A DNA stretch of 64,000 bases, from the NCBI GenBank assembly GCA_937868765.1, contig CALMNL010000003.1, positions 620,001-684,000 of the forward strand. Reading direction: 5' to 3'. The number at the start of each line of letters is the position of its first letter. The first letter of the stretch is position 1. This DNA is from an uncultured Desulfatitalea sp. (GTDB taxonomy: Bacteria; Desulfobacterota; Desulfobacteria; Desulfobacterales; Desulfosarcinaceae). Shown here in pieces: positions 1 through 64,000 of this stretch. The notes under the pieces are model-generated. The model made no database searches. It was not told where the DNA came from and saw only the letters and a list, made by a program, of their open reading frames with translations. The translations under genes were made by a program, and so were the position numbers.

Positions 1-1739
1 GCCGGTATTTGGCACCAGCTGAGGGAGTGAAGCTTCTCGGCTATCAAGAGTCGCTGGCACCTCACTACGCCAAGGCTCCATTCGCGTTATGTCCCCTTCT
101 GGCTGGCACTGGTCAGCAGGTAAAAATCGTGGAAGCCATGGGCCATGGAGTTCCGGTTATCGCCATGCGACAGGTGACTGCCAGCGCACCAATCATCCAT
201 GGACAGAACGGATTCATCGCCGAGGACGCAGCTGACTTCGCACGGTGGGTGCGGCTCTGTTTGGAACAGCGCGAACTATGCGAACGGCTCGGCAAAAACG
301 CACGGCGCACCATTGGCGAGAACTTCTCACCCCAGATTCTGCAGGATCGATTAAAAGGTTTGCTGCAACGGATAGGCGACGGGCGGCATGTTGCGCCGGC
401 AAAAAACATTGGCAGCCGGCCAATTGCTTCGTCCTATATTGGAGAGCCCCGGCACATCCTGTGGGTTAGGGCGGACGCCATTGGAGACAACGTGCTGGCA
501 GCCAGCATGCTGCCAGCCTTAAAGAAACAATATCCCGGTGCACGAATCACTGTCCTGTGCCAATCACACATCACGGACCTTTACGAAACATGCCCACAGG
601 CAGATGAGGTGATAGGCTTTGATCTGCGTCGTGCCCTGGCCGATGGGGCTTACCGCTGGGATATAGCCGGCAGGCTTGGGGCTCTCGGCGTAGATTGGGC
701 CCTCAATTCTGTTTACTCCCGGGAGCCGCTGGGGGACCTTTTTGCCGCCGCCAGTCGGGCTATGCAGATTGTGGGTTTCCAAGGCGATCTTTGCAACGTC
801 ACTGCAGAGCAGAGACACAGGGCCAATAAGGCCTATACCCTTCTGATCGGCTCAAGCCGGACTCATGCTCCGGAACTCGAGAGACACCGGGAGTTTTTGG
901 TTTCGCTGGGGGTGACTTCGCCAAAGCTTCAGCCCATCCTGTGGCTTAACGATGAAGATGATGCCTTCGCGAAGGACTTCTTTGCAACCAATGAATTCGA
1001 CGAGGAACACACTATCGCATTGTTCGCCGGAGCGCAGGCCGATATTCGTCGCTACCCTCGCTACGGAGAGGCATTGGCGGAAGTATGCCAACGACATCAC
1101 CTGCAGGTGGTCGCCTTGGGGGCCGCATCCGACGCAGCTCTCAACCGCGCGTGCCTGACACGGATCGGCGTGCCGGTAATGGATCTGAGTGGTCAAACGA
1201 GCTTGCGGCAGGCGGCCGCAGTGATCAAGCACTGTCGCTTGGCAGTGGGGTCTGAAAGCGGGTTGGCCCACATGGCCTGCGCGGTCGGTACCCCCCAGGT
1301 GGTGTTGGTCGGCGGCGGTCATTTCGGACGATTCATGCCATACTCGAACCTTACCACCTTGGCCTGTCTGCCCCTCGAATGCTATGGGTGCAACTGGCGC
1401 TGCCCGTTGCCGGCCGCGCGATGCGTCCAGGCGCTCCACCCTATGGTGCTTTCTCGGGCGGTTGAGGCAGCGCTGACATCACGACCGAAAAGGCCGCGCA
1501 TCTTCATGCAAACAACCAAGGCACAGACCGTTTCTGCTTCTCCCCAATGGTGCCTGCCGCACCAGCCTGACCTGGTCGATGATGTGGAAGTCGTCCATGT
1601 CGAAGTCGAGATGGGCATAAAACCTGAAGCCGAACTGAGTATTTCGCCGAAGGCCCTTTCGGCATGCAGTACCACCGCCCTGCCAAACAATACTGCCGAG
1701 GGTTCGCATGGCCTCGGCATTTGCCTGCCACAGGCATGA
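1..1739 (+). CDS. Glycosyltransferase fusion, GT4-type C-terminal part plus GT9 heptosyltransferase-like domain (5' truncated)
   Basis: The reading frame is open from the left edge, so the start and the N-terminal part lie outside the window. The first ~115 visible residues look like the C-terminal half of a GT4 (glycosyl transferase group 1) domain, with a VEAMGHGVPVIA stretch that corresponds to the nucleotide-sugar binding segment. From about residue 145 a GT9 (ADP-heptose:LPS heptosyltransferase-like) domain follows, starting at ILWVRADAIGDNVLAASMLP and containing GSESGLAHMACAVGTPQVVL, the usual GT9 C-terminal signature. The last ~80 residues are low-complexity and unlike either family. 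Two transferase domains in one chain suggest successive sugar additions. It lies at the edge of a glycosyltransferase group next to flagellar genes, so flagellin or cell-surface glycosylation is the likely role; the substrate is unknown. Confidence 0.75.
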   Translation, partial: RYLAPAEGVKLLGYQESLAPHYAKAPFALCPLLAGTGQQVKIVEAMGHGVPVIAMRQVTASAPIIHGQNGFIAEDAADFARWVRLCLEQRELCERLGKNARRTIGENFSPQILQDRLKGLLQRIGDGRHVAPAKNIGSRPIASSYIGEPRHILWVRADAIGDNVLAASMLPALKKQYPGARITVLCQSHITDLYETCPQADEVIGFDLRRALADGAYRWDIAGRLGALGVDWALNSVYSREPLGDLFAAASRAMQIVGFQGDLCNVTAEQRHRANKAYTLLIGSSRTHAPELERHREFLVSLGVTSPKLQPILWLNDEDDAFAKDFFATNEFDEEHTIALFAGAQADIRRYPRYGEALAEVCQRHHLQVVALGAASDAALNRACLTRIGVPVMDLSGQTSLRQAAAVIKHCRLAVGSESGLAHMACAVGTPQVVLVGGGHFGRFMPYSNLTTLACLPLECYGCNWRCPLPAARCVQALHPMVLSRAVEAALTSRPKRPRIFMQTTKAQTVSASPQWCLPHQPDLVDDVEVVHVEVEMGIKPEAELSISPKALSACSTTALPNNTAEGSHGLGICLPQA

Positions 1740-1866
1740 GCCGGATGGGCTCTTCGGAAGCCAATTCTTGAAACAATAGGCCGCACGTCAAAAACTTGGC
1801 TTGCCCTCAAACACGCGATGCAGAAACCAACTGCCAGGAAACGTAAAGAGCCCATGATTCGATATG

Positions 1867-1882
1867 TGGTACGCGAATTGCT
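1867..1882 (+). promoter_or_regulatory. Putative sigma-54 promoter (-24/-12)
   Basis: TGGTACGCGAATTGCT fits the consensus TGGCACG-N4-TTGCW with GG and GC exactly 12 bases apart. It lies in the 339-base gap (1740-2078) before the GT2-TPR gene at 2079 and would give a leader of roughly 185 nt. Nothing else convincing is seen in that gap; a 61-codon open frame at 1818-2003 has no protein-like features. Confidence 0.6.
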
Positions 1883-2078
1883 TGTGAAAAGCTTGAAACT
1901 TAGATGGCACTCGAAAAGAGGTCCTAAAACACGGATACTTGGAAATTTTCGGATTCTGACTTTACGAAACGAAATACTATGGCCTTCCCGAAATCTCCAA
2001 TGATCCATGAGCCTGAACGAACGATGCGTGGCTTTCACCATTAAATCGGGCACTGATATGAGAAAAAGGGGAAAATAA

Positions 2079-4673
2079 ATGTCCATATTTCCCACGGGTG
2101 ATAAGCCACATCCGGCAGATGCCAATCCGATTGATAACGGACTCGCTGATGCGGACCATCCTATGGTCTCGGCCATCATCTCCACTTACAACAGTGAGCA
2201 GTTTATCCGCGGCTGCCTGGAAGATCTACTGACACAATCCATCGCCCATCGCTTGGAGATCATCGTAATCGACAGTGCTTCGAAGCAAAATGAAGCTGCT
2301 ATCGTCCGTGATTTTCAGACCCAATATCCTCGCATCACGTATCTGCGCACCCTTGAACGTGAGTCTGTTTACACTTCCTGGAATCGCGGTATAAAAATTG
2401 CAAAAGGGAAGTATGTTACCAATGCCAATACGGATGACCGCCACCGTCCGGATGCGTTCGAAAAAATGGTGGCCGTGTTGGAGGCTGAACCGAAGATAGC
2501 ACTGGTCTATGCCGACGTCATCAAGACCAATCAGCCCAACCAGACCATGGCTGCCTGCACACCCACCGGTGTGTTGCGCTGGTACGACTGGCGGCGCGAA
2601 CTGTTGCTAACTGAAGGTTGTTTTATCGGGCCGCAGCCCATGTGGCGGCGCAACGTACATGACGTTTTCGGTTTCTTCGACGAAAGCATGACGGTGGCCG
2701 CCGATTATGAGTTCTGGCTCCGGATTTCTCAGGTTTTTGACTTTAGGCGAATTTCCGAACCACTGGGGCTCTATCTGGAACGCAACGACAGTGTGGAACA
2801 TGCGCACCCTGAAAAGAAGCGTGCGGAAGAACGGATGATTCATCGGCGCTATTCCGATGCGGCAGCGGCCGGCAGGATTCTTTCTTTCAATCCCCTGGAG
2901 ATGTTGCGCCGGGGGGCCGCTGCCGGCCAAAGGGAACTCATGCGACAGGCTGTGAACGAAATCGAGCGGATCTGCGAAAGCACCAATGATGGCGCTGCCG
3001 ACAATATAAAAGCGTTGTGCGGTGAATTGGCGGCGGCAATGGCGCAAGGTGCGATCCTAGGCAGCAACCGCATGGACCGTTTTATACAACAAGCAAGTCA
3101 CTATTTCCTGACCCGCGGGGCCGAGCATTGTGCTGACGCTGCGCGGATCGCTGCTCGGGAAGCAATTCGCACCTCCAGCGAACGCTGCCCGGAAGGAGTC
3201 TATATGATGCCGTTTGCCGAAAAAATCCAACAAGGCGTTCGCTGCCTGCTGAACAGCGGCCATCTGGAAACAGCCCAATGGATGCTGGACAAACTGTTGG
3301 CCGAACAACCCGGTTGCGGACCCGCGCACCATGAACGCGCCATTCTGGCTCACCAACAAGGAGACCTGGAACAAGCCGGGTTGCACTTCAGGCAGGCCGC
3401 GGCAATGGCACCTGAAAACGCCCTGTTTCAAAAGAGCCTCGGTGATTACCTGCACGTGGTTCAAAAGAACATCGATGCGGCGATCGCCCAGTATCAAAAA
3501 GTGCTGACGTTGACGCCCAACGATCTTGAAACACTGCTGCTCACGGCCCATCTGTATACAGCCTCCCATCGTTTCGACCAGGCGCGGATCTACTATCAGA
3601 AAGTATTGAAACTGGCACCGGACCATTCCGAAGCGAAAGAGATGTTCGATCAGCTTTCCAAGAAGCCATTAACCATGCAGCCAACCGCATCGCCGGAAAT
3701 GCTCTACCAGAAAGCTTGTCTGCAGGCGACGCAGTGCCAGCACCAGGAGGCGGCGCATACCCTGGAGCAGGTGATAGCCATGGATCCCAGACATGCGCTT
3801 GCACATAACGACTTGGGGGTGATCGCCTTTGAAAACGGCGATAACGACAAGGCACAACGGTTGTATGAAAAGGCATGTGAGTTGGCACCGTACAACGGCG
3901 TTTTCCAGAAAAACCTGGGCGACTTCTACTATTTCGAGCGCAAAGACGTGGAAAAAGCCCTCGGCCGATATGTTCAGGCGTTGACCCTGGACCCTAAGGA
4001 TGTGGAGAGCCTGATGGCCACCGGTCATATCTGCATGGCCCTGGGGCAATCGGAAGACGCCCGCGTTTTCTACGAGCGTACCCTCGAGATCGAGCCTTGG
4101 AATGCCGAAGCCCAGCGCTTTCTCCAACAGTTGATGGCCGCGCCCTCGACTCATGGCAGAGCTATGCTGACCAAGGACCTGTATGCCGCAGCGCAGAACT
4201 GCACCGCCTCCGGAGACCGTCAGGGCGCCATACATATCCTGACGCAACTGACCGAAAGAGAGCCGCACCAGGCACAGGCCTATAACGATCTGGGCGTATT
4301 GCATTACGAAGAGGGAAATAAGCAGCGAGCCCTGCAGAACTACGAACAAGCTGTGCGGCTGGCGCCCCAAGACACCACATTCTTGAAAAACCTGGCCGAT
4401 TTCTACTTCGTGGAGCAGGGGCGGATCGAAGATGCTTTACGCATTTACATCCAGATCCTTGAATCCAATCGCGAAGATGTGGAGAGCCTCGAGGCGGCCG
4501 GGACTATTTGCCTCAGCATTGGCAAAAGCGAGGACGCCCGCGTCTTTTTCGAAAGAATCCTGGAAATCGAGCCTTGGCACGCCGTGGCAAGGGAACAGCT
4601 GGACCGGGTTCAAAAGCAGTCTTCGATCCAATACGGCGGACATATTGCCACACTTGCGCGAAAACGCGCTTGA
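2079..4673 (+). CDS. GT2 glycosyltransferase with long TPR region
   Basis: 864 residues. Residues ~27-240 form a GT2 (GT-A fold) domain: VSAIISTYNSEQFIRGCLEDL at its start, IIVIDSAS, then NANTDDRHRP as the acidic metal/nucleotide-sugar motif. The rest is helical, with tetratricopeptide repeats from ~residue 400 to the end. These TPRs fall into three larger copies of ~155 residues that share phrases such as LGDFYYFERKDVEKAL and SEDARVFYERTLEIEPW. The ATG follows an AAAAAGGGGA ribosome site. The next gene starts 10 bases after the stop and is also GT2-TPR, so the two form a unit behind the sigma-54-type promoter at 1867. TPR-fused transferases often modify proteins; flagellin as acceptor is inference from context. 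Confidence 0.8.
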   Translation: MSIFPTGDKPHPADANPIDNGLADADHPMVSAIISTYNSEQFIRGCLEDLLTQSIAHRLEIIVIDSASKQNEAAIVRDFQTQYPRITYLRTLERESVYTSWNRGIKIAKGKYVTNANTDDRHRPDAFEKMVAVLEAEPKIALVYADVIKTNQPNQTMAACTPTGVLRWYDWRRELLLTEGCFIGPQPMWRRNVHDVFGFFDESMTVAADYEFWLRISQVFDFRRISEPLGLYLERNDSVEHAHPEKKRAEERMIHRRYSDAAAAGRILSFNPLEMLRRGAAAGQRELMRQAVNEIERICESTNDGAADNIKALCGELAAAMAQGAILGSNRMDRFIQQASHYFLTRGAEHCADAARIAAREAIRTSSERCPEGVYMMPFAEKIQQGVRCLLNSGHLETAQWMLDKLLAEQPGCGPAHHERAILAHQQGDLEQAGLHFRQAAAMAPENALFQKSLGDYLHVVQKNIDAAIAQYQKVLTLTPNDLETLLLTAHLYTASHRFDQARIYYQKVLKLAPDHSEAKEMFDQLSKKPLTMQPTASPEMLYQKACLQATQCQHQEAAHTLEQVIAMDPRHALAHNDLGVIAFENGDNDKAQRLYEKACELAPYNGVFQKNLGDFYYFERKDVEKALGRYVQALTLDPKDVESLMATGHICMALGQSEDARVFYERTLEIEPWNAEAQRFLQQLMAAPSTHGRAMLTKDLYAAAQNCTASGDRQGAIHILTQLTEREPHQAQAYNDLGVLHYEEGNKQRALQNYEQAVRLAPQDTTFLKNLADFYFVEQGRIEDALRIYIQILESNREDVESLEAAGTICLSIGKSEDARVFFERILEIEPWHAVAREQLDRVQKQSSIQYGGHIATLARKRA

Positions 4674-4683
4674 TGTAACCACC

Positions 4684-6195
4684 ATGAACCTTTCTTCGGC
4701 AGAGAGGGTCAGGCTTCAAGCCGATCTGGAATCGATGGAACGCCTTCTGCGGGAAGGCGCCGGCTCGGAGGAAACCGCAGAACGGTTTCACGCTGCGGCC
4801 TTAGCTTGCGGACAATTGGATCGGGCCCGTCGCCTGTTCGATTCTTTGAGACGCCGGCACCCTGAAAACATTCGTATCACCGGCTTGTACATCGCAATCT
4901 GTCTCCAGCAAGGAGACGACCCGGCAGCCATGCATGCCATCGAAGCCCTGGCCGGAAAGGCTGCCCCGCCCGACGGATTGATCGATGCCGGTTTGGCCGT
5001 TCGCCGCCGCCTTGGCATCATGAGGCCCGATCCTTCCGACGTATCCCTGTCGCTGTGTATGATCGCCCGCAATGAAGTGCACTTGCTGGGGCCATGTCTA
5101 TTCGGCATCAAGCCGCTGGTGGATGAAATCATCCTCGTCGATACCGGTTCAGACGACCGTACCGGGGATATCGGCCGGCTCTTCGGCGCCCAGGTCTATA
5201 GTTTCCTGTGGTGTGATGATTTTTCAGCAGCCCGCAATTTCTCACTCTCCAAGGCATCGGGGGACTGGATCCTTGTCCTGGATGCCGATGAGGCCATCGC
5301 GCCAGCCGATTTCGACACCATCCGCCGGTTAATACGGTCCGGCCAGGATGCACCCATCGCTTTCACCATCGAAACGCGGAACTACTGCCATACGGCCAAT
5401 TCCATCGGATGGCATGCCAACGAGAGGCGCTACCCTTCCCATGAGGCCGGCCTGGGTTGGTTCCCCAGTCGCAAAGTGCGCCTTTTCAAGCGACGGCAGG
5501 ATGTCCGTTTTCATTTCCCGGTCCATGAACGTGTGGAACCTTCCCTGAAAAACGTCGATGGTATCGCCCCATGCACGGTCCCGGTGCATCACTACGGTCA
5601 TTTGAATATGTCCCGGAATCTGGAAAAGGCCCACAGGTATTATGCCTTAGGCTATGCAAAGCTCGATGCTATGGCACACGACCCGGGGGCCATCCGTGAG
5701 CTGGCTGTTCAGGCCGGGCAACTGGAGCGTTGGGAGGAGGCGATCGAGCTATGGGAGCGCCTGCTCGCTATCAGGCCCCTATTCATAGAGGCCAAGGTCA
5801 ACCTGGCCTCTGCGAACTGGCAGTTGGGCAGATATGTCCTGAGCCTGGATTGGGCCCAGCGTGCCGTGGCCCAGGACTCGATGCTGAAGGAAGCACATTT
5901 CAACTTGGCCCTCAGCCATTTATTGTTGGGGGATTTTCGTCAGGCGGAAAAGATCCTTGAACAGCTTTTGGAGCGACATCCAGATTATCTTCCCGCCGGT
6001 TTCATGGCTTCCATCGCCAAGGCGTGTCAGGGACGAATCGAACAAGCTGCCGCCACCATGCATCGTCTCAGCCAAAGCCCGGCGGCCTCAGCACTGGCCG
6101 TCGCTGTCGAAGATATTCACCGTCGTCTGATCTCAGCCGGGTATCAAAAAGAAGGATCTCATCTGAAAGAAGCATTCCCTGAATACCTGAATTGA
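4684..6195 (+). CDS. GT2 glycosyltransferase with flanking TPR-like helices
   Basis: 503 residues from the ATG at 4684; the open frame extends 252 bases further upstream but that part overlaps the preceding gene and is not GT-like. Residues ~1-115 are helical. Residues ~120-330 are a GT2 domain of the SLCMIARNE type with ILVDTGSDDRT and the DXD-like motif LDADEA near residue 200, followed by a WFPSRKVRLFKR segment usual for this subfamily. The C-terminal ~170 residues are TPR-like. It is probably co-transcribed with the gene at 2079 and ends just before a strong terminator hairpin. The acceptor and donor sugars cannot be told from sequence. Confidence 0.8.
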   Translation: MNLSSAERVRLQADLESMERLLREGAGSEETAERFHAAALACGQLDRARRLFDSLRRRHPENIRITGLYIAICLQQGDDPAAMHAIEALAGKAAPPDGLIDAGLAVRRRLGIMRPDPSDVSLSLCMIARNEVHLLGPCLFGIKPLVDEIILVDTGSDDRTGDIGRLFGAQVYSFLWCDDFSAARNFSLSKASGDWILVLDADEAIAPADFDTIRRLIRSGQDAPIAFTIETRNYCHTANSIGWHANERRYPSHEAGLGWFPSRKVRLFKRRQDVRFHFPVHERVEPSLKNVDGIAPCTVPVHHYGHLNMSRNLEKAHRYYALGYAKLDAMAHDPGAIRELAVQAGQLERWEEAIELWERLLAIRPLFIEAKVNLASANWQLGRYVLSLDWAQRAVAQDSMLKEAHFNLALSHLLLGDFRQAEKILEQLLERHPDYLPAGFMASIAKACQGRIEQAAATMHRLSQSPAASALAVAVEDIHRRLISAGYQKEGSHLKEAFPEYLN

Positions 6196-6220
6196 TAACG
6201 CCAACTTATCAAGCGAATTA

Positions 6221-6253
6221 CGCCAAAGGGCTCCCGTTGGGGGCCCTTTGGCG
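6221..6253 (+). terminator. Rho-independent terminator
   Basis: Perfect 11-bp stem, CGCCAAAGGGC (6221-6231) paired with GCCCTTTGGCG (6243-6253), followed by a short T run. It sits 25 bases after the stop of the GT2 gene and closes the 2079-6195 unit before ptsP. Confidence 0.85.
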
Positions 6254-6391
6254 TTTGTAGCTCTGAGGGATGCGATTGAAATCACTGCATCCTGTTGCCA
6301 AAAAGAGACCAATGGCTACCTTGGCGGCAGCCCGGGGCAGGGCAGATACCTCTTTCTTGCGGCGGCCTTTGGCTGTCCCAGATGGATCCGA

Positions 6392-8683
6392 ATGAAACCG
6401 AACAAACGCGAGCACTTGAGTTTATTATACGATATCAGTGAACTATCGGCCCTGGTATCTGATAGCAAGGATATCGACACATTCCTGCAGAAGGTGGTTC
6501 GAAGCGTCGCATCCCATTTGAATGCGGATGTCGGTTCCATATATCTGCTGGATGACAGCACCGATGAATTGGTGCTCAAAGCCACCCAGGGACTCAACCC
6601 GACTTCCGTGGATCGCATCCGTATGAACATCGGGGAGGGCCTGGTGGGGGTGACCATGGCGCGCATGGAGCCGCTGTGCGACGGCGCCGCCTGCAACAAC
6701 CCCCATTTCAAATTCTTTGAAGAGGCCCATGAAGAGCCTTACACCTCTTTCTTATCGGTCCCCATCCATCGGGGATTGGAGAAAATCGGTGTGCTGGTGG
6801 TTCAACACAGGCAGCCCGACTATTTCGATGATGCCGATGTAATGGCGCTGAAAGCCATAGCGGCCCAGCTGGCCGGCATCGTCGCCAACGCCAAACTGAT
6901 GATCGGTCTGCGGCAGCCTGTCAAGGCCGCCCGGCCGCAGACGCTTCCCGGGGATCTACGCTTCATCAAAGGCAAGGCCTCAGCCGCGGGCTTCGCGCTG
7001 GCGCCCGCAATGACCCTGAAGGACAGCGACCCATTGATGGCCGATCTCTCCGATGAGATTTTCCACGGCTCGTCCAATGCGTACAAGCGGGCCCTCAGGG
7101 CCACCATCGACCAGTTGAAGCAGCTTCAGGAGCAGCTGGTGCAGCGTTTGCCCGAAAGCGCGGCATTGATTTTCGATGCCCATTACATGATTCTCAAAGA
7201 TCCGCGCTTCGATCGCCAGATCCTGGAACTCATCCGTCAGGGATCGCACGCCGCGACGGCGGTTCGCAGCGTGGCACGCCAGTTCATCGCACTGTTCGCC
7301 CAGAGCGCCAATCCTTATATCCGTGAAAAGTCCGAAGACATCGAAGACCTTGCCCGTCGCATTCTTTTCAACCTGCGCAAGGAAAAAGGCGAGGGGCTGA
7401 GTCCCATCGACGGCCATATCGTCATCGCTTCCCAGCTTTATCCATCGGACGTGCTCAAGTTGGCATCCGAGAAAGTCGCCGGCATCATCCTGGTCAATGG
7501 CGGGACCACCTCCCATGTGGCCATCATGGCCAGATCCCTTCAAATCCCGATGATTATCTGCCAGCACAGCGAACTGCTCCAGTTGCCTGCGAACACACCA
7601 ACCCTCATGGATGCGGATCTGGGCAACATCTATATCCGTCCATCGGAGCAGGTGCGCCGGCAATTCGTCGAACGAAACCGCGTCCGGGTGGAAACCGCGG
7701 ATGAGGTGGTCCGCATGCAAGCCCAAACCTTTACGGCCGACGGTACCCGGGTGCAACTATTGGCCAATATCAACCTGCTGAGTGAGCTGACGTTGGCCCA
7801 GGATCTCAAGGCGGAAGGGGTAGGGCTCTACCGGTCCGAATTTCCATTTATTGTTCGCTCCGTTTTGCCTTCGGAGGAAGAGCAGCGGCTGGTGTATGAG
7901 CGGTTGTTCCAGCAGATGGCCAATCGGCCGGTTTGTGTCCGCACCCTGGACATCGGCGGCGAAAAGGTGTTGCCCTATCTCAAATTGCCCCAGGAGGCAA
8001 ATCCCGAACTGGGGTTGCGCTCCATCCGTTTCCTGCTCAAACACCGGGATGTCTTCGACCAGCAATTGCGGGCTATCCTAAGAGCCGGCGCCCATGCTGG
8101 AGGACAATTGTCGATCATGTTCCCCATGATATCCTCCCTCGATGATTTCGCGGCGGCCCGGCAGGCCGTCAATGACGCCATCGGAGAACTGGCCAGGGAA
8201 AAGCTGGCGCATCATCACCAGCCGGCCATCGGCACCATGATCGAAATGCCCTCGGTGCTCCCAATAATCGACGAACTGGCGAACGAAGCGGATTTTTTTG
8301 CCATCGGCACCAACGACTTCATTCAATATATGCTGGCGGTGGATCGCGGCAACGAGAACGTGGCCGGTTATTACCAGCCTTTTCATCCCTCAATACTCAG
8401 ATCGCTGGCCCGGATCGCGGAAAGCGTGAACCGCGCTGGCAAACCGCTTTCGGTATGCGGTGAGACCGCCCATGATCCTGAATTTCTACCCTTTCTCATC
8501 GGCATCGGCCTGCGCCGGCTCAGCGTGGATCCCCTGTTTCTTCCACGGGTGCAACGTACCATCGGTATGATTACGCTGGATCAAGCCCGAAACTACGCGC
8601 AAGCACTGGTGGTGGCTTCGACCCTGCGGCAAATTGATTCCATCCGCTCGCAATGGCGCGCCTCTTTCCAGAGCCATGCGTAA
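6392..8683 (+). CDS. ptsP: PTS enzyme I, nitrogen type (phosphoenolpyruvate-protein phosphotransferase) with GAF domain
   Basis: Autophosphorylates from PEP and passes phosphate to an HPr/NPr partner in the cytoplasm. 763 residues from the ATG at 6392 (MKPNKREHL), close to the ~750 usual for PtsP; 48 upstream in-frame codons do not resemble the family. A GAF domain covers ~25-165. The swivelling domain has GGTTSHVAIMAR with the phosphorylated His at ~375. The PEP-binding barrel has YRSEFPFI, RTLDIGGEK, NPELGLRSIRFLL, AIGTNDFIQYMLAVDRGN and the catalytic Cys in VCGE near 689. No npr or ptsN gene is nearby, so its partner lies elsewhere. No clear promoter was found in 6254-6391. Its location inside a motility/glycosylation region may be incidental. 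Confidence 0.93.
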   Translation: MKPNKREHLSLLYDISELSALVSDSKDIDTFLQKVVRSVASHLNADVGSIYLLDDSTDELVLKATQGLNPTSVDRIRMNIGEGLVGVTMARMEPLCDGAACNNPHFKFFEEAHEEPYTSFLSVPIHRGLEKIGVLVVQHRQPDYFDDADVMALKAIAAQLAGIVANAKLMIGLRQPVKAARPQTLPGDLRFIKGKASAAGFALAPAMTLKDSDPLMADLSDEIFHGSSNAYKRALRATIDQLKQLQEQLVQRLPESAALIFDAHYMILKDPRFDRQILELIRQGSHAATAVRSVARQFIALFAQSANPYIREKSEDIEDLARRILFNLRKEKGEGLSPIDGHIVIASQLYPSDVLKLASEKVAGIILVNGGTTSHVAIMARSLQIPMIICQHSELLQLPANTPTLMDADLGNIYIRPSEQVRRQFVERNRVRVETADEVVRMQAQTFTADGTRVQLLANINLLSELTLAQDLKAEGVGLYRSEFPFIVRSVLPSEEEQRLVYERLFQQMANRPVCVRTLDIGGEKVLPYLKLPQEANPELGLRSIRFLLKHRDVFDQQLRAILRAGAHAGGQLSIMFPMISSLDDFAAARQAVNDAIGELAREKLAHHHQPAIGTMIEMPSVLPIIDELANEADFFAIGTNDFIQYMLAVDRGNENVAGYYQPFHPSILRSLARIAESVNRAGKPLSVCGETAHDPEFLPFLIGIGLRRLSVDPLFLPRVQRTIGMITLDQARNYAQALVVASTLRQIDSIRSQWRASFQSHA

Positions 8684-8777
8684 TGAGGCAAAGGCCGGTG
8701 GCGTCACGGGCTGCTCCAGGCGTAGGGCGCTACAATTTGAACTTGACAACCCGCGCTGAACTCAACCAATAATTTCT

Positions 8778-8804
8778 TCAAGTTAATCCCAAGCAGGCCG
8801 ATAA
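8778..8804 (+). promoter_or_regulatory. Putative sigma-28 (FliA) promoter
   Basis: -35 box TCAAGTTA (8778-8785; six of eight match TAAAGTTT), 11-base spacer, and -10 box GCCGATAA (8797-8804; exact match). It lies ~95 bases before the PilZ gene, in the 215-base gap after ptsP, and would place that gene in the FliA regulon. Confidence 0.7.
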
Positions 8805-8898
8805 AATTATAAAAAATGAGCCAGTGGTTCCAAAGCATGGCGAATCATGGTGCAGAAAGGAAAATTCCTTGAAACCGACAGCCCCATCAGGTGACCCC

Positions 8899-9918
8899 AT
8901 GCCGATTAGCTTGGAAACAGAGCAGGCCCGCTTGAAGCAATTGCTTCAGGAGGGTCAGACCCAAGAGGCCGTGAAGCTGCTCAGCCAAATGGCGGTCTTT
9001 TGTGCCCGGCATCACGATTTCGAGCATGCGGATGGCTTTCGTGATCAGTTGTACGAAGTCGACAGCATGGCTTTGAAAGCCATTTTGGCGGTAAACGAGG
9101 TGATCGAGGCGGAAAAAGCCAAAGCCCTGACCCCGGATCGCCGCATGCTGTGGGCAAAATTTTTCGATGCGCTTTCCACCGAGGAGGCCAACGCCTTCTT
9201 TTTCGCTCTCAGAGACCAGACCCTGGAAAGCGAACAAATCGTACTGGCCCAAGGGAAGCCTAACGATCGGCTCTACCTGATCAATCAAGGGCAGCTGAAA
9301 ATCACCCACGAACACGAATCCCGCCAGGCGTTGATCCACACCATCGGTGCCGGTGAGACCATCGGCGAAGACACGTTCTTCTCGGTCAATGTCTGTACGG
9401 CCACCGTCACCACTCTTTCAAAAGTGAAGTTGAGCTACCTGGAAAGGGATAAGCTGGACGGCATCAAGATTCAGTATCCCCAATTGGAAGCACAGTTGCA
9501 GAAGCTTTGCGGAACCGGACGGAAAATATTTGAATGGCTGCGACAGAAAGGGATCGACCGACGGGCCTACAGACGGGTCAACCTGAACACCAAAATCACC
9601 TTCCAGGTGTTGACGCCCGATGATCCTTCCACCCTGTCGCGTCTGGTGACCGCCGAATTGTGGGATATTTCCAAGTGTGGACTCTCCTTCTACTTTCAGT
9701 CGAAAAGCCCGGAGGCCGTTCGGCGTCTGGTTGGCCGGACCCTGGGAGTGAATTTCACGTTGGCCGCAGGCGGGAAACAGAAAGAAATCTCCCTCACCGG
9801 CGTGGTCCACGGCGTGCAGAATCACCCTCTGGACGAATATTCCGTGCACCTGCAGCTCAGGCGCAACTTCAGCGACGAAGCGATCAAGACCATCTTCCGG
9901 CTGGCGGATATGGGTTGA
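8899..9918 (+). CDS. Cyclic-nucleotide-binding-like and PilZ domain protein
   Basis: 339 residues from the ATG at 8899, which has AGGTGA four bases upstream; a TTG at 8869 with AGAAAGGA before it is also possible. The N-terminal ~90 residues are helical and include an FEHADGFRDQ segment reminiscent of UVR motifs. Residues ~95-205 resemble a cyclic nucleotide-binding fold (GKPNDRLYLINQGQLKI, GAGETIGEDTFF), but the usual nucleotide-contacting Arg-Ser/Thr pair is missing, so cNMP binding is doubtful. Residues ~218-335 are a PilZ domain with RRAYRR and DISKCG, the two c-di-GMP contact motifs. Together with the sigma-28 promoter this suggests a c-di-GMP-responsive motility effector, analogous in role to YcgR; the role is inference. 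Its stop lies 2 bases from the stop of the convergent gene. Confidence 0.78.
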   Translation: MPISLETEQARLKQLLQEGQTQEAVKLLSQMAVFCARHHDFEHADGFRDQLYEVDSMALKAILAVNEVIEAEKAKALTPDRRMLWAKFFDALSTEEANAFFFALRDQTLESEQIVLAQGKPNDRLYLINQGQLKITHEHESRQALIHTIGAGETIGEDTFFSVNVCTATVTTLSKVKLSYLERDKLDGIKIQYPQLEAQLQKLCGTGRKIFEWLRQKGIDRRAYRRVNLNTKITFQVLTPDDPSTLSRLVTAELWDISKCGLSFYFQSKSPEAVRRLVGRTLGVNFTLAAGGKQKEISLTGVVHGVQNHPLDEYSVHLQLRRNFSDEAIKTIFRLADMG

Positions 9919-9920
9919 TG

Positions 9921-12900
9921 CTACAACCTTCCGGCCGTCTTGCGCCACTGTTCCAGCGAAGCGGACATGTGGGCGATGACGCGACCCCAGCTACCATCCC
10001 TGGATTGACGGAAAAGATGCGCGGTGGGATACCAAGGCGTTTGCGAGCGTTCCAGCAGCCAGCGCCAGTCCGGAACCGCCGGCAACAGCACCCATACCGG
10101 CTTGGCCATGGCGCCTGCCAGATGCGCCACGGAGGTGTCGATCGAAATGATCAGGTCGAGGCAGGCCACCGCCGCCGCCGTATCGCTGAAGTCCTCGAAT
10201 TCTTCCCCCCAGTTGATCACGTTGAAATGTCGCGGAAGTAGTTCGGGGCTTGCCTGGACCGAGGCCGGCCCCTTCTGTAAACCGATCCAGTTGATGCCTT
10301 TGACGAAACCCAGCGGAGACATATCCGCCAAGGTACAGCTGCGCTCCCTGTAAGTGTCGCTGCCGCCCCATACCAGGCCGACGTTCAACCCCTCGGTCGG
10401 CAGACGTTTTTTCCAGTCTGCAACTTTGTCTTGGTCCGCCTTAAGGTAGGGTGTTTCGTTCGGGACGTTATTCGTATTGTTGTTGAAGACCCCGGGCAGG
10501 CTGGCCAGGGGCACATAGTAATTGTAATGGATGGAGGGAGGTGTTTCGGAGGAGAGTTCGATTAAATCGTCTACTCCTTTCAAATTGGCGAAAAGAGATT
10601 TCAGGCAGGTGCGCACCTCAAAGACGACGCGCCCGCCGCGCTCCTTAACCAAGCGCAGGTAGCGTGCGAATAGAATGGCATCTCCGATACCCTGTTCGCT
10701 GTGTACAAGCAGGGTATTGCCTTTGAAGGATTGGCCTTGCCAACGCTCGCCATACAGCCTGTGCGGATATGTCCTTTGCCAGTCATGACACTTGAATCGC
10801 CATTCGTAATCTTTCCAGCCTAACTCCCAATCACCCATAAGCATTCGGGTTACAGCTCTATTAAGGTGCGCTTCGGCATGATCGGGTTTCAGGCGTAACG
10901 CTTGATTGTAACACTCCATGGCCTGATCCAGCATGCCCATCAGGTGATAGGTGCGTCCTTTATTGCCATGAGCGCCGACGTGTCGAGGATCGCATTGTAA
11001 GGCCTTTTCGTAATAATTCAGGGCTTCTTCAAATTGATATCGGCGCAGGTAGATGTTGCCCAAATTGTAATGCGCGTCGGCGTAATTCGGATCGAATCTT
11101 AAAGCACACTGATAACAGACGACAGCATCTTCGACGTCCTGCTGTTCTTCACGCACCACCCCCAAATTGGTGAGAATTGAGGCAAGATTGCTATTTAGGC
11201 CAAGAACCTGTTCGTAGGCCGTAGCCGCTTGGGTCAGGTCTCCGCTCTGGTAGTAGGCCAGTCCAAGGTTGGTGTAGGCCGGCTGCATATCAGAACCCAG
11301 ACGTGCGGCCTCCCGATAAGCGGCGATCGCTTGGCTGAGTCGGCCTTGCAAATGATAGGCGCGCCCCAACTCGAAATGGGCGTCGGGCCAGCCGGGATGG
11401 GCGCTGAGTGCCTGTTGAAACGAAATGACCGCCCCGGCCAGATCGCCTGTATCTGCTTTAAGCCGCCCTTCTTCCATGCAGGCCAGTGCCTTCGACGTGA
11501 TGACGCCGGCAGTCTGGATGTTTCCGGGCGTCTGCTCGGCTCTATCCCCGACGGTCACGCTCAGCAGGGTTCTAAGTGCCGATGCCACATCGTCAATGGC
11601 CTGGGACCAATCGTTGCGTTGGCGCTGGCGGAAAAGGCGGGCTGTGGGATACCAGGGGCTATCGCTCCGGTTGAGCAGCCATCGCCAGTCGGGAACCAAT
11701 GGCAGCAACACCCAAACCGGTTTGCCCATGGCGCCGGCAAGGTGCGCTACGGAGGTGTCCACCGTTATGATCAAATCCATATGGGCTATGACGGCAGCCG
11801 TATCGCCGAAATCGCTGAGTTCCGCTCCCAGGTGGTCCATGGGCTGCGCGTTGCTCAGGCCCTGCAATTGCTCAGCCGCAGGGCCTTTTTGCAGACTGAA
11901 AAAACGAATCCCCCGGTGCCCCCACCAGCCATGCCAATCGGCCAGTTGACAGGAGCGTCGGGGGTCTGTGTCGCTGCCCGACCAGACCACCCCCACGCGC
12001 AATCCGCCTTCGGCCAGTCGGCTGCGCCACGCGGCCATGCGGCCGCCATCCGCCTGCAGATAGGGGATGGTGGCCGGCACTTTGTCGAGGGTCGTTTTCA
12101 TCAGCAACGGCAGACTCATCAATGGCACATATCGGCTGTATCGGGTGGCTGGCGGCACCTGGGGGTCGAAGACAACGATTTCATCAATGGCCGGCATGGT
12201 TTGGAGCAATGGCACCAATTGTCGTTGCGCTTCCAGAATCACCGCCCCCCCCAACGCTTTGACCATTGGAAGGTAGCGGCAAAATTGGATCACATCTCCC
12301 AATCCTTGCTCGCAGTGCACCAGCAGCCGCTCGCCGCCGAAGGGAGAACCGTTCCAACGGAGCCCCTGGAGGGAATGGGGATAGACCCGCACGGCATTCT
12401 TACATTTGAAACGCCATTCGTAGTCTCGCCAGCCCTGGCGCCACTCCCCTTTCAATAGCAGTGCCGCTGCCCGGTTCAAGCGCGCTTCGGCATATTCGGG
12501 AGTCCGTTGCAGCGACTCATTGTAATACTTGATGGCGACATCGATATCGCCCTGATCATAGTAGGTTTTACCGATATTATTGAGCGCCTTGGGATCATTG
12601 GGGCGCAAACCAAGGATCTTCTCATATAAGCCAATCGCTTTGCTGAAATCCCCCCGGGCATGGTAGACGTTGCCCATATTGAGCAGGGCATCTGTGTCGT
12701 CCGGGCACATACCCAAGGCCTGCCGGTAGGCCTCCAAAGCCGCTGCGTCATCCCCAAGGGAACGGCATACATCGCCCAAACTGCGATGGTAACCTGCGTT
12801 GCACGGATTGTGTCGGATGGCGTTTTCGATAGCCGGCCGGGCCATGTCCCATTTTTCCTGTTCGGCATAGACCAGGCCCAGGACATGATGTGTATCCGCA

Positions 12901-13028
12901 TCGGCAGGGTTGTGAGCCAGAATGGCGCGGTAGAGGTCGGCCGCCTCATCAAGGCGCCCCTCTTCGATATGGCTATGAGCCCGTGCCGCTAATTCGCCAA
13001 AATCCATCCCGGAATATGCTTCATCCAT
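9921..13028 (-). CDS. Two-module TPR-GT9-like glycosyltransferase
   Basis: 1035 residues from the ATG at 13028, which overlaps the upstream gene's stop as ATGGATGA; the frame opens at 13094. The chain is a tandem duplication: TPRs (~10-190), a GT9-like domain (~200-500), TPRs (~525-715), and a second GT9-like domain (~720-1030). Each GT9-like part starts with a WRDYEWRFKC or WKDYEWRFKC segment, then LLVHCEQGLGD or LLVHSEQGIGD, and ends with DTSVAHLAGAM and PDWRWLL. This family usually has one module. Second gene of a minus-strand pair with the still larger two-module protein upstream. Probably attaches sugars to protein, with flagellin the inferred acceptor. It could equally act on another envelope polymer. 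Confidence 0.8.
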   Translation of the reverse strand: MDEAYSGMDFGELAARAHSHIEEGRLDEAADLYRAILAHNPADADTHHVLGLVYAEQEKWDMARPAIENAIRHNPCNAGYHRSLGDVCRSLGDDAAALEAYRQALGMCPDDTDALLNMGNVYHARGDFSKAIGLYEKILGLRPNDPKALNNIGKTYYDQGDIDVAIKYYNESLQRTPEYAEARLNRAAALLLKGEWRQGWRDYEWRFKCKNAVRVYPHSLQGLRWNGSPFGGERLLVHCEQGLGDVIQFCRYLPMVKALGGAVILEAQRQLVPLLQTMPAIDEIVVFDPQVPPATRYSRYVPLMSLPLLMKTTLDKVPATIPYLQADGGRMAAWRSRLAEGGLRVGVVWSGSDTDPRRSCQLADWHGWWGHRGIRFFSLQKGPAAEQLQGLSNAQPMDHLGAELSDFGDTAAVIAHMDLIITVDTSVAHLAGAMGKPVWVLLPLVPDWRWLLNRSDSPWYPTARLFRQRQRNDWSQAIDDVASALRTLLSVTVGDRAEQTPGNIQTAGVITSKALACMEEGRLKADTGDLAGAVISFQQALSAHPGWPDAHFELGRAYHLQGRLSQAIAAYREAARLGSDMQPAYTNLGLAYYQSGDLTQAATAYEQVLGLNSNLASILTNLGVVREEQQDVEDAVVCYQCALRFDPNYADAHYNLGNIYLRRYQFEEALNYYEKALQCDPRHVGAHGNKGRTYHLMGMLDQAMECYNQALRLKPDHAEAHLNRAVTRMLMGDWELGWKDYEWRFKCHDWQRTYPHRLYGERWQGQSFKGNTLLVHSEQGIGDAILFARYLRLVKERGGRVVFEVRTCLKSLFANLKGVDDLIELSSETPPSIHYNYYVPLASLPGVFNNNTNNVPNETPYLKADQDKVADWKKRLPTEGLNVGLVWGGSDTYRERSCTLADMSPLGFVKGINWIGLQKGPASVQASPELLPRHFNVINWGEEFEDFSDTAAAVACLDLIISIDTSVAHLAGAMAKPVWVLLPAVPDWRWLLERSQTPWYPTAHLFRQSRDGSWGRVIAHMSASLEQWRKTAGRL

Positions 13029-16000
13029 TGAGTCGATTTGATCCTCGTGCCGCAACTGAATGACTAACCTTTGGCCGGGAGCCCATATATTCAATCAACG
13101 ATTCCCGGAGCATCTCGAATACAGTTCCCCAGTCGCCCCTATTGGGTTGGCGAAAAAGTCTGGCAGTGGGGTACCAGACATTTTCGGTTCCTTGTAATCC
13201 CCAGCGCCAGTCAGGGAAGTGGCTGAGCAGTATCCACACCGGGCACCCCATGGCGCCTGCCAGGTGGGCTACGGAAGTATCCACGGTGATGATTAAATCC
13301 ATGTTTGCAATTACGGCTGCCGTCTCACCGAAAGTTTCCAGCTTGTCTCCGAGGTGGATGGTTGCTTTGTTGCCCAACAAGCGCGCATTCTTATATGGCT
13401 CGCAGTTCTTTTGAAGACTGTAGAGCTGGATACCAGGCAGTGTTCCCAGCGATAAAAAGTCATCCGGATGGCATGCCCGGCGGGGATTGTTGACTTGCAT
13501 CGGGTTGCCCGACCAAACGATCCCCACATTGAAAGTGTCAGGATTCAAAGCATGTCGCCATCGCTTCGTTTCGTCGATGCCGGCATGCAGATAGGGAACT
13601 CGGTTGGGTATTTGCCCGGCCGTGATTTGGAGACATCCCGGCAGGTTCATGAGGGGTACCACGATGTCTGCTTCTATTTTTTCTGGTTGGCGGTCGGTCA
13701 GTACCATTAGTTCGTCCGCTCCCGGGAAGCCCTTGAAAAGGGGCAGCAGGGCCGGCTGCACTTGAAAAAGCACTTTGCCTCCCATCGCTTTGACGGATGG
13801 AAGGAACCTGGCAAACTGGATGGTATCGCCGAAGCCTTGTTCGCAATGCACCAAAAGCGTGCGGTCTTTAAAAGGGGACCCATCCCAAGTCGGCAAGTCA
13901 AAGCTAAAAGGGTAGATACTAACCCGACTTTGGCGGCATTCAAAGCGCCTGCGAAAGTGTTTCCAGCCGGTCAGATATTCTTCCTGCATCAGCAAAACCT
14001 GGGCGAGATCGTAGTGCGCATCGGCATGGTCCGGCTGCAAGGCGATCGCATTTTCAAAACAATCACGTGCGTTGCCAAGGTCTGGTAGCTCCAAATAGAG
14101 CTTACCCATGGCATATTGGGCCATAGGGTCATGTGGATGTAAATCAAGAGCCTGTCGGTATTGTTCAATGGTTTTATCCCAACAGCCCTGGTCCATGAAG
14201 ACATTGCCCAGGTTTTGGTACGCTTTTACATAATCGGGCTTTATCCGAATGGCTTTTTCAAATGCAGCGATGGCTTCATCCAGACGCCCTGCATGATGGC
14301 ATGCCAAACCTAAATTATTATGGGCTTCCCAGTGGTTGGGGTCGGATTCAACCGCCTGGCGAAATGCAGCGATGGCCTCCGGATATTGGCCCTGGCTGAT
14401 AAGTAAAAGGCCCAAATTGTATGCTGCCGGCCCAAATCCGGGTGAAATTGCCAGCGCTTGGCGATATGCACTGACGGCGGCAGAAGGCAGGTTGCATCTT
14501 TCATAAGCGATGGCGAGATTGAAGGCCGCGTGGGCAAAAACGGGGGCCGTGCTCAGCGCGCTCCTGAAGCAGTCGGCGGACTCAAACCATCGGTTTTGCT
14601 GGTAGTACAAAATACCCAGATTGTAATATGCTTCGGCAAATGTGGGATCGCATGAAGAAGCCTGCTCATATGATACGATGGCCTCATCGATTCGAGAATT
14701 CGCCTGAAATGATATGGCCTCCTTGAAGAATGCTTCGGCACTTTTCTGGACCGATTCCCTACGCTGTGTTTTAGGGTGCCATGGGCTGAATTTGGACTCC
14801 ACAAGCCGTTTAAGCTCAACCAGGAGCTTGCATATCGGCAGGGTCCACTGTCCCGGTTGCTGCTGCCTGAAGAGCCGCATGGTGGGATACCAGGGACTAT
14901 CGTCGCGATTCAGAAACCAGCGCCAGTCCGGAATATAAGGCAGCAACACCCATACCCTGGCCGCCATGGCGCCGGCTAAATGGGCGACGGCTGTATCGAT
15001 GGTCAAGATCAGATCGCAGTTTGCGATGGCCGCGGCCGTGTCGGAAAAATCCCTCAATTCAGGGCCTAGGTTATCCAGCCAGGGACAATTCGAGTCCATG
15101 CCTGGTGCCATGTTTTCGTTCGGTTTTTGCAGACCGTAAAGGCCGACCGCCTTCAATTCCGCTAATGGGGCCAATAGCTCCAAATCGAGCCTCCGGGCGA
15201 CATCGATAGTAGAACCCGACCACACGACGCCAATCTTGAACGCTCCCTTTTTCATTCGGCGCGCCCAGTGCGCCTTTAGATCAGGATCGGCGCTGAAGTA
15301 GGGCACATCGGCCGGGATGGTTTCCAGCCGGGTGCCCATTCGGCCCGGTAGACTTGCCAGGGGGATGCAATAGTCACACGTTGTTTCAGGGCGTATTTGA
15401 GGGTGGCGCGGCACCACCTCGTCCACATGAGGCCATTTTCTGAAAATCGTCAACAAAGCCGACCTGGTTTCCACAACAACACGGGCGCCTGATTTTTTAA
15501 GCAGGGGCAGATAGCGCATGAAAAGAAAGATATCCCCGAAACCCTGCTCGTCGTACACTAAAATGGTTTGACCGCGCAGAGGCTCGCCCTGCCACAAGGG
15601 CAGGCCGTGGCGGTTGGGGTAACCGCTTTCAGGCGGAAACTGGTGCAAGCGCCATTCGAACTCAGGCCACCCCTCTTCGAAATTTCCCAGCAACAAGTGC
15701 ATCAAGCCATGATTGAAATGAGCCTCCGGCCACTCGGGCTTCAGTTGTATGGCCCGGCGATACATCTCCAGGGATGTAACAAAATCATGAGATAATCTTA
15801 AAATATTTCCATAGTTGCAAAACGTCTCGGCACTGCCGGGAAACTTGCTGGCCGCCATCGACATCCAGTAATTCGCTTCATCGAAACAATTGCTTTCAGC
15901 CAGGCAGATGGCCAAACGGTTGTAGGCCGCCAAATAATCCGATTTTGCGCGAATCGCTTGTTTAAAGTGACGGACGGCTTCTGGCAGATCCTTTTGGGAT

Positions 16001-16572
16001 TGGGACAGATCCCCGAGAAGGAAGTGGGCCTTTGCAAAATCAGGGTCAATGGCAAGAGCAGTTTCGAATGACGCCCGGGCCTCTATTGGATGCATTCGAT
16101 CGCGGTGGGCAAGCCCCATATTGAGGTGTGCCGGTGCGAATTTGGGATCAATGGCTAACGCCCGTTTGAACCAATCCACGGCTTCATCGGGCCTTTTCAT
16201 CGCCAGGAGCGTCAAGCCGCCATTGTTATAGGGCGTAATTTGTCGGCCATCCATCTCAATTGAAAGCAAAAAACAATTCAGGGCCATTTCGTACTCGTGG
16301 CGCGCCAAGCGCACCAACCCCAAATCGCTTTGATATGCGGCGTTGAAAGGTTTTTCGGCCACGGCGCGGGAGAGCAAGTCTAAGGCGGAAACCAGATCAT
16401 CCCGTTGATAGGCGATGAGCCCCAACAAATGCTGCGCCGCAGCATAGTCAGGGTCTCCGGCACCTATTATCGAACATAACCTTGCCGCGCCTTCATGATC
16501 ACCAACTGCTATCAGTTCCAAGGCGATCTTGAACCCTGCTGCGGGTTTGGCGGCACTCAGTGAGTTGTGCAT
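13021..16572 (-). CDS. Two-module TPR-GT9-like glycosyltransferase, large form
   Basis: 1183 residues. Same architecture as its downstream neighbour: TPRs (~1-260), a GT9-like domain (~275-590) with ILVYDEQGFGD and DTAVAHLAGAM, TPRs (~620-850), and a second GT9-like domain (~865-1160) with LLVHCEQGFGD and DTSVAHLAGAM. WRW of the PDWRW motif is present in both. The ATG follows AAGAAAGT. The stop overlaps the next start by 8 bases, which indicates translational coupling. A sigma-54-type promoter on the minus strand at 16647-16662 would give a leader of ~65 nt. It fits a TPR protein glycosyltransferase; donor and acceptor are unknown. Confidence 0.8.
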   Translation of the reverse strand: MHNSLSAAKPAAGFKIALELIAVGDHEGAARLCSIIGAGDPDYAAAQHLLGLIAYQRDDLVSALDLLSRAVAEKPFNAAYQSDLGLVRLARHEYEMALNCFLLSIEMDGRQITPYNNGGLTLLAMKRPDEAVDWFKRALAIDPKFAPAHLNMGLAHRDRMHPIEARASFETALAIDPDFAKAHFLLGDLSQSQKDLPEAVRHFKQAIRAKSDYLAAYNRLAICLAESNCFDEANYWMSMAASKFPGSAETFCNYGNILRLSHDFVTSLEMYRRAIQLKPEWPEAHFNHGLMHLLLGNFEEGWPEFEWRLHQFPPESGYPNRHGLPLWQGEPLRGQTILVYDEQGFGDIFLFMRYLPLLKKSGARVVVETRSALLTIFRKWPHVDEVVPRHPQIRPETTCDYCIPLASLPGRMGTRLETIPADVPYFSADPDLKAHWARRMKKGAFKIGVVWSGSTIDVARRLDLELLAPLAELKAVGLYGLQKPNENMAPGMDSNCPWLDNLGPELRDFSDTAAAIANCDLILTIDTAVAHLAGAMAARVWVLLPYIPDWRWFLNRDDSPWYPTMRLFRQQQPGQWTLPICKLLVELKRLVESKFSPWHPKTQRRESVQKSAEAFFKEAISFQANSRIDEAIVSYEQASSCDPTFAEAYYNLGILYYQQNRWFESADCFRSALSTAPVFAHAAFNLAIAYERCNLPSAAVSAYRQALAISPGFGPAAYNLGLLLISQGQYPEAIAAFRQAVESDPNHWEAHNNLGLACHHAGRLDEAIAAFEKAIRIKPDYVKAYQNLGNVFMDQGCWDKTIEQYRQALDLHPHDPMAQYAMGKLYLELPDLGNARDCFENAIALQPDHADAHYDLAQVLLMQEEYLTGWKHFRRRFECRQSRVSIYPFSFDLPTWDGSPFKDRTLLVHCEQGFGDTIQFARFLPSVKAMGGKVLFQVQPALLPLFKGFPGADELMVLTDRQPEKIEADIVVPLMNLPGCLQITAGQIPNRVPYLHAGIDETKRWRHALNPDTFNVGIVWSGNPMQVNNPRRACHPDDFLSLGTLPGIQLYSLQKNCEPYKNARLLGNKATIHLGDKLETFGETAAVIANMDLIITVDTSVAHLAGAMGCPVWILLSHFPDWRWGLQGTENVWYPTARLFRQPNRGDWGTVFEMLRESLIEYMGSRPKVSHSVAARGSNRLNG

Positions 16573-16646
16573 ATCTGTACTTTCTTGAACTCAAAACGCT
16601 TTTGAAATCGAAACAATCACGGTCATGATGTCAAATCCGCAACTGG

Positions 16647-16662
16647 TGCAATTCTCATGCCC
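16647..16662 (-). promoter_or_regulatory. Putative sigma-54 promoter, minus strand
   Basis: Read on the minus strand: GGGCATGAGAATTGCA, with GG and GC 12 bases apart and the -12 box TTGCA intact. It lies in the divergent gap 16573-16978, ahead of the large TPR-GT9 gene. Open frames of ~97 codons on both strands in this gap look spurious. Confidence 0.6.
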
Positions 16663-16900
16663 CCAAGATACTCGCGTGACCGACGATCGCTGGCGTTTGA
16701 ACAAATGGTTAGGTGAACTACTTCCGAATGTGAGGAGGGGGACGGACGCCACCAAGTCAATAATTTGGCAGCAGTCGCCGACCGTGCGGCTGTTCAGCGG
16801 CAGTGGCGCAAAGGTCGGGAGATTTCGCCATCTGCTGCTCAGGTGTTTGTCATGGGTTTCAGCCTTGCGATCCTGGATGGCAATCACAACCCGATTGCAT

Positions 16901-16916
16901 TGGCGTGGCTTTTGCT
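16901..16916 (+). promoter_or_regulatory. Putative sigma-54 promoter, plus strand
   Basis: TGGCGTGGCTTTTGCT matches TGGCACG-N4-TTGCW with one change in the -24 box and correct spacing. It lies 63 bases before the GT2 gene at 16979 and makes the gap 16573-16978 a divergent sigma-54 promoter region. Confidence 0.65.
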
Positions 16917-16978
16917 AACTGCTGTAACTGAATAGGTAAAGCAAACGGTGCCCCAGGCGTTATCATGAAAGGAGTTGC

Positions 16979-17716
16979 ATGCTCGACCCTGCCATTGTCC
17001 GCAGCTTCGTAATTCCCGTTCTGGACATGTCTCCCCATAGCCAGTTCAACATTCGAACCTTGTTGACCGACCTTTCTGGAATTGATGGAGAAGTGATCTG
17101 CATTTTCAACAGTCCTGAAGTCTTTTCAGCGCTGCACACCCATCCCCGAATCGATAAATTCTGTTTCAACAAGCTCAACGCCGGTGTCAGCCGCTCCTGG
17201 AATTTGGGCATCAATCTGGCCGAGGGACGAACCGTATTCATCATGAACGCGGACCTGCATGTCAAACCCGATGCGATCATAGAGTTGGAAAGGTATCTCT
17301 ACCAGCTGCCCGATGCCGTGCTCGTGGGCCCCCAAGGAAGTTATTTGGATCTGGAGAATCTGCGCGTCATACAATACTTTCAAAAGGGGACTTTCGATCA
17401 GCCGATCCGCACCCACGATGTCTCCGGCTTTTTTTTCGCCCTTCATCTGGAACGCTTCCTGTCACGCAAGCTTTGCTTCGATGTGCGCTACAGCCCATGT
17501 TTCATGGAGGAGTGGGACATGGCGATCCAGGTGATGAAGGCCGGATTGTGTTCATATACGGTGCCGGTGGTGGCGTGGGAACACGAATGGGGCATCTCCG
17601 GGCGTCGAGACAACACTGCCATCCATTATTTCGGGCGTACCGTGATGCGTAACGACATATTGATGGCCAATCGTGAAAAATTTATCGCCAAATGGTTTCC
17701 CAGGAAAGCGGGTTAA
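16979..17716 (+). CDS. GT2 family glycosyltransferase
   Basis: 245 residues with a clear AAAGGAG ribosome site. It is a compact GT2 domain: SFVIPVLDMSPHSQFNI at the start, NAGVSRSWNLGINLAEGR, and FIMNADLHVKPDAI as the metal-binding acidic motif near residue 90. The later CFMEEWDMAIQVMKAG corresponds to the catalytic-base region of the family. First gene of a three-gene plus-strand unit (stop to next start is 3 bases) behind the sigma-54-type promoter at 16901. The sugar and acceptor are unknown; protein or flagellin glycosylation is inferred from the island. Confidence 0.8.
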   Translation: MLDPAIVRSFVIPVLDMSPHSQFNIRTLLTDLSGIDGEVICIFNSPEVFSALHTHPRIDKFCFNKLNAGVSRSWNLGINLAEGRTVFIMNADLHVKPDAIIELERYLYQLPDAVLVGPQGSYLDLENLRVIQYFQKGTFDQPIRTHDVSGFFFALHLERFLSRKLCFDVRYSPCFMEEWDMAIQVMKAGLCSYTVPVVAWEHEWGISGRRDNTAIHYFGRTVMRNDILMANREKFIAKWFPRKAG

Positions 17717-17719
17717 TCC

Positions 17720-18673
17720 ATGAAATTGCTCTTTGTGACCCATCCTTATCCCAACTATGTGCCCGACTTGCTGCTCCATGGGCTTCGCAAACTTTTGGGC
17801 GCGGATGCTGTGGATTTTCCCCGCAAGGATTGTTGTTACAACGGGGTCCTGGGCTTGGGGGTATGCCCCGACGATCAACGCTCTCCGGGCTGGTTCCCGG
17901 ACGACAACGGGAAAGTAGATCGGACGGATATCTTGTTAAAAGTTGCCCAGGGCTATTTCGATCTGGTGGTGTGTGACCTGCGGGCGCTGTCTTCTTTCAA
18001 GGCACAGTTGAAAAGTTGGCCTCACCACATGGTGATTATCGATGGGGAGGATCGGCCCCAACGGATTCCACTTGGCCCCTATGTGGTGTGCCGCAGGGAA
18101 ACGGACGGGTCAGACTACAGCATACCGTTGCCTATGGCGCTTCCCGAGGAAATATTTCAATGGATTACCAGCTATGATAGCGTTCCCAAGAAATTCACCA
18201 TCGGTTTCCTGGGCAGCACCCATGACGGTTCCCGCAAACGTATGGTGGACGAATTGGCCCGCTTTTATCCCCAAAGCTTGTTCCAGGCCACAGCGATTCC
18301 CTCGGGCGATCAGCCGGTGCCCCAAGGCCGCCTGGGGCGTGATCAGTATTACCACCGGCTTCAGCAGTGCCGGGTGGTGCTCTCCCTGGCCGGCGCCGGA
18401 TATGATACCTTCCGCTTCTGGGAGAATGCCGCCTGCAACGCCATTCACGCGTCGGTGCGCATGCCGCTTTTCGTGCCGGACGACTTCAGGGAGGGGCAAT
18501 CGATCTTGAGATTCGATCTCATCGACGAACTGCGCCGAAAGCTGGATCTGCTGCTATCCGACGCCCCAATGGCCAACGAGATCATCCGAAACGGTCGCTT
18601 TCATCTGTTCAGCAAGCACTTGACGATACATCGAGCGGAATACTTTATCAATCGAACTCAAGGTGCCTTCTGA
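17720..18673 (+). CDS. Probable glycosyltransferase, CgeB/GT-B-like
   Basis: 317 residues. The N-terminus KLLFVTHPYPNYVPDLLLHGL and the later FTIGFLGSTHDGSRKRMVDELAR look like the two halves of a GT-B fold. The segment VVLSLAGAGYDTFRFWENAAC resembles the CgeB/exostosin-like C-terminal region, where such proteins have a GxxTxRxxE-type motif. No membrane segment or signal peptide is seen. It sits in a tight unit between a GT2 and a methyltransferase gene, which supports a role in building the same glycan. The family assignment is tentative, made from motif memory only. Confidence 0.55.
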   Translation: MKLLFVTHPYPNYVPDLLLHGLRKLLGADAVDFPRKDCCYNGVLGLGVCPDDQRSPGWFPDDNGKVDRTDILLKVAQGYFDLVVCDLRALSSFKAQLKSWPHHMVIIDGEDRPQRIPLGPYVVCRRETDGSDYSIPLPMALPEEIFQWITSYDSVPKKFTIGFLGSTHDGSRKRMVDELARFYPQSLFQATAIPSGDQPVPQGRLGRDQYYHRLQQCRVVLSLAGAGYDTFRFWENAACNAIHASVRMPLFVPDDFREGQSILRFDLIDELRRKLDLLLSDAPMANEIIRNGRFHLFSKHLTIHRAEYFINRTQGAF

Positions 18674-18691
18674 CAAGCTTTAGGAAAACCC

Positions 18692-19777
18692 ATGCCAGAA
18701 ACAACCATCGTTGGAAATCATGCCAAAAGAATTACCGCAGATGCCATCGACTTTTATAAAAACTATTGGCATCCTGGCGACAATGCAACCCAGGCCGATC
18801 AACAAAGGGATCTTTGGATCCTTTCGAAGCTCTTCCCCCAAGGGCTGCATGGCAAAACAGTCATGGAAATAGGTCTGGGCGGGGCAGGGGGGCTGATTCG
18901 ATATCTTCAGAAAGAGAACAAGATATTCGGGTTGGACGCTTCGGAAGCCGCATTGAGAAATTGCGAGAGAATGGGGATTCCTGCAAAGCTGCATAATGCC
19001 GACCGTGAAATGCTGCCATTCAACGACGGGACGGTGGATCTTGTCTTTGCAATGGAAGTTTTTGAGCATTTTGCAGCCCCACAATATGTTCTCGAGGAGA
19101 TACGGCGTGTCTTGAAGCCTTCCGGGATTGTCGTGGCCAGTACACCTCATACCTTGGTCCATCATTGGCCTCGGCTGTTTTATCCTGACCTATTCGAGCG
19201 TGATGCCTTCCGGGAATTTTTGATGATCAATGATTTCAAGGTAATCCTTGAGGAAGGATTCGGAGCGAATTTGTACCCCCATGACTACCTCCCGGATGCA
19301 AAGGTGCGCTGGAGCTTTTTGTGGCAAGGTCGCAAGATGACCGACGGCGATGCCCAAGTTTACATGGCGCACGGACTCTATTTTTGGGGCAAAAAAAACG
19401 ATCGCGGCATCCGCACCCGCCCCATGGAGGCGATCGACTGCTTTCGGAAAAGCTGGGAATTGTCGCCGGATAACATTACGGCCAGGTTTATGTTGGCGCG
19501 TTCGCTGGTATACCGATTCATCTACGGGGAGGAGCAAGAGTTCGCCAAGCATTATGATTTTCTGACGCAAACAATGATGTCCGGAAAGCAACCCATGAAT
19601 CTTCAAGCCCACTATCACTGGGCTATGATGTACCTCGAAATGGAAAGGCTCGGTCGTCAGAGAATGCGCAGGGCCGATTTCGAAAGTGTTCTGAAGATGC
19701 TGAGTCAACACCCCGAAGGCCAAAAGCTGCAGGAACAGGTTATCAACCGTTGGCGAACGTTTTCACCGATCTCGTAA
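18692..19777 (+). CDS. SAM-dependent methyltransferase with C-terminal helical extension
   Basis: 361 residues. A class I methyltransferase domain occupies ~40-190: VMEIGLGGAGGLIRYLQ as the SAM-binding motif I, IFGLDASEAAL, then LPFNDGTVDLVFAMEVFEHF and EIRRVLKPSGIVVASTPH, typical of Methyltransf_11/UbiE-like enzymes. The C-terminal ~140 residues are helical and TPR-like (AIDCFRKSWELSPDNITARFMLARSL). It ends the 16979-19777 unit. A plausible role is O- or N-methylation of a sugar in the flagellar glycan; this is inference from neighbours. Confidence 0.78.
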   Translation: MPETTIVGNHAKRITADAIDFYKNYWHPGDNATQADQQRDLWILSKLFPQGLHGKTVMEIGLGGAGGLIRYLQKENKIFGLDASEAALRNCERMGIPAKLHNADREMLPFNDGTVDLVFAMEVFEHFAAPQYVLEEIRRVLKPSGIVVASTPHTLVHHWPRLFYPDLFERDAFREFLMINDFKVILEEGFGANLYPHDYLPDAKVRWSFLWQGRKMTDGDAQVYMAHGLYFWGKKNDRGIRTRPMEAIDCFRKSWELSPDNITARFMLARSLVYRFIYGEEQEFAKHYDFLTQTMMSGKQPMNLQAHYHWAMMYLEMERLGRQRMRRADFESVLKMLSQHPEGQKLQEQVINRWRTFSPIS

Positions 19778-19870
19778 ATCTCAGCATATAGCACCGGTTG
19801 ACAATAAACATCTGAATGGGGAGCATAGATTTTTCCTGAATGCGTTGAGAAGCGAACCTAGTGCATGCCA

Positions 19871-21067
19871 TTAACATGGGGCAATGGCGAAGTCCACCAA
19901 ACCGGTGCCTGACCAGTGTGCCAAATCGGTTACATCTTCTTTGGGTTCCGTGATCCGACTCCAGAAATTTTCCATCGCGGAATTAAGATGAATATCATCT
20001 AGAACCAGCAGTCCTTTGAAGCCAATCTTTTTCAAATGATTGTAAAAGTGTGCTTCGAAGGAACCGTCGTGATAGGTGTCCAGTAGGATTAAATGCGCTG
20101 ATGGCAACCGCGGGTCTTCGAGTACATTGCCGATTCGGTAGTCAATCGATTTCAACTCTTCCCTGTGGCGCAACTGTTTCAAGTCTTCAATATCATAGGA
20201 AACGACTTGATTGGCCGGATTATAGGATAGGGCAAGGGCGGAGTAACCTTTCAAGGTCCCCACGTCGAAGATTGTCTGGCCTTTGTACAATGAGCTGAGA
20301 TAGCCAAGAAGTCGATAGTGCTCCTTGAACTGGGTGTCGAGAAAATAGCCACGATACTCTTCGTTGATAATATACCTGGCCAACGGCAACAAATCTACGG
20401 ACTGGATCCGTTCACGGGTCAGGTTGAAACGTCTGCGGATATTGTTGGGCATATCCGATGGCTTATGGAAAAAGGGAGCCTGTTTCAGCATATTGCACCG
20501 ATGTTCCACATAATTGCCTTTGGGGATGAGAAAAGCGCCATATTCGCCAGGCGTATAAGCGAAGAGCTCGTGTTGGCTGCTCATGGGAAGGATTTCCGCT
20601 GAGGTCCAGCAGGAGCGGTGAGTTTCGTAGACATTGCCATAGATGGCCGGCTGAACCCATCCCTTGCCCAGGGGTACAAACAGAATCAGCGCCTTGGCGG
20701 CATGGGCCGCGCATTTGTCCAGCAATAACCACCCAATTTCTTTATCGAAATGTTCCAAAACATCTCCCATGACCACGACATCGTAGGTGCCCAAGCTGTC
20801 GATGACATCGAAGGCATCTCCGATGTGGATCTGGTCATAAATCGCTTTTTGGTGATCCTGGATATATTCGCCGAAAATTTCAATGCCATCCAGATGCAGT
20901 CGCCATTCGCTTTTTCTAAATCGCTCGCCCATCATCACATCCAGAAAGTCACGGGCGATGAAACCTAACTTCCCGTTTCCCAAGCCCACATCCAGAATGG
21001 ACTGGGGGCGCGTGGTGTCAAGGAATGCAATGTAGTTGGAGATATGGGAATACGGACTTGTAAGCAT
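19871..21067 (-). CDS. Tandem-domain SAM methyltransferase
   Basis: 398 residues, start ATG with AGGAGAAAAG upstream. Two class I methyltransferase domains: the first (~1-200) has SILDVGLGNGKLGFIARDFLD and VVMGDVLEHFDKE; the second (~235-398) has IFDVGTLKGYSALALSY and LLVLDDIHLN, of the CmcI/Methyltransf_24 type. The first half is closely similar to the separate gene at 22954-23550, so the present gene looks like a fusion of that enzyme with a second methyltransferase. It is transcribed divergently from the GT4 gene at 21202 and has a strong sigma-54-type promoter 29 bases upstream. Probably methylates a glycan; the substrate is unknown. Confidence 0.75.
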   Translation of the reverse strand: MLTSPYSHISNYIAFLDTTRPQSILDVGLGNGKLGFIARDFLDVMMGERFRKSEWRLHLDGIEIFGEYIQDHQKAIYDQIHIGDAFDVIDSLGTYDVVVMGDVLEHFDKEIGWLLLDKCAAHAAKALILFVPLGKGWVQPAIYGNVYETHRSCWTSAEILPMSSQHELFAYTPGEYGAFLIPKGNYVEHRCNMLKQAPFFHKPSDMPNNIRRRFNLTRERIQSVDLLPLARYIINEEYRGYFLDTQFKEHYRLLGYLSSLYKGQTIFDVGTLKGYSALALSYNPANQVVSYDIEDLKQLRHREELKSIDYRIGNVLEDPRLPSAHLILLDTYHDGSFEAHFYNHLKKIGFKGLLVLDDIHLNSAMENFWSRITEPKEDVTDLAHWSGTGLVDFAIAPC

Positions 21068-21095
21068 GCTCTTTTCTCCTTTTTTCCAGGTTATT

Positions 21096-21111
21096 AGCTA
21101 ATTTCGTGCCA
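21096..21111 (-). promoter_or_regulatory. Putative sigma-54 promoter, minus strand
   Basis: Minus-strand TGGCACGAAATTAGCT has an exact -24 box and TAGCT for TTGCT at -12, with correct 12-base spacing. It is 29 bases upstream of the tandem methyltransferase gene. Confidence 0.7.
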
Positions 21112-21125
21112 AATATTGGGGGCGC

Positions 21126-21141
21126 TGGCATGGAAATTGGA
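21126..21141 (+). promoter_or_regulatory. Possible sigma-54 promoter, plus strand
   Basis: TGGCATGGAAATTGGA resembles the consensus but has GG instead of GC at -12, which usually weakens activity. It starts 15 bases from the opposing minus-strand promoter and ~60 bases before the GT4 gene. Confidence 0.4.
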
Positions 21142-21201
21142 TTTATCGTGGAGGGCATTGATGCTCAGTTCCTAATTCCATAATCGACCCAGAGGGGGGA
21201 T

Positions 21202-22851
21202 ATGCCGCCGCTTGCAGCTGCCGTAATTGTTCCCGTATTTGCCCGTAAAATATGGCAAATCGGCTCATTTCCCGATTTCTTATCCAAACAGCTTAAGGAC
21301 GTTAAGGACCGGTTCTGGTGCCAGGAGTTGTCGAGGCCCGGCGTTGAGTGTCAAAATATTGAATCCAAGATGGATTGTATCATCTTCGGTCTGGAGTCTT
21401 TCCGCATCGAAGCCCTTCGGTCGAATTTGAATAAGGCCTTAGAGGTGCTGGAAAGCAGCGGCCAAATCTCGTTTGTGGGCAGAGGCCGGCCGGACCGATG
21501 GACACCCTGGGCGCAATGGGATGACCAACTCGCCGAGGCGGGTTTGCTCAGGTATCATGAAGGACCGATTGAGGGCGCCGCACCAGCAGAGGATTATTGG
21601 GCGTTTACAGTGGTCAGGGGCAGCTACAATCCGGTTGCCCATGCCAGGCAATTGGCCGATGCAGGCCGCCCTGACTGGGCAGTAACCGTACTCGATGCCA
21701 TTCCTGGAACACTGCTGCCCGATGAAAGCATCAGGAATCGGATCGATAAGGAAAAAAAGCGCTATCAAAATCCTGCCAAGCAGGAGATTTTTCTCGGGTT
21801 GGTCAAAGGAGAGAATTATGGATGGGGGGTTTGCAGCAAGTATCTGATCGAGGAAATGTCCCGCATTCGGCCGGTCGAAGTGCTCAATCCCGCTGATGGT
21901 GGAGAACGGGCGGTGCATCTTCCCGGGGCCGTGTTTCAAGCTCTGACAAATGTGGACTTCGACGCCATGTTTCCCAACGTGCGAGGCTCTAAAAATTTCG
22001 GGTATACCTTTTTCGAGAACGAATTAACGGAAATCTCCCGCCAAAATGCGCGAAAATACGACAAGGTGCTGGGCGGCTCTACCTGGTGCCTGGAGCGCAT
22101 GCGGGAAAAGGGCATCGATAATGGTGATATCCTGATCCAGGGAATAGATCCACAGGTATTCTTTCCCATCGAAGCGCCCGCCAACCCGGAACGATTCGTA
22201 ATTTTCTCTGGAGGAAAATTCGAACTGCGCAAAGGTCAGGACCTGGTGCTGCGGGCAGTCAAGATCCTTCAGGACAAATACCCGGATGTATGGCTGGTCA
22301 ACTGCTGGTACAACCTCTGGCCGGCCTCCACACGTTTAATGACCTATTCTCCCCATATCCGCTTCGAACATCGCGAAGGCGAGTCGTGGACCCAAACCAT
22401 GCAACGCACCTATGCAATGAATGGTTTGGACAGCACCCGTATCATAACATGCGAGTTGATGCCTCAGCATTCACAACGGGAGCTATACGCCCTCACCGAC
22501 ATCGGACTTTTCCCCAACCGTTGTGAGGGGGGCACCAATCTGGTCTTAATGGAGTACATGGCCTGCGGCAAGCCGGTGATTGCGGCCTATGGCAGCGGTC
22601 ATCGCGACATCTTAAGCGAGAAGAACGCCATGCTGTTAACCCATCTGTCGCCATTCAACCTGGTCGACGGAAAAGGGGAGTTGATTGCGAGGTGGCAGGA
22701 TCCGTCTCTCGACGAGATCGTGGCCAGCCTTGACTACGCCTACCATCATCGTCAGGACCTTTGGAGATACGGCCGGCAGGCTGGAATGGATTTAAAAAAT
22801 TTCACCTGGGCACATACGGCCAAGAGGCTTCTACAGGTGATGGAAGTTTAA
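21202..22851 (+). CDS. GT4 family glycosyltransferase
   Basis: 549 residues from the ATG at 21202, which follows AGAGGGGGGA; a second ATG at 21370 (MDCIIF) is possible because the first 56 residues are unlike the family. The N-terminal ~200 residues have no match I recognise. From ~200 onward there is a GT-B glycosyltransferase: EIFLGLVKGENYGWGVCSKY, then VIFSGGKFELRKGQDLVLRA, and NRCEGGTNLVLMEYMACGKPVIA, which carries the donor-binding acidic residues of GT4 enzymes. It is alone on the plus strand between two minus-strand methyltransferase genes. Likely works on the same glycan as its neighbours; the donor sugar is unknown. Confidence 0.8.
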   Translation: MPPLAAAVIVPVFARKIWQIGSFPDFLSKQLKDVKDRFWCQELSRPGVECQNIESKMDCIIFGLESFRIEALRSNLNKALEVLESSGQISFVGRGRPDRWTPWAQWDDQLAEAGLLRYHEGPIEGAAPAEDYWAFTVVRGSYNPVAHARQLADAGRPDWAVTVLDAIPGTLLPDESIRNRIDKEKKRYQNPAKQEIFLGLVKGENYGWGVCSKYLIEEMSRIRPVEVLNPADGGERAVHLPGAVFQALTNVDFDAMFPNVRGSKNFGYTFFENELTEISRQNARKYDKVLGGSTWCLERMREKGIDNGDILIQGIDPQVFFPIEAPANPERFVIFSGGKFELRKGQDLVLRAVKILQDKYPDVWLVNCWYNLWPASTRLMTYSPHIRFEHREGESWTQTMQRTYAMNGLDSTRIITCELMPQHSQRELYALTDIGLFPNRCEGGTNLVLMEYMACGKPVIAAYGSGHRDILSEKNAMLLTHLSPFNLVDGKGELIARWQDPSLDEIVASLDYAYHHRQDLWRYGRQAGMDLKNFTWAHTAKRLLQVMEV

Positions 22852-22953
22852 CTTCGAGATCGAATATCAGTTTGGTTGAGATGCCCCTTGCTTCACAAGA
22901 TTTCTTCTGGGCCTTCTATATGCAATCCAATAACAAAATGAAATCTTTCCCGC

Positions 22954-23550
22954 TCAAGCTTGGGATTTGAGTTTCATGATCTTGTAATTGATATAATCGT
23001 TTTTTCGAACCAGCAGCGTCGCATAAATGCCCGGGTAAATATCGAAAAACTTGTATTTGTAAGTGAAAGGCTCAAAATCGGCCCAAGTCCACACGGAGCG
23101 GTGGCACTCGTAGGGATTGTTGTAGATGTCGGGTTGCTCCCATTCGGGGCCCAAAGGGATGTTTACAATCAGGTGACCATCGCTATGGCCGATGCAACGT
23201 TCCAGGAACTCCCATGCTTTAGGCTTCTCAAAATGCTCCAGCACATCCCCGATGAAAATCATTTGATAGTTACCCAGTTGAACTATCGTCTCGAAGGCAT
23301 CGCCGATATAGATATGATCGTAGATTTCTCTCTGATGGTTCTGGACGTAATCCTCAAATACTTCGATGCCGTCAATGCGCACCTGCCACTCATCTCGTCG
23401 ATATCTCTCGCCAAGCATTACATCTAGCAGATCGCGGGCCACGAAGCCAAGTTTTCCGTTTCCCAGGCCGATGTCGAGGATCGATGCAGGCCGAGTTTCG
23501 ATCAGATAGTCAACGAAAATTTGCATGTGGACATATGGGCTGGTCGGCAT
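22954..23550 (-). CDS. SAM-dependent methyltransferase
   Basis: 198 residues, a single class I domain: SILDIGLGNGKLGFVARDLLD as motif I, IDGIEVFEDYVQNHQREIYDHIYIGDAFE, and IFIGDVLEHFEKPKAWEFLE. It is a paralogue of the N-terminal half of the 19871-21067 protein, collinear over nearly its full length, and lacks the second methyltransferase domain. It starts 12 bases after the stop of the TPR-GT9 gene and has AAAGGGAT seven bases upstream of its ATG, so the two form an operon. The substrate is unknown; glycan methylation is inferred. Confidence 0.78.
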   Translation of the reverse strand: MPTSPYVHMQIFVDYLIETRPASILDIGLGNGKLGFVARDLLDVMLGERYRRDEWQVRIDGIEVFEDYVQNHQREIYDHIYIGDAFETIVQLGNYQMIFIGDVLEHFEKPKAWEFLERCIGHSDGHLIVNIPLGPEWEQPDIYNNPYECHRSVWTWADFEPFTYKYKFFDIYPGIYATLLVRKNDYINYKIMKLKSQA

Positions 23551-23562
23551 ATCAATATCCCT

Positions 23563-25563
23563 TTATGTATGAGTATCTTCAGGCCTGTTTATCAAGTTGT
23601 TATGCAACAAATGCGATTCTGATTTCGGACCGTTTTCGACCAGCCGGTGTCGCATCTGATCCACGACGCCGGGCCAATCCCTGGGCTTTCGCTGTCGAAA
23701 CAGTCGAACGGTAGGATACCATAGACAATCTTGGCGATACATCCCCCAACGCCAATCAGGGATGAAAGGAATCATAACCCAGGCTGGTTTTCCCATGGCT
23801 CCCGCGAGATGAATCACGGCTGTGTCCACGCTGATCAGTAGATCCAGGTTGGCCAACACAGCCGCCGTATGGCTGAAATTCTTTAAATCGTTCCCGTAGT
23901 TCACGAAGTCAAGTCCCGGGGGCAAGGCGTCAGCCTGCTCGGCGCCCGCTCCTTTCTGAAGGCCAACAAAGTGAATGTCGGGGATTTGTAGTAGCGGAAG
24001 AAAATCGATAAGGCGACACGAGCGGTTCCGGTCATTGCCATGTTGCGGACGGCCCGACCATACCAGTCCGATTTTCGTTGTCGAGGCAGGCAGTTTCGCG
24101 CGCCACTGCGCTATTGATTCATTTTCTGCATGGATGTAAGGCACATCCCCGGGGATTGTCCGGGCGCTGGTTTGCAATACCAAAGGCAGGCTCATCAGAG
24201 GAATGTTGAAATCATAATCTGTTTTCGGACGACCATCTGAAGAGCGGACAATGATTCGGTCCGCGACTTGATTTCTTTGCAGCAGTTCCAGCAACTCACC
24301 GCGGGTTTCCAGCACCACCGTGCGGCACCGTGCTTTGACCAGTGGCAGATAGCGCACGAACTGGAGGGTATCCCCCAATCCCTGCTCGTCATGAACCAGA
24401 ATGGTCGCTTCGGGAGCGGCTTGTCCCGACCAACGCAGACCTTCCAATCGGAAAGGATAGATGGTTTTTCGCTGTGGGATGCCGAACCGCCATTCGAAAT
24501 CGGACCAGCCCGCGGAGAAATCTTCCTTGAGCAAGTGCACGAACGAACGATTCCAGCGCGCCACTGCCAGGTTGGGATTCAAACTCACCGCACGATTGAA
24601 GCACTTCAATGCACGGTCGAGATCGCCGATGTTTTTTAACGTCAGGGCCAGATTGTTCCAGGCATCGGCGTAGTCGGGGCGCAATTGAACAGCCTTGTGA
24701 AGATGGATCAAGGCCTCCTGGAACGACTCGTTCAAGCGCAGGGTGCTGCCCAGGTTGTAGTGCCCTTCGGCCAAGTTGGGTTCAAGTGCCACCACCTGTC
24801 GAAAACAGGCGAGAGCCTCTTCAAGCCGTTCCTGCTCGCGGTAAATATTGCCCAAGTTGTTCACGGCTGCCGCAGAACCTGGGTGTCGGGCAACGGCCTG
24901 TCTGTATAATTGCGCCGCCTCATCCAATCGTCCATTGGCTTTCTTCCGCTGGGCCAGATTGAAGCAGGCCTCGATCATATAAGGGGCCATTGCATAGGCT
25001 GTGGTATAACACTTTTCGGCGGATTCGAAAGCGATCAACCCTTCGTAGGCCTGGCCCAGATTGTTGTGAGCTTCCGGGCAGACAGACCTCAATTGCGTAG
25101 CATGGGTGAGCCACTGGACAGCCGAATCGTAACGTCTGGCCTTCAGGTGCAGGCAGCCAAGATTATAGCAGGCCTCATAATAGTCCGATTTAAGCGCCAA
25201 GGTTTGCTCGTAGGCTTCGGCAGCACATTCGGACAGCCCGGCCAGTTCATAAGCCTGCGCCAAATTGAATCGGGCCTCAGGCCATTCAGGGTTCAACGCC
25301 AAAACCCTTAGGTAAGCGTCGATGGCTGCCTTACATTCGTTGCGGCTCAAATGGATCAGCCCCAGGTTGAACCAGGCTTCCACTATATCGGGTCTTTGGG
25401 CCAGCGACGCCTGATACCCTATCATGGCCTCATCCAACCGGCCCATGGCGTGATGGTTGCGGGCGCATTCAAATTGGGTACGCCAATCAAATGAACTTGC
25501 AAGGTTCTCAAGGGCCTTGCCCTGAATTGTTGTGTTGGAGGATGGGTCAGCTAAAGGGGGCAC
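23563..25563 (-). CDS. TPR-GT9-like glycosyltransferase, single module
   Basis: About 666 residues. I chose the GTG at 25563 because AGGAG lies 10 bases upstream; the frame opens at a TTG at 25608 with only a weak site. TPRs fill ~20-345 with many copies of the AxYNLGxxLxxxGxxxEA type. A GT9-like domain follows (~350-640): WSDFEWRFGIPQ, TILVHDEQGLGDTLQFVRYLP, DTAVIHLAGAMGKPAWVMIP and PDWRW. This is the single-module relative of the two double-module genes at 9921-16572. A very good sigma-54-type promoter lies 235 bases upstream at 25798. It probably glycosylates protein; flagellin is a likely acceptor given that the flagellin gene is 2 kb away. Confidence 0.8.
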   Translation of the reverse strand: MPPLADPSSNTTIQGKALENLASSFDWRTQFECARNHHAMGRLDEAMIGYQASLAQRPDIVEAWFNLGLIHLSRNECKAAIDAYLRVLALNPEWPEARFNLAQAYELAGLSECAAEAYEQTLALKSDYYEACYNLGCLHLKARRYDSAVQWLTHATQLRSVCPEAHNNLGQAYEGLIAFESAEKCYTTAYAMAPYMIEACFNLAQRKKANGRLDEAAQLYRQAVARHPGSAAAVNNLGNIYREQERLEEALACFRQVVALEPNLAEGHYNLGSTLRLNESFQEALIHLHKAVQLRPDYADAWNNLALTLKNIGDLDRALKCFNRAVSLNPNLAVARWNRSFVHLLKEDFSAGWSDFEWRFGIPQRKTIYPFRLEGLRWSGQAAPEATILVHDEQGLGDTLQFVRYLPLVKARCRTVVLETRGELLELLQRNQVADRIIVRSSDGRPKTDYDFNIPLMSLPLVLQTSARTIPGDVPYIHAENESIAQWRAKLPASTTKIGLVWSGRPQHGNDRNRSCRLIDFLPLLQIPDIHFVGLQKGAGAEQADALPPGLDFVNYGNDLKNFSHTAAVLANLDLLISVDTAVIHLAGAMGKPAWVMIPFIPDWRWGMYRQDCLWYPTVRLFRQRKPRDWPGVVDQMRHRLVENGPKSESHLLHNNLINRPEDTHT

Positions 25564-25797
25564 AGCTTCAGCGCTCCTATTTCCGAGGCCGAATGTTCGG
25601 AGGCGCAATCCGGCCCAAGAATTTATGTGAAAATTGACTCCAAGGGATCATGGTGCAAGTACCATTGAAGATTGAAATTCTCATGCTCTGCTGGGGCATT
25701 TCGAGTCCGTCGTTACCATTAACATTCCATGAGAAGTTGAGAGAATGGTCGTAATCTCAAGCTGTTTCTCAAGATATGGAACCATCAGGGTGAAATC

Positions 25798-25813
25798 AGC
25801 AAAAAGGGTGCCA
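25798..25813 (-). promoter_or_regulatory. Putative sigma-54 promoter, minus strand
   Basis: Minus-strand TGGCACCCTTTTTGCT has intact TGGCAC and TTGCT boxes with correct spacing. It lies in the gap 25609-26074, ahead of the single-module TPR-GT9 gene, and would leave a leader of ~180-220 nt. The rest of that gap holds only a 62-codon open frame (25813-26001) that looks spurious. Confidence 0.65.
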
Positions 25814-26025
25814 TGTCTTTGGGCTTTCCATACGGCCATCCGCCTTCAAGAATCGCTTCATTTATGAGCTCGGAAGTGCGGCGCTATTGGGTCGGGTCGA
25901 ATCTTGCGTTGGCTACAACAATAGGCCCGTCCTCATTCAGGCATGGGGTCAAAAAGGGTGGTTATTGCCGCAGAGTTGACGTTGAGCCGCCAAAGGGATG
26001 ACATGGGTTCGAAAGGGAAGGGGCC

Positions 26026-26058
26026 GGGTCGCCGCTGGATGAGATTCGGCGGCGACCC
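26026..26058 (-). terminator. Possible terminator of the flagellin/flbT/flaF unit
   Basis: Inverted repeat GGGTCGCCGC (26026-26035) and GCGGCGACCC (26049-26058), a 10-bp GC-rich stem 17 bases after the flaF stop on the minus strand. The following minus-strand sequence is C/T-rich but lacks a clean U run. Confidence 0.55.
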
Positions 26059-26074
26059 TTCAATGGAAGGCAGG

Positions 26075-26464
26075 TCAGTCAATGGGCCCGGAAGGTGACC
26101 CGCGCAACCCGGCCGCGATATTCTTATTAATCCTTATTATGATATCCAGTTTTTCGGGAGTTGGGAATGCCATGGTCTCAAAAATCCGGCGGTCGACGAA
26201 ACGACTGAGCAGGATCACGTTATTCTTTATGTTTGCCGGCAAAGGATTGTCCGCCTTGGACACCTCCACCTGGAAAATGCTCCATATCCGTTGATTATAT
26301 TTGAGGGCTTCATCCAAGCGGACGTTGCGGTCCGGGGCGTCCCAGTTTTTCTGGCAGTCAATGAGCTTGAGCGCGCCTTGCGTCAGCACGCGTGCTTCCG
26401 TTTCCCGACCCGACATCGTCTCTTTGAGCACATTCTGATAAGTCTTCACTGCATTGCTTTGCAC
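26075..26464 (-). CDS. flaF: Flagellar biosynthesis regulator FlaF
   Basis: 129 residues from the GTG at 26464, chosen because AGGAGG lies nine bases upstream; a TTG at 26470 is too close to that site. The N-terminus SNAVKTYQNVLKE followed by GRETEARVLTQGALKL matches the FlaF pattern (a Tyr-containing start, then R-E-x-E-A). In Caulobacter FlaF works with FlbT to control flagellin production after transcription; that is family knowledge. The first ~107 nt overlap the end of flbT in another frame. FlaF and FlbT are best known from alphaproteobacteria. Confidence 0.8.
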   Translation of the reverse strand: MQSNAVKTYQNVLKETMSGRETEARVLTQGALKLIDCQKNWDAPDRNVRLDEALKYNQRIWSIFQVEVSKADNPLPANIKNNVILLSRFVDRRIFETMAFPTPEKLDIIIRINKNIAAGLRGSPSGPID

Positions 26465-26843
26465 GATCAAGGACCTCCTGTTCGAATTTTATTAAATGGC
26501 GAGCCGTTTTTAACGCATCGTAGTATTTTGCGTGCAAAATGAACTCGTTGAGCTGGTCGATCATCCCTAAAGATCTGGGTACAGCCGAAACGAAATCGCG
26601 AACCAGCTCCCAATAGATTTTATGATGGTCCGCAAGATGATCCCCATCCACGTACATCAGTTGAATGGCGAAATAGATCCTCTTCGCAGGGGTATTTGCT
26701 TCTTTAGGGCTCAAAATGTTCTTCTGGCGCAGAATGGGGATATTGTTTTCGACTATGAACTCTGCCTTGCTGGCGCCGTTGGTGATCACAGCACCGCCTA
26801 GAATCAGGCGTTCAAAAGGCTTCAAAGTGAGTTTAAGCGCCAT
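26358..26843 (-). CDS. flbT: Flagellin post-transcriptional regulator FlbT
   Basis: 161 residues, ATG with AAGG just upstream. It starts LKLTLKPFERLILGGAVITNG and continues FIVENNIPILRQKNILSPKEANTPAKRIYFAIQLMY, the conserved FlbT core. Homologues are ~130-150 residues; the extra ~30 C-terminal residues are polar and coincide with the overlap with flaF. In Caulobacter FlbT binds the 5' leader of flagellin mRNA and promotes its decay; the ~135-nt flagellin leader here could be its target (inference). A sigma-54-type promoter lies directly upstream at 26912. Confidence 0.85.
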   Translation of the reverse strand: MALKLTLKPFERLILGGAVITNGASKAEFIVENNIPILRQKNILSPKEANTPAKRIYFAIQLMYVDGDHLADHHKIYWELVRDFVSAVPRSLGMIDQLNEFILHAKYYDALKTARHLIKFEQEVLDRAKQCSEDLSECAQRDDVGSGNGSTRADARRAQAH

Positions 26844-26911
26844 GTCCTTCAGCCCTTGCTTTGATGATTAACTGAAACGGATCTTCGATTAAACTTTTAG
26901 ACTTCTTTGTT

Positions 26912-26927
26912 TGCAGGTAGTGTGCCA
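26912..26927 (-). promoter_or_regulatory. Putative sigma-54 promoter of flbT-flaF, minus strand
   Basis: Minus-strand TGGCACACTACCTGCA has an intact TGGCAC and a CTGCA -12 box with correct spacing. It begins at the base after the stop codon of the upstream unknown gene and would give a leader of ~57 nt for flbT. Confidence 0.6.
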
Positions 26928-27608
26928 CTACAATAGAGCGGCCAGGGTGCGGTTGGCGTCGGCAGTAAATCCCTTCCTCCTGCTTTGAAAGACAGCATGG
27001 GATTTGGCCATTCGGCCCAGGGCGGCATGAATTGCCTCTTGCGGAGCATCAATCGTCAAATCGGGCAGATCAAGGCCTTCGGCCCCGGTATGAACCGGCT
27101 GGTGATGAATCGTCAGCGGCTTTTGTCCGCCTTTTAACGACAACCCCCAATCGCCTGCGCCGGCAAAGCGACTTTTGTCCCCGAGTATTTTGATGGGATC
27201 TTCATCGGGGGGCGGAAGGGTCAGCTTGTCGATCATTTGACGCAATCCGCTGAAGCGGCGCAACGCCGCGACCCTCTCCTCGCTGCCTTGGGGATAAGGT
27301 GGGTAGTTCTTTACGATGTTTTCCAAAGAAGCAGTCATTTTATCAAGGTGTTGCCCGATGGCCGCCATAGTGTCATCCACTCGCCGTATCTGTCTGGCGA
27401 TGGAGCGGATTTCTTCGTTGGCGCCTTCCAGCTCATTAATTAGGATTCGGTCTGAGGCGGGCGTGGTAAATTCAGGCACAGCATAATGGCCTCCCTCGGA
27501 TCTCTTTTCCTGTGACGTTTTGGGAAGCATCGGGCTGTTGCCAAAACGGGTCTCTCCGGAAGGGACGGCGGTACTTATGGCGGCAATATCGTTAGATGAA
27601 GTACCCAT
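26928..27608 (-). CDS. Unknown flagellin-linked protein
   Basis: 226 residues from the ATG at 27608 (MGTSSNDIAAIST), which has AAGAGGT upstream; the frame opens 48 bases earlier. I do not recognise the family. Residues ~1-55 are polar and Ser/Thr-rich. Residues ~60-120 are predicted helical (ILINELEGANEEIRSIARQI, then heptad-like spacing), suggesting a coiled coil. The middle is Pro-rich (LPPPDEDPIK), and the C-terminal ~50 residues look helical again. No signal peptide or membrane segment. It sits between flagellin and flbT-flaF on the same strand, after a hairpin that could limit read-through. A chaperone or regulator of flagellin is a guess from position only. Confidence 0.6.
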   Translation of the reverse strand: MGTSSNDIAAISTAVPSGETRFGNSPMLPKTSQEKRSEGGHYAVPEFTTPASDRILINELEGANEEIRSIARQIRRVDDTMAAIGQHLDKMTASLENIVKNYPPYPQGSEERVAALRRFSGLRQMIDKLTLPPPDEDPIKILGDKSRFAGAGDWGLSLKGGQKPLTIHHQPVHTGAEGLDLPDLTIDAPQEAIHAALGRMAKSHAVFQSRRKGFTADANRTLAALL

Positions 27609-27625
27609 AGCAACCTCTTGGGAGC

Positions 27626-27653
27626 AAGGCAGAGGGGCGAACCCCTCTGCCTT
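27626..27653 (-). terminator. Strong hairpin between flagellin and the downstream gene
   Basis: Perfect 12-bp stem, AAGGCAGAGGGG (27626-27637) and CCCCTCTGCCTT (27642-27653), with a four-base loop. It lies in the 98-base gap between the flagellin stop and the next start, without a U run. It may be a leaky terminator or an mRNA 3' stabiliser that keeps flagellin expression above that of the downstream genes. Confidence 0.6.
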
Positions 27654-27706
27654 CAATTGTATGGTACAACCCGATTAGGGCGTTGGCGATCTTGATGGTT
27701 ACTCGT

Positions 27707-28555
27707 TTAGAACAGTCTCATGACGGACTGAGCCGCCTGAGAAGCCAGGCTCAACGAGGTGGTGCCCAGAGACTGACGGGTCTGGAGCATCAACATGTTG
27801 GCGCCTTCTTCGTTCATGTCGGCATTGGTCAGTTCAGCCGCGCCGTCCTCCAGGGTGTTGATCATACCGGCAGTGAAGTCCTGACGAATGGTGATCGTGC
27901 TCAGGCTGGTCGACAGTTTCTGAGCTTCGCTGCGCAGGGCGGAACGGGCGCCATCCAACTGGGTAATAACCGAGTTGATGGTCGCTTTATCAGCGGTTCC
28001 GCCTGCACTGACCCAAGCCGTGGAGGCGAAGGTCACGAGGCTCAGCGTAGCGCCTTGGGCCGAAGCGTCGAAGCCGGTCATGGTCAGCGAAGACTGACCC
28101 GTTTCATCAAACTTCACCGTATGGGTGATCGCCGTGCCATCCAGCAGGTTGACGCCCTTGTAACCGGAGTCGTCACCCAATTGATCGATCTGGGTCAACA
28201 CGGAATCATACTGGCCTGCGAGCGTCTGGATTTCAGAGGTCGTAGCGGCGGAGAGGGCGGATTGGGCCAAAGATTTCGCAGAAGCGATCAGGGCCGTGAT
28301 GCCTTCCACGCCTTGGTTGGCCGCTTGAATCAACTGCACCGATTCAGACATCTCGTCTTTACGAGCGGCCAAGTCGGTTGCTCTCTGACGATGGCCCAAA
28401 GCGGTGAAGTAGTTGACGGGATCGTCAACGGCGTTCTGAACCCGCAGGCCTGAGGCCAGTCTTTTCTGGGTGGTCTCCAGCAGCTTGGAGGTCTGCTGCA
28501 GGTTGAACAGGTTTTTACGCATGCCGGAGGTTAAAGTGATGGGTGAAGATGCCAT
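27707..28555 (-). CDS. fliC: Flagellin
   Basis: 282 residues; main subunit of the external filament, exported by the flagellar type III system. The N-terminal D0/D1 region reads ITLTSGMRKNLFNLQQTSKLL, then RLASGLRVQNAVDDPVNYF; the C-terminal D0 region ends SLASQAAQSVMRLF. The variable middle is short (~residues 140-190), so domains D2/D3 are reduced or absent. The sequence style (NLQQT at the N-terminus, VNYF) is like alphaproteobacterial flagellins, matching the adjacent flbT/flaF. The ATG follows AAGGAG. A sigma-28-type promoter ~150 bases upstream gives a leader of ~135 nt. Likely glycan acceptor for the island upstream. Confidence 0.95.
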   Translation of the reverse strand: MASSPITLTSGMRKNLFNLQQTSKLLETTQKRLASGLRVQNAVDDPVNYFTALGHRQRATDLAARKDEMSESVQLIQAANQGVEGITALIASAKSLAQSALSAATTSEIQTLAGQYDSVLTQIDQLGDDSGYKGVNLLDGTAITHTVKFDETGQSSLTMTGFDASAQGATLSLVTFASTAWVSAGGTADKATINSVITQLDGARSALRSEAQKLSTSLSTITIRQDFTAGMINTLEDGAAELTNADMNEEGANMLMLQTRQSLGTTSLSLASQAAQSVMRLF

Positions 28556-28697
28556 GGTGTTTTCTCCTTTTCTAGGTATTTTCGGCCTTCTGGCCTATAC
28601 GTACATTATTTTACGGTTAATTTTCGCCAACAAACGGCGCGCGATATCAGTATCCGCTTCGCCTCCTTTCCCGCTCGAATTGCGCCATACGTGTATT

Positions 28698-28724
28698 GTA
28701 TCGTTCGCCCGCATATAAACTTTA
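28698..28724 (-). promoter_or_regulatory. Sigma-28 (FliA) promoter of flagellin, minus strand
   Basis: Minus strand: -35 TAAAGTTT (28717-28724; exact), 11-base spacer, -10 AACGATAC (28698-28705; five of eight, CGATA core kept). Predicted transcription start is near 28691, leaving a ~135-nt flagellin leader. Confidence 0.75.
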
Positions 28725-28729
28725 GGAAA

Positions 28730-29145
28730 AAAGAGAGCAAAGATCGGTGGAGCGGATTTAGGATGGAGTGGATGCAAGGGAAAATTGAACAACGCAAAAA
28801 AGGCGGTCTATTGCAAACTGCAAACGATCCTTTTCAATTTGCATACCCGCTTCTGCTTGTCGTGACAACCCATTGGGTCCCTGGAAGAATTGCCACATAC
28901 AAAAAGATATGGATGAATTAAGCCCGGCAACCCGATGAAGGGATCCGAGGTATCTGAATTTAAAATATGCATATTGCAAAAATTACGACGCTGACTATTC
29001 CCCTTTTCATGACCAGTCAGTTCCAACTCGGGCTGGCCCGAAGACGGTAATCCTCTTTGCCGATATTTAACCCGACTGTGATTACAGGGAAAAATTTGAA
29101 AGCGAGAGAGCTGGGAATCGGTCATCTGTACAGTTTATCCTTTTA
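28730..29145. other. Intergenic region without recognised genes
   Basis: Lies between the flagellin promoter and the sigma-54 promoter of the first activator gene. Short open frames (for example 28691-28921) have no protein-like composition and no ribosome site of note. I see no RNA gene, repeat or further promoter; activator binding sites for the flanking sigma-54 promoter are possible but not identifiable by eye. Confidence 0.5.
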
Positions 29146-29161
29146 TGGCACAGACATTGCT
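29146..29161 (+). promoter_or_regulatory. Sigma-54 promoter
   Basis: TGGCACAGACATTGCT: exact TGGCAC and TTGCT with correct spacing. It lies 52 bases before the GTG start of the activator gene at 29213. Confidence 0.8.
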
Positions 29162-29212
29162 GAGGGCTAAACTGCATTCCGATCTACAACTCAAAACAAA
29201 TGGAGGCCGCAC

Positions 29213-30283
29213 GTGCAAAACATGGTAGCGAGTTGTCCCCCGAGTGCTGAGTGCGCCAACTTCACCAGCAGCCCCCTGGAAGCGGTTGAAAAGGCGACAC
29301 ACGCCGGGTTTCAGGGTGTCATCGGCAAGAGCCGCGCCATGCAACAGGTATTTCGTCTGATTGAACGTGTGGCCGACAGCGACAGCACCATCCTTCTCAA
29401 TGGCGAGACAGGCACTGGTAAAGGCCTTGTTGCCAAAGCCATTCACTCCTGTTCATATCGCAAGGACAAGCCCTTCGTGGCCATCAACTGCGGTGCCATA
29501 CCCGAAAATTTGCTCGAAAGCGAGCTGTTCGGTCACGTAAAAGGCGCTTTCACGGGCGCCACTTCCGCCAAGATCGGCAAGTTTGAGGTGGCGAACGGAG
29601 GCACGATATTTCTGGATGAAATCGGCGACATGAGCCCCGATCTGCAGGTAAAGGTGTTGAAGGTGCTGGAAGAGCGCGAATTCGAACCAGTGGGGGGCTG
29701 CAAATCCATAAAGGTAGATGTGCGCATCATCGCTGCCACCCATCGCGATCTGGAAGAACAGGTTCAGAAGGGTAATTTCCGCGAAGATCTTTTTTATCGC
29801 CTCTATGTGATTCCCATTCAACTGCCGGCCCTGCAAGACCGTCCTGTAGATATTCCGTTGCTCACCCAATACTTTCTGAGCAAGCTGAACAACGACAAAA
29901 ACACCCAGGTGAGCGGGATCAGTCAGGCGGCCATGGACCTTCTCATGCAGCACACTTGGCCTGGCAACGTACGGGAACTGGCCAACATGATGGAACGCCT
30001 GGTGGTGTTGAAAGGTGAGGGAGAGATTCAGGCGGCGGACCTGCCCGCCAAACTAAGACCCGAGGGCGATTCGGAAATGGCGCCGTTGTCGGTGGCGACC
30101 CCCGAAATCGACGGGGAGGGCATCTGCCTCAATACCGCGGTCAGTGAATTCGAGAAGAACCTCATTTACCAATCCCTTGAAAAAACCGACTGGGTCAAGA
30201 ACAAAGCCGCCAAGCTGCTTCATGTCAAGCGCACCACTTTGGTCGAAAAGATAAAGCGCTACGATCTGCAGAAATGTGCCTGA
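29213..30283 (+). CDS. Sigma-54-dependent transcriptional activator without receiver domain
   Basis: 356 residues from a GTG with TGGAGG upstream. AAA+ domain (~residues 35-265): GETGTGKG Walker A, ESELFGHVKGAFTGAT with the GAFTGA loop that contacts sigma-54, GGTIFLDEIGDM Walker B, and WPGNVRELANMMERLV. The C-terminal Fis-type helix-turn-helix ends the protein (WVKNKAAKLLHVKRTTLVEKI). Only ~35 residues precede the AAA+ domain, so there is no receiver. It is probably a flagellar class II activator (FlrA/FleQ/FlbD-like role) that opens the sigma-54 promoters found here. It has its own sigma-54-type promoter, which implies autoregulation or control by the second activator at 31266. Confidence 0.88.
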   Translation: MQNMVASCPPSAECANFTSSPLEAVEKATHAGFQGVIGKSRAMQQVFRLIERVADSDSTILLNGETGTGKGLVAKAIHSCSYRKDKPFVAINCGAIPENLLESELFGHVKGAFTGATSAKIGKFEVANGGTIFLDEIGDMSPDLQVKVLKVLEEREFEPVGGCKSIKVDVRIIAATHRDLEEQVQKGNFREDLFYRLYVIPIQLPALQDRPVDIPLLTQYFLSKLNNDKNTQVSGISQAAMDLLMQHTWPGNVRELANMMERLVVLKGEGEIQAADLPAKLRPEGDSEMAPLSVATPEIDGEGICLNTAVSEFEKNLIYQSLEKTDWVKNKAAKLLHVKRTTLVEKIKRYDLQKCA

Positions 30284-30349
30284 TGATACTGTTCAACAGG
30301 CAGACAAAGCATCCGGCAGCCGTTCCCATGTGGAAGGAGTGCTTCGTTC

Positions 30350-31054
30350 ATGGCTAAGACCGAGCCCTCACGCAGCGCCGCCGCACCCTATGCGTTTCGC
30401 TGCATGGAGTCAACCGGCAATGCCGCTCAGATAACTACTCCTGGCGGTAAAGCTTGTGATTGCGGCGCTTTTCAGCCCCTTTTCAAAGCCGATGGTTCCA
30501 AAGGTCAACCTGGCGATCCTCGGGAAGAAATAGACCGGATCGAGCAGGCACGCTGCCGAGGAACGCAGCGCGGGTTGGATTCGGGCCGTGAGGAAGCCTG
30601 TCGCATGGCGCGCGGTGCTTTGTCCCCTGGTCTGAAAGCTTTCGTCCACACCCTCAATGACTTGTCGCTCTCCAACCAGCGCATGAAGGAACAGGTCAGC
30701 GCCAAGGTGATCGAACTGGCCTTATCCATCTGTGAAAGAGTCATGGGAGAAAACCCCCGAGTTACCAGCGACGCCCTGAAGGATCTGAAAACACTCATCG
30801 GGGATACCTTGGCAAAGTGCAATCGTCTCGCATTGCATTTAAATCCCAAAGATGTTCAAGGAATCGAAGCGCTGATGGCCTTCGAAGGAATGGAATGGCC
30901 GCAATATCCTTTTATCGATATAGAAAGCGATGCCCTTGTGCCTTCCGGCGAACTGCGCATTATGGACCAGGCCGATGGCAGGGAATCGCTCGATGGCTGC
31001 GTGCTTTCGGCTCTGTCCGAAATTCTTTCCAGGAATAACCCCCCGACCGCCTGA
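30350..31054 (+). CDS. FliH-like protein (second copy)
   Basis: 234 residues, start after GAAGGAG. The N-terminal ~100 residues are divergent and Gly/Ala-rich, but from ~115 it follows FliH: KVIELALSICERVMGENPRVTSDAL, then LHLNPKDVQGIEALM and SDALVPSGELRI, the equivalent of the FliH segment ending in GGCxIE. FliH binds the FliI ATPase and recruits it to the export gate. A full FliH domain is also fused to FliI at 36710, so this is a second, more divergent copy placed between two regulators. It may be an alternative stator/ATPase regulator; no function is proven. Confidence 0.55.
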   Translation: MAKTEPSRSAAAPYAFRCMESTGNAAQITTPGGKACDCGAFQPLFKADGSKGQPGDPREEIDRIEQARCRGTQRGLDSGREEACRMARGALSPGLKAFVHTLNDLSLSNQRMKEQVSAKVIELALSICERVMGENPRVTSDALKDLKTLIGDTLAKCNRLALHLNPKDVQGIEALMAFEGMEWPQYPFIDIESDALVPSGELRIMDQADGRESLDGCVLSALSEILSRNNPPTA

Positions 31055-31212
31055 ATTGCCTGTCTCTAAGGCCCTCTCCGAAATCAGCCCTTGACCGCAT
31101 GGATTCGGCTCTCTTCTGCATCAATTTGCCTGAGCGGATTCGTGTCAACAAAGTGACGGCATCCAGAGGCCACGAGTTCCTGCGGCCAATAATGACAAGG
31201 ACTTCCCGCGAC

Positions 31213-31228
31213 TGGCATGCTTATTGTA
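31213..31228 (+). promoter_or_regulatory. Putative sigma-54 promoter
   Basis: TGGCATGCTTATTGTA: -24 box TGGCATG, -12 box TTGTA (T for C), spacing correct. It lies 38 bases before the second activator gene. Confidence 0.55.
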
Positions 31229-31265
31229 GACTCGCATCGTGCGATTAATTTCTTCGGAGAATGGC

Positions 31266-32636
31266 ATGATAACGGGCTCAATCGTTATTGTTGAAACGAT
31301 GTCTGCGATTTACCAGCGTTTCAGCAGCGCACTGCTTCGTCAGGGGCACCAGATCCGCAGTTTGACTACGGAACAGGCGCTTGTCTCCGAATTCACGAAC
31401 CGGCCCTTTGACGTGATCATCAGCGCCGATCCCCTGCCGCGCATGTCCTTTTCAGAACTGACGTGCCAATTGAAAAAGCACAACATCGGCGTACCGATCA
31501 TCGTGATGGCCGAAAATGGATCGGTCCAACATGCGGTCGAGGCGATCCGTCTCGGGGCTTCCGACTACTTGTTGATGACCGAGGATGAAGCGCTGTTGTG
31601 CAAAAGAGTAGAAAACATATTGCGGTTAAAGGATAAATCTTCAGATAAAGCAGGGCCGCGGCCATCGGCACCGCAGATCATTACGCAATCGGCCAACATG
31701 CAGCAATTACTGCAAGTAGCGCAACGCATCGCGCCCTCGGCAGCTACGGTGTTGATCCAGGGTGAGAGCGGTACGGGCAAAGAACTTCTGGCCCGTTTCA
31801 TCCACGCCCATTCCGGAAGAACCGCCTATCCCTTTGTGGCCATGAATTGCGCGGCATTGCCTGAGACGCTGGCCGAAAGCGAGCTTTTTGGCTATGAACG
31901 AGGGGCCTTCACCGGTGCCATGCAGCGCAAAGCGGGTAAATTCGAACTGGCCCAAAAAGGGACGCTGCTGCTCGATGAGATCAGTGAAATGCCCTTGGCG
32001 TTGCAAGCCAAACTCCTGCGCGTGCTTCAAGAAAAGGAGGTGGACCGGGTCGGCGGACAAAGCCCGATCGCCATCGATGTGCGTGCCATCGCCACCACCA
32101 ACCGCGACCTGGCCGCCATGGTCCAGGAGGGGCGGTTCCGCAAGGATTTGTATTATCGCCTGAGAATCGTGCCCCTGACGATTCCGCCCTTGCGGGAGCG
32201 CCCCCAGGATATCTCCCTTCTCTTGGATCACTTCATCGAAAAATACCACTCTGCGGACGAATCTTCCCTGCCCAACTTCGATGCCGCAGCCATGCACAAA
32301 ATGATGAACTGGGGCTGGCCCGGAAACGTGCGTGAGCTGGAAAACACCGTCGAGCGTGCCATGTTGCTGCGTTCCGGACCCGTCATGGGACCGTCGATTT
32401 TGCTGCTGGAAGAGGAGCTGGCCGACCCGGCGCCTGCGACCGATACGGCGCGCCTGGTGGGCTTGACCGTCCGAGAGTTGGAGGAACGTCTGATCAACCA
32501 GACCCTGCATCATGTCAATCAAAACCGCACCCATGCAGCCGAAATGCTCGGCATCAGCATCCGTACCCTGCGCAATAAGCTGCGCGAATATCGCCAAGAG
32601 GGCGAGGCACCGCCCAGCATGGCGCACGGCAGATGA
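31266..32636 (+). CDS. NtrC-family sigma-54 activator with degenerate receiver
   Basis: 456 residues from the ATG at 31266, with CGGAGA upstream; a GTG at 31239 is less likely. Residues ~5-115 align with a response-regulator receiver but lack its chemistry: the N-terminal acidic pair is E10-T11, the phospho-Asp position is A54 (D55 follows), the Thr/Ser site is Ala in VMAENGSV, and the switch Lys is Met in LLMTEDEA. The AAA+ domain has GESGTGKE, GAFTGAM and LLLDEISEM. The C-terminal Fis-type HTH reads THAAEMLGISIRTLRNKLREY. The position before flgBC suggests an FlrC/FleR/FlbD-like role in switching on rod, hook and ring genes, probably without classical phosphorylation. Confidence 0.87.
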   Translation: MITGSIVIVETMSAIYQRFSSALLRQGHQIRSLTTEQALVSEFTNRPFDVIISADPLPRMSFSELTCQLKKHNIGVPIIVMAENGSVQHAVEAIRLGASDYLLMTEDEALLCKRVENILRLKDKSSDKAGPRPSAPQIITQSANMQQLLQVAQRIAPSAATVLIQGESGTGKELLARFIHAHSGRTAYPFVAMNCAALPETLAESELFGYERGAFTGAMQRKAGKFELAQKGTLLLDEISEMPLALQAKLLRVLQEKEVDRVGGQSPIAIDVRAIATTNRDLAAMVQEGRFRKDLYYRLRIVPLTIPPLRERPQDISLLLDHFIEKYHSADESSLPNFDAAAMHKMMNWGWPGNVRELENTVERAMLLRSGPVMGPSILLLEEELADPAPATDTARLVGLTVRELEERLINQTLHHVNQNRTHAAEMLGISIRTLRNKLREYRQEGEAPPSMAHGR

Positions 32637-32669
32637 CGCCGCCGGTAGGCAAGCTTTGCCGCCGGCGTC
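32635..32669 (+). terminator. Imperfect hairpin after the activator gene
   Basis: Outer stem GACGCC/GGCGTC and inner stem GGCAA/TTGCC with an internal loop, starting in the stop codon. There is no U run, so it may be a weak terminator or just an mRNA structure before the flgB promoter. Confidence 0.35.
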
Positions 32670-32770
32670 GGGCCCATGACGCCTCGCAGTAGATTTCGAC
32701 ATCTTCTATAATTAAATAAATGACAACAAAATCAGGTAAAAAGGAGCCTCCAGAGTGCTGTGAAGATCTA

Positions 32771-32786
32771 TGGTACGCTATTTGCT
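32771..32786 (+). promoter_or_regulatory. Sigma-54 promoter of the flgB operon
   Basis: TGGTACGCTATTTGCT matches TGGCACG-N4-TTGCW except for one base, with correct spacing. It lies 32 bases before flgB. Confidence 0.8.
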
Positions 32787-32817
32787 CAAACACCAGTGAC
32801 ACAGGAGGAATCGGACC

Positions 32818-33243
32818 ATGGAAACCAACGGCATCTTCGACCGAACCATCGATCTCGCAGAAAAAGCGCTTAACCTGCGCTCGCGGCGCCATGAAGTGCT
32901 CTTGTCCAACATTGCCAACGCCGACACTCCCAATTATAAAGCTTTCGATTTAATGGTCGATGAAGCGCTCGCCAAGGAGGCGCCGCAGGCAAATGGCCAG
33001 ATGGCGCTGAATCGAACGAACCCCGGCCATTTACCCGCCGGAGCCCCCACCGGACAAATGATTCAACCCCAGGAAATCAACCTGTCTCCCCAAGTCACGT
33101 TGAGGGGCGACGGCAACACCGTGGACATGGACCGGGAAATGTCTGCGCTGGCCTCCAACCAACTAAACTACAGGGTTTCCACCCAGATACTGGCCAAAAA
33201 ATTCCAGAGGCTACGCAGCATAATCCAGGGGACTAGGAGTTAA
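32818..33243 (+). CDS. flgB: Flagellar proximal rod protein FlgB
   Basis: 141 residues, start with AGGAGG nine bases upstream. Forms part of the periplasmic rod between MS ring and hook; exported by the flagellar type III apparatus. The signature VLLSNIANADTPNYKAFDL and the C-terminal LNYRVSTQILAKKFQRLRSII match FlgB. First gene of a long plus-strand series; flgC follows after 2 bases. The sigma-54-type promoter directly upstream is the likely start of the operon. Confidence 0.95.
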   Translation: METNGIFDRTIDLAEKALNLRSRRHEVLLSNIANADTPNYKAFDLMVDEALAKEAPQANGQMALNRTNPGHLPAGAPTGQMIQPQEINLSPQVTLRGDGNTVDMDREMSALASNQLNYRVSTQILAKKFQRLRSIIQGTRS

Positions 33244-33245
33244 CC

Positions 33246-33683
33246 ATGAGTTTTCTTGACGCTTTGAGAACCAGTGCCAGCGGCTTGAGCGCTCAGCGAC
33301 TGCGCATGAACCTGATCTCGAGCAACCTGGCCAACATCAACACCACGCGGACTGCCGAAGGGGGGCCCTATAAACGCAAGGATGCCGTGTTTGCGGCCAA
33401 CCCCCAGCAGCCCAGTTTCGAAGAGGCGCTCTCCCGCCAAATGGAGCCCCAGAATGTAGAGGTCCAGGTGACCGAAATCCGTGACGACCTGCGGCAGCCC
33501 ATCGTCAAGTACGATCCGGGGCATCCCGATGCCGACAAAGACGGTTATGTGACCCTTCCCAACATCAACGTGGTCGAAGAAATGGTCAATATGATCTCGG
33601 CCAGCCGCAGCTACGAAGCCAACGTAACCGCTATCCGGGCCACTAAAGAGATGGCCTCCGATGCAATGGACATAGGACGGTAA
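33246..33683 (+). CDS. flgC: Flagellar proximal rod protein FlgC
   Basis: 145 residues. Rod component with the axial-protein N-terminus SASGLSAQRLRMNLISSNLANINTTRT and the C-terminus YVTLPNINVVEEMVNMISASRSYEANVTAIRATKEM, both typical of FlgC. It is sandwiched between flgB and fliE with 2-3 base gaps, so these three are translated as a set. Length is normal for the family. Confidence 0.96.
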   Translation: MSFLDALRTSASGLSAQRLRMNLISSNLANINTTRTAEGGPYKRKDAVFAANPQQPSFEEALSRQMEPQNVEVQVTEIRDDLRQPIVKYDPGHPDADKDGYVTLPNINVVEEMVNMISASRSYEANVTAIRATKEMASDAMDIGR

Positions 33684-33686
33684 ACC

Positions 33687-33992
33687 ATGTCGGAATTGAA
33701 TGTCGCTCCCATCGGATCTTTGAGAAACACGCCGGATGTCAAAGAGACTCAAAAAAATACGAACACCGGCGAGACCTCGTTCGGTCAATGGCTGAAGCAA
33801 TCCTTGGCTGAAGTGAGTCAGCTGCAAGATGCCGCGGATGACGCCTCTCAGAAACTGATTACCGGTCAGAGCAGCGATATCCACGGCACCATGATCGCCA
33901 TGCAGAAAGCCGGGATCGCTCTGGATCTGGTGATGGAGGTGCGCAACAAAGTCATTGCCGCCTACGATGAAGTAAAGCGGATGCAGTTTTGA
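33687..33992 (+). CDS. fliE: Hook-basal body protein FliE
   Basis: 101 residues. Adapter between the MS ring (FliF) and the rod, exported early. The conserved C-terminus ITGQSSDIHGTMIAMQKAGIALDLVMEVRNKVIAAYDEVKRMQF is clear, while the N-terminus is variable as usual. Starts 3 bases after flgC; 70 bases separate it from fliF, with no promoter seen. Confidence 0.93.
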   Translation: MSELNVAPIGSLRNTPDVKETQKNTNTGETSFGQWLKQSLAEVSQLQDAADDASQKLITGQSSDIHGTMIAMQKAGIALDLVMEVRNKVIAAYDEVKRMQF

Positions 33993-34062
33993 ATTTTAAA
34001 TATTATCTATGTTTTGGCTTTAAATAGTTCAATCAGAGACTCAATCAAAAAGAGAAATCGCC

Positions 34063-35667
34063 ATGCCCAACTCGATCGTTGAAATTCTCAAGCAGCTCAG
34101 GGCCATCATCCAGACCATGTCGGCCGGCAAAATGATGGCGCTCTTCTTGTTGATCGCCATGACCGTGGCGGGGATCGTGGTGCTTATCAGTTGGTCCGGC
34201 AGCGCCGACATGGCCCCTCTATACAGCAATATGACCCCCGAAGACGCCGGTGAGGTGGTGGCTATCCTGCGCGAGAAAAAGATCGAATATCAGTTATCCC
34301 ACGATGGTGGCACCATTCAGATACCACGCGAAAAACTTTACGAAGTGCGCATGGATATGGCGGCACAAGGACTTCCCAGGGGGGGCACAGGTTTCGAGGT
34401 GTTCGACAACGCCAAGCTGGGCATGACCGAATTCGTGCAGAACATCAATTATCAGCGTGCACTGCAAGGCGAATTGAGCCGAACCATCAACGGGCTTTCC
34501 GAAGTGGAGAGTTCGCGGGTGCATATCGTCATGCCCCAGCGCTCTCTTTTCGTAGAAGATCAGGAACCGGCCTCGGCTTCGGTCATCCTTAAATTGCGCG
34601 CCGGTCGCTGGTTGAGCGATGAGCAGGTTCAAGCCATCGTGCATTTGGTTTCCTCCAGCGTGCCGCGGCTGTCGCCGGACAGCGTGACGGTGGTGGATCA
34701 AAAAGGCAAGATGCTGGCCGGTCTCAAGGACCAGGCCACACCGTCCAAACTGAGCGCCGACCATCTGGAATTCCAGCAGCGCAAGGAGCGGGCGCTGGAA
34801 AAACAGATTTTGAGCATGCTCGAATCGGTGTTGGGGCAAAACAAGGCCATCGTGCGCGTGGCCTGTGATCTGGACTTCGTTCAGCAGGAAAAAACCGAAG
34901 AACTCTATCTGCCGGAAAACCATGTCATCCGCAGCGAGCAATTGCTCAGCGAATCTTCCTCCCAGGCCGACGTCGGGCCCTCGGGGATTCCTGGCCTGGC
35001 CAGCAACATCACCCAGCCCCAAACCGGCGGCGTGCAATCCAACGGCGCCAAAGGGTTCAAGAAGGATGACGCCACACGCAACTATGAGATCGGTAAAACC
35101 ACCAGCCGCAAAATCATGCCGGTGGGCGATCTGGAACGGTTGTCGGTGGCGGTGGTCGTGGACGGCACCTATCAGACGAAGATCGTGGGCGAAGGTAAAG
35201 AGCAACGTGAAGAGACGGAATATGTGCCGCGCAGCACCGATGAGATGGCCAAACTGGAAAGCATCGTCAAGCGAGCCATCAACTTCGATGAATCCCGTGG
35301 CGACAAGGTAGAGGTCGCCAATATTCCTTTCAACACGGACAGCCTCTCAGCCGACGCGGAAGGGGACGCATTTGGATGGATCGAATCACTCCGGGGATAT
35401 GGCGCTATTTTTAAATACTTGGCTGTGGCGCTATTCGTACTGTTTGCCTTTCGCTATGTCATACGCCCGCTGATCCGCTGGTTGACCGATACGGCCTGGG
35501 AAGACGTGGAACTGCTGGAACACCTGCCGCGGACCTTGTCCGAGATCGAAAAACAATATGTGGCCCAGGGTCCGGCGGTCAACTATGTGAAGCAAGCAGC
35601 CCAGTTGATCACTTCCAACCAGGACGACTCCAGCCGTCTGGTCCAGCAATGGCTGAAAGAAACCTGA
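34063..35667 (+). CDS. fliF: Flagellar MS-ring protein FliF
   Basis: 534 residues. Forms the inner-membrane ring that houses the export gate and binds FliG in the cytoplasm. A transmembrane helix lies at ~28-47 (MMALFLLIAMTVAGIVVLI) and a second at ~450-470. The periplasmic YscJ-like part has MTPEDAGEVVAILREKKIEYQL and RALQGELSRTINGLSEVESSRVHIV, family hallmarks. The C-terminal tail (VNYVKQAAQLITSNQDDSSRLVQQWLKE) is the FliG-binding segment. Normal length. Next gene is fliG, 67 bases on. Confidence 0.96.
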   Translation: MPNSIVEILKQLRAIIQTMSAGKMMALFLLIAMTVAGIVVLISWSGSADMAPLYSNMTPEDAGEVVAILREKKIEYQLSHDGGTIQIPREKLYEVRMDMAAQGLPRGGTGFEVFDNAKLGMTEFVQNINYQRALQGELSRTINGLSEVESSRVHIVMPQRSLFVEDQEPASASVILKLRAGRWLSDEQVQAIVHLVSSSVPRLSPDSVTVVDQKGKMLAGLKDQATPSKLSADHLEFQQRKERALEKQILSMLESVLGQNKAIVRVACDLDFVQQEKTEELYLPENHVIRSEQLLSESSSQADVGPSGIPGLASNITQPQTGGVQSNGAKGFKKDDATRNYEIGKTTSRKIMPVGDLERLSVAVVVDGTYQTKIVGEGKEQREETEYVPRSTDEMAKLESIVKRAINFDESRGDKVEVANIPFNTDSLSADAEGDAFGWIESLRGYGAIFKYLAVALFVLFAFRYVIRPLIRWLTDTAWEDVELLEHLPRTLSEIEKQYVAQGPAVNYVKQAAQLITSNQDDSSRLVQQWLKET

Positions 35668-35734
35668 AAAACCGGCTCTGAGCTGCAACCGATTGATGGA
35701 TTGGGATTGAAGCAAACAAACGAACGACGCGACC

Positions 35735-36709
35735 ATGGATGCTAAAGAACTGACCGGTTCCGTAAAAGTAGCGATTCTCACCCGAGCCGTGGGGGCCGAT
35801 GCGGCCCGCGCCATTCTTGCCCGTTTGTCGGAGGACGAGCGTCAGCTGGTGGTCCGGCTGCAATCCCGGCTCCCCGCACTGCCCCCCAGCCTGGTGGACC
35901 GGGTGGCCCTGGAATTTATCGAATCCTCAGGTATTCCCTTGCAGCTGGCCGGCCCCGCAGGCACAGCACCTGCTGAAACCGAGGCCGCCAAGGATGCCAA
36001 AAAGGCCGCCCCCAAATCGACGCTCGAGGCGGTTCAGGATATGGAACCCAATCAGTTGATCCAGCTGATCAAAGACGAACATCCCCAGACCATCGCCTTG
36101 ATCCTGGTTCATCTGGAACCAAGTGTGGCCAGCGAAATTCTCAGCCGGTTGCCGGAGCAGGTCATGGCCGATGTGGCCTTGCGCATCGCCAACCTCAACA
36201 AGGTTCTGGCCGGTATGGTCAAGGAAGTCGATAAAGTCTTTGAAGAGATTCTCAAAAACAAGGACCGCGTCTCCACCCAGGAGGCCGGCGGCGTCGCGCG
36301 GCTGGCCGAACTGCTCAATCAGATCGACGGCACCATCTCCGAGCAGATCATCGACCAGATCGAAGAGAACGATGCCGACATGGCCGAAGAGATCCGACAG
36401 ATGATGTTCGTGTTCGAAGATGTGGTCCTGGTGGATGACAAGGGTTTGCAGAAAGTGCTGCGCAGCGTGGAATCCCAGGAGTTGGCCGTGGCCCTCAAGG
36501 CGGCTTCCGAAGAGGTCAAGCAGAAGATCTTCCGCAACATGTCCCAGCGGGCCGCCGAGATCTTGAAAGAAGAGATGGAAGTCACCGGTGCGGTCCGCAT
36601 GAAGGACGTCACGGACGCCCAGCAGAAAATCACTCGGATCATACAGGATATGGAGCGCAAAGGCGAACTGATCATCACCGGCCGTGGCGGGGAAGAGTTT
36701 GTGGGATAA
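35735..36709 (+). CDS. fliG: Flagellar motor switch protein FliG
   Basis: 324 residues. Cytoplasmic switch/C-ring protein that takes torque from the stator. The N-terminal part binds FliF. The middle domain carries the EHPQTIALIL motif; the C-terminal armadillo domain has FVFEDVVLVDDKGLQKVLRSV and LALKAASEEV-like helices with charged residues that face MotA. The N-to-middle linker is Ala/Pro/Lys-rich (~residues 72-92). Its TAA stop abuts the next ATG, so fliG and fliHI are coupled. Confidence 0.96.
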   Translation: MDAKELTGSVKVAILTRAVGADAARAILARLSEDERQLVVRLQSRLPALPPSLVDRVALEFIESSGIPLQLAGPAGTAPAETEAAKDAKKAAPKSTLEAVQDMEPNQLIQLIKDEHPQTIALILVHLEPSVASEILSRLPEQVMADVALRIANLNKVLAGMVKEVDKVFEEILKNKDRVSTQEAGGVARLAELLNQIDGTISEQIIDQIEENDADMAEEIRQMMFVFEDVVLVDDKGLQKVLRSVESQELAVALKAASEEVKQKIFRNMSQRAAEILKEEMEVTGAVRMKDVTDAQQKITRIIQDMERKGELIITGRGGEEFVG

Positions 36710-38680
36710 ATGACGACCAAAGAACATTTCAACAACTACTGTTTCCCACGATTTCAGCACGCCCCGACAGGAGGCGGGCACAATGGCGCACATCTGGATG
36801 CCAACGATACTTTCGAGCAAAAGCTCAGCCGTGCAGAAGGTCAAGCGTATGAAGAAGGTTTCTCCAGGGGGCGGGACGAGCAACTGCCTTCCGAAAAAGC
36901 CAGGCTGCTGCCCATAAGCGGTTTGCTGGCCCAGGCCAAATCGTCTCTGCAGGCCCATCAGACCAAGATGCGCGCCTTGTGCGAAGAAGATACTGTGCGC
37001 ATTTCCCTGGCCATTGCCCGGGAGATCGTGCGCTTCGAACTCGAGCAACGCCCGGAACTGGGCGACGCTATCACTGCCAAAGCCGTAGAAATGGCCTTGG
37101 GACAGGGCCGTATCAGGATCAAGGCCAATCCGGCCGACTGCCGGACTCTGGACACCCTGCTGAAGACCAAATTCCCAAATGACGAGGACCGGGAGCGTAT
37201 TCAGATCGCCGCCGACCAGGGTCTATCGCGGGGAGGGTGTCTCATCGAGACAGAGTTCGGCGTCATCGACGCCCGCATCGACCAGCAATTGACCGTCATC
37301 GCATCGACACTGGCCGCCGCACTCACGGAATCCAAAGCCGCCGTGCACCGATCCGAGGGAGCCCCCCTGGAACTGGACCATTACGGCCAACGGATCAAGA
37401 CGGCGACCCCTATTAAAACCTATGGCCATGTCACCAAGGTGGTGGGGTTGGTGGTGGAAGCCAACGGCCCCATGGTTCAGCTGGGAACCATTTGCGATAT
37501 CCACGGCAATGAACAGGAACGGCCGGTAACCGCCGAAGTGCTCGGCTTTCGCGACCGTACGGTGCTGATGATGCCCCTTGAGGATATCCGCACCATCGGG
37601 CCCGGCAGCCGGGTGGTGGCCCGCCAGGAAAAAGCCAGCGTCGCGGTCGGCGACAAACTGCTCGGACGGATTATTGACGGTTTGGGCAACCCCATCGATG
37701 GCCGGGGGCCGCTCGAGACCGACCGCGAATATCCCATTTATGCCAAGCCGATCAACCCGCTGCTGCGTCAACGCATCCGCACGCCGCTGGACCTGGGCAT
37801 TCGTGCCATCAACGGGCTGCTAAGCGTCGGCTGCGGCCAGCGCATGGGGATTTTTGCCGGATCGGGTGTCGGCAAGAGCGTGTTGATGGGCATGATCTCC
37901 CGTCAGAGCAGCGCCCACGTGAATGTCATCGCCCTGATCGGCGAGCGTGGCCGTGAATTGAATGACTTCATCGAAAAAGAACTGGGGGAAGAGGGGCTCA
38001 AGAAATCGGTGGTCGTGGTGGCCACTTCCGACCATCTTCCGCTGGTGCGGGTGCGCGGCGCCTTCGTGGCCACGGCCATCGCCGAATACTTTCGCGACCA
38101 GGGGTTGACCGTTAACCTGATGATGGACTCGCTGACCCGCTTCGCCATGGCCCAACGGGAAATCGGGCTGGCCCTGGGCGAACCGCCCACCACGAAAGGC
38201 TACACCCCCTCGGTTTTCACCTTGTTGCCCAAGATACTGGAACGTGCCGGCACTTCGGATCATTCCGGCTCCATCACCGGACTGTATACCGTCCTGGTGG
38301 AGGGAGACGACATGAACGAGCCCATCGCCGACGCCGCCCGTTCCATCCTGGACGGCCACATCGTTCTGAGCCGAGACCTGGCCCATCAGAACCACTACCC
38401 GGCCATCGACGTGCTGCGCAGCATCAGCCGTGTCATGGAGGATATCGCGACTCTCCAGCACAAACACAATGCCGGCCGGCTCAAGGAGCTGTTGGCCACG
38501 TACCGTAAAGCCGAAGACCTCATTAACATTGGGGCCTATGTTGCCGGCAGCAACCCGGCCATTGACCGGGCCGTGGCCAAGATCGATCAGATCAATGGTT
38601 ACTTGCGCCAGAATATCGGAGAGCACGTGACCTTTGAAGAGAGTCTGCTCCAGCTGGAAAAGATAATGAACAGCAGGTAA
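36710..38680 (+). CDS. fliI: Fused FliH-FliI: flagellar export ATPase with its regulator in one chain
   Basis: 656 residues without internal stop. Residues ~1-210 are FliH: AYEEGFSRGRDEQ near the start, ISLAIAREIVRFELEQRPEL, and GGCLIETEFGVIDARIDQQL. Residues ~220-656 are FliI: PIKTYGHVTKVVGLVVEANGP, Walker A AGSGVGKS near 385, ALIGERGRELNDFIEKELG, and LMMDSLTRFAMAQREIGLALGEPP. These are normally two genes. No ATG exists near the joint; an in-frame GTG at 37343 could in theory start a separate FliI but has no good ribosome site. FliI energises and unfolds export substrates at the base of the flagellum; FliH tethers and restrains it. Confidence 0.93.
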   Translation: MTTKEHFNNYCFPRFQHAPTGGGHNGAHLDANDTFEQKLSRAEGQAYEEGFSRGRDEQLPSEKARLLPISGLLAQAKSSLQAHQTKMRALCEEDTVRISLAIAREIVRFELEQRPELGDAITAKAVEMALGQGRIRIKANPADCRTLDTLLKTKFPNDEDRERIQIAADQGLSRGGCLIETEFGVIDARIDQQLTVIASTLAAALTESKAAVHRSEGAPLELDHYGQRIKTATPIKTYGHVTKVVGLVVEANGPMVQLGTICDIHGNEQERPVTAEVLGFRDRTVLMMPLEDIRTIGPGSRVVARQEKASVAVGDKLLGRIIDGLGNPIDGRGPLETDREYPIYAKPINPLLRQRIRTPLDLGIRAINGLLSVGCGQRMGIFAGSGVGKSVLMGMISRQSSAHVNVIALIGERGRELNDFIEKELGEEGLKKSVVVVATSDHLPLVRVRGAFVATAIAEYFRDQGLTVNLMMDSLTRFAMAQREIGLALGEPPTTKGYTPSVFTLLPKILERAGTSDHSGSITGLYTVLVEGDDMNEPIADAARSILDGHIVLSRDLAHQNHYPAIDVLRSISRVMEDIATLQHKHNAGRLKELLATYRKAEDLINIGAYVAGSNPAIDRAVAKIDQINGYLRQNIGEHVTFEESLLQLEKIMNSR

Positions 38681-38686
38681 CCGCCG

Positions 38687-39133
38687 ATGCCCTACCAATT
38701 CAAACTCGAAGCGCTGCGCCGCTTCCGCCAATTTGAAGAAGAACGGCTTCAAAAAGAGCTGGGCGATGCCCAACGAGTCATAGAACAGGCCCAGGACTTG
38801 CTCAGAGCCCGCTTGGCCCTGCGGCAAAAGACCGAGCACGAATTCCGTAAAAGCTCCCAGGGCGCCGAGGCCTCAGCAGCCCAGGCGGCCATGTACCGCG
38901 GCTATCTGCAACGCCTGGCCAGTGAGATCATCATGGGGCAGCGGCAGGTTCAAGCGGCCGAGAAAGCATGCCAGGAAGTCCGCGATTTGCTGCTGGAGGC
39001 CATGAAGCGGCGCAAGGCGTTGGACCGGCTCAAGGAAAAGGGTGAGCAGGCCTTCACGGCCGAACTCAACAGTCAGGAGCAGAAATTCATCAACGAGATG
39101 GCGATTCAGCGATTCGTTCGCAAAGAGGAATAA
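38687..39133 (+). CDS. fliJ: Flagellar export chaperone/stalk protein FliJ
   Basis: 148 residues, almost entirely charged heptad-like helix, as expected for the FliJ coiled coil that inserts into the FliI hexamer. The N-terminus YQFKLEALRRFRQFEEERLQ and the C-terminal KGEQAFTAELNSQEQKFINEMAI match the family. It follows the fliHI fusion by 6 bases and precedes fliK, the usual order. Confidence 0.9.
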   Translation: MPYQFKLEALRRFRQFEEERLQKELGDAQRVIEQAQDLLRARLALRQKTEHEFRKSSQGAEASAAQAAMYRGYLQRLASEIIMGQRQVQAAEKACQEVRDLLLEAMKRRKALDRLKEKGEQAFTAELNSQEQKFINEMAIQRFVRKEE

Positions 39134-39142
39134 AGGAAAACC

Positions 39143-40675
39143 ATGATGCAATGTCAAATGAAGTTTTTCGAAGTGCTTCCCAAGGGCGTCGGTCAAGGCG
39201 TTCAGAAAGTGGCCGTAAAAATGCCAGCCCAAGGGGACACCGGATCCGGGTCCGAAAACAACGGCTTTGCCGATATCATGGCAGCCCTGATGAGTATGCC
39301 GGCGGAACAGTTGCGTCAGTCCTTGGCACAGCTCGATCGTGTCTGCGTCGAAGGCCAGGGCAAGGAGTGGGTTCCCCTTCTGGACCTGACCCAGTCGGCC
39401 GGCACCAACGGCAGCATGTTGAAATTACTTAAAATCGAACCTCAGTCCAACAATGCCGCCGCTTCCATGCTGCAACTGAAGCTGCTGCAACAGCAAGGCA
39501 AGGAGACGACTGGCCCGGTCGAGAACGGGAGCACCGGTGAGGCGGCGCCGTTTGGCGCCCAGGGCATGCCCCCGGAAGACACAGCCATCGCCGCCGACGT
39601 CCGGGAAGAACTGGCAGCTGTGTTCACCAAAGGCCAGGCCGAGAGCGACGGTGCGACGAAAAAAGAACCCACCGGGGATGCTTCAGCCGAACTGGCCCGG
39701 GCCTTGACCGGACAGGCGGCGAAGACTGAGAGCCGGAACCAGCGTGCGACCGACTTGATGCAGGACTTGAAGGTCGACGCCAAGGCAGACGGAAAGATCC
39801 AACCGGAATCGCATCCGGAGTTGCCGGCCATCGCGCAGGAACTGCAAGGAGAGGGCGCAGAGGCGCTCGCCGCTATGGAGAAAAAGGCGGCCGCACCCAG
39901 GCATCATACAGCCACGCCCAAGGCCTCGCCAGCAGCCGTCAGCCATGTGGCCGCTCCTTCGATGGTAACCGAAACGGTTGATATGCAGGCTTCTCTGGAT
40001 ACGGCCTTGTCCCAACAGCGGCCGATCAAAAAGGAAGAGGGTGGCATCGTCGATGAGCGGGCGCTGGGTCAGGAAGACAATCCCGTGACCATGGCCACGC
40101 CACAGTCGACATCCACCGCCAAGGAGTCGCTGCCAGCGGTCGAATCCCGTCTGGGTGGGGTCGAGGCCCGTTCGGTGGCGCACTCCAAGGAAAACGGTGA
40201 AACGGCAGCGGCTTCCAGAGAGATGCAGACCGATGTCATCCACCAGATTGTCCAGCGCATGACCGTTCGCAGCGATGGCCGGAATTCATCCATGCAAATC
40301 AAGCTCAAACCGGAGTTTTTAGGGAATTTGCATATGGAGGTGGTGGCCGAAAACCATCAAGTCACGGTGCGCGTGACGGCCGAAAACCAGATGGTCAAAG
40401 GCATCATCGAACAGAACCTGCATGTGCTCAAGAATGAACTGCAGCACCATGGCCTGCAAATTCAAAAGTTCGACGTGTTCGTCTCCCAAGACAACGATGC
40501 CTGGCGCAACGGGCAACAACAATCGGCCTTCCGCCAGGCTCAGGATCGTGGATATCGTTCCGGAAACGGGCGTAGCGGCCGATTCACGGAGAGCGAAGAG
40601 ATCGGCGCCGTGACGGGTTCGGCTGCTGTGGCCCGAAACAACGGCGAACAGAGCTCGGTGGATTTCTTCGCTTAA
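39143..40675 (+). CDS. fliK: Flagellar hook-length control protein FliK
   Basis: 510 residues. Secreted molecular ruler that measures the hook and switches export specificity through FlhB. Most of it is low-complexity, Ala/Glu/Gln-rich, without conserved motifs. The C-terminal domain is recognisable: MQIKLKPEFLGNLHMEVVAENHQVTVRVTAEN and the following LKNELQHHGLQIQKFDVFV. Placement between fliJ and flgD supports the call. Length is within the wide family range. Confidence 0.9.
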   Translation: MMQCQMKFFEVLPKGVGQGVQKVAVKMPAQGDTGSGSENNGFADIMAALMSMPAEQLRQSLAQLDRVCVEGQGKEWVPLLDLTQSAGTNGSMLKLLKIEPQSNNAAASMLQLKLLQQQGKETTGPVENGSTGEAAPFGAQGMPPEDTAIAADVREELAAVFTKGQAESDGATKKEPTGDASAELARALTGQAAKTESRNQRATDLMQDLKVDAKADGKIQPESHPELPAIAQELQGEGAEALAAMEKKAAAPRHHTATPKASPAAVSHVAAPSMVTETVDMQASLDTALSQQRPIKKEEGGIVDERALGQEDNPVTMATPQSTSTAKESLPAVESRLGGVEARSVAHSKENGETAAASREMQTDVIHQIVQRMTVRSDGRNSSMQIKLKPEFLGNLHMEVVAENHQVTVRVTAENQMVKGIIEQNLHVLKNELQHHGLQIQKFDVFVSQDNDAWRNGQQQSAFRQAQDRGYRSGNGRSGRFTESEEIGAVTGSAAVARNNGEQSSVDFFA

Positions 40676-40707
40676 ACCGCAACACAGGCGAAAAGGGAGT
40701 CTAAGAA

Positions 40708-41385
40708 ATGGCAATATACGGATTGGATCAGGTGGCTTCCAAGGGCGCCCAAACCACATCGACCGCAACCAAAGACATCATGGGCAAGGATGACTTCCTG
40801 CGGCTGCTGGTGGCCCAATTGCAGTCCCAGGACCCCATGAATCCCATGGAAAGTACCGATTTTACGGCCCAGCTGGCCCAGTTCAGTTCACTGGAACAAT
40901 TGCAGAATATCAACACCAGTCTGGGGACCATCGGTACTTCTCAATCGGTGCTGACCAACAGCCAGGCCGTCGGGTTCATCGGCAAGACCATAACGGCCAT
41001 CGGTGACACCATTGATGTGACGGACGGCCAGAGCCAGGATCTGCAATTTACCCTGGACGGTGATGCCGCTGGCAGCTACCTGCGCATTTACGATCACCAG
41101 GGTAATTTCATGCGGCAGATCGAAACCGGCGCGCTGGCCTCAGGCCAAAACAGCGTCGCCTGGGACGGTGTGGATTACTTGGGTGGCCAGGCACCGGACG
41201 GCACCTACAGCTTCGAAGTGGAAGCCATCGATGAACTGGGCAACAGCGTTTCCGCCACCCAGTACATGACCGGCACCGTCACGGGAGTACATTTCCAGAA
41301 CGGTGTCGCTTACCTGCAATGTGGCAACCGTGAGATTGCGATGGGCAATGTGGTGAATGTGCTGACGACAGAAGAGGGGCAATGA
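40708..41385 (+). CDS. flgD: Hook assembly (cap) protein FlgD
   Basis: 225 residues. Scaffold for hook polymerisation. N-terminal FlgD motif: GKDDFLRLLVAQLQSQDPMNPMESTDFTAQLAQFSSLEQL. The rest is a tudor/FlgD-Ig-like region (GSYLRIYDHQGNFMRQIETG). GGGAG is the ribosome site. It lies between fliK and flgE as usual; a 123-base gap to flgE contains no promoter that I can see. Confidence 0.95.
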   Translation: MAIYGLDQVASKGAQTTSTATKDIMGKDDFLRLLVAQLQSQDPMNPMESTDFTAQLAQFSSLEQLQNINTSLGTIGTSQSVLTNSQAVGFIGKTITAIGDTIDVTDGQSQDLQFTLDGDAAGSYLRIYDHQGNFMRQIETGALASGQNSVAWDGVDYLGGQAPDGTYSFEVEAIDELGNSVSATQYMTGTVTGVHFQNGVAYLQCGNREIAMGNVVNVLTTEEGQ

Positions 41386-41508
41386 CAAGGAAAGCGAACT
41401 GAGTCAATCAAATCATATGATTTTATATGCTTAGAACGAAATATGTCCGGTAATACAGAAAGCTGAACACGCAATTAAGAAAACGCATCTCGAAAAGGGG
41501 GCAATACC

Positions 41509-42720
41509 ATGATTGGATCTTTATATTCAGGAATTTCCGGCTTGAAAGCTCAAACCAGTGCCATGGCCGTTATCGGCGACAACATCGCAAACGTCAACAC
41601 CACCGGTTTCAAAACCTCACGGGTGGAATTCGCCAACGTTTTCAATGCGACCCTTGGGCAGAGCCGCATGCAGATCGGACGCGGCGTCACCATGAGCGGC
41701 ACGGCCGCCAACTGGAACTCCGGTACCATGGAAACCACCCAAACCGTCACCGACCTGGCCATCAACGGTCAGGGCATGTTCATCGTGCGCGACCCGGCCA
41801 ACAATGGACAATTCTACACGCGCGCCGGACAGTTCGAATTCGATGCCAACAATCTTTTGGTCAATGCCGACGGGCTGGAGGTCCAGGGATATGCCATCGA
41901 TGCCGGCGGAAATGTCGGCGCTCTGGGAACCATCGCTTTGCCCAATGGCATCAGCACCCCCTCGGCCACCACGGAGTTAACCATGGGGTTGAACCTCGAT
42001 TCCGGCGCTGCGGTCGGCGATACCTACGACACCACCATTTCGGTCTTCGACTCCCTGGGCAACTCGGTCGAGCTCAACTTCAACTTTACCAACACCGGCG
42101 CCGGCGCCTGGGACTGGTATGTGACCCCTTCGGTGGGCACGGCCACCCCTGCAGCGGGCGCACCCGCCGCCATGACCTTCGATGCCAACGGGGTGTTGAC
42201 CGCTCCGGGTGCAAACCCTACCATCGCCGTCACCGGCCTGGACGGCAATGACCTCGCCATCACCTGGACCATGTTGGACACAGCCGGCGCCAGCGACGGT
42301 TCGATCACCGGTTACGCAGGCACCTCAGTTAAAACCGCCCAGACCCAGGACGGCTACCCCAGCGGCATGCTCCAGGGTATTTCGGTGGACGAGGACGGCA
42401 TTTTCACCGCCCTTTACTCCAACGGCACCATGAGCCCCTTTGCCCAGATCGCCGTGGCCGACTTTGCCAGCTACGCGGGCTTGGCCAAACAAGGCAGCAA
42501 CCTGTTCACCTCCACGCTGGCTTCGGGCCAGCCGGTCGTCACGGTTCCCAATACGGCCGGCGTGGGCGCCATTGCCCCCAGCAGTCTGGAGATGTCCAAC
42601 GTGGACCTGGCCCAGGAGTTCGTGAGTCTGATCACCACCCAGCGCGCTTTCCAGGCCAACTCGAAAGTAATCACGACCAGTGACGAAGTACTTTCGGAAC
42701 TGATCAATATCAAACGTTAG
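41509..42720 (+). CDS. flgE: Flagellar hook protein FlgE
   Basis: 403 residues. Main subunit of the hook. The N-terminus SLYSGISGLKAQTSAMAVIGDNIANVNTTGFK and C-terminus SNVDLAQEFVSLITTQRAFQANSKVITTSDEVLSELINIKR are the axial-protein signatures. The middle has the FlgE D2 segment TFDANGVLTAPG. A GGGGG-containing ribosome site precedes the ATG. The gene ends the first structural unit and is followed by a 15-bp terminator hairpin. Confidence 0.96.
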   Translation: MIGSLYSGISGLKAQTSAMAVIGDNIANVNTTGFKTSRVEFANVFNATLGQSRMQIGRGVTMSGTAANWNSGTMETTQTVTDLAINGQGMFIVRDPANNGQFYTRAGQFEFDANNLLVNADGLEVQGYAIDAGGNVGALGTIALPNGISTPSATTELTMGLNLDSGAAVGDTYDTTISVFDSLGNSVELNFNFTNTGAGAWDWYVTPSVGTATPAAGAPAAMTFDANGVLTAPGANPTIAVTGLDGNDLAITWTMLDTAGASDGSITGYAGTSVKTAQTQDGYPSGMLQGISVDEDGIFTALYSNGTMSPFAQIAVADFASYAGLAKQGSNLFTSTLASGQPVVTVPNTAGVGAIAPSSLEMSNVDLAQEFVSLITTQRAFQANSKVITTSDEVLSELINIKR

Positions 42721-42742
42721 GTCGGGCCCTCCTCCCGATAAC

Positions 42743-42779
42743 AAAGGTGTCCCCGGAGCTCTTTTCCGGGGACACCTTT
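42743..42779 (+). terminator. Strong terminator hairpin after flgE
   Basis: Perfect 15-bp stem (42743-42757 with 42765-42779; arms AAAGGTGTCCCCGGA and TCCGGGGACACCTTT) and a 7-base loop, followed by a T-containing but broken tail. It separates the hook unit from the motA unit, which has its own promoter. The gap 42721-43053 holds nothing else apart from that promoter. Confidence 0.85.
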
Positions 42780-42994
42780 GGCTGTTTGCCGCTTCTACCG
42801 CTGGCGCCGATTTCAATTCCATTGAATTCAAATGTCAAAGCCTTGACTGCGCACTGATTAATTGACGGAACGGCGGCCGTCGGCAAGGTGAGAAATCCTC
42901 CCATCCTCTCGATCTCAAGCGCGCAAAATCTTTTAAACTAATAATAACGAGCCATTAAGAGTTTTTTGGGGCCGTCCGGGGCTTCTCCAGCCGG

Positions 42995-43010
42995 TGGCAC
43001 ATTCCATGCT
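42995..43010 (+). promoter_or_regulatory. Sigma-54 promoter of the motA-fliL-fliM unit
   Basis: TGGCACATTCCATGCT: exact TGGCAC, -12 box ATGCT, correct spacing. It lies 43 bases before the TTG start of motA. Confidence 0.7.
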
Positions 43011-43053
43011 ATTTCACCCATGCGATGGTTTGCGACCCATTCGGGAGGATACC

Positions 43054-43845
43054 TTGGACTTAGCCACGCTACTCGGAATCATCGTCGCCAGCGGGTTGGT
43101 AATTGTCTCCATTTTGATGGGCGGCCCCGGAACCTGGTTCATCGACTATGCTTCTTTGATGATCGTAATCGGCGGCACCATGGGAGCCACGCTGATCAAC
43201 TATCCGTTGTCGGATGTCGTGAGCATGTTCAAAGTCACCAAGAACGCCTTCCGGCATCGGACCCCCAACCCCATGGGGTTAATTCCTGTTATGATTGAAT
43301 TCGCTAAAACCGCACGCAAAGAAGGCATTCTGACCTTTGAGAAACATATCAGAGAGATAGACGATCCTTTCCTGGCCCGCGGGTTGCAGATGGCCGTGGA
43401 CGGCCTGGAAGCCGATGCCATTGCCGAGGTCCTGGGGACCGAGATCATGTGGCTCGAGGAGCGTCACCGCCTGGGCGCCGAAATTTATACCACCATGGGG
43501 ACCTTTTCTCCTGCCGTGGGCATGCTGGGCACCATCATCGGTCTGGTGCAGATGCTCATGCAGATGAAAGACCCTTCGGCCATCGGCGCGCCTATGGCGG
43601 TGGCTTTACTGACGACCTTTTACGGCACCATGCTGGCCTACCTGCTTTTTCTGCCCATCGCCGGCAAGCTGCGGGTGCGCAGCAAGCAGGAGATACTGGC
43701 CAAGCAGATGGTGATGCACGGCATTTTGGCGATTCAGGCCGGGGACAACCATCGCATTGTGGCGGAAAAGCTGCGCTCCTTCCTCTCTCCGGCCGCGCGG
43801 TTGGCCCATGATAAAGAGGTGCGCGATGGCGCTGCCGCTAATTAG
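43054..43845 (+). CDS. motA: Flagellar stator protein MotA
   Basis: 263 residues from the TTG at 43054, chosen because GGGAGG lies five bases upstream and MDLATLLGIIVASGLVIVSI is the normal MotA start; the frame opens earlier at 42994. Four membrane helices (~1-22, 32-52, 150-172, 185-205). TFSPAVGMLGTIIGLVQMLMQM and the region with charged residues before helix 3 (KTARKEGILTFEKHI) match MotA. Forms the ion channel with MotB subunits. The end overlaps the next start by 20 bases, so stator genes are coupled. Confidence 0.95.
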   Translation: MDLATLLGIIVASGLVIVSILMGGPGTWFIDYASLMIVIGGTMGATLINYPLSDVVSMFKVTKNAFRHRTPNPMGLIPVMIEFAKTARKEGILTFEKHIREIDDPFLARGLQMAVDGLEADAIAEVLGTEIMWLEERHRLGAEIYTTMGTFSPAVGMLGTIIGLVQMLMQMKDPSAIGAPMAVALLTTFYGTMLAYLLFLPIAGKLRVRSKQEILAKQMVMHGILAIQAGDNHRIVAEKLRSFLSPAARLAHDKEVRDGAAAN

Positions 43846-44542
43846 AATAACAGGACCCGGAAAGGATGACCGGCCGGACATTCAGAACGGCTGGCAGACG
43901 GTCTATGCCGGTTTTGTCATGATCATGTTGAGCTTTTTTATTCTGCTCACCTCCTTTTCGTCACTTGCGCCTTCCAAGATATCCCGCTTCGTTAGCTCGT
44001 TCTCCCAGGCTGTCAGCGTCTTGGAAGGGGGGAAGCGTCTGGAGGAAGGCAAGACCATTCAGACCGCCGAGCCGAAGGTGCTCCCCCAGGAGCAAATCAC
44101 CGCTCAACTTTTCGAGCAGGTGCGCCAGACGAGCCATGATGTAGGACTCGACCAGGTGGTTCTGCAGCGCACCCCCAAGGGCGTGGTATTGACGTTGACC
44201 GACACGCTGTTGTTCGACAGCGGCAGGGCACGCTTTTCCTCTGCGGCCTATCCCCGCCTGGAAAAGATCGGCCGATTGATCCAACGCATTCCGGTGCCGG
44301 TGGAAATACAGGGACATACGGACAATCAACCGATCCGCACCGCCGAATTTCCGTCCAACTGGGAACTGTCCACAGCCCGATCGATTTCGGTACTGCGATA
44401 CTTGATCGAGAATCCGGAAATCGCCCCCCAACGGTTATCGGCCGTGGGATTCGCTCAATTTCAACCCGTGGTCGCCAATGATTCGCCAGCGCATCGGTCG
44501 ATGAATCGGCGGGTGGATTTCGTTTTCCAGGTCGAGAGGTAG
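43826..44542 (+). CDS. MotB-like protein 1, lacking the proton-binding Asp
   Basis: 238 residues from the ATG at 43826 with AAAGAGGT upstream. One membrane helix near 27-50, then an OmpA/MotB peptidoglycan-binding domain (~130-235): LTLTDTLLFDSGRARF, QGHTDNQPIRTAEFPSNWELSTARS and NRRVDFVF. In MotB the helix reads YADF, with an essential Asp that carries the ion; here it is YAGF with Gly at residue 29 (codon GGT). The next gene is a second MotB with the Asp intact. This protein therefore cannot conduct ions alone and may be a structural or regulatory partner in a mixed stator, or a linker to the cell wall. Confidence 0.85.
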   Translation: MALPLIRITGPGKDDRPDIQNGWQTVYAGFVMIMLSFFILLTSFSSLAPSKISRFVSSFSQAVSVLEGGKRLEEGKTIQTAEPKVLPQEQITAQLFEQVRQTSHDVGLDQVVLQRTPKGVVLTLTDTLLFDSGRARFSSAAYPRLEKIGRLIQRIPVPVEIQGHTDNQPIRTAEFPSNWELSTARSISVLRYLIENPEIAPQRLSAVGFAQFQPVVANDSPAHRSMNRRVDFVFQVER

Positions 44543-44554
44543 GGGACTGGCGTC

Positions 44555-45289
44555 ATGGCCAAGCGAACTTTTAGACAGGCACCCAAGCAGGAGAAGGCCC
44601 CGGCATTGGCCTGGATGACCACCTTCAATGATTTGATGACGCTATTGATGGTCTTTTTCGTCCTGCTGTTCGCCATGGGCAACCTGGACCCGGAAAAGTT
44701 CAAAACCTTTCAAAACCAGCTGCAAAGCGGACTTGGGGTAATGCAAGCCGGCACAAATGCCGGTGACGGCATTCCCAGCGATCGCCAGAGGGTAACGACG
44801 CCTGACCAGAGCCCCCCGGAAGCATTGCCGCAAGCGGCCGGTTCCGAAAATTTCCAGGCATTGTCCCGCACCCAGGGACTGGAGGCCGAATACACACCCA
44901 AGGGCATTCGCATCACCTTAAGCGATGCCTTGCTCTTCGACTCGGGCAGCGCCCGCCTGACGGAGTCGGGACTTCGCCTCTTAGACAGGATTGGGACGGT
45001 CATCAAACCCATGCAGCGCCAGGTGCGGGTCGAGGGGCACACGGATGACCGCCCCATTGCCACGACCCGCTACCCTAGCAATTGGGAGCTTTCGGCAGCC
45101 CGTGCCATCGGCGTGGTGAACTATTTCATCGATCAGACGGGCATACCGGCATCCTTGCTTTCGGCCGCAGGGTACGGCGCGTTCAGACCGCGTGCCGCCA
45201 ATGACAACGAGACGCACCGGGCAGCCAATCGCCGGGTGGAGATCATTTTAGGCCCGGTGAAGACATCCCCAGCGGATGTTCAGGGATAA
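44555..45289 (+). CDS. motB: Flagellar stator protein MotB (second copy, Asp intact)
   Basis: 244 residues. A short cytoplasmic start, then one membrane helix with WMTTFNDLMTLLMVFFVLL, where Asp 26 is the expected ion-carrying residue. The OmpA-like domain has ITLSDALLFDSGSARL, VEGHTDDRPIATTRYPSNWELSAARA and HRAANRRVEIIL. Anchors MotA to peptidoglycan and forms the ion path. It starts 12 bases after the Asp-less MotB-like gene and 20 bases before the fliL start, so both MotB genes are co-transcribed with motA. Confidence 0.93.
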   Translation: MAKRTFRQAPKQEKAPALAWMTTFNDLMTLLMVFFVLLFAMGNLDPEKFKTFQNQLQSGLGVMQAGTNAGDGIPSDRQRVTTPDQSPPEALPQAAGSENFQALSRTQGLEAEYTPKGIRITLSDALLFDSGSARLTESGLRLLDRIGTVIKPMQRQVRVEGHTDDRPIATTRYPSNWELSAARAIGVVNYFIDQTGIPASLLSAAGYGAFRPRAANDNETHRAANRRVEIILGPVKTSPADVQG

Positions 45290-45309
45290 GCTCAATGGGA
45301 GGAGAAAAA

Positions 45310-45783
45310 ATGTCCAAAAAAGGAATCATGATGGCCCTGGGCGGATTTTTGCTTTTAATGGCGTTGATGGGCGGTGGCTTTTTCATGATGTGGCAGAAGA
45401 TGAACCAGAGCATTGCCCAGATCCAGGCCCAGAATGCCGGAGGGAAAGCGGCGGAGGAAAAGGCCAAGGAGGAGGAGACCATCCGGGCCACCTACAAAAT
45501 GGACACCATGATCGTCAATCTGGCTGATCAGGGCGGCAAGCGTTACCTCCGGGTTACCATGGAGATGGAATTGAGCTCTCCCGAGGTGCTGGATGAGATC
45601 ACCAAACGGTTGCCCCAATTGCGTGACACCATCCTGATGATTCTGCCAAGCAAACAGTATGCTGAGATCAGCACCACCGACGGCAAGATCGCCCTGCGGG
45701 ACGAACTCATCGCAAAGCTGAACAGCATTTTGAAAAAAGGTACGATCACGACCATTTACTTCACAGAATTCGTCGTTCAATAG
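45310..45783 (+). CDS. fliL: Flagellar basal body protein FliL
   Basis: 157 residues from the ATG at 45310, which has GGGAGGAG upstream; an in-frame ATG at 45295 overlaps that site. One membrane helix (~6-26, GIMMALGGFLLLMALMGGGFF), a charged linker, then the periplasmic FliL domain with YKMDTMIVNLADQGGKRYLR and the C-terminal YFTEFVVQ. FliL associates with the stator and basal body. It lies between the mot genes and fliM as is common. Confidence 0.93.
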   Translation: MSKKGIMMALGGFLLLMALMGGGFFMMWQKMNQSIAQIQAQNAGGKAAEEKAKEEETIRATYKMDTMIVNLADQGGKRYLRVTMEMELSSPEVLDEITKRLPQLRDTILMILPSKQYAEISTTDGKIALRDELIAKLNSILKKGTITTIYFTEFVVQ

Positions 45784-45794
45784 CAGGATGCCCT

Positions 45795-46778
45795 ATGGCT
45801 GAGCAGATATTATCCCAGGAAGAGATCGATGCCCTTCTAAACGCCATGGACAAGGGCGAGGTGCAGGTGGAGGAGGCGCCTCAACCCAAGGCCAAGGCCG
45901 AAGCCCGGGCCTACGATCTGACCTCCCAGAGCCTGACCCTTCGGGATCAGTTCGACGCCCTGGATGAAGTCTATGACAAGTTCGTCAACCTGCTCAATGT
46001 GGGCCTGTCGAGTGCCCTGCAACGCGCCATCGAAGTCAAGCAGGTATCCAAGGAGATCGTCAAGTTTGGAGAGTTCCTGCATGCCTTTTCGAATCCCACC
46101 GGCTTCAGCATCTTCACCATGGAGCCCCTGATCGGTTCGGCGATGTTGGCTGTGGAGCCCAACCTCTGCTTCGCTCTCATCGATACCATGTTCGGTGGTG
46201 CGGGCCGACCTCTGGCGAAAGTCCGGGAATTCACCCAGATCGAGCAGCGCATGCTCGCCAAGTTATATATGGATATCCTGACCGAGTTGGAAAAGGCCTG
46301 GCATGTGGCCTACCCGGTGAGGATGGTACAGAAGAAGACAGAAACCAAACCGGAGTTCGTCAACCTGGTCAGTCCGGGTGATCTGGTGCTGATCTTCGTT
46401 TTCTCGGTGGCCGGGGAAGAATTTTCCGGCAACATCCACATCTGCACGCCGTTCCTGATGCTTGAGCCCGTCAAAGACAAACTCTCGTCACGCTACCTGC
46501 GTGAAAAAGACCGGGCCCACGCCTTCCGCAACCAGCTTACCGTGCTGCTGCGGGACACCCGGGTCAACATGGTGGCCGAACTGGGCCGCACGGTGTCGAC
46601 CATCGGCAAAATTTTAGAGCTGGAGATCAACGATATCCTCAAGATCAACGCCGGGCCCCAGGACCCGGTGGTCATCAAGGTGGAAGGGACGCCCAAGTAT
46701 CTCGGCATGCCCGGAACCCTCAAGGGAAGCCGGGCGGTACAAATTTCAGCGCTCATCAAAAAAGACGAAGGAGATTAG
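45795..46778 (+). CDS. fliM: Flagellar motor switch protein FliM
   Basis: 327 residues. C-ring component that binds phosphorylated CheY. The N-terminus carries the CheY-binding motif ILSQEEIDALLNAM. The middle CheC-like region includes FTQIEQRMLAKLYMDILTELEKAW, and the C-terminal SpoA domain ends EGTPKYLGMPGTLKGSRAVQIS. Starts 11 bases after fliL; fliN follows at 6 bases. Confidence 0.96.
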   Translation: MAEQILSQEEIDALLNAMDKGEVQVEEAPQPKAKAEARAYDLTSQSLTLRDQFDALDEVYDKFVNLLNVGLSSALQRAIEVKQVSKEIVKFGEFLHAFSNPTGFSIFTMEPLIGSAMLAVEPNLCFALIDTMFGGAGRPLAKVREFTQIEQRMLAKLYMDILTELEKAWHVAYPVRMVQKKTETKPEFVNLVSPGDLVLIFVFSVAGEEFSGNIHICTPFLMLEPVKDKLSSRYLREKDRAHAFRNQLTVLLRDTRVNMVAELGRTVSTIGKILELEINDILKINAGPQDPVVIKVEGTPKYLGMPGTLKGSRAVQISALIKKDEGD

Positions 46779-46784
46779 CCGATC

Positions 46785-47180
46785 ATGGCGGCAGACAACA
46801 CCCACAATGACGGCGACGCGGGTAAGGGCAAGCCGGCTGTTAAGCGACCGGCGTCCGAAAACGGTGCCAAGGAACCGTATGCCTTTTCCGATCTGAAAGG
46901 GCAGGGGGCCGGACAGCGGCCTGCCAACCTCGATTTCATCCTCGACATCCCCCTTGAAATCACGGTGGAATTGGGTCGTACCCGCATGATGATCAATGAA
47001 TTGCTCAAGTTGGGCCAGGGTTCGGTGATCGAATTGACCAAGCCGGCCGGCGATACGCTCGAGATCCTGGCCAACAACCGATTGATCGCCAAGGGGGACG
47101 TGGTGGTGGTCAACGATAAATACGGCATCCGCCTCACCGAGGTCATCAGCCCGGTGGAGCGGTTGGAGAAACTGAAATGA
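46785..47180 (+). CDS. fliN: Flagellar motor switch protein FliN
   Basis: 131 residues. The N-terminal ~45 residues are variable. The SpoA domain (~50-128) reads DIPLEITVELGRTRMMINELLKLGQGSVIEL and NNRLIAKGDVVVVNDKYGIRLTEVIS, typical of FliN. Forms the lower C-ring and helps dock the FliH/FliI export complex. Overlaps fliO by 4 bases. Confidence 0.95.
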   Translation: MAADNTHNDGDAGKGKPAVKRPASENGAKEPYAFSDLKGQGAGQRPANLDFILDIPLEITVELGRTRMMINELLKLGQGSVIELTKPAGDTLEILANNRLIAKGDVVVVNDKYGIRLTEVISPVERLEKLK

Positions 47181-47596
47181 ACACCACTCCCGACTTGACC
47201 ATCGCGACCCTGAAGATGGTGCTTTCCCTGGGCGCGGTGCTTCTGGTGCTATGGGCTGTCCATCGCTGGTTACGGCGCATGTTGCCCGCCGCAGGCGCGG
47301 CCGGCCGGAACCGTTGGATCAAAGTGCTCGGCACCCATCCCCTGGGGATGAAGAAATCAATTGCCATGGTGCAAGTTCCCGGTGCGATTCTGGTGCTCGG
47401 GGTCGGTACGGAACAGATCCAGCTCTTGACACGTATCGATGATCCCGAAGTGATGGCGGGGGTCGTTGACGCCACGACCGCGCAACCGGGTGCCGCCGGA
47501 TTTGCCGAGCAATTGAAGCGGGTAAGCCGCACCCTGGGCCTCAAATGCGGAAACGCGACGGCCGACGACGAGGGAAGGGTGGTGTCAGGATCATGA
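47177..47596 (+). CDS. fliO: Flagellar export protein FliO
   Basis: 139 residues, one N-terminal membrane helix ([22 protein letters not shown]) and a small cytoplasmic domain with [28 protein letters not shown], the FliO pattern. Helps assemble the FliP-containing export gate. Overlaps fliN by 4 bases and the fliP start as ATGA, so the three are translationally coupled. Confidence 0.87.
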
Positions 47597-48369
47597 CCAT
47601 TTCGGGCAAAACAATAGGTTGGGTGCTGCTTGTCGCAGCGCTGGTCGTCCTTTCGGCTCCCTGGCAGGCATCGGCGGCGGCGCCGGACCCGGCCGGCAAC
47701 CTGCTGAGCATCGATATGACCAAAGGCGAGAGCCCGGGTAAGATCAGCGTGACGCTTCAAATTTTCCTGCTGCTCACGGTGCTATCACTGGCCCCGTCGA
47801 TCCTGATCATGGTGACCTGTTTTACGCGGATCGCCATCGTGCTTTCACTCTTACGACAGGCCATCGGCTCCAACCAATTGCCGCCCAACCAGATCATTAT
47901 CGGCCTGGCTTTGTTTCTCACCTTTTTCGTCATGTCGCCCGTTTGGCAGAAGGTCAATCAGGATGCCCTCAAACCCTACCTGGACAACCAACTCACCACC
48001 ACCCAGGCCCTCAAGAACGCCGAAGGTCCCCTCCGCGCCTTCATGTTCAAGCAGACGCGGGAAAAGGATCTCGCGCTGATGGTGGATATCGCCAAGCTGC
48101 CACGGCCCAAGAATGTGGACGAGATCCCCACCACCGTCCTGATTCCATCGTTCATCATCAGCGAGCTGAAGACCGCCTTTCAAATCGGCTTCATGCTCTA
48201 TATCCCCTTTTTGATCATCGATATGGTGGTCGCCAGCGTGCTGCTCTCCATGGGCATGATGATGCTGCCGCCGGTAATGGTTTCTTTACCGTTCAAGCTC
48301 ATGATCTTCGTGCTGACCGACGGCTGGTACCTTATCGTCGGATCCCTGGTCAAAAGCTTCAATTTGTAG
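47593..48369 (+). CDS. fliP: Flagellar export gate protein FliP
   Basis: 258 residues from the ATG at 47593, which overlaps the fliO stop; the open frame begins 48 bases earlier inside fliO. A cleavable signal peptide (~1-29, ending QASAAA) as in FliP of other bacteria. Then [43 protein letters not shown], and the C-terminal [27 protein letters not shown]. Core subunit of the FliPQR helical export channel in the inner membrane. Confidence 0.96.
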
Positions 48370-48378
48370 GAGGCGCCC

Positions 48379-48648
48379 GTGACCCCCGAATTTATCACCG
48401 GTTATTTCCTCGAGGCCATCAAGACCGCCATCTTGCTATCCGGCCCCATGCTGATGGTGGGGTTGGTCGTCGGCATCCTGGTCAGCATTTTCCAGGCCGC
48501 CACTCAAATCAACGAAATGACCATGGTCTTCGTGCCCAAAATGCTCGGCGTGGCCCTGGCCCTGCTGGTCTTTTTTCCCTGGATGCTGCGGGTCATCACT
48601 GATTTCGCAACCAAAAATATAATGAATATTTCCATGTACATTCATTAG
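48379..48648 (+). CDS. fliQ: Flagellar export gate protein FliQ
   Basis: 89 residues, GTG start with AGGAGG upstream. Two membrane helices: FLEAIKTAILLSGPMLMVGLVVGILVSIFQAATQINEMTM and the FVPKMLGVALALLVFFPWMLRVI segment, both diagnostic. Part of the FliPQR channel. It follows fliP by 9 bases. Confidence 0.95.
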   Translation: MTPEFITGYFLEAIKTAILLSGPMLMVGLVVGILVSIFQAATQINEMTMVFVPKMLGVALALLVFFPWMLRVITDFATKNIMNISMYIH

Positions 48649-48675
48649 TTCATCTAAAGTTAGAGTTCATACCCC

Positions 48676-49458
48676 ATGCTGCTCCTCAACCTGCCCATCG
48701 AGCAATTCCAAATCTTTCTCTTCGTGCTCGTGCGCGTGGGGGCCATCCTTTTCTCCATCCCCTTTCTGGAAGCGCGGAATGTGCCCATGACTTTGAAGGC
48801 CGCCTTGGCCATGGCCATGAGCGTCATGCTGATGCCACAGCTCAAGCTGCCGCCGGTCAATGCCATCGCCGGTGATCCGGTGATGCTGGTGCTTGGCATC
48901 ATTGGGGAGATCGCCATCGGTTTGATCATCGGTTTGATGGTGCAGCTGCTTTTCGCGGGCGTCCAGTTGGCCGGACAGCTAGCCGGCTTTCAAATGGGGT
49001 TTGCCATCGCCAATGTGGTGGATCCGGCCTCCAGCCTGCAAATTCCCATTCTGGCGCAGTTCTTGAACCTTTTTGCCCTCATGGTTTTCTTTACCATCAA
49101 TGCCCATTACTACTTCATCAAGGCGCTGGTAGACGCATTCGCAATCATTCCGCCCCTGGGGGTTCACCTCAACGGCCAGTTATTCGAACTGGTGATGAAG
49201 ACCGGTGCCGACGCATTTGTCATTGCCATCCAGGTGGGCGCACCGGTCATGGTGGCCCTGCTGTTGGCCAACGTGGCCCTGGGGTTGACCGCCCGCACGG
49301 TGCCGCAGATGCAGATTTTCGTGGTGGCCATGCCGCTTCAGATCGTACTAGGCCTGCTTTTCCTGGGGTTTTCGTTGCCGTATGTCTCGGCTTTCATGGA
49401 CCACGCATTCACCAAGATGGGGTATACCATCGTGGCCATGATGGCTTTGTTCAAATAG
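48676..49458 (+). CDS. fliR: Flagellar export gate protein FliR
   Basis: 260 residues with at least six membrane helices. Typical segments are FLFVLVRVGAILFSIPFLEARNVP, GEIAIGLIIGLMVQLLFAGVQLAGQLAGFQMGF and FVVAMPLQIVLGLLFLGFSLP. Third channel subunit; often found fused with or next to flhB. The gap to flhB is 33 bases. Confidence 0.95.
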   Translation: MLLLNLPIEQFQIFLFVLVRVGAILFSIPFLEARNVPMTLKAALAMAMSVMLMPQLKLPPVNAIAGDPVMLVLGIIGEIAIGLIIGLMVQLLFAGVQLAGQLAGFQMGFAIANVVDPASSLQIPILAQFLNLFALMVFFTINAHYYFIKALVDAFAIIPPLGVHLNGQLFELVMKTGADAFVIAIQVGAPVMVALLLANVALGLTARTVPQMQIFVVAMPLQIVLGLLFLGFSLPYVSAFMDHAFTKMGYTIVAMMALFK

Positions 49459-49491
49459 GGTTTCCCGGTTAGATCCTGAATAGGATTTGAG

Positions 49492-50559
49492 ATGGCCGAA
49501 GATAATGACCAGGAACGATCGGAGCCAGCAACCCCAAAGAAGCGGGAAGAGGCTCGCAAGAAGGGGCAGGTGGCCAAAAGCCGGGAAATTCCCTCGGTGT
49601 TTGTGCTGCTCAGCGCCCTGTCGGTCTTCTATTTCGTAGGCGACTGGATGTTCGACCAGATGAACGGGGTCACCCGGGAGATTTTCCTGCAGATCAGCTA
49701 CTGGCGCTTGAACCCTGAAAGCGCCCATGACCTGATGTGGTTTATTTTCCAGAAAATGGTGGTGCTCCTGGCGCCCCTGGTGATTGCGGTGGCCCTGGCC
49801 GGCATCATCGGCAATGTCGCCCAGGTCGGGTTCCTGTTGACCGGTGAATCAATGTCGCCCAAGCTCTCCAAGCTCAATCCCATCGAAGGCCTTAAGCGGC
49901 TGGCGTCTCCCACTTCTCTGACGGAGTTGATCAAATCGATTTTCAAGATGATCATCATAGGCAGCGTAGGATACAATGTCCTGCGCGGCGAGATGGATCA
50001 AATCCCTGCGATGGTGGCCTGGCAGACCAATGCGATCATGGGGTTCGTCGGCCGGGTGGCGCTGAAAATCGGCTATTATACCTGCCTGGTGCTCATCGTT
50101 CTGGCAGCATTGGATTATGTGTTTCAACGCTGGAAACACGAGCGCGACCTGCGCATGAGCAAACAGGAAATCAAAGACGAGCACAAGCAGCGCGAGGGCG
50201 ATCCCATGATTCGCTCCCGTATCCGTTCGGCCCAGCGTGAGATGGCCATGCGACGGATGATGGAAGCGGTGCCCAAAGCTACCGTGGTCATCACCAACCC
50301 CACCCACCTGGCCATTGCCATACGCTACGAGCGCGGCCTGCCGGCGCCCGTGGTCGTGGCCAAGGGGGCCGGGCATGTCGCTGAGCGCATCCGTGAAATC
50401 GCCGGGCGCCACAACATCCCCATCATCGAGCAAAAGCCGCTGGCCAGGGCCTTATATAAGGATGTGGAGATCGGGCATTTCGTGCCGGTGGATCTCTATC
50501 AAGCCGTAGCCGAAGTACTGGCGTATGTGTACCGCTTGAAAGGCTTGGTCCATGCCTGA
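49492..50559 (+). CDS. flhB: Flagellar export switch protein FlhB
   Basis: 355 residues. N-terminal DQERSEPATPKKREEARKKGQVAKSREIP, four membrane helices to ~residue 210, and the cytoplasmic domain with the self-cleaving NPTH motif (Asn 269-Pro-Thr-His in VVITNPTHLAIAIRYE). Cleavage there lets FlhB switch from rod/hook to filament export after FliK measures the hook. The 227-base gap to flhA contains a possible sigma-54 promoter. Confidence 0.96.
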   Translation: MAEDNDQERSEPATPKKREEARKKGQVAKSREIPSVFVLLSALSVFYFVGDWMFDQMNGVTREIFLQISYWRLNPESAHDLMWFIFQKMVVLLAPLVIAVALAGIIGNVAQVGFLLTGESMSPKLSKLNPIEGLKRLASPTSLTELIKSIFKMIIIGSVGYNVLRGEMDQIPAMVAWQTNAIMGFVGRVALKIGYYTCLVLIVLAALDYVFQRWKHERDLRMSKQEIKDEHKQREGDPMIRSRIRSAQREMAMRRMMEAVPKATVVITNPTHLAIAIRYERGLPAPVVVAKGAGHVAERIREIAGRHNIPIIEQKPLARALYKDVEIGHFVPVDLYQAVAEVLAYVYRLKGLVHA

Positions 50560-50723
50560 TTGAGGCGCAGTTCCGGCTTCACGGCGGATTCTTGACGCTG
50601 TCGGAAAATACGCCTCTCCGGAGATCTGCGCCTGTATCCCGCCATTCAAGAATCGAACATGATTTCAAACTGATCCCAAAGGTCCCCCCTTTATCGGACC
50701 GACGCCGGATGCCTCTCCGAAGC

Positions 50724-50739
50724 AGGCATGGAAAATGCA
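50724..50739 (+). promoter_or_regulatory. Possible sigma-54 promoter before flhA
   Basis: AGGCATGGAAAATGCA keeps GGCA, the G of the -24 box and TGCA at -12, with GG and GC 12 bases apart. It lies 47 bases before the flhA start in the 227-base gap after flhB. Weaker than the other candidates. Confidence 0.5.
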
Positions 50740-50786
50740 AAATCCGCCATCGTCTAGTTCAAATAAACGCATGGCGAAAGGCTATC

Positions 50787-52898
50787 ATGGAAACTGTTCA
50801 AACCAACGGGCTGCTCGGACGCTTCGCCTTCATCACCAGGAACTCGGACGTGGCGATGGGCTTCGTGACCATGTGCATCCTCATGGTCATGATCATTCCC
50901 ATACCCACCATGCTGCTCGACCTGTGCCTGACCTTCAACATCACCCTCTCCCTGATGGTCTTGCTGGTGGGCATGTATGTCTTGAAACCCTTGGAGTTTT
51001 CGGCCTTTCCATCCATTCTGCTGCTGACCACGCTCTTTCGTCTGGCGCTGAACATCGCCTCCACCCGCCTGATCCTCCTGCACGGCAACGAAGGCACCCA
51101 GGCGGCCGGCAAGGTGATCATGGCCTTCGGCGCATTTGTGGTGGGCGGCAACTTTGTGGTGGGCATCATCGTTTTTTGCATCCTGGTGGTCATCAACTTC
51201 GTGGTCATCACCAAGGGCGCCGGCCGTATCGCCGAGGTGGCGGCCCGCTTCACCCTGGATGCCATGCCCGGAAAACAGATGAGCATCGATGCCGACCTGA
51301 ACGCCGGCATCATCGACGAGCAGGAGGCGCGTGAACGACGCCGTCTGCTCTCCAAAGAGTCTGAATATTACGGTGCCATGGACGGTGCCAATAAGTTCGT
51401 GCGCGGTGATGCCATTGCCGGCATCATCATCACGCTGATCAATGTGGTGGCCGGCTTTGCCATCGGTGTCTTTCAGAACGGCATGAGCTTCGCCGAAGCC
51501 GCCCACAACTACACCCTGCTCACAGTGGGTGATGGCCTGGTCAGCCAGGTGCCGGCCCTGATCATCTCCACGGCTGCGGGCATCGTGGTCAGCCGGGCCG
51601 GCGCCGAAAGCAACCTGGGACTGGAGATCGGCACGCAGCTGTTTCTGAAACCGCGCGCCCTGGCCGTGGCAGCCGCCATCCTGTTTTTCTTCGGTATCAT
51701 TCCAGGGTTGCCCACGATCCCCTTTTTCATCCTGGCGGCGCTGGTCGGGACGGTGGCCTACCTGCTGGTCAAAGGGGAACGCCAGCGCCAGGCGGCCGAA
51801 TCGGCCGCGGAAAAGGCCCCCGCCGATGATGCCGCCAAAGAGACGACCGAATCCTTCAAGCCGCTGCCGCCCGTGGACATCCTGGGGTTGGAAATCGGGT
51901 ACGGCCTCATTCCCCTGGTGGATGCCCAGCAGGACGGTGAGCTGTTGGAGCGGATCAAATCCATCCGTCGTCAAATCGCCCAGGAACTGGGGATCGTGGT
52001 CCCGTCCATCCATATTCAAGACAACATGCAGTTGAAGCCCGGGGAGTACACCATCAAGTTGAAAGGCAACGAAGTGGCCCGGGGAGACCTGATGCTCAAC
52101 TATTTCCTCGCCATGAACCCGGGCAACGCCGACGAAACCCTCAGGGGCATTCCCACCAAGGAACCCACCTATGGTATCGACGCCTTGTGGATCAAGGAAC
52201 GTCAGCGCGAAGAGGCCCTTTCCAAAGGGTACACGGTGGTGGACCTGGCCACGGTGCTGACCACGCACATCTCCGATATTATCCGGCGCCATGCCCATGA
52301 GCTGATCGGCCGCCAAGAGGTCCAGGCGCTGCTGGACAAGCTCAAGGAGACCCATCCCAAGGCCGTGGACGAACTGGTCCCCAACCAACTTTCCCTGGGC
52401 GGAGTGGTACGCGTGTTGCAGAACCTACTCATGGAACAGGTCCCCATCCGCGACCTGCTCACCGTGGTGGAGGCCTTGGCCGACTGGGCACCTTCGACCA
52501 AGCAGCTGGACGGCCTCACCGAGCACGTGCGACAGGCGTTGGCCCGCACCCTTACCCGCCAGTACCTGTCGCCGGACGGACAGATGCTGGCCGTCTCCCT
52601 GGGCCAGGTCGCCGAACGACGCATTGCCGAGTCGCTCCAGCGAACCGACCAGGGCGAGTATTTGGCCATGAATCCCCAGACTGCGCAGCGCCTGATGCAC
52701 CGCCTGGCCGAACAACTGGACAAATACGCCCAACGCGGATTGCAGCCCCTGGTGCTCTGTTCGGGTCAAATCCGCACTCATGTCAAAAAGCTGGTGGATC
52801 GTTTCATCCCCCATTTGGTGGTCCTGGCCTACGAAGAGGTTTTGCCAAACGTCAAAATTCAATCCCTGGGAGTAGCGGAGCTGAAGGATGAAGATTAA
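50787..52898 (+). CDS. flhA: Flagellar export platform protein FlhA
   Basis: 703 residues from the ATG at 50787 with AAAGG upstream; the frame opens 195 bases earlier but the added residues are not FlhA-like. Seven or eight membrane helices to ~residue 330 with PSILLLTTLFRLALNIASTRLIL and VITKGAGRIAEVAARFTLDAMPGKQMSIDADLNAG, the conserved cytoplasmic loop. The C-terminal cytoplasmic domain (~360-703) binds chaperone-substrate complexes. Core of the proton-driven export gate. Its end overlaps flhF by 11 bases. Confidence 0.96.
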   Translation: METVQTNGLLGRFAFITRNSDVAMGFVTMCILMVMIIPIPTMLLDLCLTFNITLSLMVLLVGMYVLKPLEFSAFPSILLLTTLFRLALNIASTRLILLHGNEGTQAAGKVIMAFGAFVVGGNFVVGIIVFCILVVINFVVITKGAGRIAEVAARFTLDAMPGKQMSIDADLNAGIIDEQEARERRRLLSKESEYYGAMDGANKFVRGDAIAGIIITLINVVAGFAIGVFQNGMSFAEAAHNYTLLTVGDGLVSQVPALIISTAAGIVVSRAGAESNLGLEIGTQLFLKPRALAVAAAILFFFGIIPGLPTIPFFILAALVGTVAYLLVKGERQRQAAESAAEKAPADDAAKETTESFKPLPPVDILGLEIGYGLIPLVDAQQDGELLERIKSIRRQIAQELGIVVPSIHIQDNMQLKPGEYTIKLKGNEVARGDLMLNYFLAMNPGNADETLRGIPTKEPTYGIDALWIKERQREEALSKGYTVVDLATVLTTHISDIIRRHAHELIGRQEVQALLDKLKETHPKAVDELVPNQLSLGGVVRVLQNLLMEQVPIRDLLTVVEALADWAPSTKQLDGLTEHVRQALARTLTRQYLSPDGQMLAVSLGQVAERRIAESLQRTDQGEYLAMNPQTAQRLMHRLAEQLDKYAQRGLQPLVLCSGQIRTHVKKLVDRFIPHLVVLAYEEVLPNVKIQSLGVAELKDED

Positions 52899-54345
52899 AC
52901 GATTCGAAGCCCCCAACATGGCCGAGGCCCTGCGCATGGTCCGCAAAGAGTTCGGCGAAGAGGCCGTCATCCTCTCGGCCAAAAACGTCAAAAAAGCGGG
53001 CAGCCTGTTCGGCCTGAAGTCCGTCGGCCAAGTGGTGGTCACGGCCGCCATCGATCCGACGGCGGCCAAAAATGCCACCCCCGAGCAGTTGCGCGCCCTG
53101 AATGAGCTGGCCCGTGATGAGAGCGATCGCGAAGTGACCCAGCCCGCTCCAAAAGCCACAGCGGGCATCGAACGCATCTTGAAGCAATACACCCCTATCA
53201 CCCGTACCGGGCAGCAAAAACTGCAACCCAAGCTGAATCGCTGGATGGAAGAGGTCCAGCAACAGACTGTCCTGCCCCGGGAAGATGAAAAACGTCCGTC
53301 CCTCTATGAAGCGCTGATGTCGATGTTGACCGGCCAGGGTATCAGAAGGGGAATCGCCAACGAGATGGCCGCCCAGGCGGAAGAGTTGGCCAGCGTCGAC
53401 CCGGCCGCCGATCCCACCGCGCTGCTGACCCAGTTGATCGCAGCCAAAGGCTGGCTGGCGACACCGGTCCAGACACCGCGCGTCATCGTCCTGGTCGGTG
53501 CCAGCGGCGCGGGAAAAACCGCCATGGCCGCCAAATTGGCGGCGCGCCATCTGATGCGTACCGGTCAAAAAACTGCCCTCATCAGCCTGGACGATCAGCG
53601 CATCGCCGGTACCGCTGAGCTGTCGCGCTATGCTGAGATCATGGGGCTGCCGTTCGAATCCGCTCACGATCCAGGCGATTTGAAACGAGTGATGGACAGT
53701 CTGGAGGATATGCACATTGTGGTGGACACCCCTGGATTGAACCCCAACGAATTCGCCCGTCGGGACGCCCTGGCCCGCACGATCAAGGCCATGGATCGCG
53801 CCGAAGTCCATCTGCTTTTCAGCGCAGCCGCCCAGGAGGCGGTCATCGCCAAAAGCGTGGAGCTGTTCAAACCGCTGGGTATTCATTGCTTGCTGCCGAC
53901 CTGTCTGGACTGGGCCGACCAGTCCGGCCCGTTCATCAACCTGATGGCCCAAGCCCACTTGCCGATTCGTTATGTCGGCACCGGCCCCCAGGTGCCCGAA
54001 GGGGTACGCGATCTGACGGCCCATGACCTGGCCAACGCGCTTGCCACCGGTCAGTGGCCCAAGGAAGAAGAAGTGCCCCAACCGCCGGCGCTCACCGTCG
54101 TTCAGCGTCGTCCTGCCCCGGTGGTATCAGCACCCTATATTGCCAATCGCAATTCGGACATTTTTCACGAACGCGGCTGTAAATCGGTCGGCCGCATCAA
54201 TAACGACAACGCCCTGGTGTTCAAGGATGCCGCCGAAGCCATGAGCCAGGGTTTCAAACCCTGCCGCATGTGTTGCGCGGCGCTCCTTGTTCACAAACCC
54301 ATCGATCGCCTGGCGCGGAACCGCTATGCCGGCAGCAGGATTTAA
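52888..54345 (+). CDS. flhF: SRP-type GTPase FlhF with C-terminal Ada-like metal-binding segment
   Basis: 485 residues. FlhF normally places the flagellum at its cell site. N-terminal KIKRFEAPNMAEALRMVRKEFGEEAVILSAKNV is the FlhF B region; the GTPase part (~195-390) has GASGAGKT (204-211). Other motifs deviate: the DTAGR-type G3 is DTPGL, and the TKLD-type G4 is TCLD with Cys 339 for Lys. After residue ~413 an extra domain not usual in FlhF follows: NSDIFHERGCKS and KPCRMCC supply His 427, Cys 431, Cys 459 and Cys 462, resembling the Ada/thermonuclease-associated zinc-binding fold. GTP binding may be altered. It is coupled to flhA and lies next to flhG. Confidence 0.88.
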   Translation: MKIKRFEAPNMAEALRMVRKEFGEEAVILSAKNVKKAGSLFGLKSVGQVVVTAAIDPTAAKNATPEQLRALNELARDESDREVTQPAPKATAGIERILKQYTPITRTGQQKLQPKLNRWMEEVQQQTVLPREDEKRPSLYEALMSMLTGQGIRRGIANEMAAQAEELASVDPAADPTALLTQLIAAKGWLATPVQTPRVIVLVGASGAGKTAMAAKLAARHLMRTGQKTALISLDDQRIAGTAELSRYAEIMGLPFESAHDPGDLKRVMDSLEDMHIVVDTPGLNPNEFARRDALARTIKAMDRAEVHLLFSAAAQEAVIAKSVELFKPLGIHCLLPTCLDWADQSGPFINLMAQAHLPIRYVGTGPQVPEGVRDLTAHDLANALATGQWPKEEEVPQPPALTVVQRRPAPVVSAPYIANRNSDIFHERGCKSVGRINNDNALVFKDAAEAMSQGFKPCRMCCAALLVHKPIDRLARNRYAGSRI

Positions 54346-54348
54346 ACC

Positions 54349-55242
54349 ATGAAGCACAACGGCACTTCAAGCAAAGTGATTCGTCTGGAAGATCGCAAAA
54401 ACGAGCCTTCGGAACCCACCAGCAAAGAGCGGCGCGCCACCGGCGGTGGTTTTCCCAAGATCGTGGCCATCACCAGCGGCAAAGGCGGAGTAGGCAAAAC
54501 CAATATCGTCGCCAACCTGGGCTATACCCTGCGCCGGTTCGGCAAACGCGTCCTGATTCTGGACGCGGATCTGGGATTGGGTAACCTGGATGTGCTGTTG
54601 GGATTGACCCCCCAGTTCAATCTCTCCCATGTCATTCGGGGAGAGAAGCAACTGGCGGATGTGGTGGTCACCGGACCGGGTGGTATGCAAATATTGCCGG
54701 CTGCATCCGGCATTCAGGACTTGACCGCCCTGACCCAGCAGGAACGTTACATGGTCTTCAGCCAGCTGGACGATTTCATCCACGATTTCGACATCATGCT
54801 CATCGACACGGCCGCCGGGATCTCAGCCAACGTGCTCTACTTCAATATCAATGCGGACGAGATTCTGCTCGTGGCCACTCCCGAACCCACTTCCATCACC
54901 GATGCCTACGCCATGATGAAGGTGTTGTCGGTGAAATACGGCACCGACCATTTCAAGCTGGTGGTCAATGCGGCAGCCAGCGTTCAGGAGGCCGACGATG
55001 TCTATCGGCAGCTGAACCTGGTGGCCGATCGATTTCTGAACATCTCCATGGAGTACTATGGCAGCATCCTGCTGGATCCCCACATCAAGAAGGGCGTCCG
55101 CCAACAGCGGGCGGTCACGGAGATGGCCCCCCTTGCCAAATCCAGCCGTAACTTTGCCGCCTTGGCACGCAAGGTCGTCAGTACGCCGGCGCCAGAAAAG
55201 CGCGGCCGTACCGCCGATTGGTCCTTGACGGAGATTAACTGA
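54349..55242 (+). CDS. flhG: MinD-like ATPase FlhG (FleN/YlxH), flagellar number regulator
   Basis: 297 residues. ParA/MinD family: deviant Walker A in SGKGGVGKTNIVANLG, DADLGLGNLDVLLGL, and LIDTAAGISANVLYF. The C-terminal region has the helices that usually bind membrane (ISMEYYGSILLD onward is the conserved FlhG part). The N-terminal ~35 residues lack the DQAxxLR helix that in other FlhG proteins stimulates FlhF. It starts 3 bases after flhF, so partners are co-expressed. Limits flagellar number together with FlhF; details here may differ. Confidence 0.93.
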   Translation: MKHNGTSSKVIRLEDRKNEPSEPTSKERRATGGGFPKIVAITSGKGGVGKTNIVANLGYTLRRFGKRVLILDADLGLGNLDVLLGLTPQFNLSHVIRGEKQLADVVVTGPGGMQILPAASGIQDLTALTQQERYMVFSQLDDFIHDFDIMLIDTAAGISANVLYFNINADEILLVATPEPTSITDAYAMMKVLSVKYGTDHFKLVVNAAASVQEADDVYRQLNLVADRFLNISMEYYGSILLDPHIKKGVRQQRAVTEMAPLAKSSRNFAALARKVVSTPAPEKRGRTADWSLTEIN

Positions 55243-55298
55243 ACTTTTCCATCCAGAGACGGGACGGACGAAAAAAACAACTACCACGGGGGCAAGAA

Positions 55299-56057
55299 AT
55301 GCCAGTCAAAGAATCCCAGATCAGGAAATTAAACAAGAACGATCACATCCTGCGCAACGAGATCATCGCGGAGTATCTGCCTTACGTCAACCGCATCGTC
55401 AACCGCATCGCTACCCACCTGCCGTCCACAGTGGAGGTGGACGACCTGGTCAATGTGGGGATCATCGGCTTGATCCAGGCCATCGAACGCTACGATCCTT
55501 CCCGGGACAACAAGTTCATGACCTACGCCGTGTTCCGCATCAAAGGGGCCGTGCTCAGCGAGCTGCGTTCCAGGGATTTTTTAGGCCGCACCACCCGTAA
55601 GAAGATCCGCAGCCTCGAAAAAGCCTACCTGAAGCTCGAACAGCAACTCGGGCGGGAGGTCAAAGACGAAGAGCTGGCCGCGGAGATGGATATGGATCTG
55701 GATCAATTTTACCAGGTCAAACGCATGTCCAGCATCTCGTTCATCAGCTTCGAGGAGATCGGCTGCACCACCAAGGAAGAGAAAGAAAACTTTCTCAACT
55801 ATCTGGCCAATAACGAGGGAGATGACGCCCTTTCGCTGACCACCATCAAGGAAGTCAAGAACACCCTGGCCAAACACATCGAAACGCTGCCAGAGAAGGA
55901 ACGTCTGGTGGTGTCCATGTATTACAGTGATGAAATGACCATGAAAGAGATTGGCCAGGCCCTGGACATCACCGAGTCCCGGGTTTCCCAGATCCATTCC
56001 CAGGCGGTCATCCGACTGCGCAACAAGCTGCGCAAAGACGGATTGCTGGAAGAATAA
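55299..56057 (+). CDS. fliA: RNA polymerase sigma-28 factor FliA
   Basis: 252 residues. Sigma-70 family, FliA/WhiG group: region 2 has YLPYVNRIVNRIATHLPSTVEVDDLVNVGIIGLIQAIERYDP and YAVFRIKGAVLSELRSRDFLGR; region 4 has LPEKERLVVSMYYSDEMTMKEIGQALDITESRVSQIHSQA. Directs late flagellar genes; three candidate sites in this window (8778, 28698, 61686) match its consensus. Held back by FlgM (61840) until the hook is complete. It lies downstream of flhG, as is usual. Confidence 0.95.
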   Translation: MPVKESQIRKLNKNDHILRNEIIAEYLPYVNRIVNRIATHLPSTVEVDDLVNVGIIGLIQAIERYDPSRDNKFMTYAVFRIKGAVLSELRSRDFLGRTTRKKIRSLEKAYLKLEQQLGREVKDEELAAEMDMDLDQFYQVKRMSSISFISFEEIGCTTKEEKENFLNYLANNEGDDALSLTTIKEVKNTLAKHIETLPEKERLVVSMYYSDEMTMKEIGQALDITESRVSQIHSQAVIRLRNKLRKDGLLEE

Positions 56058-56083
56058 CAGCACCAATTCACGGGAGCAGGCAT

Positions 56084-56635
56084 ATGTTGAGCATTACGAT
56101 CCCCTTGTGGCTTTTACTGACGGCGGCCGGATTGCCGGCTCTGATTCTAATCGCTCTGTGTCTCCGATTGATTGGCATGAAACGCGACAAGGAGGCCCTG
56201 GCAGCAGCGGCTCCGGCGCCCGAGGCGCCTCCGTCGGCCGCCATCGGCGCATTCGACGACCGGATCCATCGACAAGTGCTTGACCAGCAGATCGATGCAG
56301 TATTCGATGTTTTGACGACCCTTATCCAGACCGAGCGGTGCAAGCTCAAAGCTCTGGTGAACCATGCCTTGCCGATGACCGAGCCGGCGACCGAAGCGCA
56401 GGCCACATCGGAAGCCGTCGAAAACCCTGTGCAAGCACCTCCCATGGATCCCCCTGCTCCGGTAAGCGGAGAAACCTCCCTGTCGCAGAATATAGCCAAC
56501 CTGTCTGAAACGGGTATGGGTTCGGCCGAGATTGCCCGGCAGCTGGGCGTCTCCCTCAGCGAAGTAACCCTGGCTCTCAAAATGAACGCGGGACGCAGGC
56601 CGTACGTTGGCCGCAAGGTGATGGCGGTGGCATAG
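56084..56635 (+). CDS. Membrane-anchored protein with C-terminal HTH-like segment (DUF2802/DUF6115-like)
   Basis: 183 residues. One membrane helix at ~5-30 (IPLWLLLTAAGLPALILIALCL), then an Ala/Pro/Glu-rich linker, and at ~135-180 a helix-turn-helix-like part, NIANLSETGMGSAEIARQLGVSLSEVTLALKMNAG. This arrangement resembles DUF2802/DUF6115 proteins found in other flagellar loci between fliA or flhG and later genes; the match is from memory and tentative. The function is not known; a membrane-tethered regulator or partner of the switch is possible. It sits between fliA and the flgF unit. Confidence 0.6.
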   Translation: MLSITIPLWLLLTAAGLPALILIALCLRLIGMKRDKEALAAAAPAPEAPPSAAIGAFDDRIHRQVLDQQIDAVFDVLTTLIQTERCKLKALVNHALPMTEPATEAQATSEAVENPVQAPPMDPPAPVSGETSLSQNIANLSETGMGSAEIARQLGVSLSEVTLALKMNAGRRPYVGRKVMAVA

Positions 56636-56725
56636 ATAGGCAAGAGTTGCCGGTTTATTGACGCCTGCATCCCCACCGTATTTATAACTTACTGTAAATA
56701 AATTAATTTATATGTTCATGGGCGC

Positions 56726-56741
56726 TGGCACACGGGTTGCT
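56726..56741 (+). promoter_or_regulatory. Sigma-54 promoter of the flgF-flgG-flgA-flgH-flgI-flgJ unit
   Basis: TGGCACACGGGTTGCT has exact TGGCAC and TTGCT with correct spacing. It lies 42 bases before flgF in the 147-base gap 56636-56782. Confidence 0.82.
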
Positions 56742-56782
56742 ATCCTTACTCAATGTCAACGCAGGTGAAAGGATGACGGGCC

Positions 56783-57529
56783 ATGAGCGGAACTATTTAC
56801 CAGGCGGCAGCGGGCGCTTTATTGCAGCAGATGCGGCTGGATATGCTCTCCAACAACCTGGCCAACGTCAACACGACCGGCTTCAAGGCCGATCAGCCGA
56901 TTTTCCGCATCAACCCCGACGACCCCACGGCGGTCACAGCCGCCACCACCACTCCCGGCCGGATTTCTCCCTACGCGCCGCCCATGGAGGCGCGCACCAA
57001 TTATGATAGCGGGCCGCTGAACCGCACCGGTAATCCACTGGATGTGGCCATCGTCGGCAAAGGCTTTTTCGAGATCCAGACCCCGGAGGGGCCGCGTTAT
57101 ACCCGCAAGGGGAATTTTACGATCAATGATCAAGGGGTCCTGGCGACGTCCGAAGGCTGGCCGGTCATGGGAGATGGGGGCGAGATTACCATCGACGAGG
57201 GTCGGGTGGAAATCGGCGATCAGGGCGAAGTGTTCGTGGATGGTGATTCCGTGGCCAAGATTCGGGTGGTGGATTTCACAGAGCCCTACAACCTTGTAAA
57301 AACTGGGGATACTCTCTTCATGCCGGCTCAGGGGGTTCAGAGCAATGAGGTGGAGGAAGGGGATAGCCAGGTAGCGCAGGGGTATCTGGAAGCATCCAAT
57401 GTGAATGCCATCCGTACCATGACCGAAATGATCGAGACCATGCGCGTGTTCGAGGCCTACCAGCGCATGATCCGTACGGCAGACGATGCCACCGCCAAAA
57501 CAGTCAACGAAGTGGGCCGGAGCGCTTGA
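56783..57529 (+). CDS. flgF: Flagellar basal-body rod protein FlgF
   Basis: 248 residues. Distal part of the proximal rod. Axial-protein N-terminus IYQAAAGALLQQMRLDMLSNNLANVNTTGFKADQPIF and C-terminus GYLEASNVNAIRTMTEMIETMRVFEAYQRMI. FlgF rather than FlgG because it is shorter in the N-terminal helix pattern and precedes a clear FlgG. Ribosome site AAAGGATG. First gene behind the sigma-54 promoter at 56726. Confidence 0.92.
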   Translation: MSGTIYQAAAGALLQQMRLDMLSNNLANVNTTGFKADQPIFRINPDDPTAVTAATTTPGRISPYAPPMEARTNYDSGPLNRTGNPLDVAIVGKGFFEIQTPEGPRYTRKGNFTINDQGVLATSEGWPVMGDGGEITIDEGRVEIGDQGEVFVDGDSVAKIRVVDFTEPYNLVKTGDTLFMPAQGVQSNEVEEGDSQVAQGYLEASNVNAIRTMTEMIETMRVFEAYQRMIRTADDATAKTVNEVGRSA

Positions 57530-57569
57530 TCCAGAATGACTCAACCGTACGCCAAATGGGAGAATTGAA

Positions 57570-58358
57570 ATGATCCGAAGCCTTTGGACCGCAGCGTCGG
57601 GGATGCAGGCCCAAGCCACCAATATCGACGTCATCGCCAACAACCTGTCCAACGTCAGCACGGCCGGCTTCAAGCGCAGCCGGGCCGAATTTCAGGATCT
57701 GCTCTACGAAACCATGCGCGCGCCGGGCGTCAGCGCCGCCGGTGACAACCAGGTACCCACCGGGATCCAGATCGGACACGGCACCCGCACCGTGGCCACA
57801 CACAGGCTTTTCATCCAGGGCGATTTCCAGCACACCGAGAATGAACTGGACATGGCCATTGAAGGAGAGGGCTTTTTTCAGATCACCCAATCCAACGGCG
57901 ACATCGCCTACACCCGGGCCGGGAATTTCAAAATCGACAGCGAAGGGCGCATCGTGACCGCCGACGGCTACCCCCTGGAACCGGAAGTCACGATTCCCAC
58001 CGATGCCACCGCCGTCTCCATTGCCACCGATGGAACGGTGTCGGTGCAGCAACCAGGCCAGACACAACCCGTGGATGTGGGCAACATCCAGACGGTGCGC
58101 TTCGCGAACCCGGCCGGTTTGGAAGCCATCGGCCGCAATTTGTTCCTGGAGAGCGACTCTTCCGGAACCCCCACCACCGGCGTGCCAGGTGAAGAGGGCT
58201 TCGGCACCATCGCCCAGGGATATTTGGAAATGTCCAATGTGAGTGTCGTGGATGAGATGGTCAACATGATCACCGCCCAGCGGGCTTATGAAATCAATAG
58301 CAAAGCCATTCAAACCGCCGACGAAATGCTCCAGACGGCCAACAACCTGAAGCGTTAA
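57570..58358 (+). CDS. flgG: Flagellar distal rod protein FlgG
   Basis: 262 residues. The classic FlgG start [46 protein letters not shown] and end [48 protein letters not shown] is the ribosome site. Forms the distal rod that crosses peptidoglycan and the P and L rings. 4 bases precede flgA. Confidence 0.97.
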
Positions 58359-58362
58359 CGCC

Positions 58363-59346
58363 ATGCGAACCAGCTGTCATAGACAAATGAGATGGAACGG
58401 TGCCGTGGCGCTCTTGTTTCTGCTGTCGGTCACCGTCGCAGCGGCCGACCCGCTGCAGATCGCCCTGACCACCAAAGCCACTGTGGATGAAGAGCATATT
58501 CTTTTAGGCGACATTGCTCAGATCAAAGGCGGCGAGAACGGTCAGATCGAAAAGCTGGGACAGATTGACTTGGGGCGCGCGCCTTCGCCCGGCGAATCCC
58601 AGACCATCCATCGCCGGCAGGTCGAGGCGCGTCTCAAACAAAACGGCCTCGATCCCTCCCAATATCATTTGGAAGATGCAGGGCCGATAAAAGTGTTCCG
58701 CACCTATGCAGGGGTCAGCGACGCTCAAATAAGGGCCGCAGTGGAAGCCTTCATCAAGAACCATGCCCCATGGCAGCCGGATCAAATGAAGATCAGGCCA
58801 ATCGGGTACAACGAATCGCACAAACTGCCGCCCGGCGAGTTGCGCCTGCAGGTCATGGCGCCCAAGCACACAGATTGGGTGGGCGCCATCCCGTTTCAAG
58901 TACGATTGCTGGTCGACGGCCAACAGGCAAAACGGGTGAGCGTTTCGGCTTATATCGAGGTCTGGCAAGAGGTGGTGGTCGCCGTCAAACCCCTGGGCCG
59001 CAACCAACCCATCAACCGGGATGACCTCCAGCTTCAACGCATGAACATGGCCCGCGTGCCGGCCAATGCACTGGTTAGCTTAGACCAGGCACTCGGGTAC
59101 CGGGCCAACCGCGCCATTGCCGTCAACAGCGTCCTGCGCACAGACCAGGTGGATTTGCCGCCCGTGATACGCAAAGGCGATGTGGTCCAGATGCTGGCCG
59201 AATCGTCCCAGTTGAAGATCACCACCCAGGCGGTGGCCCAGGAAAACGGCGGTCTTGGGCAGACGATCCAGGTGATCAATCTGGCATCCAGGAAAAACGT
59301 CCATGCCCGGATCATCGATGCACAAACGGTGAAAGTCGAATTTTAA
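58363..59346 (+). CDS. flgA: P-ring assembly chaperone FlgA
   Basis: 327 residues. Signal peptide near the start (~14-27, GAVALLFLLSVTVAAADP). The C-terminal SAF-like/FlgA region reads VAVKPLGRNQPINRDDLQLQRMNM and LASRKNVHARIIDAQTVKVEF. Periplasmic chaperone that helps FlgI form the P ring. Longer than the E. coli form, with an extra N-terminal domain, as in many deltaproteobacteria. Lies between flgG and flgH. Confidence 0.9.
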   Translation: MRTSCHRQMRWNGAVALLFLLSVTVAAADPLQIALTTKATVDEEHILLGDIAQIKGGENGQIEKLGQIDLGRAPSPGESQTIHRRQVEARLKQNGLDPSQYHLEDAGPIKVFRTYAGVSDAQIRAAVEAFIKNHAPWQPDQMKIRPIGYNESHKLPPGELRLQVMAPKHTDWVGAIPFQVRLLVDGQQAKRVSVSAYIEVWQEVVVAVKPLGRNQPINRDDLQLQRMNMARVPANALVSLDQALGYRANRAIAVNSVLRTDQVDLPPVIRKGDVVQMLAESSQLKITTQAVAQENGGLGQTIQVINLASRKNVHARIIDAQTVKVEF

Positions 59347-59374
59347 TGCGCCAGCAAAGCGACAGGAAGACAAA

Positions 59375-60133
59375 ATGAGAAATCTCACAATATCGGCCGA
59401 AGGAAGCAGAAACATAGCGGGGTGGGCCGGCGCACTTTTCCTGTGCGTCCTGATGTGGGGCTGTGCCGCCAGCTCCATATCCACCCCCGCGCCTCAATCC
59501 CAGCGGCCCGCGCGGATTGCCCCGCCGGCAGAAGTCATGGAACCCCCGCGCTATGTGGCTTCGGCCGCCACCGACGGCTCTCTGTGGCGGGAAAGGTCTG
59601 AGCTGGGAGAACTCTTCAGCAACCCCAAAGCCCGCCGGGTGGGTGACATCCTGACCATCAGGATCGTGGAAAATTCCACTGCCACCAACAAGGCCAGCAC
59701 CAGCACCGATCGTTCCTCGAGCCTTTCCGCCAGCATGGATGCCTTTTTCAATATGGAAAAGCGGTATCCATCGGATCACCCCTTTTTCAATCCCTTTTCA
59801 TCGGTAGGCGGAAGCATCGACAGCCAGTTTGGCGGCAGCGGCGCCACCCAACGCAGCGGCGCCTTGTCGGCCTATATGACGGCCCAGGTGGTAGAAGTGC
59901 TGCCCAATGGCAACCTGATCATCGAAGGCAACCGCGAAGTGCGCGTCAATGCGGAAAATCAGATGATCACCCTTACCGGTGTGGTTCGCCCCCGGGATGT
60001 GTCCGCTGACAACGAGATTCTGTCCACCTATATCGCCGATGCACGCATCTCTTACAGCGGAACGGGCATACTCAATGATCGCCAACGGCCGGGATGGTTT
60101 ACACGGATCATGGATAAGGTATGGCCTTTCTAG
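59375..60133 (+). CDS. flgH: Flagellar L-ring protein FlgH
   Basis: 252 residues. Lipoprotein signal with the lipobox LMWGC, Cys at residue 30. After a Pro-rich linker the FlgH domain has NPKARRVGDILTIRIVENSTATNKASTSTDRSSSL, VVEVLPNGNLIIEGNREVRVNAENQMITLTGVVRPRDVS and YIADARISYSGTGIL. Forms the outer-membrane L ring, which shows the host has an outer membrane. The 65-base gap to flgI shows no promoter. Confidence 0.96.
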   Translation: MRNLTISAEGSRNIAGWAGALFLCVLMWGCAASSISTPAPQSQRPARIAPPAEVMEPPRYVASAATDGSLWRERSELGELFSNPKARRVGDILTIRIVENSTATNKASTSTDRSSSLSASMDAFFNMEKRYPSDHPFFNPFSSVGGSIDSQFGGSGATQRSGALSAYMTAQVVEVLPNGNLIIEGNREVRVNAENQMITLTGVVRPRDVSADNEILSTYIADARISYSGTGILNDRQRPGWFTRIMDKVWPF

Positions 60134-60198
60134 AAAATTTTAGCTGTATTTATTAACTTTGATAACAGTAATTTGATTAATAAGACATCAATGGAAAC

Positions 60199-61335
60199 AT
60201 GAATATGAATACCAAACCCGAGCGCCATGATTGGATGGAAAGATTGCGGATGTTCGTTGCGGTGCTGGTGGTGTTGGTTCTCCAGGCGGCCCCGGCCGGT
60301 GCGGTGAGGATCAAGGATATCGCTAACATTAAAGGTGTCCGCACCAATCAATTGGTGGGCTATGGATTGGTGGTGGGCCTGGATGGCACTGGTGACGACA
60401 AGAAGTCCGTCTTCACGACCCAGTCCATTGCCAGCATGCTTGAGAAGATGGGGGTTACCGTAAACCCCAAAGATCTGAAGGCCAAGAATGTCGCAGCGGT
60501 CATGGTAACAGCCGATCTGCCACCATTTGCCAGAACCGGCGCCCGCATCGACGCCCTCGTGAGCTCCATGGGGGACGCGAAAAACCTTCAAGGCGGAACG
60601 CTTTTGATGACCCCCTTGAAAGCTGCGGATGGAAATGTTTATGCGGTGGCCCAGGGGCCGGTCAATACAGGTGGATTTGCGGCCGAAGGGGCTGGGGCGA
60701 CTGTACGCAAAAATTTCCCCACGGTGGGTCGGCTCATCGAAGGGGCAACGGTGGAGCGGGAAGTCAATTTCGATTTGAATGCGCGCAATGCCCTGACCCT
60801 CAGTTTGCAGCAGCCTGATTTCACCACCGCCAGCCGCGTTACCGATGCCATCAACGGCCTCTTTTACGATCCCATTGCGACGGCCACTGATGCCGGCACG
60901 ATTCAATTACAGGTGCCCATGGCCTATACCGGCAATATCGTGGAACTGGTGGCCATGATCGAAAAACTCGAGGTAACGCCGGACAATACCGCCCGGGTGG
61001 TGATCAACGAACGCACGGGCACCGTGGTGATGGGCGACAATGTGCGCATTTCCACCATCGCCATCGCCCATGGCAATTTGAGCATCGTGGTCAAAGAGAG
61101 CCCCCAAGTCTCTCAGCCTCTGCCTTTTTCCGAAGGCCAGACCGTCGTGACCCCTGAGACCAATCTGACGGTCAATGAGGGCAAAGATCAATTGGTGCTC
61201 CTCAAGAGCGGCACCAGTATCGGTGATGTGGTCAATGCCCTCAATGCCCTGGGGGTTTCGCCACGGGACCTGATCGCCATATTCCAGGCCATCAAGGCGG
61301 CAGGTGCCCTTCAAGCGGATCTGGAGGTAATCTGA
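60199..61335 (+). CDS. flgI: Flagellar P-ring protein FlgI
   Basis: 378 residues. Signal peptide (~15-34, ending APAGA), then VRIKDIANIKGVRTNQLVGYGLVVGLDGTGDDKK, the family hallmark, and LLKSGTSIGDVVNALNALGVSPRDLIAIFQAIKAAGALQADLEVI at the end. Forms the periplasmic P ring around the rod. Overlaps the flgJ start by one base (TGATG). Confidence 0.97.
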   Translation: MNMNTKPERHDWMERLRMFVAVLVVLVLQAAPAGAVRIKDIANIKGVRTNQLVGYGLVVGLDGTGDDKKSVFTTQSIASMLEKMGVTVNPKDLKAKNVAAVMVTADLPPFARTGARIDALVSSMGDAKNLQGGTLLMTPLKAADGNVYAVAQGPVNTGGFAAEGAGATVRKNFPTVGRLIEGATVEREVNFDLNARNALTLSLQQPDFTTASRVTDAINGLFYDPIATATDAGTIQLQVPMAYTGNIVELVAMIEKLEVTPDNTARVVINERTGTVVMGDNVRISTIAIAHGNLSIVVKESPQVSQPLPFSEGQTVVTPETNLTVNEGKDQLVLLKSGTSIGDVVNALNALGVSPRDLIAIFQAIKAAGALQADLEVI

Positions 61336-61688
61336 TGACGGACTCGATTCAAAGCCGAATGCTTGTCACACCCAAGACTGCGCAGAGCACAGCCGCGTTC
61401 CGAAAACCAGGGGGCGCCGGCGCGGGGACGGATCAAAAACTGAGACAGGCATGTGAGGATTTCGAATCTATTTTTGTGGATTTCATGCTGCAGCAGATGC
61501 GCCAGACCGTGCCTCAAAATGAACTTTTCGGGGGGGGTAAGGCGGAACAGCTTTACACTTCCATGATGGATAGCGAACTGGCCAAATCCATTTCTCATCA
61601 GCGGGGATTGGGGTTGGCCGATCAGATGTATCGCCAATTGATGGCTACATCGGCTGGGAAGGGAATCAAGGACTCCAAAAATTACTAA
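61335..61688 (+). CDS. flgJ: Rod-binding protein FlgJ, rod-cap domain only
   Basis: 117 residues. Contains only the N-terminal rod-binding domain: QACEDFESIFVDFMLQQMRQTVPQ and MDSELAKSISHQRGLGLADQMYRQL. The C-terminal muramidase of enterobacterial FlgJ is absent, as in many deltaproteobacteria and alphaproteobacteria, so another lytic enzyme must open peptidoglycan. Its stop codon forms part of the sigma-28 -35 box of the flgM unit. Confidence 0.88.
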   Translation: MTDSIQSRMLVTPKTAQSTAAFRKPGGAGAGTDQKLRQACEDFESIFVDFMLQQMRQTVPQNELFGGGKAEQLYTSMMDSELAKSISHQRGLGLADQMYRQLMATSAGKGIKDSKNY

Positions 61689-61712
61689 ACTTTACACAAA
61701 GGGTGCCGATAA
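61686..61712 (+). promoter_or_regulatory. Sigma-28 (FliA) promoter of flgM-flgN-flgK
   Basis: -35 TAAACTTT (61686-61693; seven of eight), 11-base spacer, -10 GCCGATAA (61705-61712; exact). The first three bases are the flgJ stop codon TAA. It gives flgM a leader of ~120 nt. Confidence 0.88.
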
Positions 61713-61839
61713 CCACAGCAAGGGGTATCGTATAAGGCGATACCCATCGGATGTTTGGAAAATATTCCAAACTTTTTCAGTCCTTTGAAAAAAGGGCGTG
61801 GCAGCTGGCACACGGAGTGGTTGCACAAGGAGGTCCGCA

Positions 61840-62175
61840 ATGAAAGTGAATTCCAATAATCCCAGCATCGAACTGAACGCGTATGTCAAGCAGGTGCGGC
61901 AACAACAACGGACGATGGACACGGCCCAACAGGCCAATCAGCCCGTCCAACAGAACGGCGACAAGGTAAACTTGTCCAGCCGGGCGCGAGAGGTCCAGCA
62001 AGCCTCGGACCTGTTAAAGAGTATGCCTGACGTTCGCACCGATAAGGTAGAGAAGGTAAAAATGGAGGTGGACAAAGGCACCTACAAGGTTGTGGGCGCC
62101 CAGGTGGCCACCGACATGCTCAAAGAGACCTTTGAGAACAATTTAGTTTTACAGAAAGTCAACACACGGGTCTAA
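61840..62175 (+). CDS. flgM: Anti-sigma-28 factor FlgM
   Basis: 111 residues from the ATG at 61840 with AAGGAGG upstream; the frame opens at a GTG 42 bases earlier. N-terminus disordered and polar, then VNLSSRAREVQQASDLLKSMPDVRTDKVEKVKMEVDKGTYKV and a helical end, which matches FlgM including the sigma-binding C-terminal half. It binds FliA until exported through the finished hook. Because it lies behind a FliA-type promoter it forms a negative feedback loop. Confidence 0.9.
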   Translation: MKVNSNNPSIELNAYVKQVRQQQRTMDTAQQANQPVQQNGDKVNLSSRAREVQQASDLLKSMPDVRTDKVEKVKMEVDKGTYKVVGAQVATDMLKETFENNLVLQKVNTRV

Positions 62176-62297
62176 CGCCGGTGGCTGACCGCACGGCAGA
62201 TCAAGGGGTCGGTTCACGGTGGGAGACGGTTTCGCCGGCGCCATAAGAATTTTTTCGTGGCGTTGGGATGCTGTACCAAGGAAAGGTTGTGAACGTC

Positions 62298-62804
62298 ATG
62301 GACCGACTCATTGAACAACTGGTTACGGTGCTCAAGCAGATCGAGACGCTTTATGAGCAGATGTTGCCGATCATCGAAAAGGAAAAAGAGGCGGCCCTGG
62401 GCCCGGATCCCCAGCAGCTCATGGCTCTCAATGGTGATAAACAGACGCTGATCGCCCAGTTATCCCGTCTCGAAGAGACGCGAATGGCGTTGACCCAACG
62501 GATCGCGGAAGACCTTCACATGCCGATCACCAAGGTCAATCTGGGCCATCTGGCTGCGGCCGTACATGCGCCCTACGACAGGGAACTGGGTCAGTTGCAT
62601 GTGCGCTTGAAGGCAGTCGCGGCCAAAGTGCGGCGCTCCAACGAACAGTGCCAAGCCCTGATTCAATACTGCCTGCGTTTGGTGCAGAGCAGGTTGGTTT
62701 TTTTTCAGCACTGGTTGGGTCGCGGCGTGGATGTGTATGGCGCTTCAGGAAATTTAAACAGCGGTGCGGGCAGGGGCGGACGGCTGCTGTCCGGCACGGT
62801 CTGA
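62298..62804 (+). CDS. flgN: Flagellar hook-filament junction chaperone FlgN-like
   Basis: 168 residues from the ATG at 62298; GTG 62289 and ATG 62268 are in-frame alternatives, with an AAGGAAAGG site between them. Largely helical: LIEQLVTVLKQIETLYEQMLPIIEKEKEAAL and TQRIAEDLHMP, consistent with FlgN, the export chaperone for FlgK and FlgL. The C-terminal ~25 residues are Gly/Ser-rich. It sits between flgM and flgK, the standard order, which carries much of the identification. Confidence 0.8.
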   Translation: MDRLIEQLVTVLKQIETLYEQMLPIIEKEKEAALGPDPQQLMALNGDKQTLIAQLSRLEETRMALTQRIAEDLHMPITKVNLGHLAAAVHAPYDRELGQLHVRLKAVAAKVRRSNEQCQALIQYCLRLVQSRLVFFQHWLGRGVDVYGASGNLNSGAGRGGRLLSGTV

Positions 62805-62835
62805 ACCGGCCCATGTACGGGAAAGGTGATGCGTC

Positions 62836-64000
62836 ATGCCAAATATCTCGAACCTACTGAATATCGCTTCAACGGCGCTGGTCACCCAGCAGAAGGCCAT
62901 TGACATCACCGGCAACAATATCGCCAATGTCAATACCGAGGGGTACTCCCGTCAGCGCCTGAACATGGAGCAAAACAGCCCCATACGAGACCATACCGGT
63001 ACCATGAGCACCGGTGTGCATGCCGACCAGAAAATCCAGCGATACTACGACCAGTTCATCAACATTCAGCTCAACGGCGAAAACGAAAACTTGGGCCGTT
63101 GGGAAGCCCAGAAAACCGCCCTCGAAAAAATCGAGGTGCTGTTTGACGAGGTGTCGGGCTATGGCCTCGGAACCGCCATGGCCGATTACTGGAGCGCCTG
63201 GCAGGATGTGATCAACAACCCTTCCGGCCATGTGGAACGCACCAGCCTGCTGTCGGCCGGTCAGTACATGACCAACACCTTCAACCAGTTGAGCAACAAC
63301 ATCACCAAAGTCCAGGAAGACATCGACACCAATATCACCAATATCGTGGACGACATCAACCAGATCGCCGATCAGATCGCCGAACTGAACCGCAAGGTCA
63401 GCCAGGTGGAAGTCAACGGCCACAATGCCAACGACTACCGCGATCAGCGCGATCTGCTGGTCTTGAACCTCTCCAAACTCATCGACATCGATAGCTTCGA
63501 AGACGGCGATGGCAATGTCACCATCATGGTCGGCGGCGGCAGGCCCCTGGTGGAGCGCACCGCCACCTGGGATCTCTCCACGGTCAATGTGGGCGGCGTC
63601 GATCAGGTCTATTGGAACGACAGCAGCGGCGGAAGCCAGGATATCACCACCCGCATCGCTTCGGGCGAACTCAAGGGCTGGATCGAAGCCCGGGACGTAG
63701 TGATCAACGATTATCAAACCCGATTGGATGATCTGGCTGCCACCATGATTGCCGAAGTGAACGCCCTTCATAGTGCCGGCTACGGTCTGGACGGCTCCCA
63801 GAACGATTTCTTTATAGGGACCGGAGCCGCCGATATAGCAATCAATCCGGCCATCGAGGCCGATGTGGATCTGATCGCCGCAGCCAGTGATCCGGCGGCG
63901 CTACCTGGTGACAACGCCACCGCCATGGCCATTTTCGACCTGCAAAACTCTCTGACCATGGCCGGCGGCAGTTCGACATTTGACGACTATTACATTTCCC
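62836..64000 (+). CDS. flgK: Hook-associated protein 1 FlgK (3' truncated by window)
   Basis: At least 388 residues, open to the right edge; starts ATG with GAAAGGTGAT upstream. The N-terminus ISNLLNIASTALVTQQKAIDITGNNIANVNTEGYSRQR is FlgK; the segment DYWSAWQDVINNPSGHVERTSLLSAGQYM also fits. The rest of the D1 and C-terminal region lies outside the window. Joins hook and filament; exported with FlgN help. Third gene of the FliA-type unit starting at 61686. Confidence 0.95.
   Translation, partial: MPNISNLLNIASTALVTQQKAIDITGNNIANVNTEGYSRQRLNMEQNSPIRDHTGTMSTGVHADQKIQRYYDQFINIQLNGENENLGRWEAQKTALEKIEVLFDEVSGYGLGTAMADYWSAWQDVINNPSGHVERTSLLSAGQYMTNTFNQLSNNITKVQEDIDTNITNIVDDINQIADQIAELNRKVSQVEVNGHNANDYRDQRDLLVLNLSKLIDIDSFEDGDGNVTIMVGGGRPLVERTATWDLSTVNVGGVDQVYWNDSSGGSQDITTRIASGELKGWIEARDVVINDYQTRLDDLAATMIAEVNALHSAGYGLDGSQNDFFIGTGAADIAINPAIEADVDLIAAASDPAALPGDNATAMAIFDLQNSLTMAGGSSTFDDYYIS

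Follow-up and report, generated by a model that had tools for sequence, protein, structure and literature searches.

A tandem pair of unlike MotB proteins, one without the ion-carrying aspartate, suggests a flagellar stator with a single ion site

Two unlike MotB proteins, one of which is without the ion-carrying residue, occur in many sulfate-reducing bacteria and some of their relatives. In an uncultured Desulfatitalea sp. these proteins are encoded by a tandem motB1-motB2 pair behind a single motA gene, with Gly in MotB1 at the position at which MotB2 retains the ion-carrying Asp; the loss of the Asp is fixed, the Asp-bearing partner and the gene order are maintained among relatives, and the helix that has lost the Asp is constrained and has diverged from the helix of its partner. 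Such a pair suggests a lopsided natural rotary motor in which a single ion site works, not two. It appears moderately probable that motA, motB1 and motB2 encode one stator, in which a MotA ring would surround an obligate MotB1-MotB2 heterodimer with a single ion site.

Operon layout and protein domains

The window, that is the whole stretch of 64,000 nucleotides that was analysed, is taken from contig 3 (bases 620001-684000) of a 5.36 Mb genome and holds the stator genes inside a large flagellar cluster. The relevant features, in positions of the window, are:

43054..43845, + strand, motA, the sole ring-subunit gene of the operon, PomA-like
43826..44542, + strand, motB1 (P0001, 238 aa), the Asp-less first MotB
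43889..43963, + strand, residues 22-46 of MotB1, predicted to form the transmembrane helix, which is the best conserved part in class I relatives (see below)
43910..43912, + strand, codon GGT for Gly29 of motB1, at the position of the ion-carrying Asp
44210..44509, + strand, OmpA-like wall-binding domain of MotB1 (residues 129-228), conserved residues intact
44555..45289, + strand, motB2 (P0002, 244 aa), with the ion-carrying Asp and a wall-binding domain
44630..44632, + strand, codon GAT for Asp26 of motB2, the only ion-carrying Asp of the pair
45295..45783, + strand, fliL-like gene, next downstream, assigned from sequence and position

The initial annotation of this region had described a motA followed by two genes with OmpA/MotB domains, the first with Gly 29 (GGT) and the second with Asp 26, and genes and codons alike were recovered as described. 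The three genes are tightly packed: motA starts with the TTG at 43054, which is preceded by GGAGG and at which position Leu, Val or Met is translated in motA homologues; motB1 starts with the ATG at 43826 and overlaps motA by 20 bases; and a gap of 12 bases separates motB1 from motB2. Behind the fliL-like gene follow fliM- and fliN-like genes, named from sequence and order. At the start of the window, positions 1-26000 hold many large open reading frames of TPR-repeat, glycosyltransferase-like and methyltransferase-like type beside a flagellin-like gene (27707-28555, minus strand), a gene set which by eye resembles flagellin glycosylation islands.

In Pfam, MotB1 matches MotB_plug with 34.9 bits and OmpA with 57.9 bits, and MotB2 with 59.5 and 67 bits, all above the curated cut-offs of 24 and 27.2, respectively. 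MotB1 has the domain composition of a flagellar MotB without its ion-carrying Asp, which is present in MotB2. The Asp of the GHTD motif, the Arg of LSxxR and the NRR motif, which we take to be peptidoglycan-binding residues by analogy with work on OmpA and Pal, are all found in both proteins of the window. An AlphaFold2 model of MotB1, built on an alignment of 12 rows (mean pLDDT 74.7, pTM 0.59), predicts helices at residues 22-46 and, in the position of the plug, 49-66, as well as an OmpA-like domain, with low confidence for residues 57-84; its best fold matches in the PDB are the periplasmic domains of MotS, MotB, TssL and PomB.

The ring subunit matches MotA_ExbB (98.8 bits), with MotA_N just under its cut-off (25 vs 27.3), and its sequence profile best matches the solved MotA and PomA chains 8ucs, 6ysf and 8bri. 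Protons had been presumed as the coupling ion in the initial annotation, yet the best NCBIfam match of MotA is the sodium-type PomA, under the cut-off (257.6 vs 341 bits), and Thr positions in TM3 and TM4 align with the Thr residues of PomA, which are presumably sodium-binding.

Asp loss and pairing among relatives

Within the family, 30 genomes including that of the window were searched, and 12 of them gave an unambiguous full-length MotB1 match (E no higher than 1.6e-61). Gly29 is invariant in all 12 aligned rows, namely that of the window and those of 11 orthologues with 44-78% identity, as are the surrounding Trp23, Tyr27, Phe30, Phe37 and Phe38; the Asp of MotB2 is equally present in 11 of 11 aligned rows including the window, in an FND motif throughout. 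In the twelfth genome (G029) the contig breaks off at MotB1, and a MotB match is found where another contig ends. As Gly29 is common to the window and 11 orthologues, a sequencing error or a strain mutation was ruled out. This alignment of the pair with homologues had been proposed as a check along with the two-MotB reading, and the outcome that would have spoken against that reading, a Gly unique to this sequence and a gene absent from relatives, was not what was found, although 18 of the 30 family genomes gave no full-length motB1 orthologue. Fragments occur in two of these, a short one with 55% identity to MotB1 in G026 and one in G005 that resembles second copies most; in the others the best matches are more distant MotBs. 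Judged from these sequences the operon is not universal in the family, some of the searched genomes being incomplete.

More distant relatives were collected from contigs of named genomes (best 80 of 360 relatives), an order sample of 146 genomes and phylum samples of 297 and 395 genomes; only the best loci of each sample were read and 20 further regions were fetched, giving 221 loci with 271 distinct MotB-like rows. Rows were dropped where the aligned region was not the MotB helix (L138, L143), where the site was uncovered (L063, first copy of L104) or where a MotB helix was absent (L033, L034); the first copy of L191, which reads Ser elsewhere in the analysis, is absent from the pair counts, its helix probably lying outside the scanned part. 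Among tandem MotB pairs the first copy is Asp-less in 85 of 91 cases and keeps the Asp in six, and the second copy bears the Asp in 91 of 91, numbers which count distinct, phylogenetically non-independent sequences from loci drawn by similarity to Asp-less queries and hence are not prevalences. Residues at the site of the 85 Asp-less first copies are Gly (37), Ser (37), Ala (8), Thr (2) and Asn (1), none of them charged. Three rough classes of Asp-less MotBs can be discerned: class I, to which the window belongs, with Gly or rarely Ser, class II with mostly Ala and class III with Ser.

MotBs not recognised as paired comprise 80 with the Asp, at least two of which properly belong to the second copies (the partners in L063 and L191), and three without it (L011, L146, L206). 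In the first 201 loci, 79 distinct Asp-less MotBs were counted; an automatic rule placed an Asp-bearing MotB downstream of 71 of them, six more (L107, L160, L182, L183, L185, L191) were seen by eye to be partnered, and the remaining two, L011 and L146, end at a contig edge. The later cases L206, L232 and L242 likewise have an Asp-bearing partner. The second MotBs of L107, L182, L183, L185 and L191 keep the Asp helix and have weak overall MotB profile scores (best 62-73 bits), which suggests a divergent periplasmic part.

The layout of motA, Asp-less motB and Asp-bearing motB recurs across the sample of the organism's own phylum and in the phylum of an Anaeromyxobacter MAG, which we take to be Myxococcota. 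In the latter, 146 genomes were searched and 25 loci returned, four of which (L222, L223, L232, L242) have an Asp-less/Asp pair and two of which (L227, L243) were unreadable by the pair rule; in the phylum of a Thermodesulfovibrionia MAG, none of the 25 loci returned from 118 genomes has such a pair. On the other hand, and counting against the heterodimer, a tandem pair does not require the loss of the Asp, since six pairs (L144, L201, L213, L214, L215, L216) keep it in both copies. The helices of L144 and L213-L216 are 77-100% identical, and the wall domains of L213-L216 only 24-27%, resembling the operon of Aquifex.

As to the origin of the pairs, first and second copies fall into largely separate groups in a tree of 99 rows. 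In a careful tree of 66 rows, with long terminal branches and many open forks, the Asp-less state needs five changes, at least three of them forced by starred branches; the Asp-bearing first copies L201, L213 and L216 are grouped among the Asp-less ones, and an unpaired Asp-bearing MotB (L093) and a second copy (L212) also lie inside the Asp-less group. The AU test does not reject a topology that unites the first copies in a single clade (p-AU 0.384), so the pairs may go back to a single old tandem duplication. Repeated loss of the Asp from the upstream copy would be the more striking reading of these trees, which regain of the residue or misplacement of sequences may also explain.

Constraint on the Asp-less MotB and the roles it would allow

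Among the 38 class I pairs, the mean between-species identity of the Asp-less helix, with the site excluded, is 0.73 vs 0.52 for the wall domain; a decaying duplicate was thereby rejected, the Asp-less helix being the most conserved region. In the Asp-bearing class I partners the values are 0.82 for the helix and 0.51 for the wall domain, and in 80-odd unpaired MotBs 0.51 and 0.40, so that a well-kept helix is usual for MotB; in the other classes, too, the Asp-less helix is less conserved than that of its partner (0.51 vs 0.68). The good conservation usual for MotB helices, together with an Asp-less helix below its partner's, counts against the heterodimer. The plug region, to which no weight is given, is slightly more conserved in the first than in the second copy in class I (95% interval of the difference 0.027 to 0.101), with no clear difference in the other classes (-0.012 to 0.064).

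Within the class I helix, position -2 of the first copies is Tyr in 38 of 38 and the site is Gly in 37 of 38; at position +3, all 38 partners have Thr, for which every one of the 38 first copies has Leu, Met or Ile. With Gly at the site and no Thr at +3, both polar site residues are gone and the helix is kept. This composition bears on a reading in which MotB1 would carry ions via another residue or would be a fading duplicate with little function, the least probable of those weighed here. Sodium could conceivably be coordinated by a Ser (37 of 85) or an Asn (1 of 85) in place of the Asp, and Glu occurs at -5, near the helix start, in 19 of the 38 class I first copies; that position is, however, Gln in 15 of 38, Gln24 of the window's MotB1 among them, and is therefore not a fixed ion carrier, the site Gly and the Leu, Met or Ile at +3 speak against conduction by the class I copies, and fading is made less likely by the conservation of the helix.

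The helices of the two copies have also moved apart. In class I the first copy shares 27% of its helix (range 14-36%) and 47% of its wall domain with its own partner, the helix value being lower in 38 of 38 pairs, whereas in the six Asp-Asp tandem pairs helices are 45-100% and wall domains 24-58% identical, the helix value being higher in 6 of 6. In unpaired MotBs with 40-50% identical wall domains (1156 comparisons) helix identity averages 53%. Outside class I, the helix is 33% and the wall domain 35% identical to that of the partner, and the helix is lower in 23 of 46 pairs; coverage sufficed for this comparison of first copy and partner in 84 of the 85 Asp-less pairs. That the helix is lower in only half of the non-class-I pairs counts against a heterodimer.

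These comparisons weigh upon the main rival to the heterodimer, an unlikely one, in which two stator types would share MotA, MotA-MotB2 homodimers conducting ions and non-conducting MotA-MotB1 homodimers occupying sites, braking, tuning or recruiting parts. A site-occupying unit would need what MotB1 indeed keeps, a constrained helix, a helix in the plug position and, in class I, the wall-domain residues, and chimeras of the Aquifex proteins in E. coli provide a precedent for one MotA that works with either of two MotBs separately (PMC4525482). Two stator types, however, sit poorly with an Asp-bearing partner in every case in which the contig continues and with the fixed gene order, nor would they account readily for helices that stay alike in Asp-Asp tandem pairs and diverge in Asp-less/Asp pairs.

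The wall domain speaks to the same question. The Arg of LSxxR is kept in 91 of 91 second copies and lost in 13 of 85 Asp-less first copies (12 Met, 1 Lys), which should weaken the anchoring of a MotB1 homodimer; GHTD has a different residue in place of its Asp in 4 of 85 first copies, and second copies show Asn there in 5 of 91 and no aligned residue in 1 of 91, the Asn in the presumed anchoring partner counting against the heterodimer. In class III, Met replaces this Arg in 12 of 12 Asp-less first copies (L074, L079, L080, L085, L090, L094, L097, L101, L102, L105, L110, L112), and several Asp-less MotBs of this class have in common an extended C-terminal tail in which a pattern like FTYKxFDFRIF recurs.

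An accessory cell-wall anchor, one of two roles put forward in the initial annotation, would place MotB1 as an anchor or periplasmic scaffold near the motor and outside the MotA complex. The complete OmpA-like domain that most relatives share with the window's MotB1, GHTD, LSxxR and NRR residues included, and closest structural matches to the periplasmic domains of MotS and MotB, agree with such a role, and anchoring by the MotB1 of the window in particular is conceivable as its conserved wall-domain residues are intact. As a general account it fits less well and is improbable: the transmembrane segment of a mere anchor should drift, yet it is the best conserved region, and the wall-domain Arg is the residue that 13 of 85 first copies have given up, vs 0 of 91 second copies.

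A proposed stator with one ion site and its known relatives

In the published 5:2 model, a symmetric MotB dimer carries two equivalent ion sites which alternate and drive 36-degree steps. In the heterodimer proposed here labour would be divided, with MotB2 supplying the sole ion-carrying Asp (with Thr at +3) and the wall anchor, and MotB1 completing the axle with the other helix, a small uncharged residue at the Asp position and a plug and wall domain of its own. With one ion site on the axle, only that site would pass the MotA subunits, which by the geometry of the 5:2 model would result in five ions and five 72-degree steps per turn, not ten 36-degree steps. We infer the physical heterodimer, conduction through a single site and the step size; the fixed Gly, the pairing and its order, the constraint on the helix, the divergence of the helices, the loss of the Arg and the lone motA overlapped by motB1 all count for the heterodimer.

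On the opposite side of the balance stand two further Asp-bearing MotB genes of the genome. One (L002, FGD motif) lies on contig 3 at about 685.7 kb, just beyond the window near the flagellar cluster, with an adjoining MotA gene; the other (L001, YADF motif) lies on contig 4 at about 261.6 kb, adjoined by a weakly MotA-like gene (27 bits). As each of the two has a MotA-like neighbour, motB1 might conceivably find a partner elsewhere, which counts against the heterodimer, and the organism may have more than one stator in use. A mixed MotA-MotB1-MotB2 stator, the second role put forward in the initial annotation, nevertheless emerges as the best-supported reading from the pairing, the fixed order and the helix constraint, and in it the two MotBs would form the heterodimer. 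That asymmetric rotary motors of the composition MotA5-MotB1-MotB2, with one ion site, a heterodimeric axle, 72-degree steps and five ions, are widespread and have repeatedly lost the Asp from the same member is a wider claim to which we give slightly less than an even chance.

With the MotAB and PomAB stators (MotA5MotB2) the present system shares the MotA ring subunit, the MotB with helix, plug and OmpA-like domain and the location in a flagellar cluster; unlike these it has two dissimilar MotB genes, not a single one, and the essential Asp is missing from one of the two. The A-B-B gene order itself is already known from Aquifex aeolicus, in which one motA is followed by motB1 and motB2 with N-terminal and transmembrane regions reported as 97% and periplasmic regions as 23% identical, and in which either MotB, once fused to the periplasmic part of the E. 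coli protein, supported some motility together with MotA and without the other MotB (PMC4525482). Here, in contrast, the helices differ strongly (on average 27% identical in class I, far from the near-identical helices of Aquifex), the wall domains resemble each other more, and the Asp is missing from one of the helices. Equally, the gliding motor AglR-AglQ-AglS of Myxococcus combines one MotA-like with two MotB-like proteins, AglQ and AglS being listed as ExbD/TolR-type and both described with the Asp, and whether they form homo- or heterodimers is stated there as unknown (PMC9389320, PMC9120999, PMC3169522). The present proteins are instead of flagellar MotB type with OmpA domains: MotB_plug and OmpA are the only Pfam matches of MotB1 and MotB2 (E up to 0.01), and MotB1 is without the Asp. 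In searches of an open-access library, no paper on an Asp-less MotB paired with an Asp-bearing MotB was recognised, and the main text of a 2025 study on MotAB evolution is without the terms aspart-, D32, heterodimer and Desulfo- (PMC12505986).

If the proposed stator is true, these bacteria would possess a built-in different gearing of the flagellar motor. A one-site stator that has evolved in nature would directly test the need for two sites and how torque and the number of ions per turn are set, and would also bear on whether two-B motors such as AglRQS are heterodimers. Furthermore, the pair serves as a warning not to annotate every MotB-like gene as a working ion-channel subunit.
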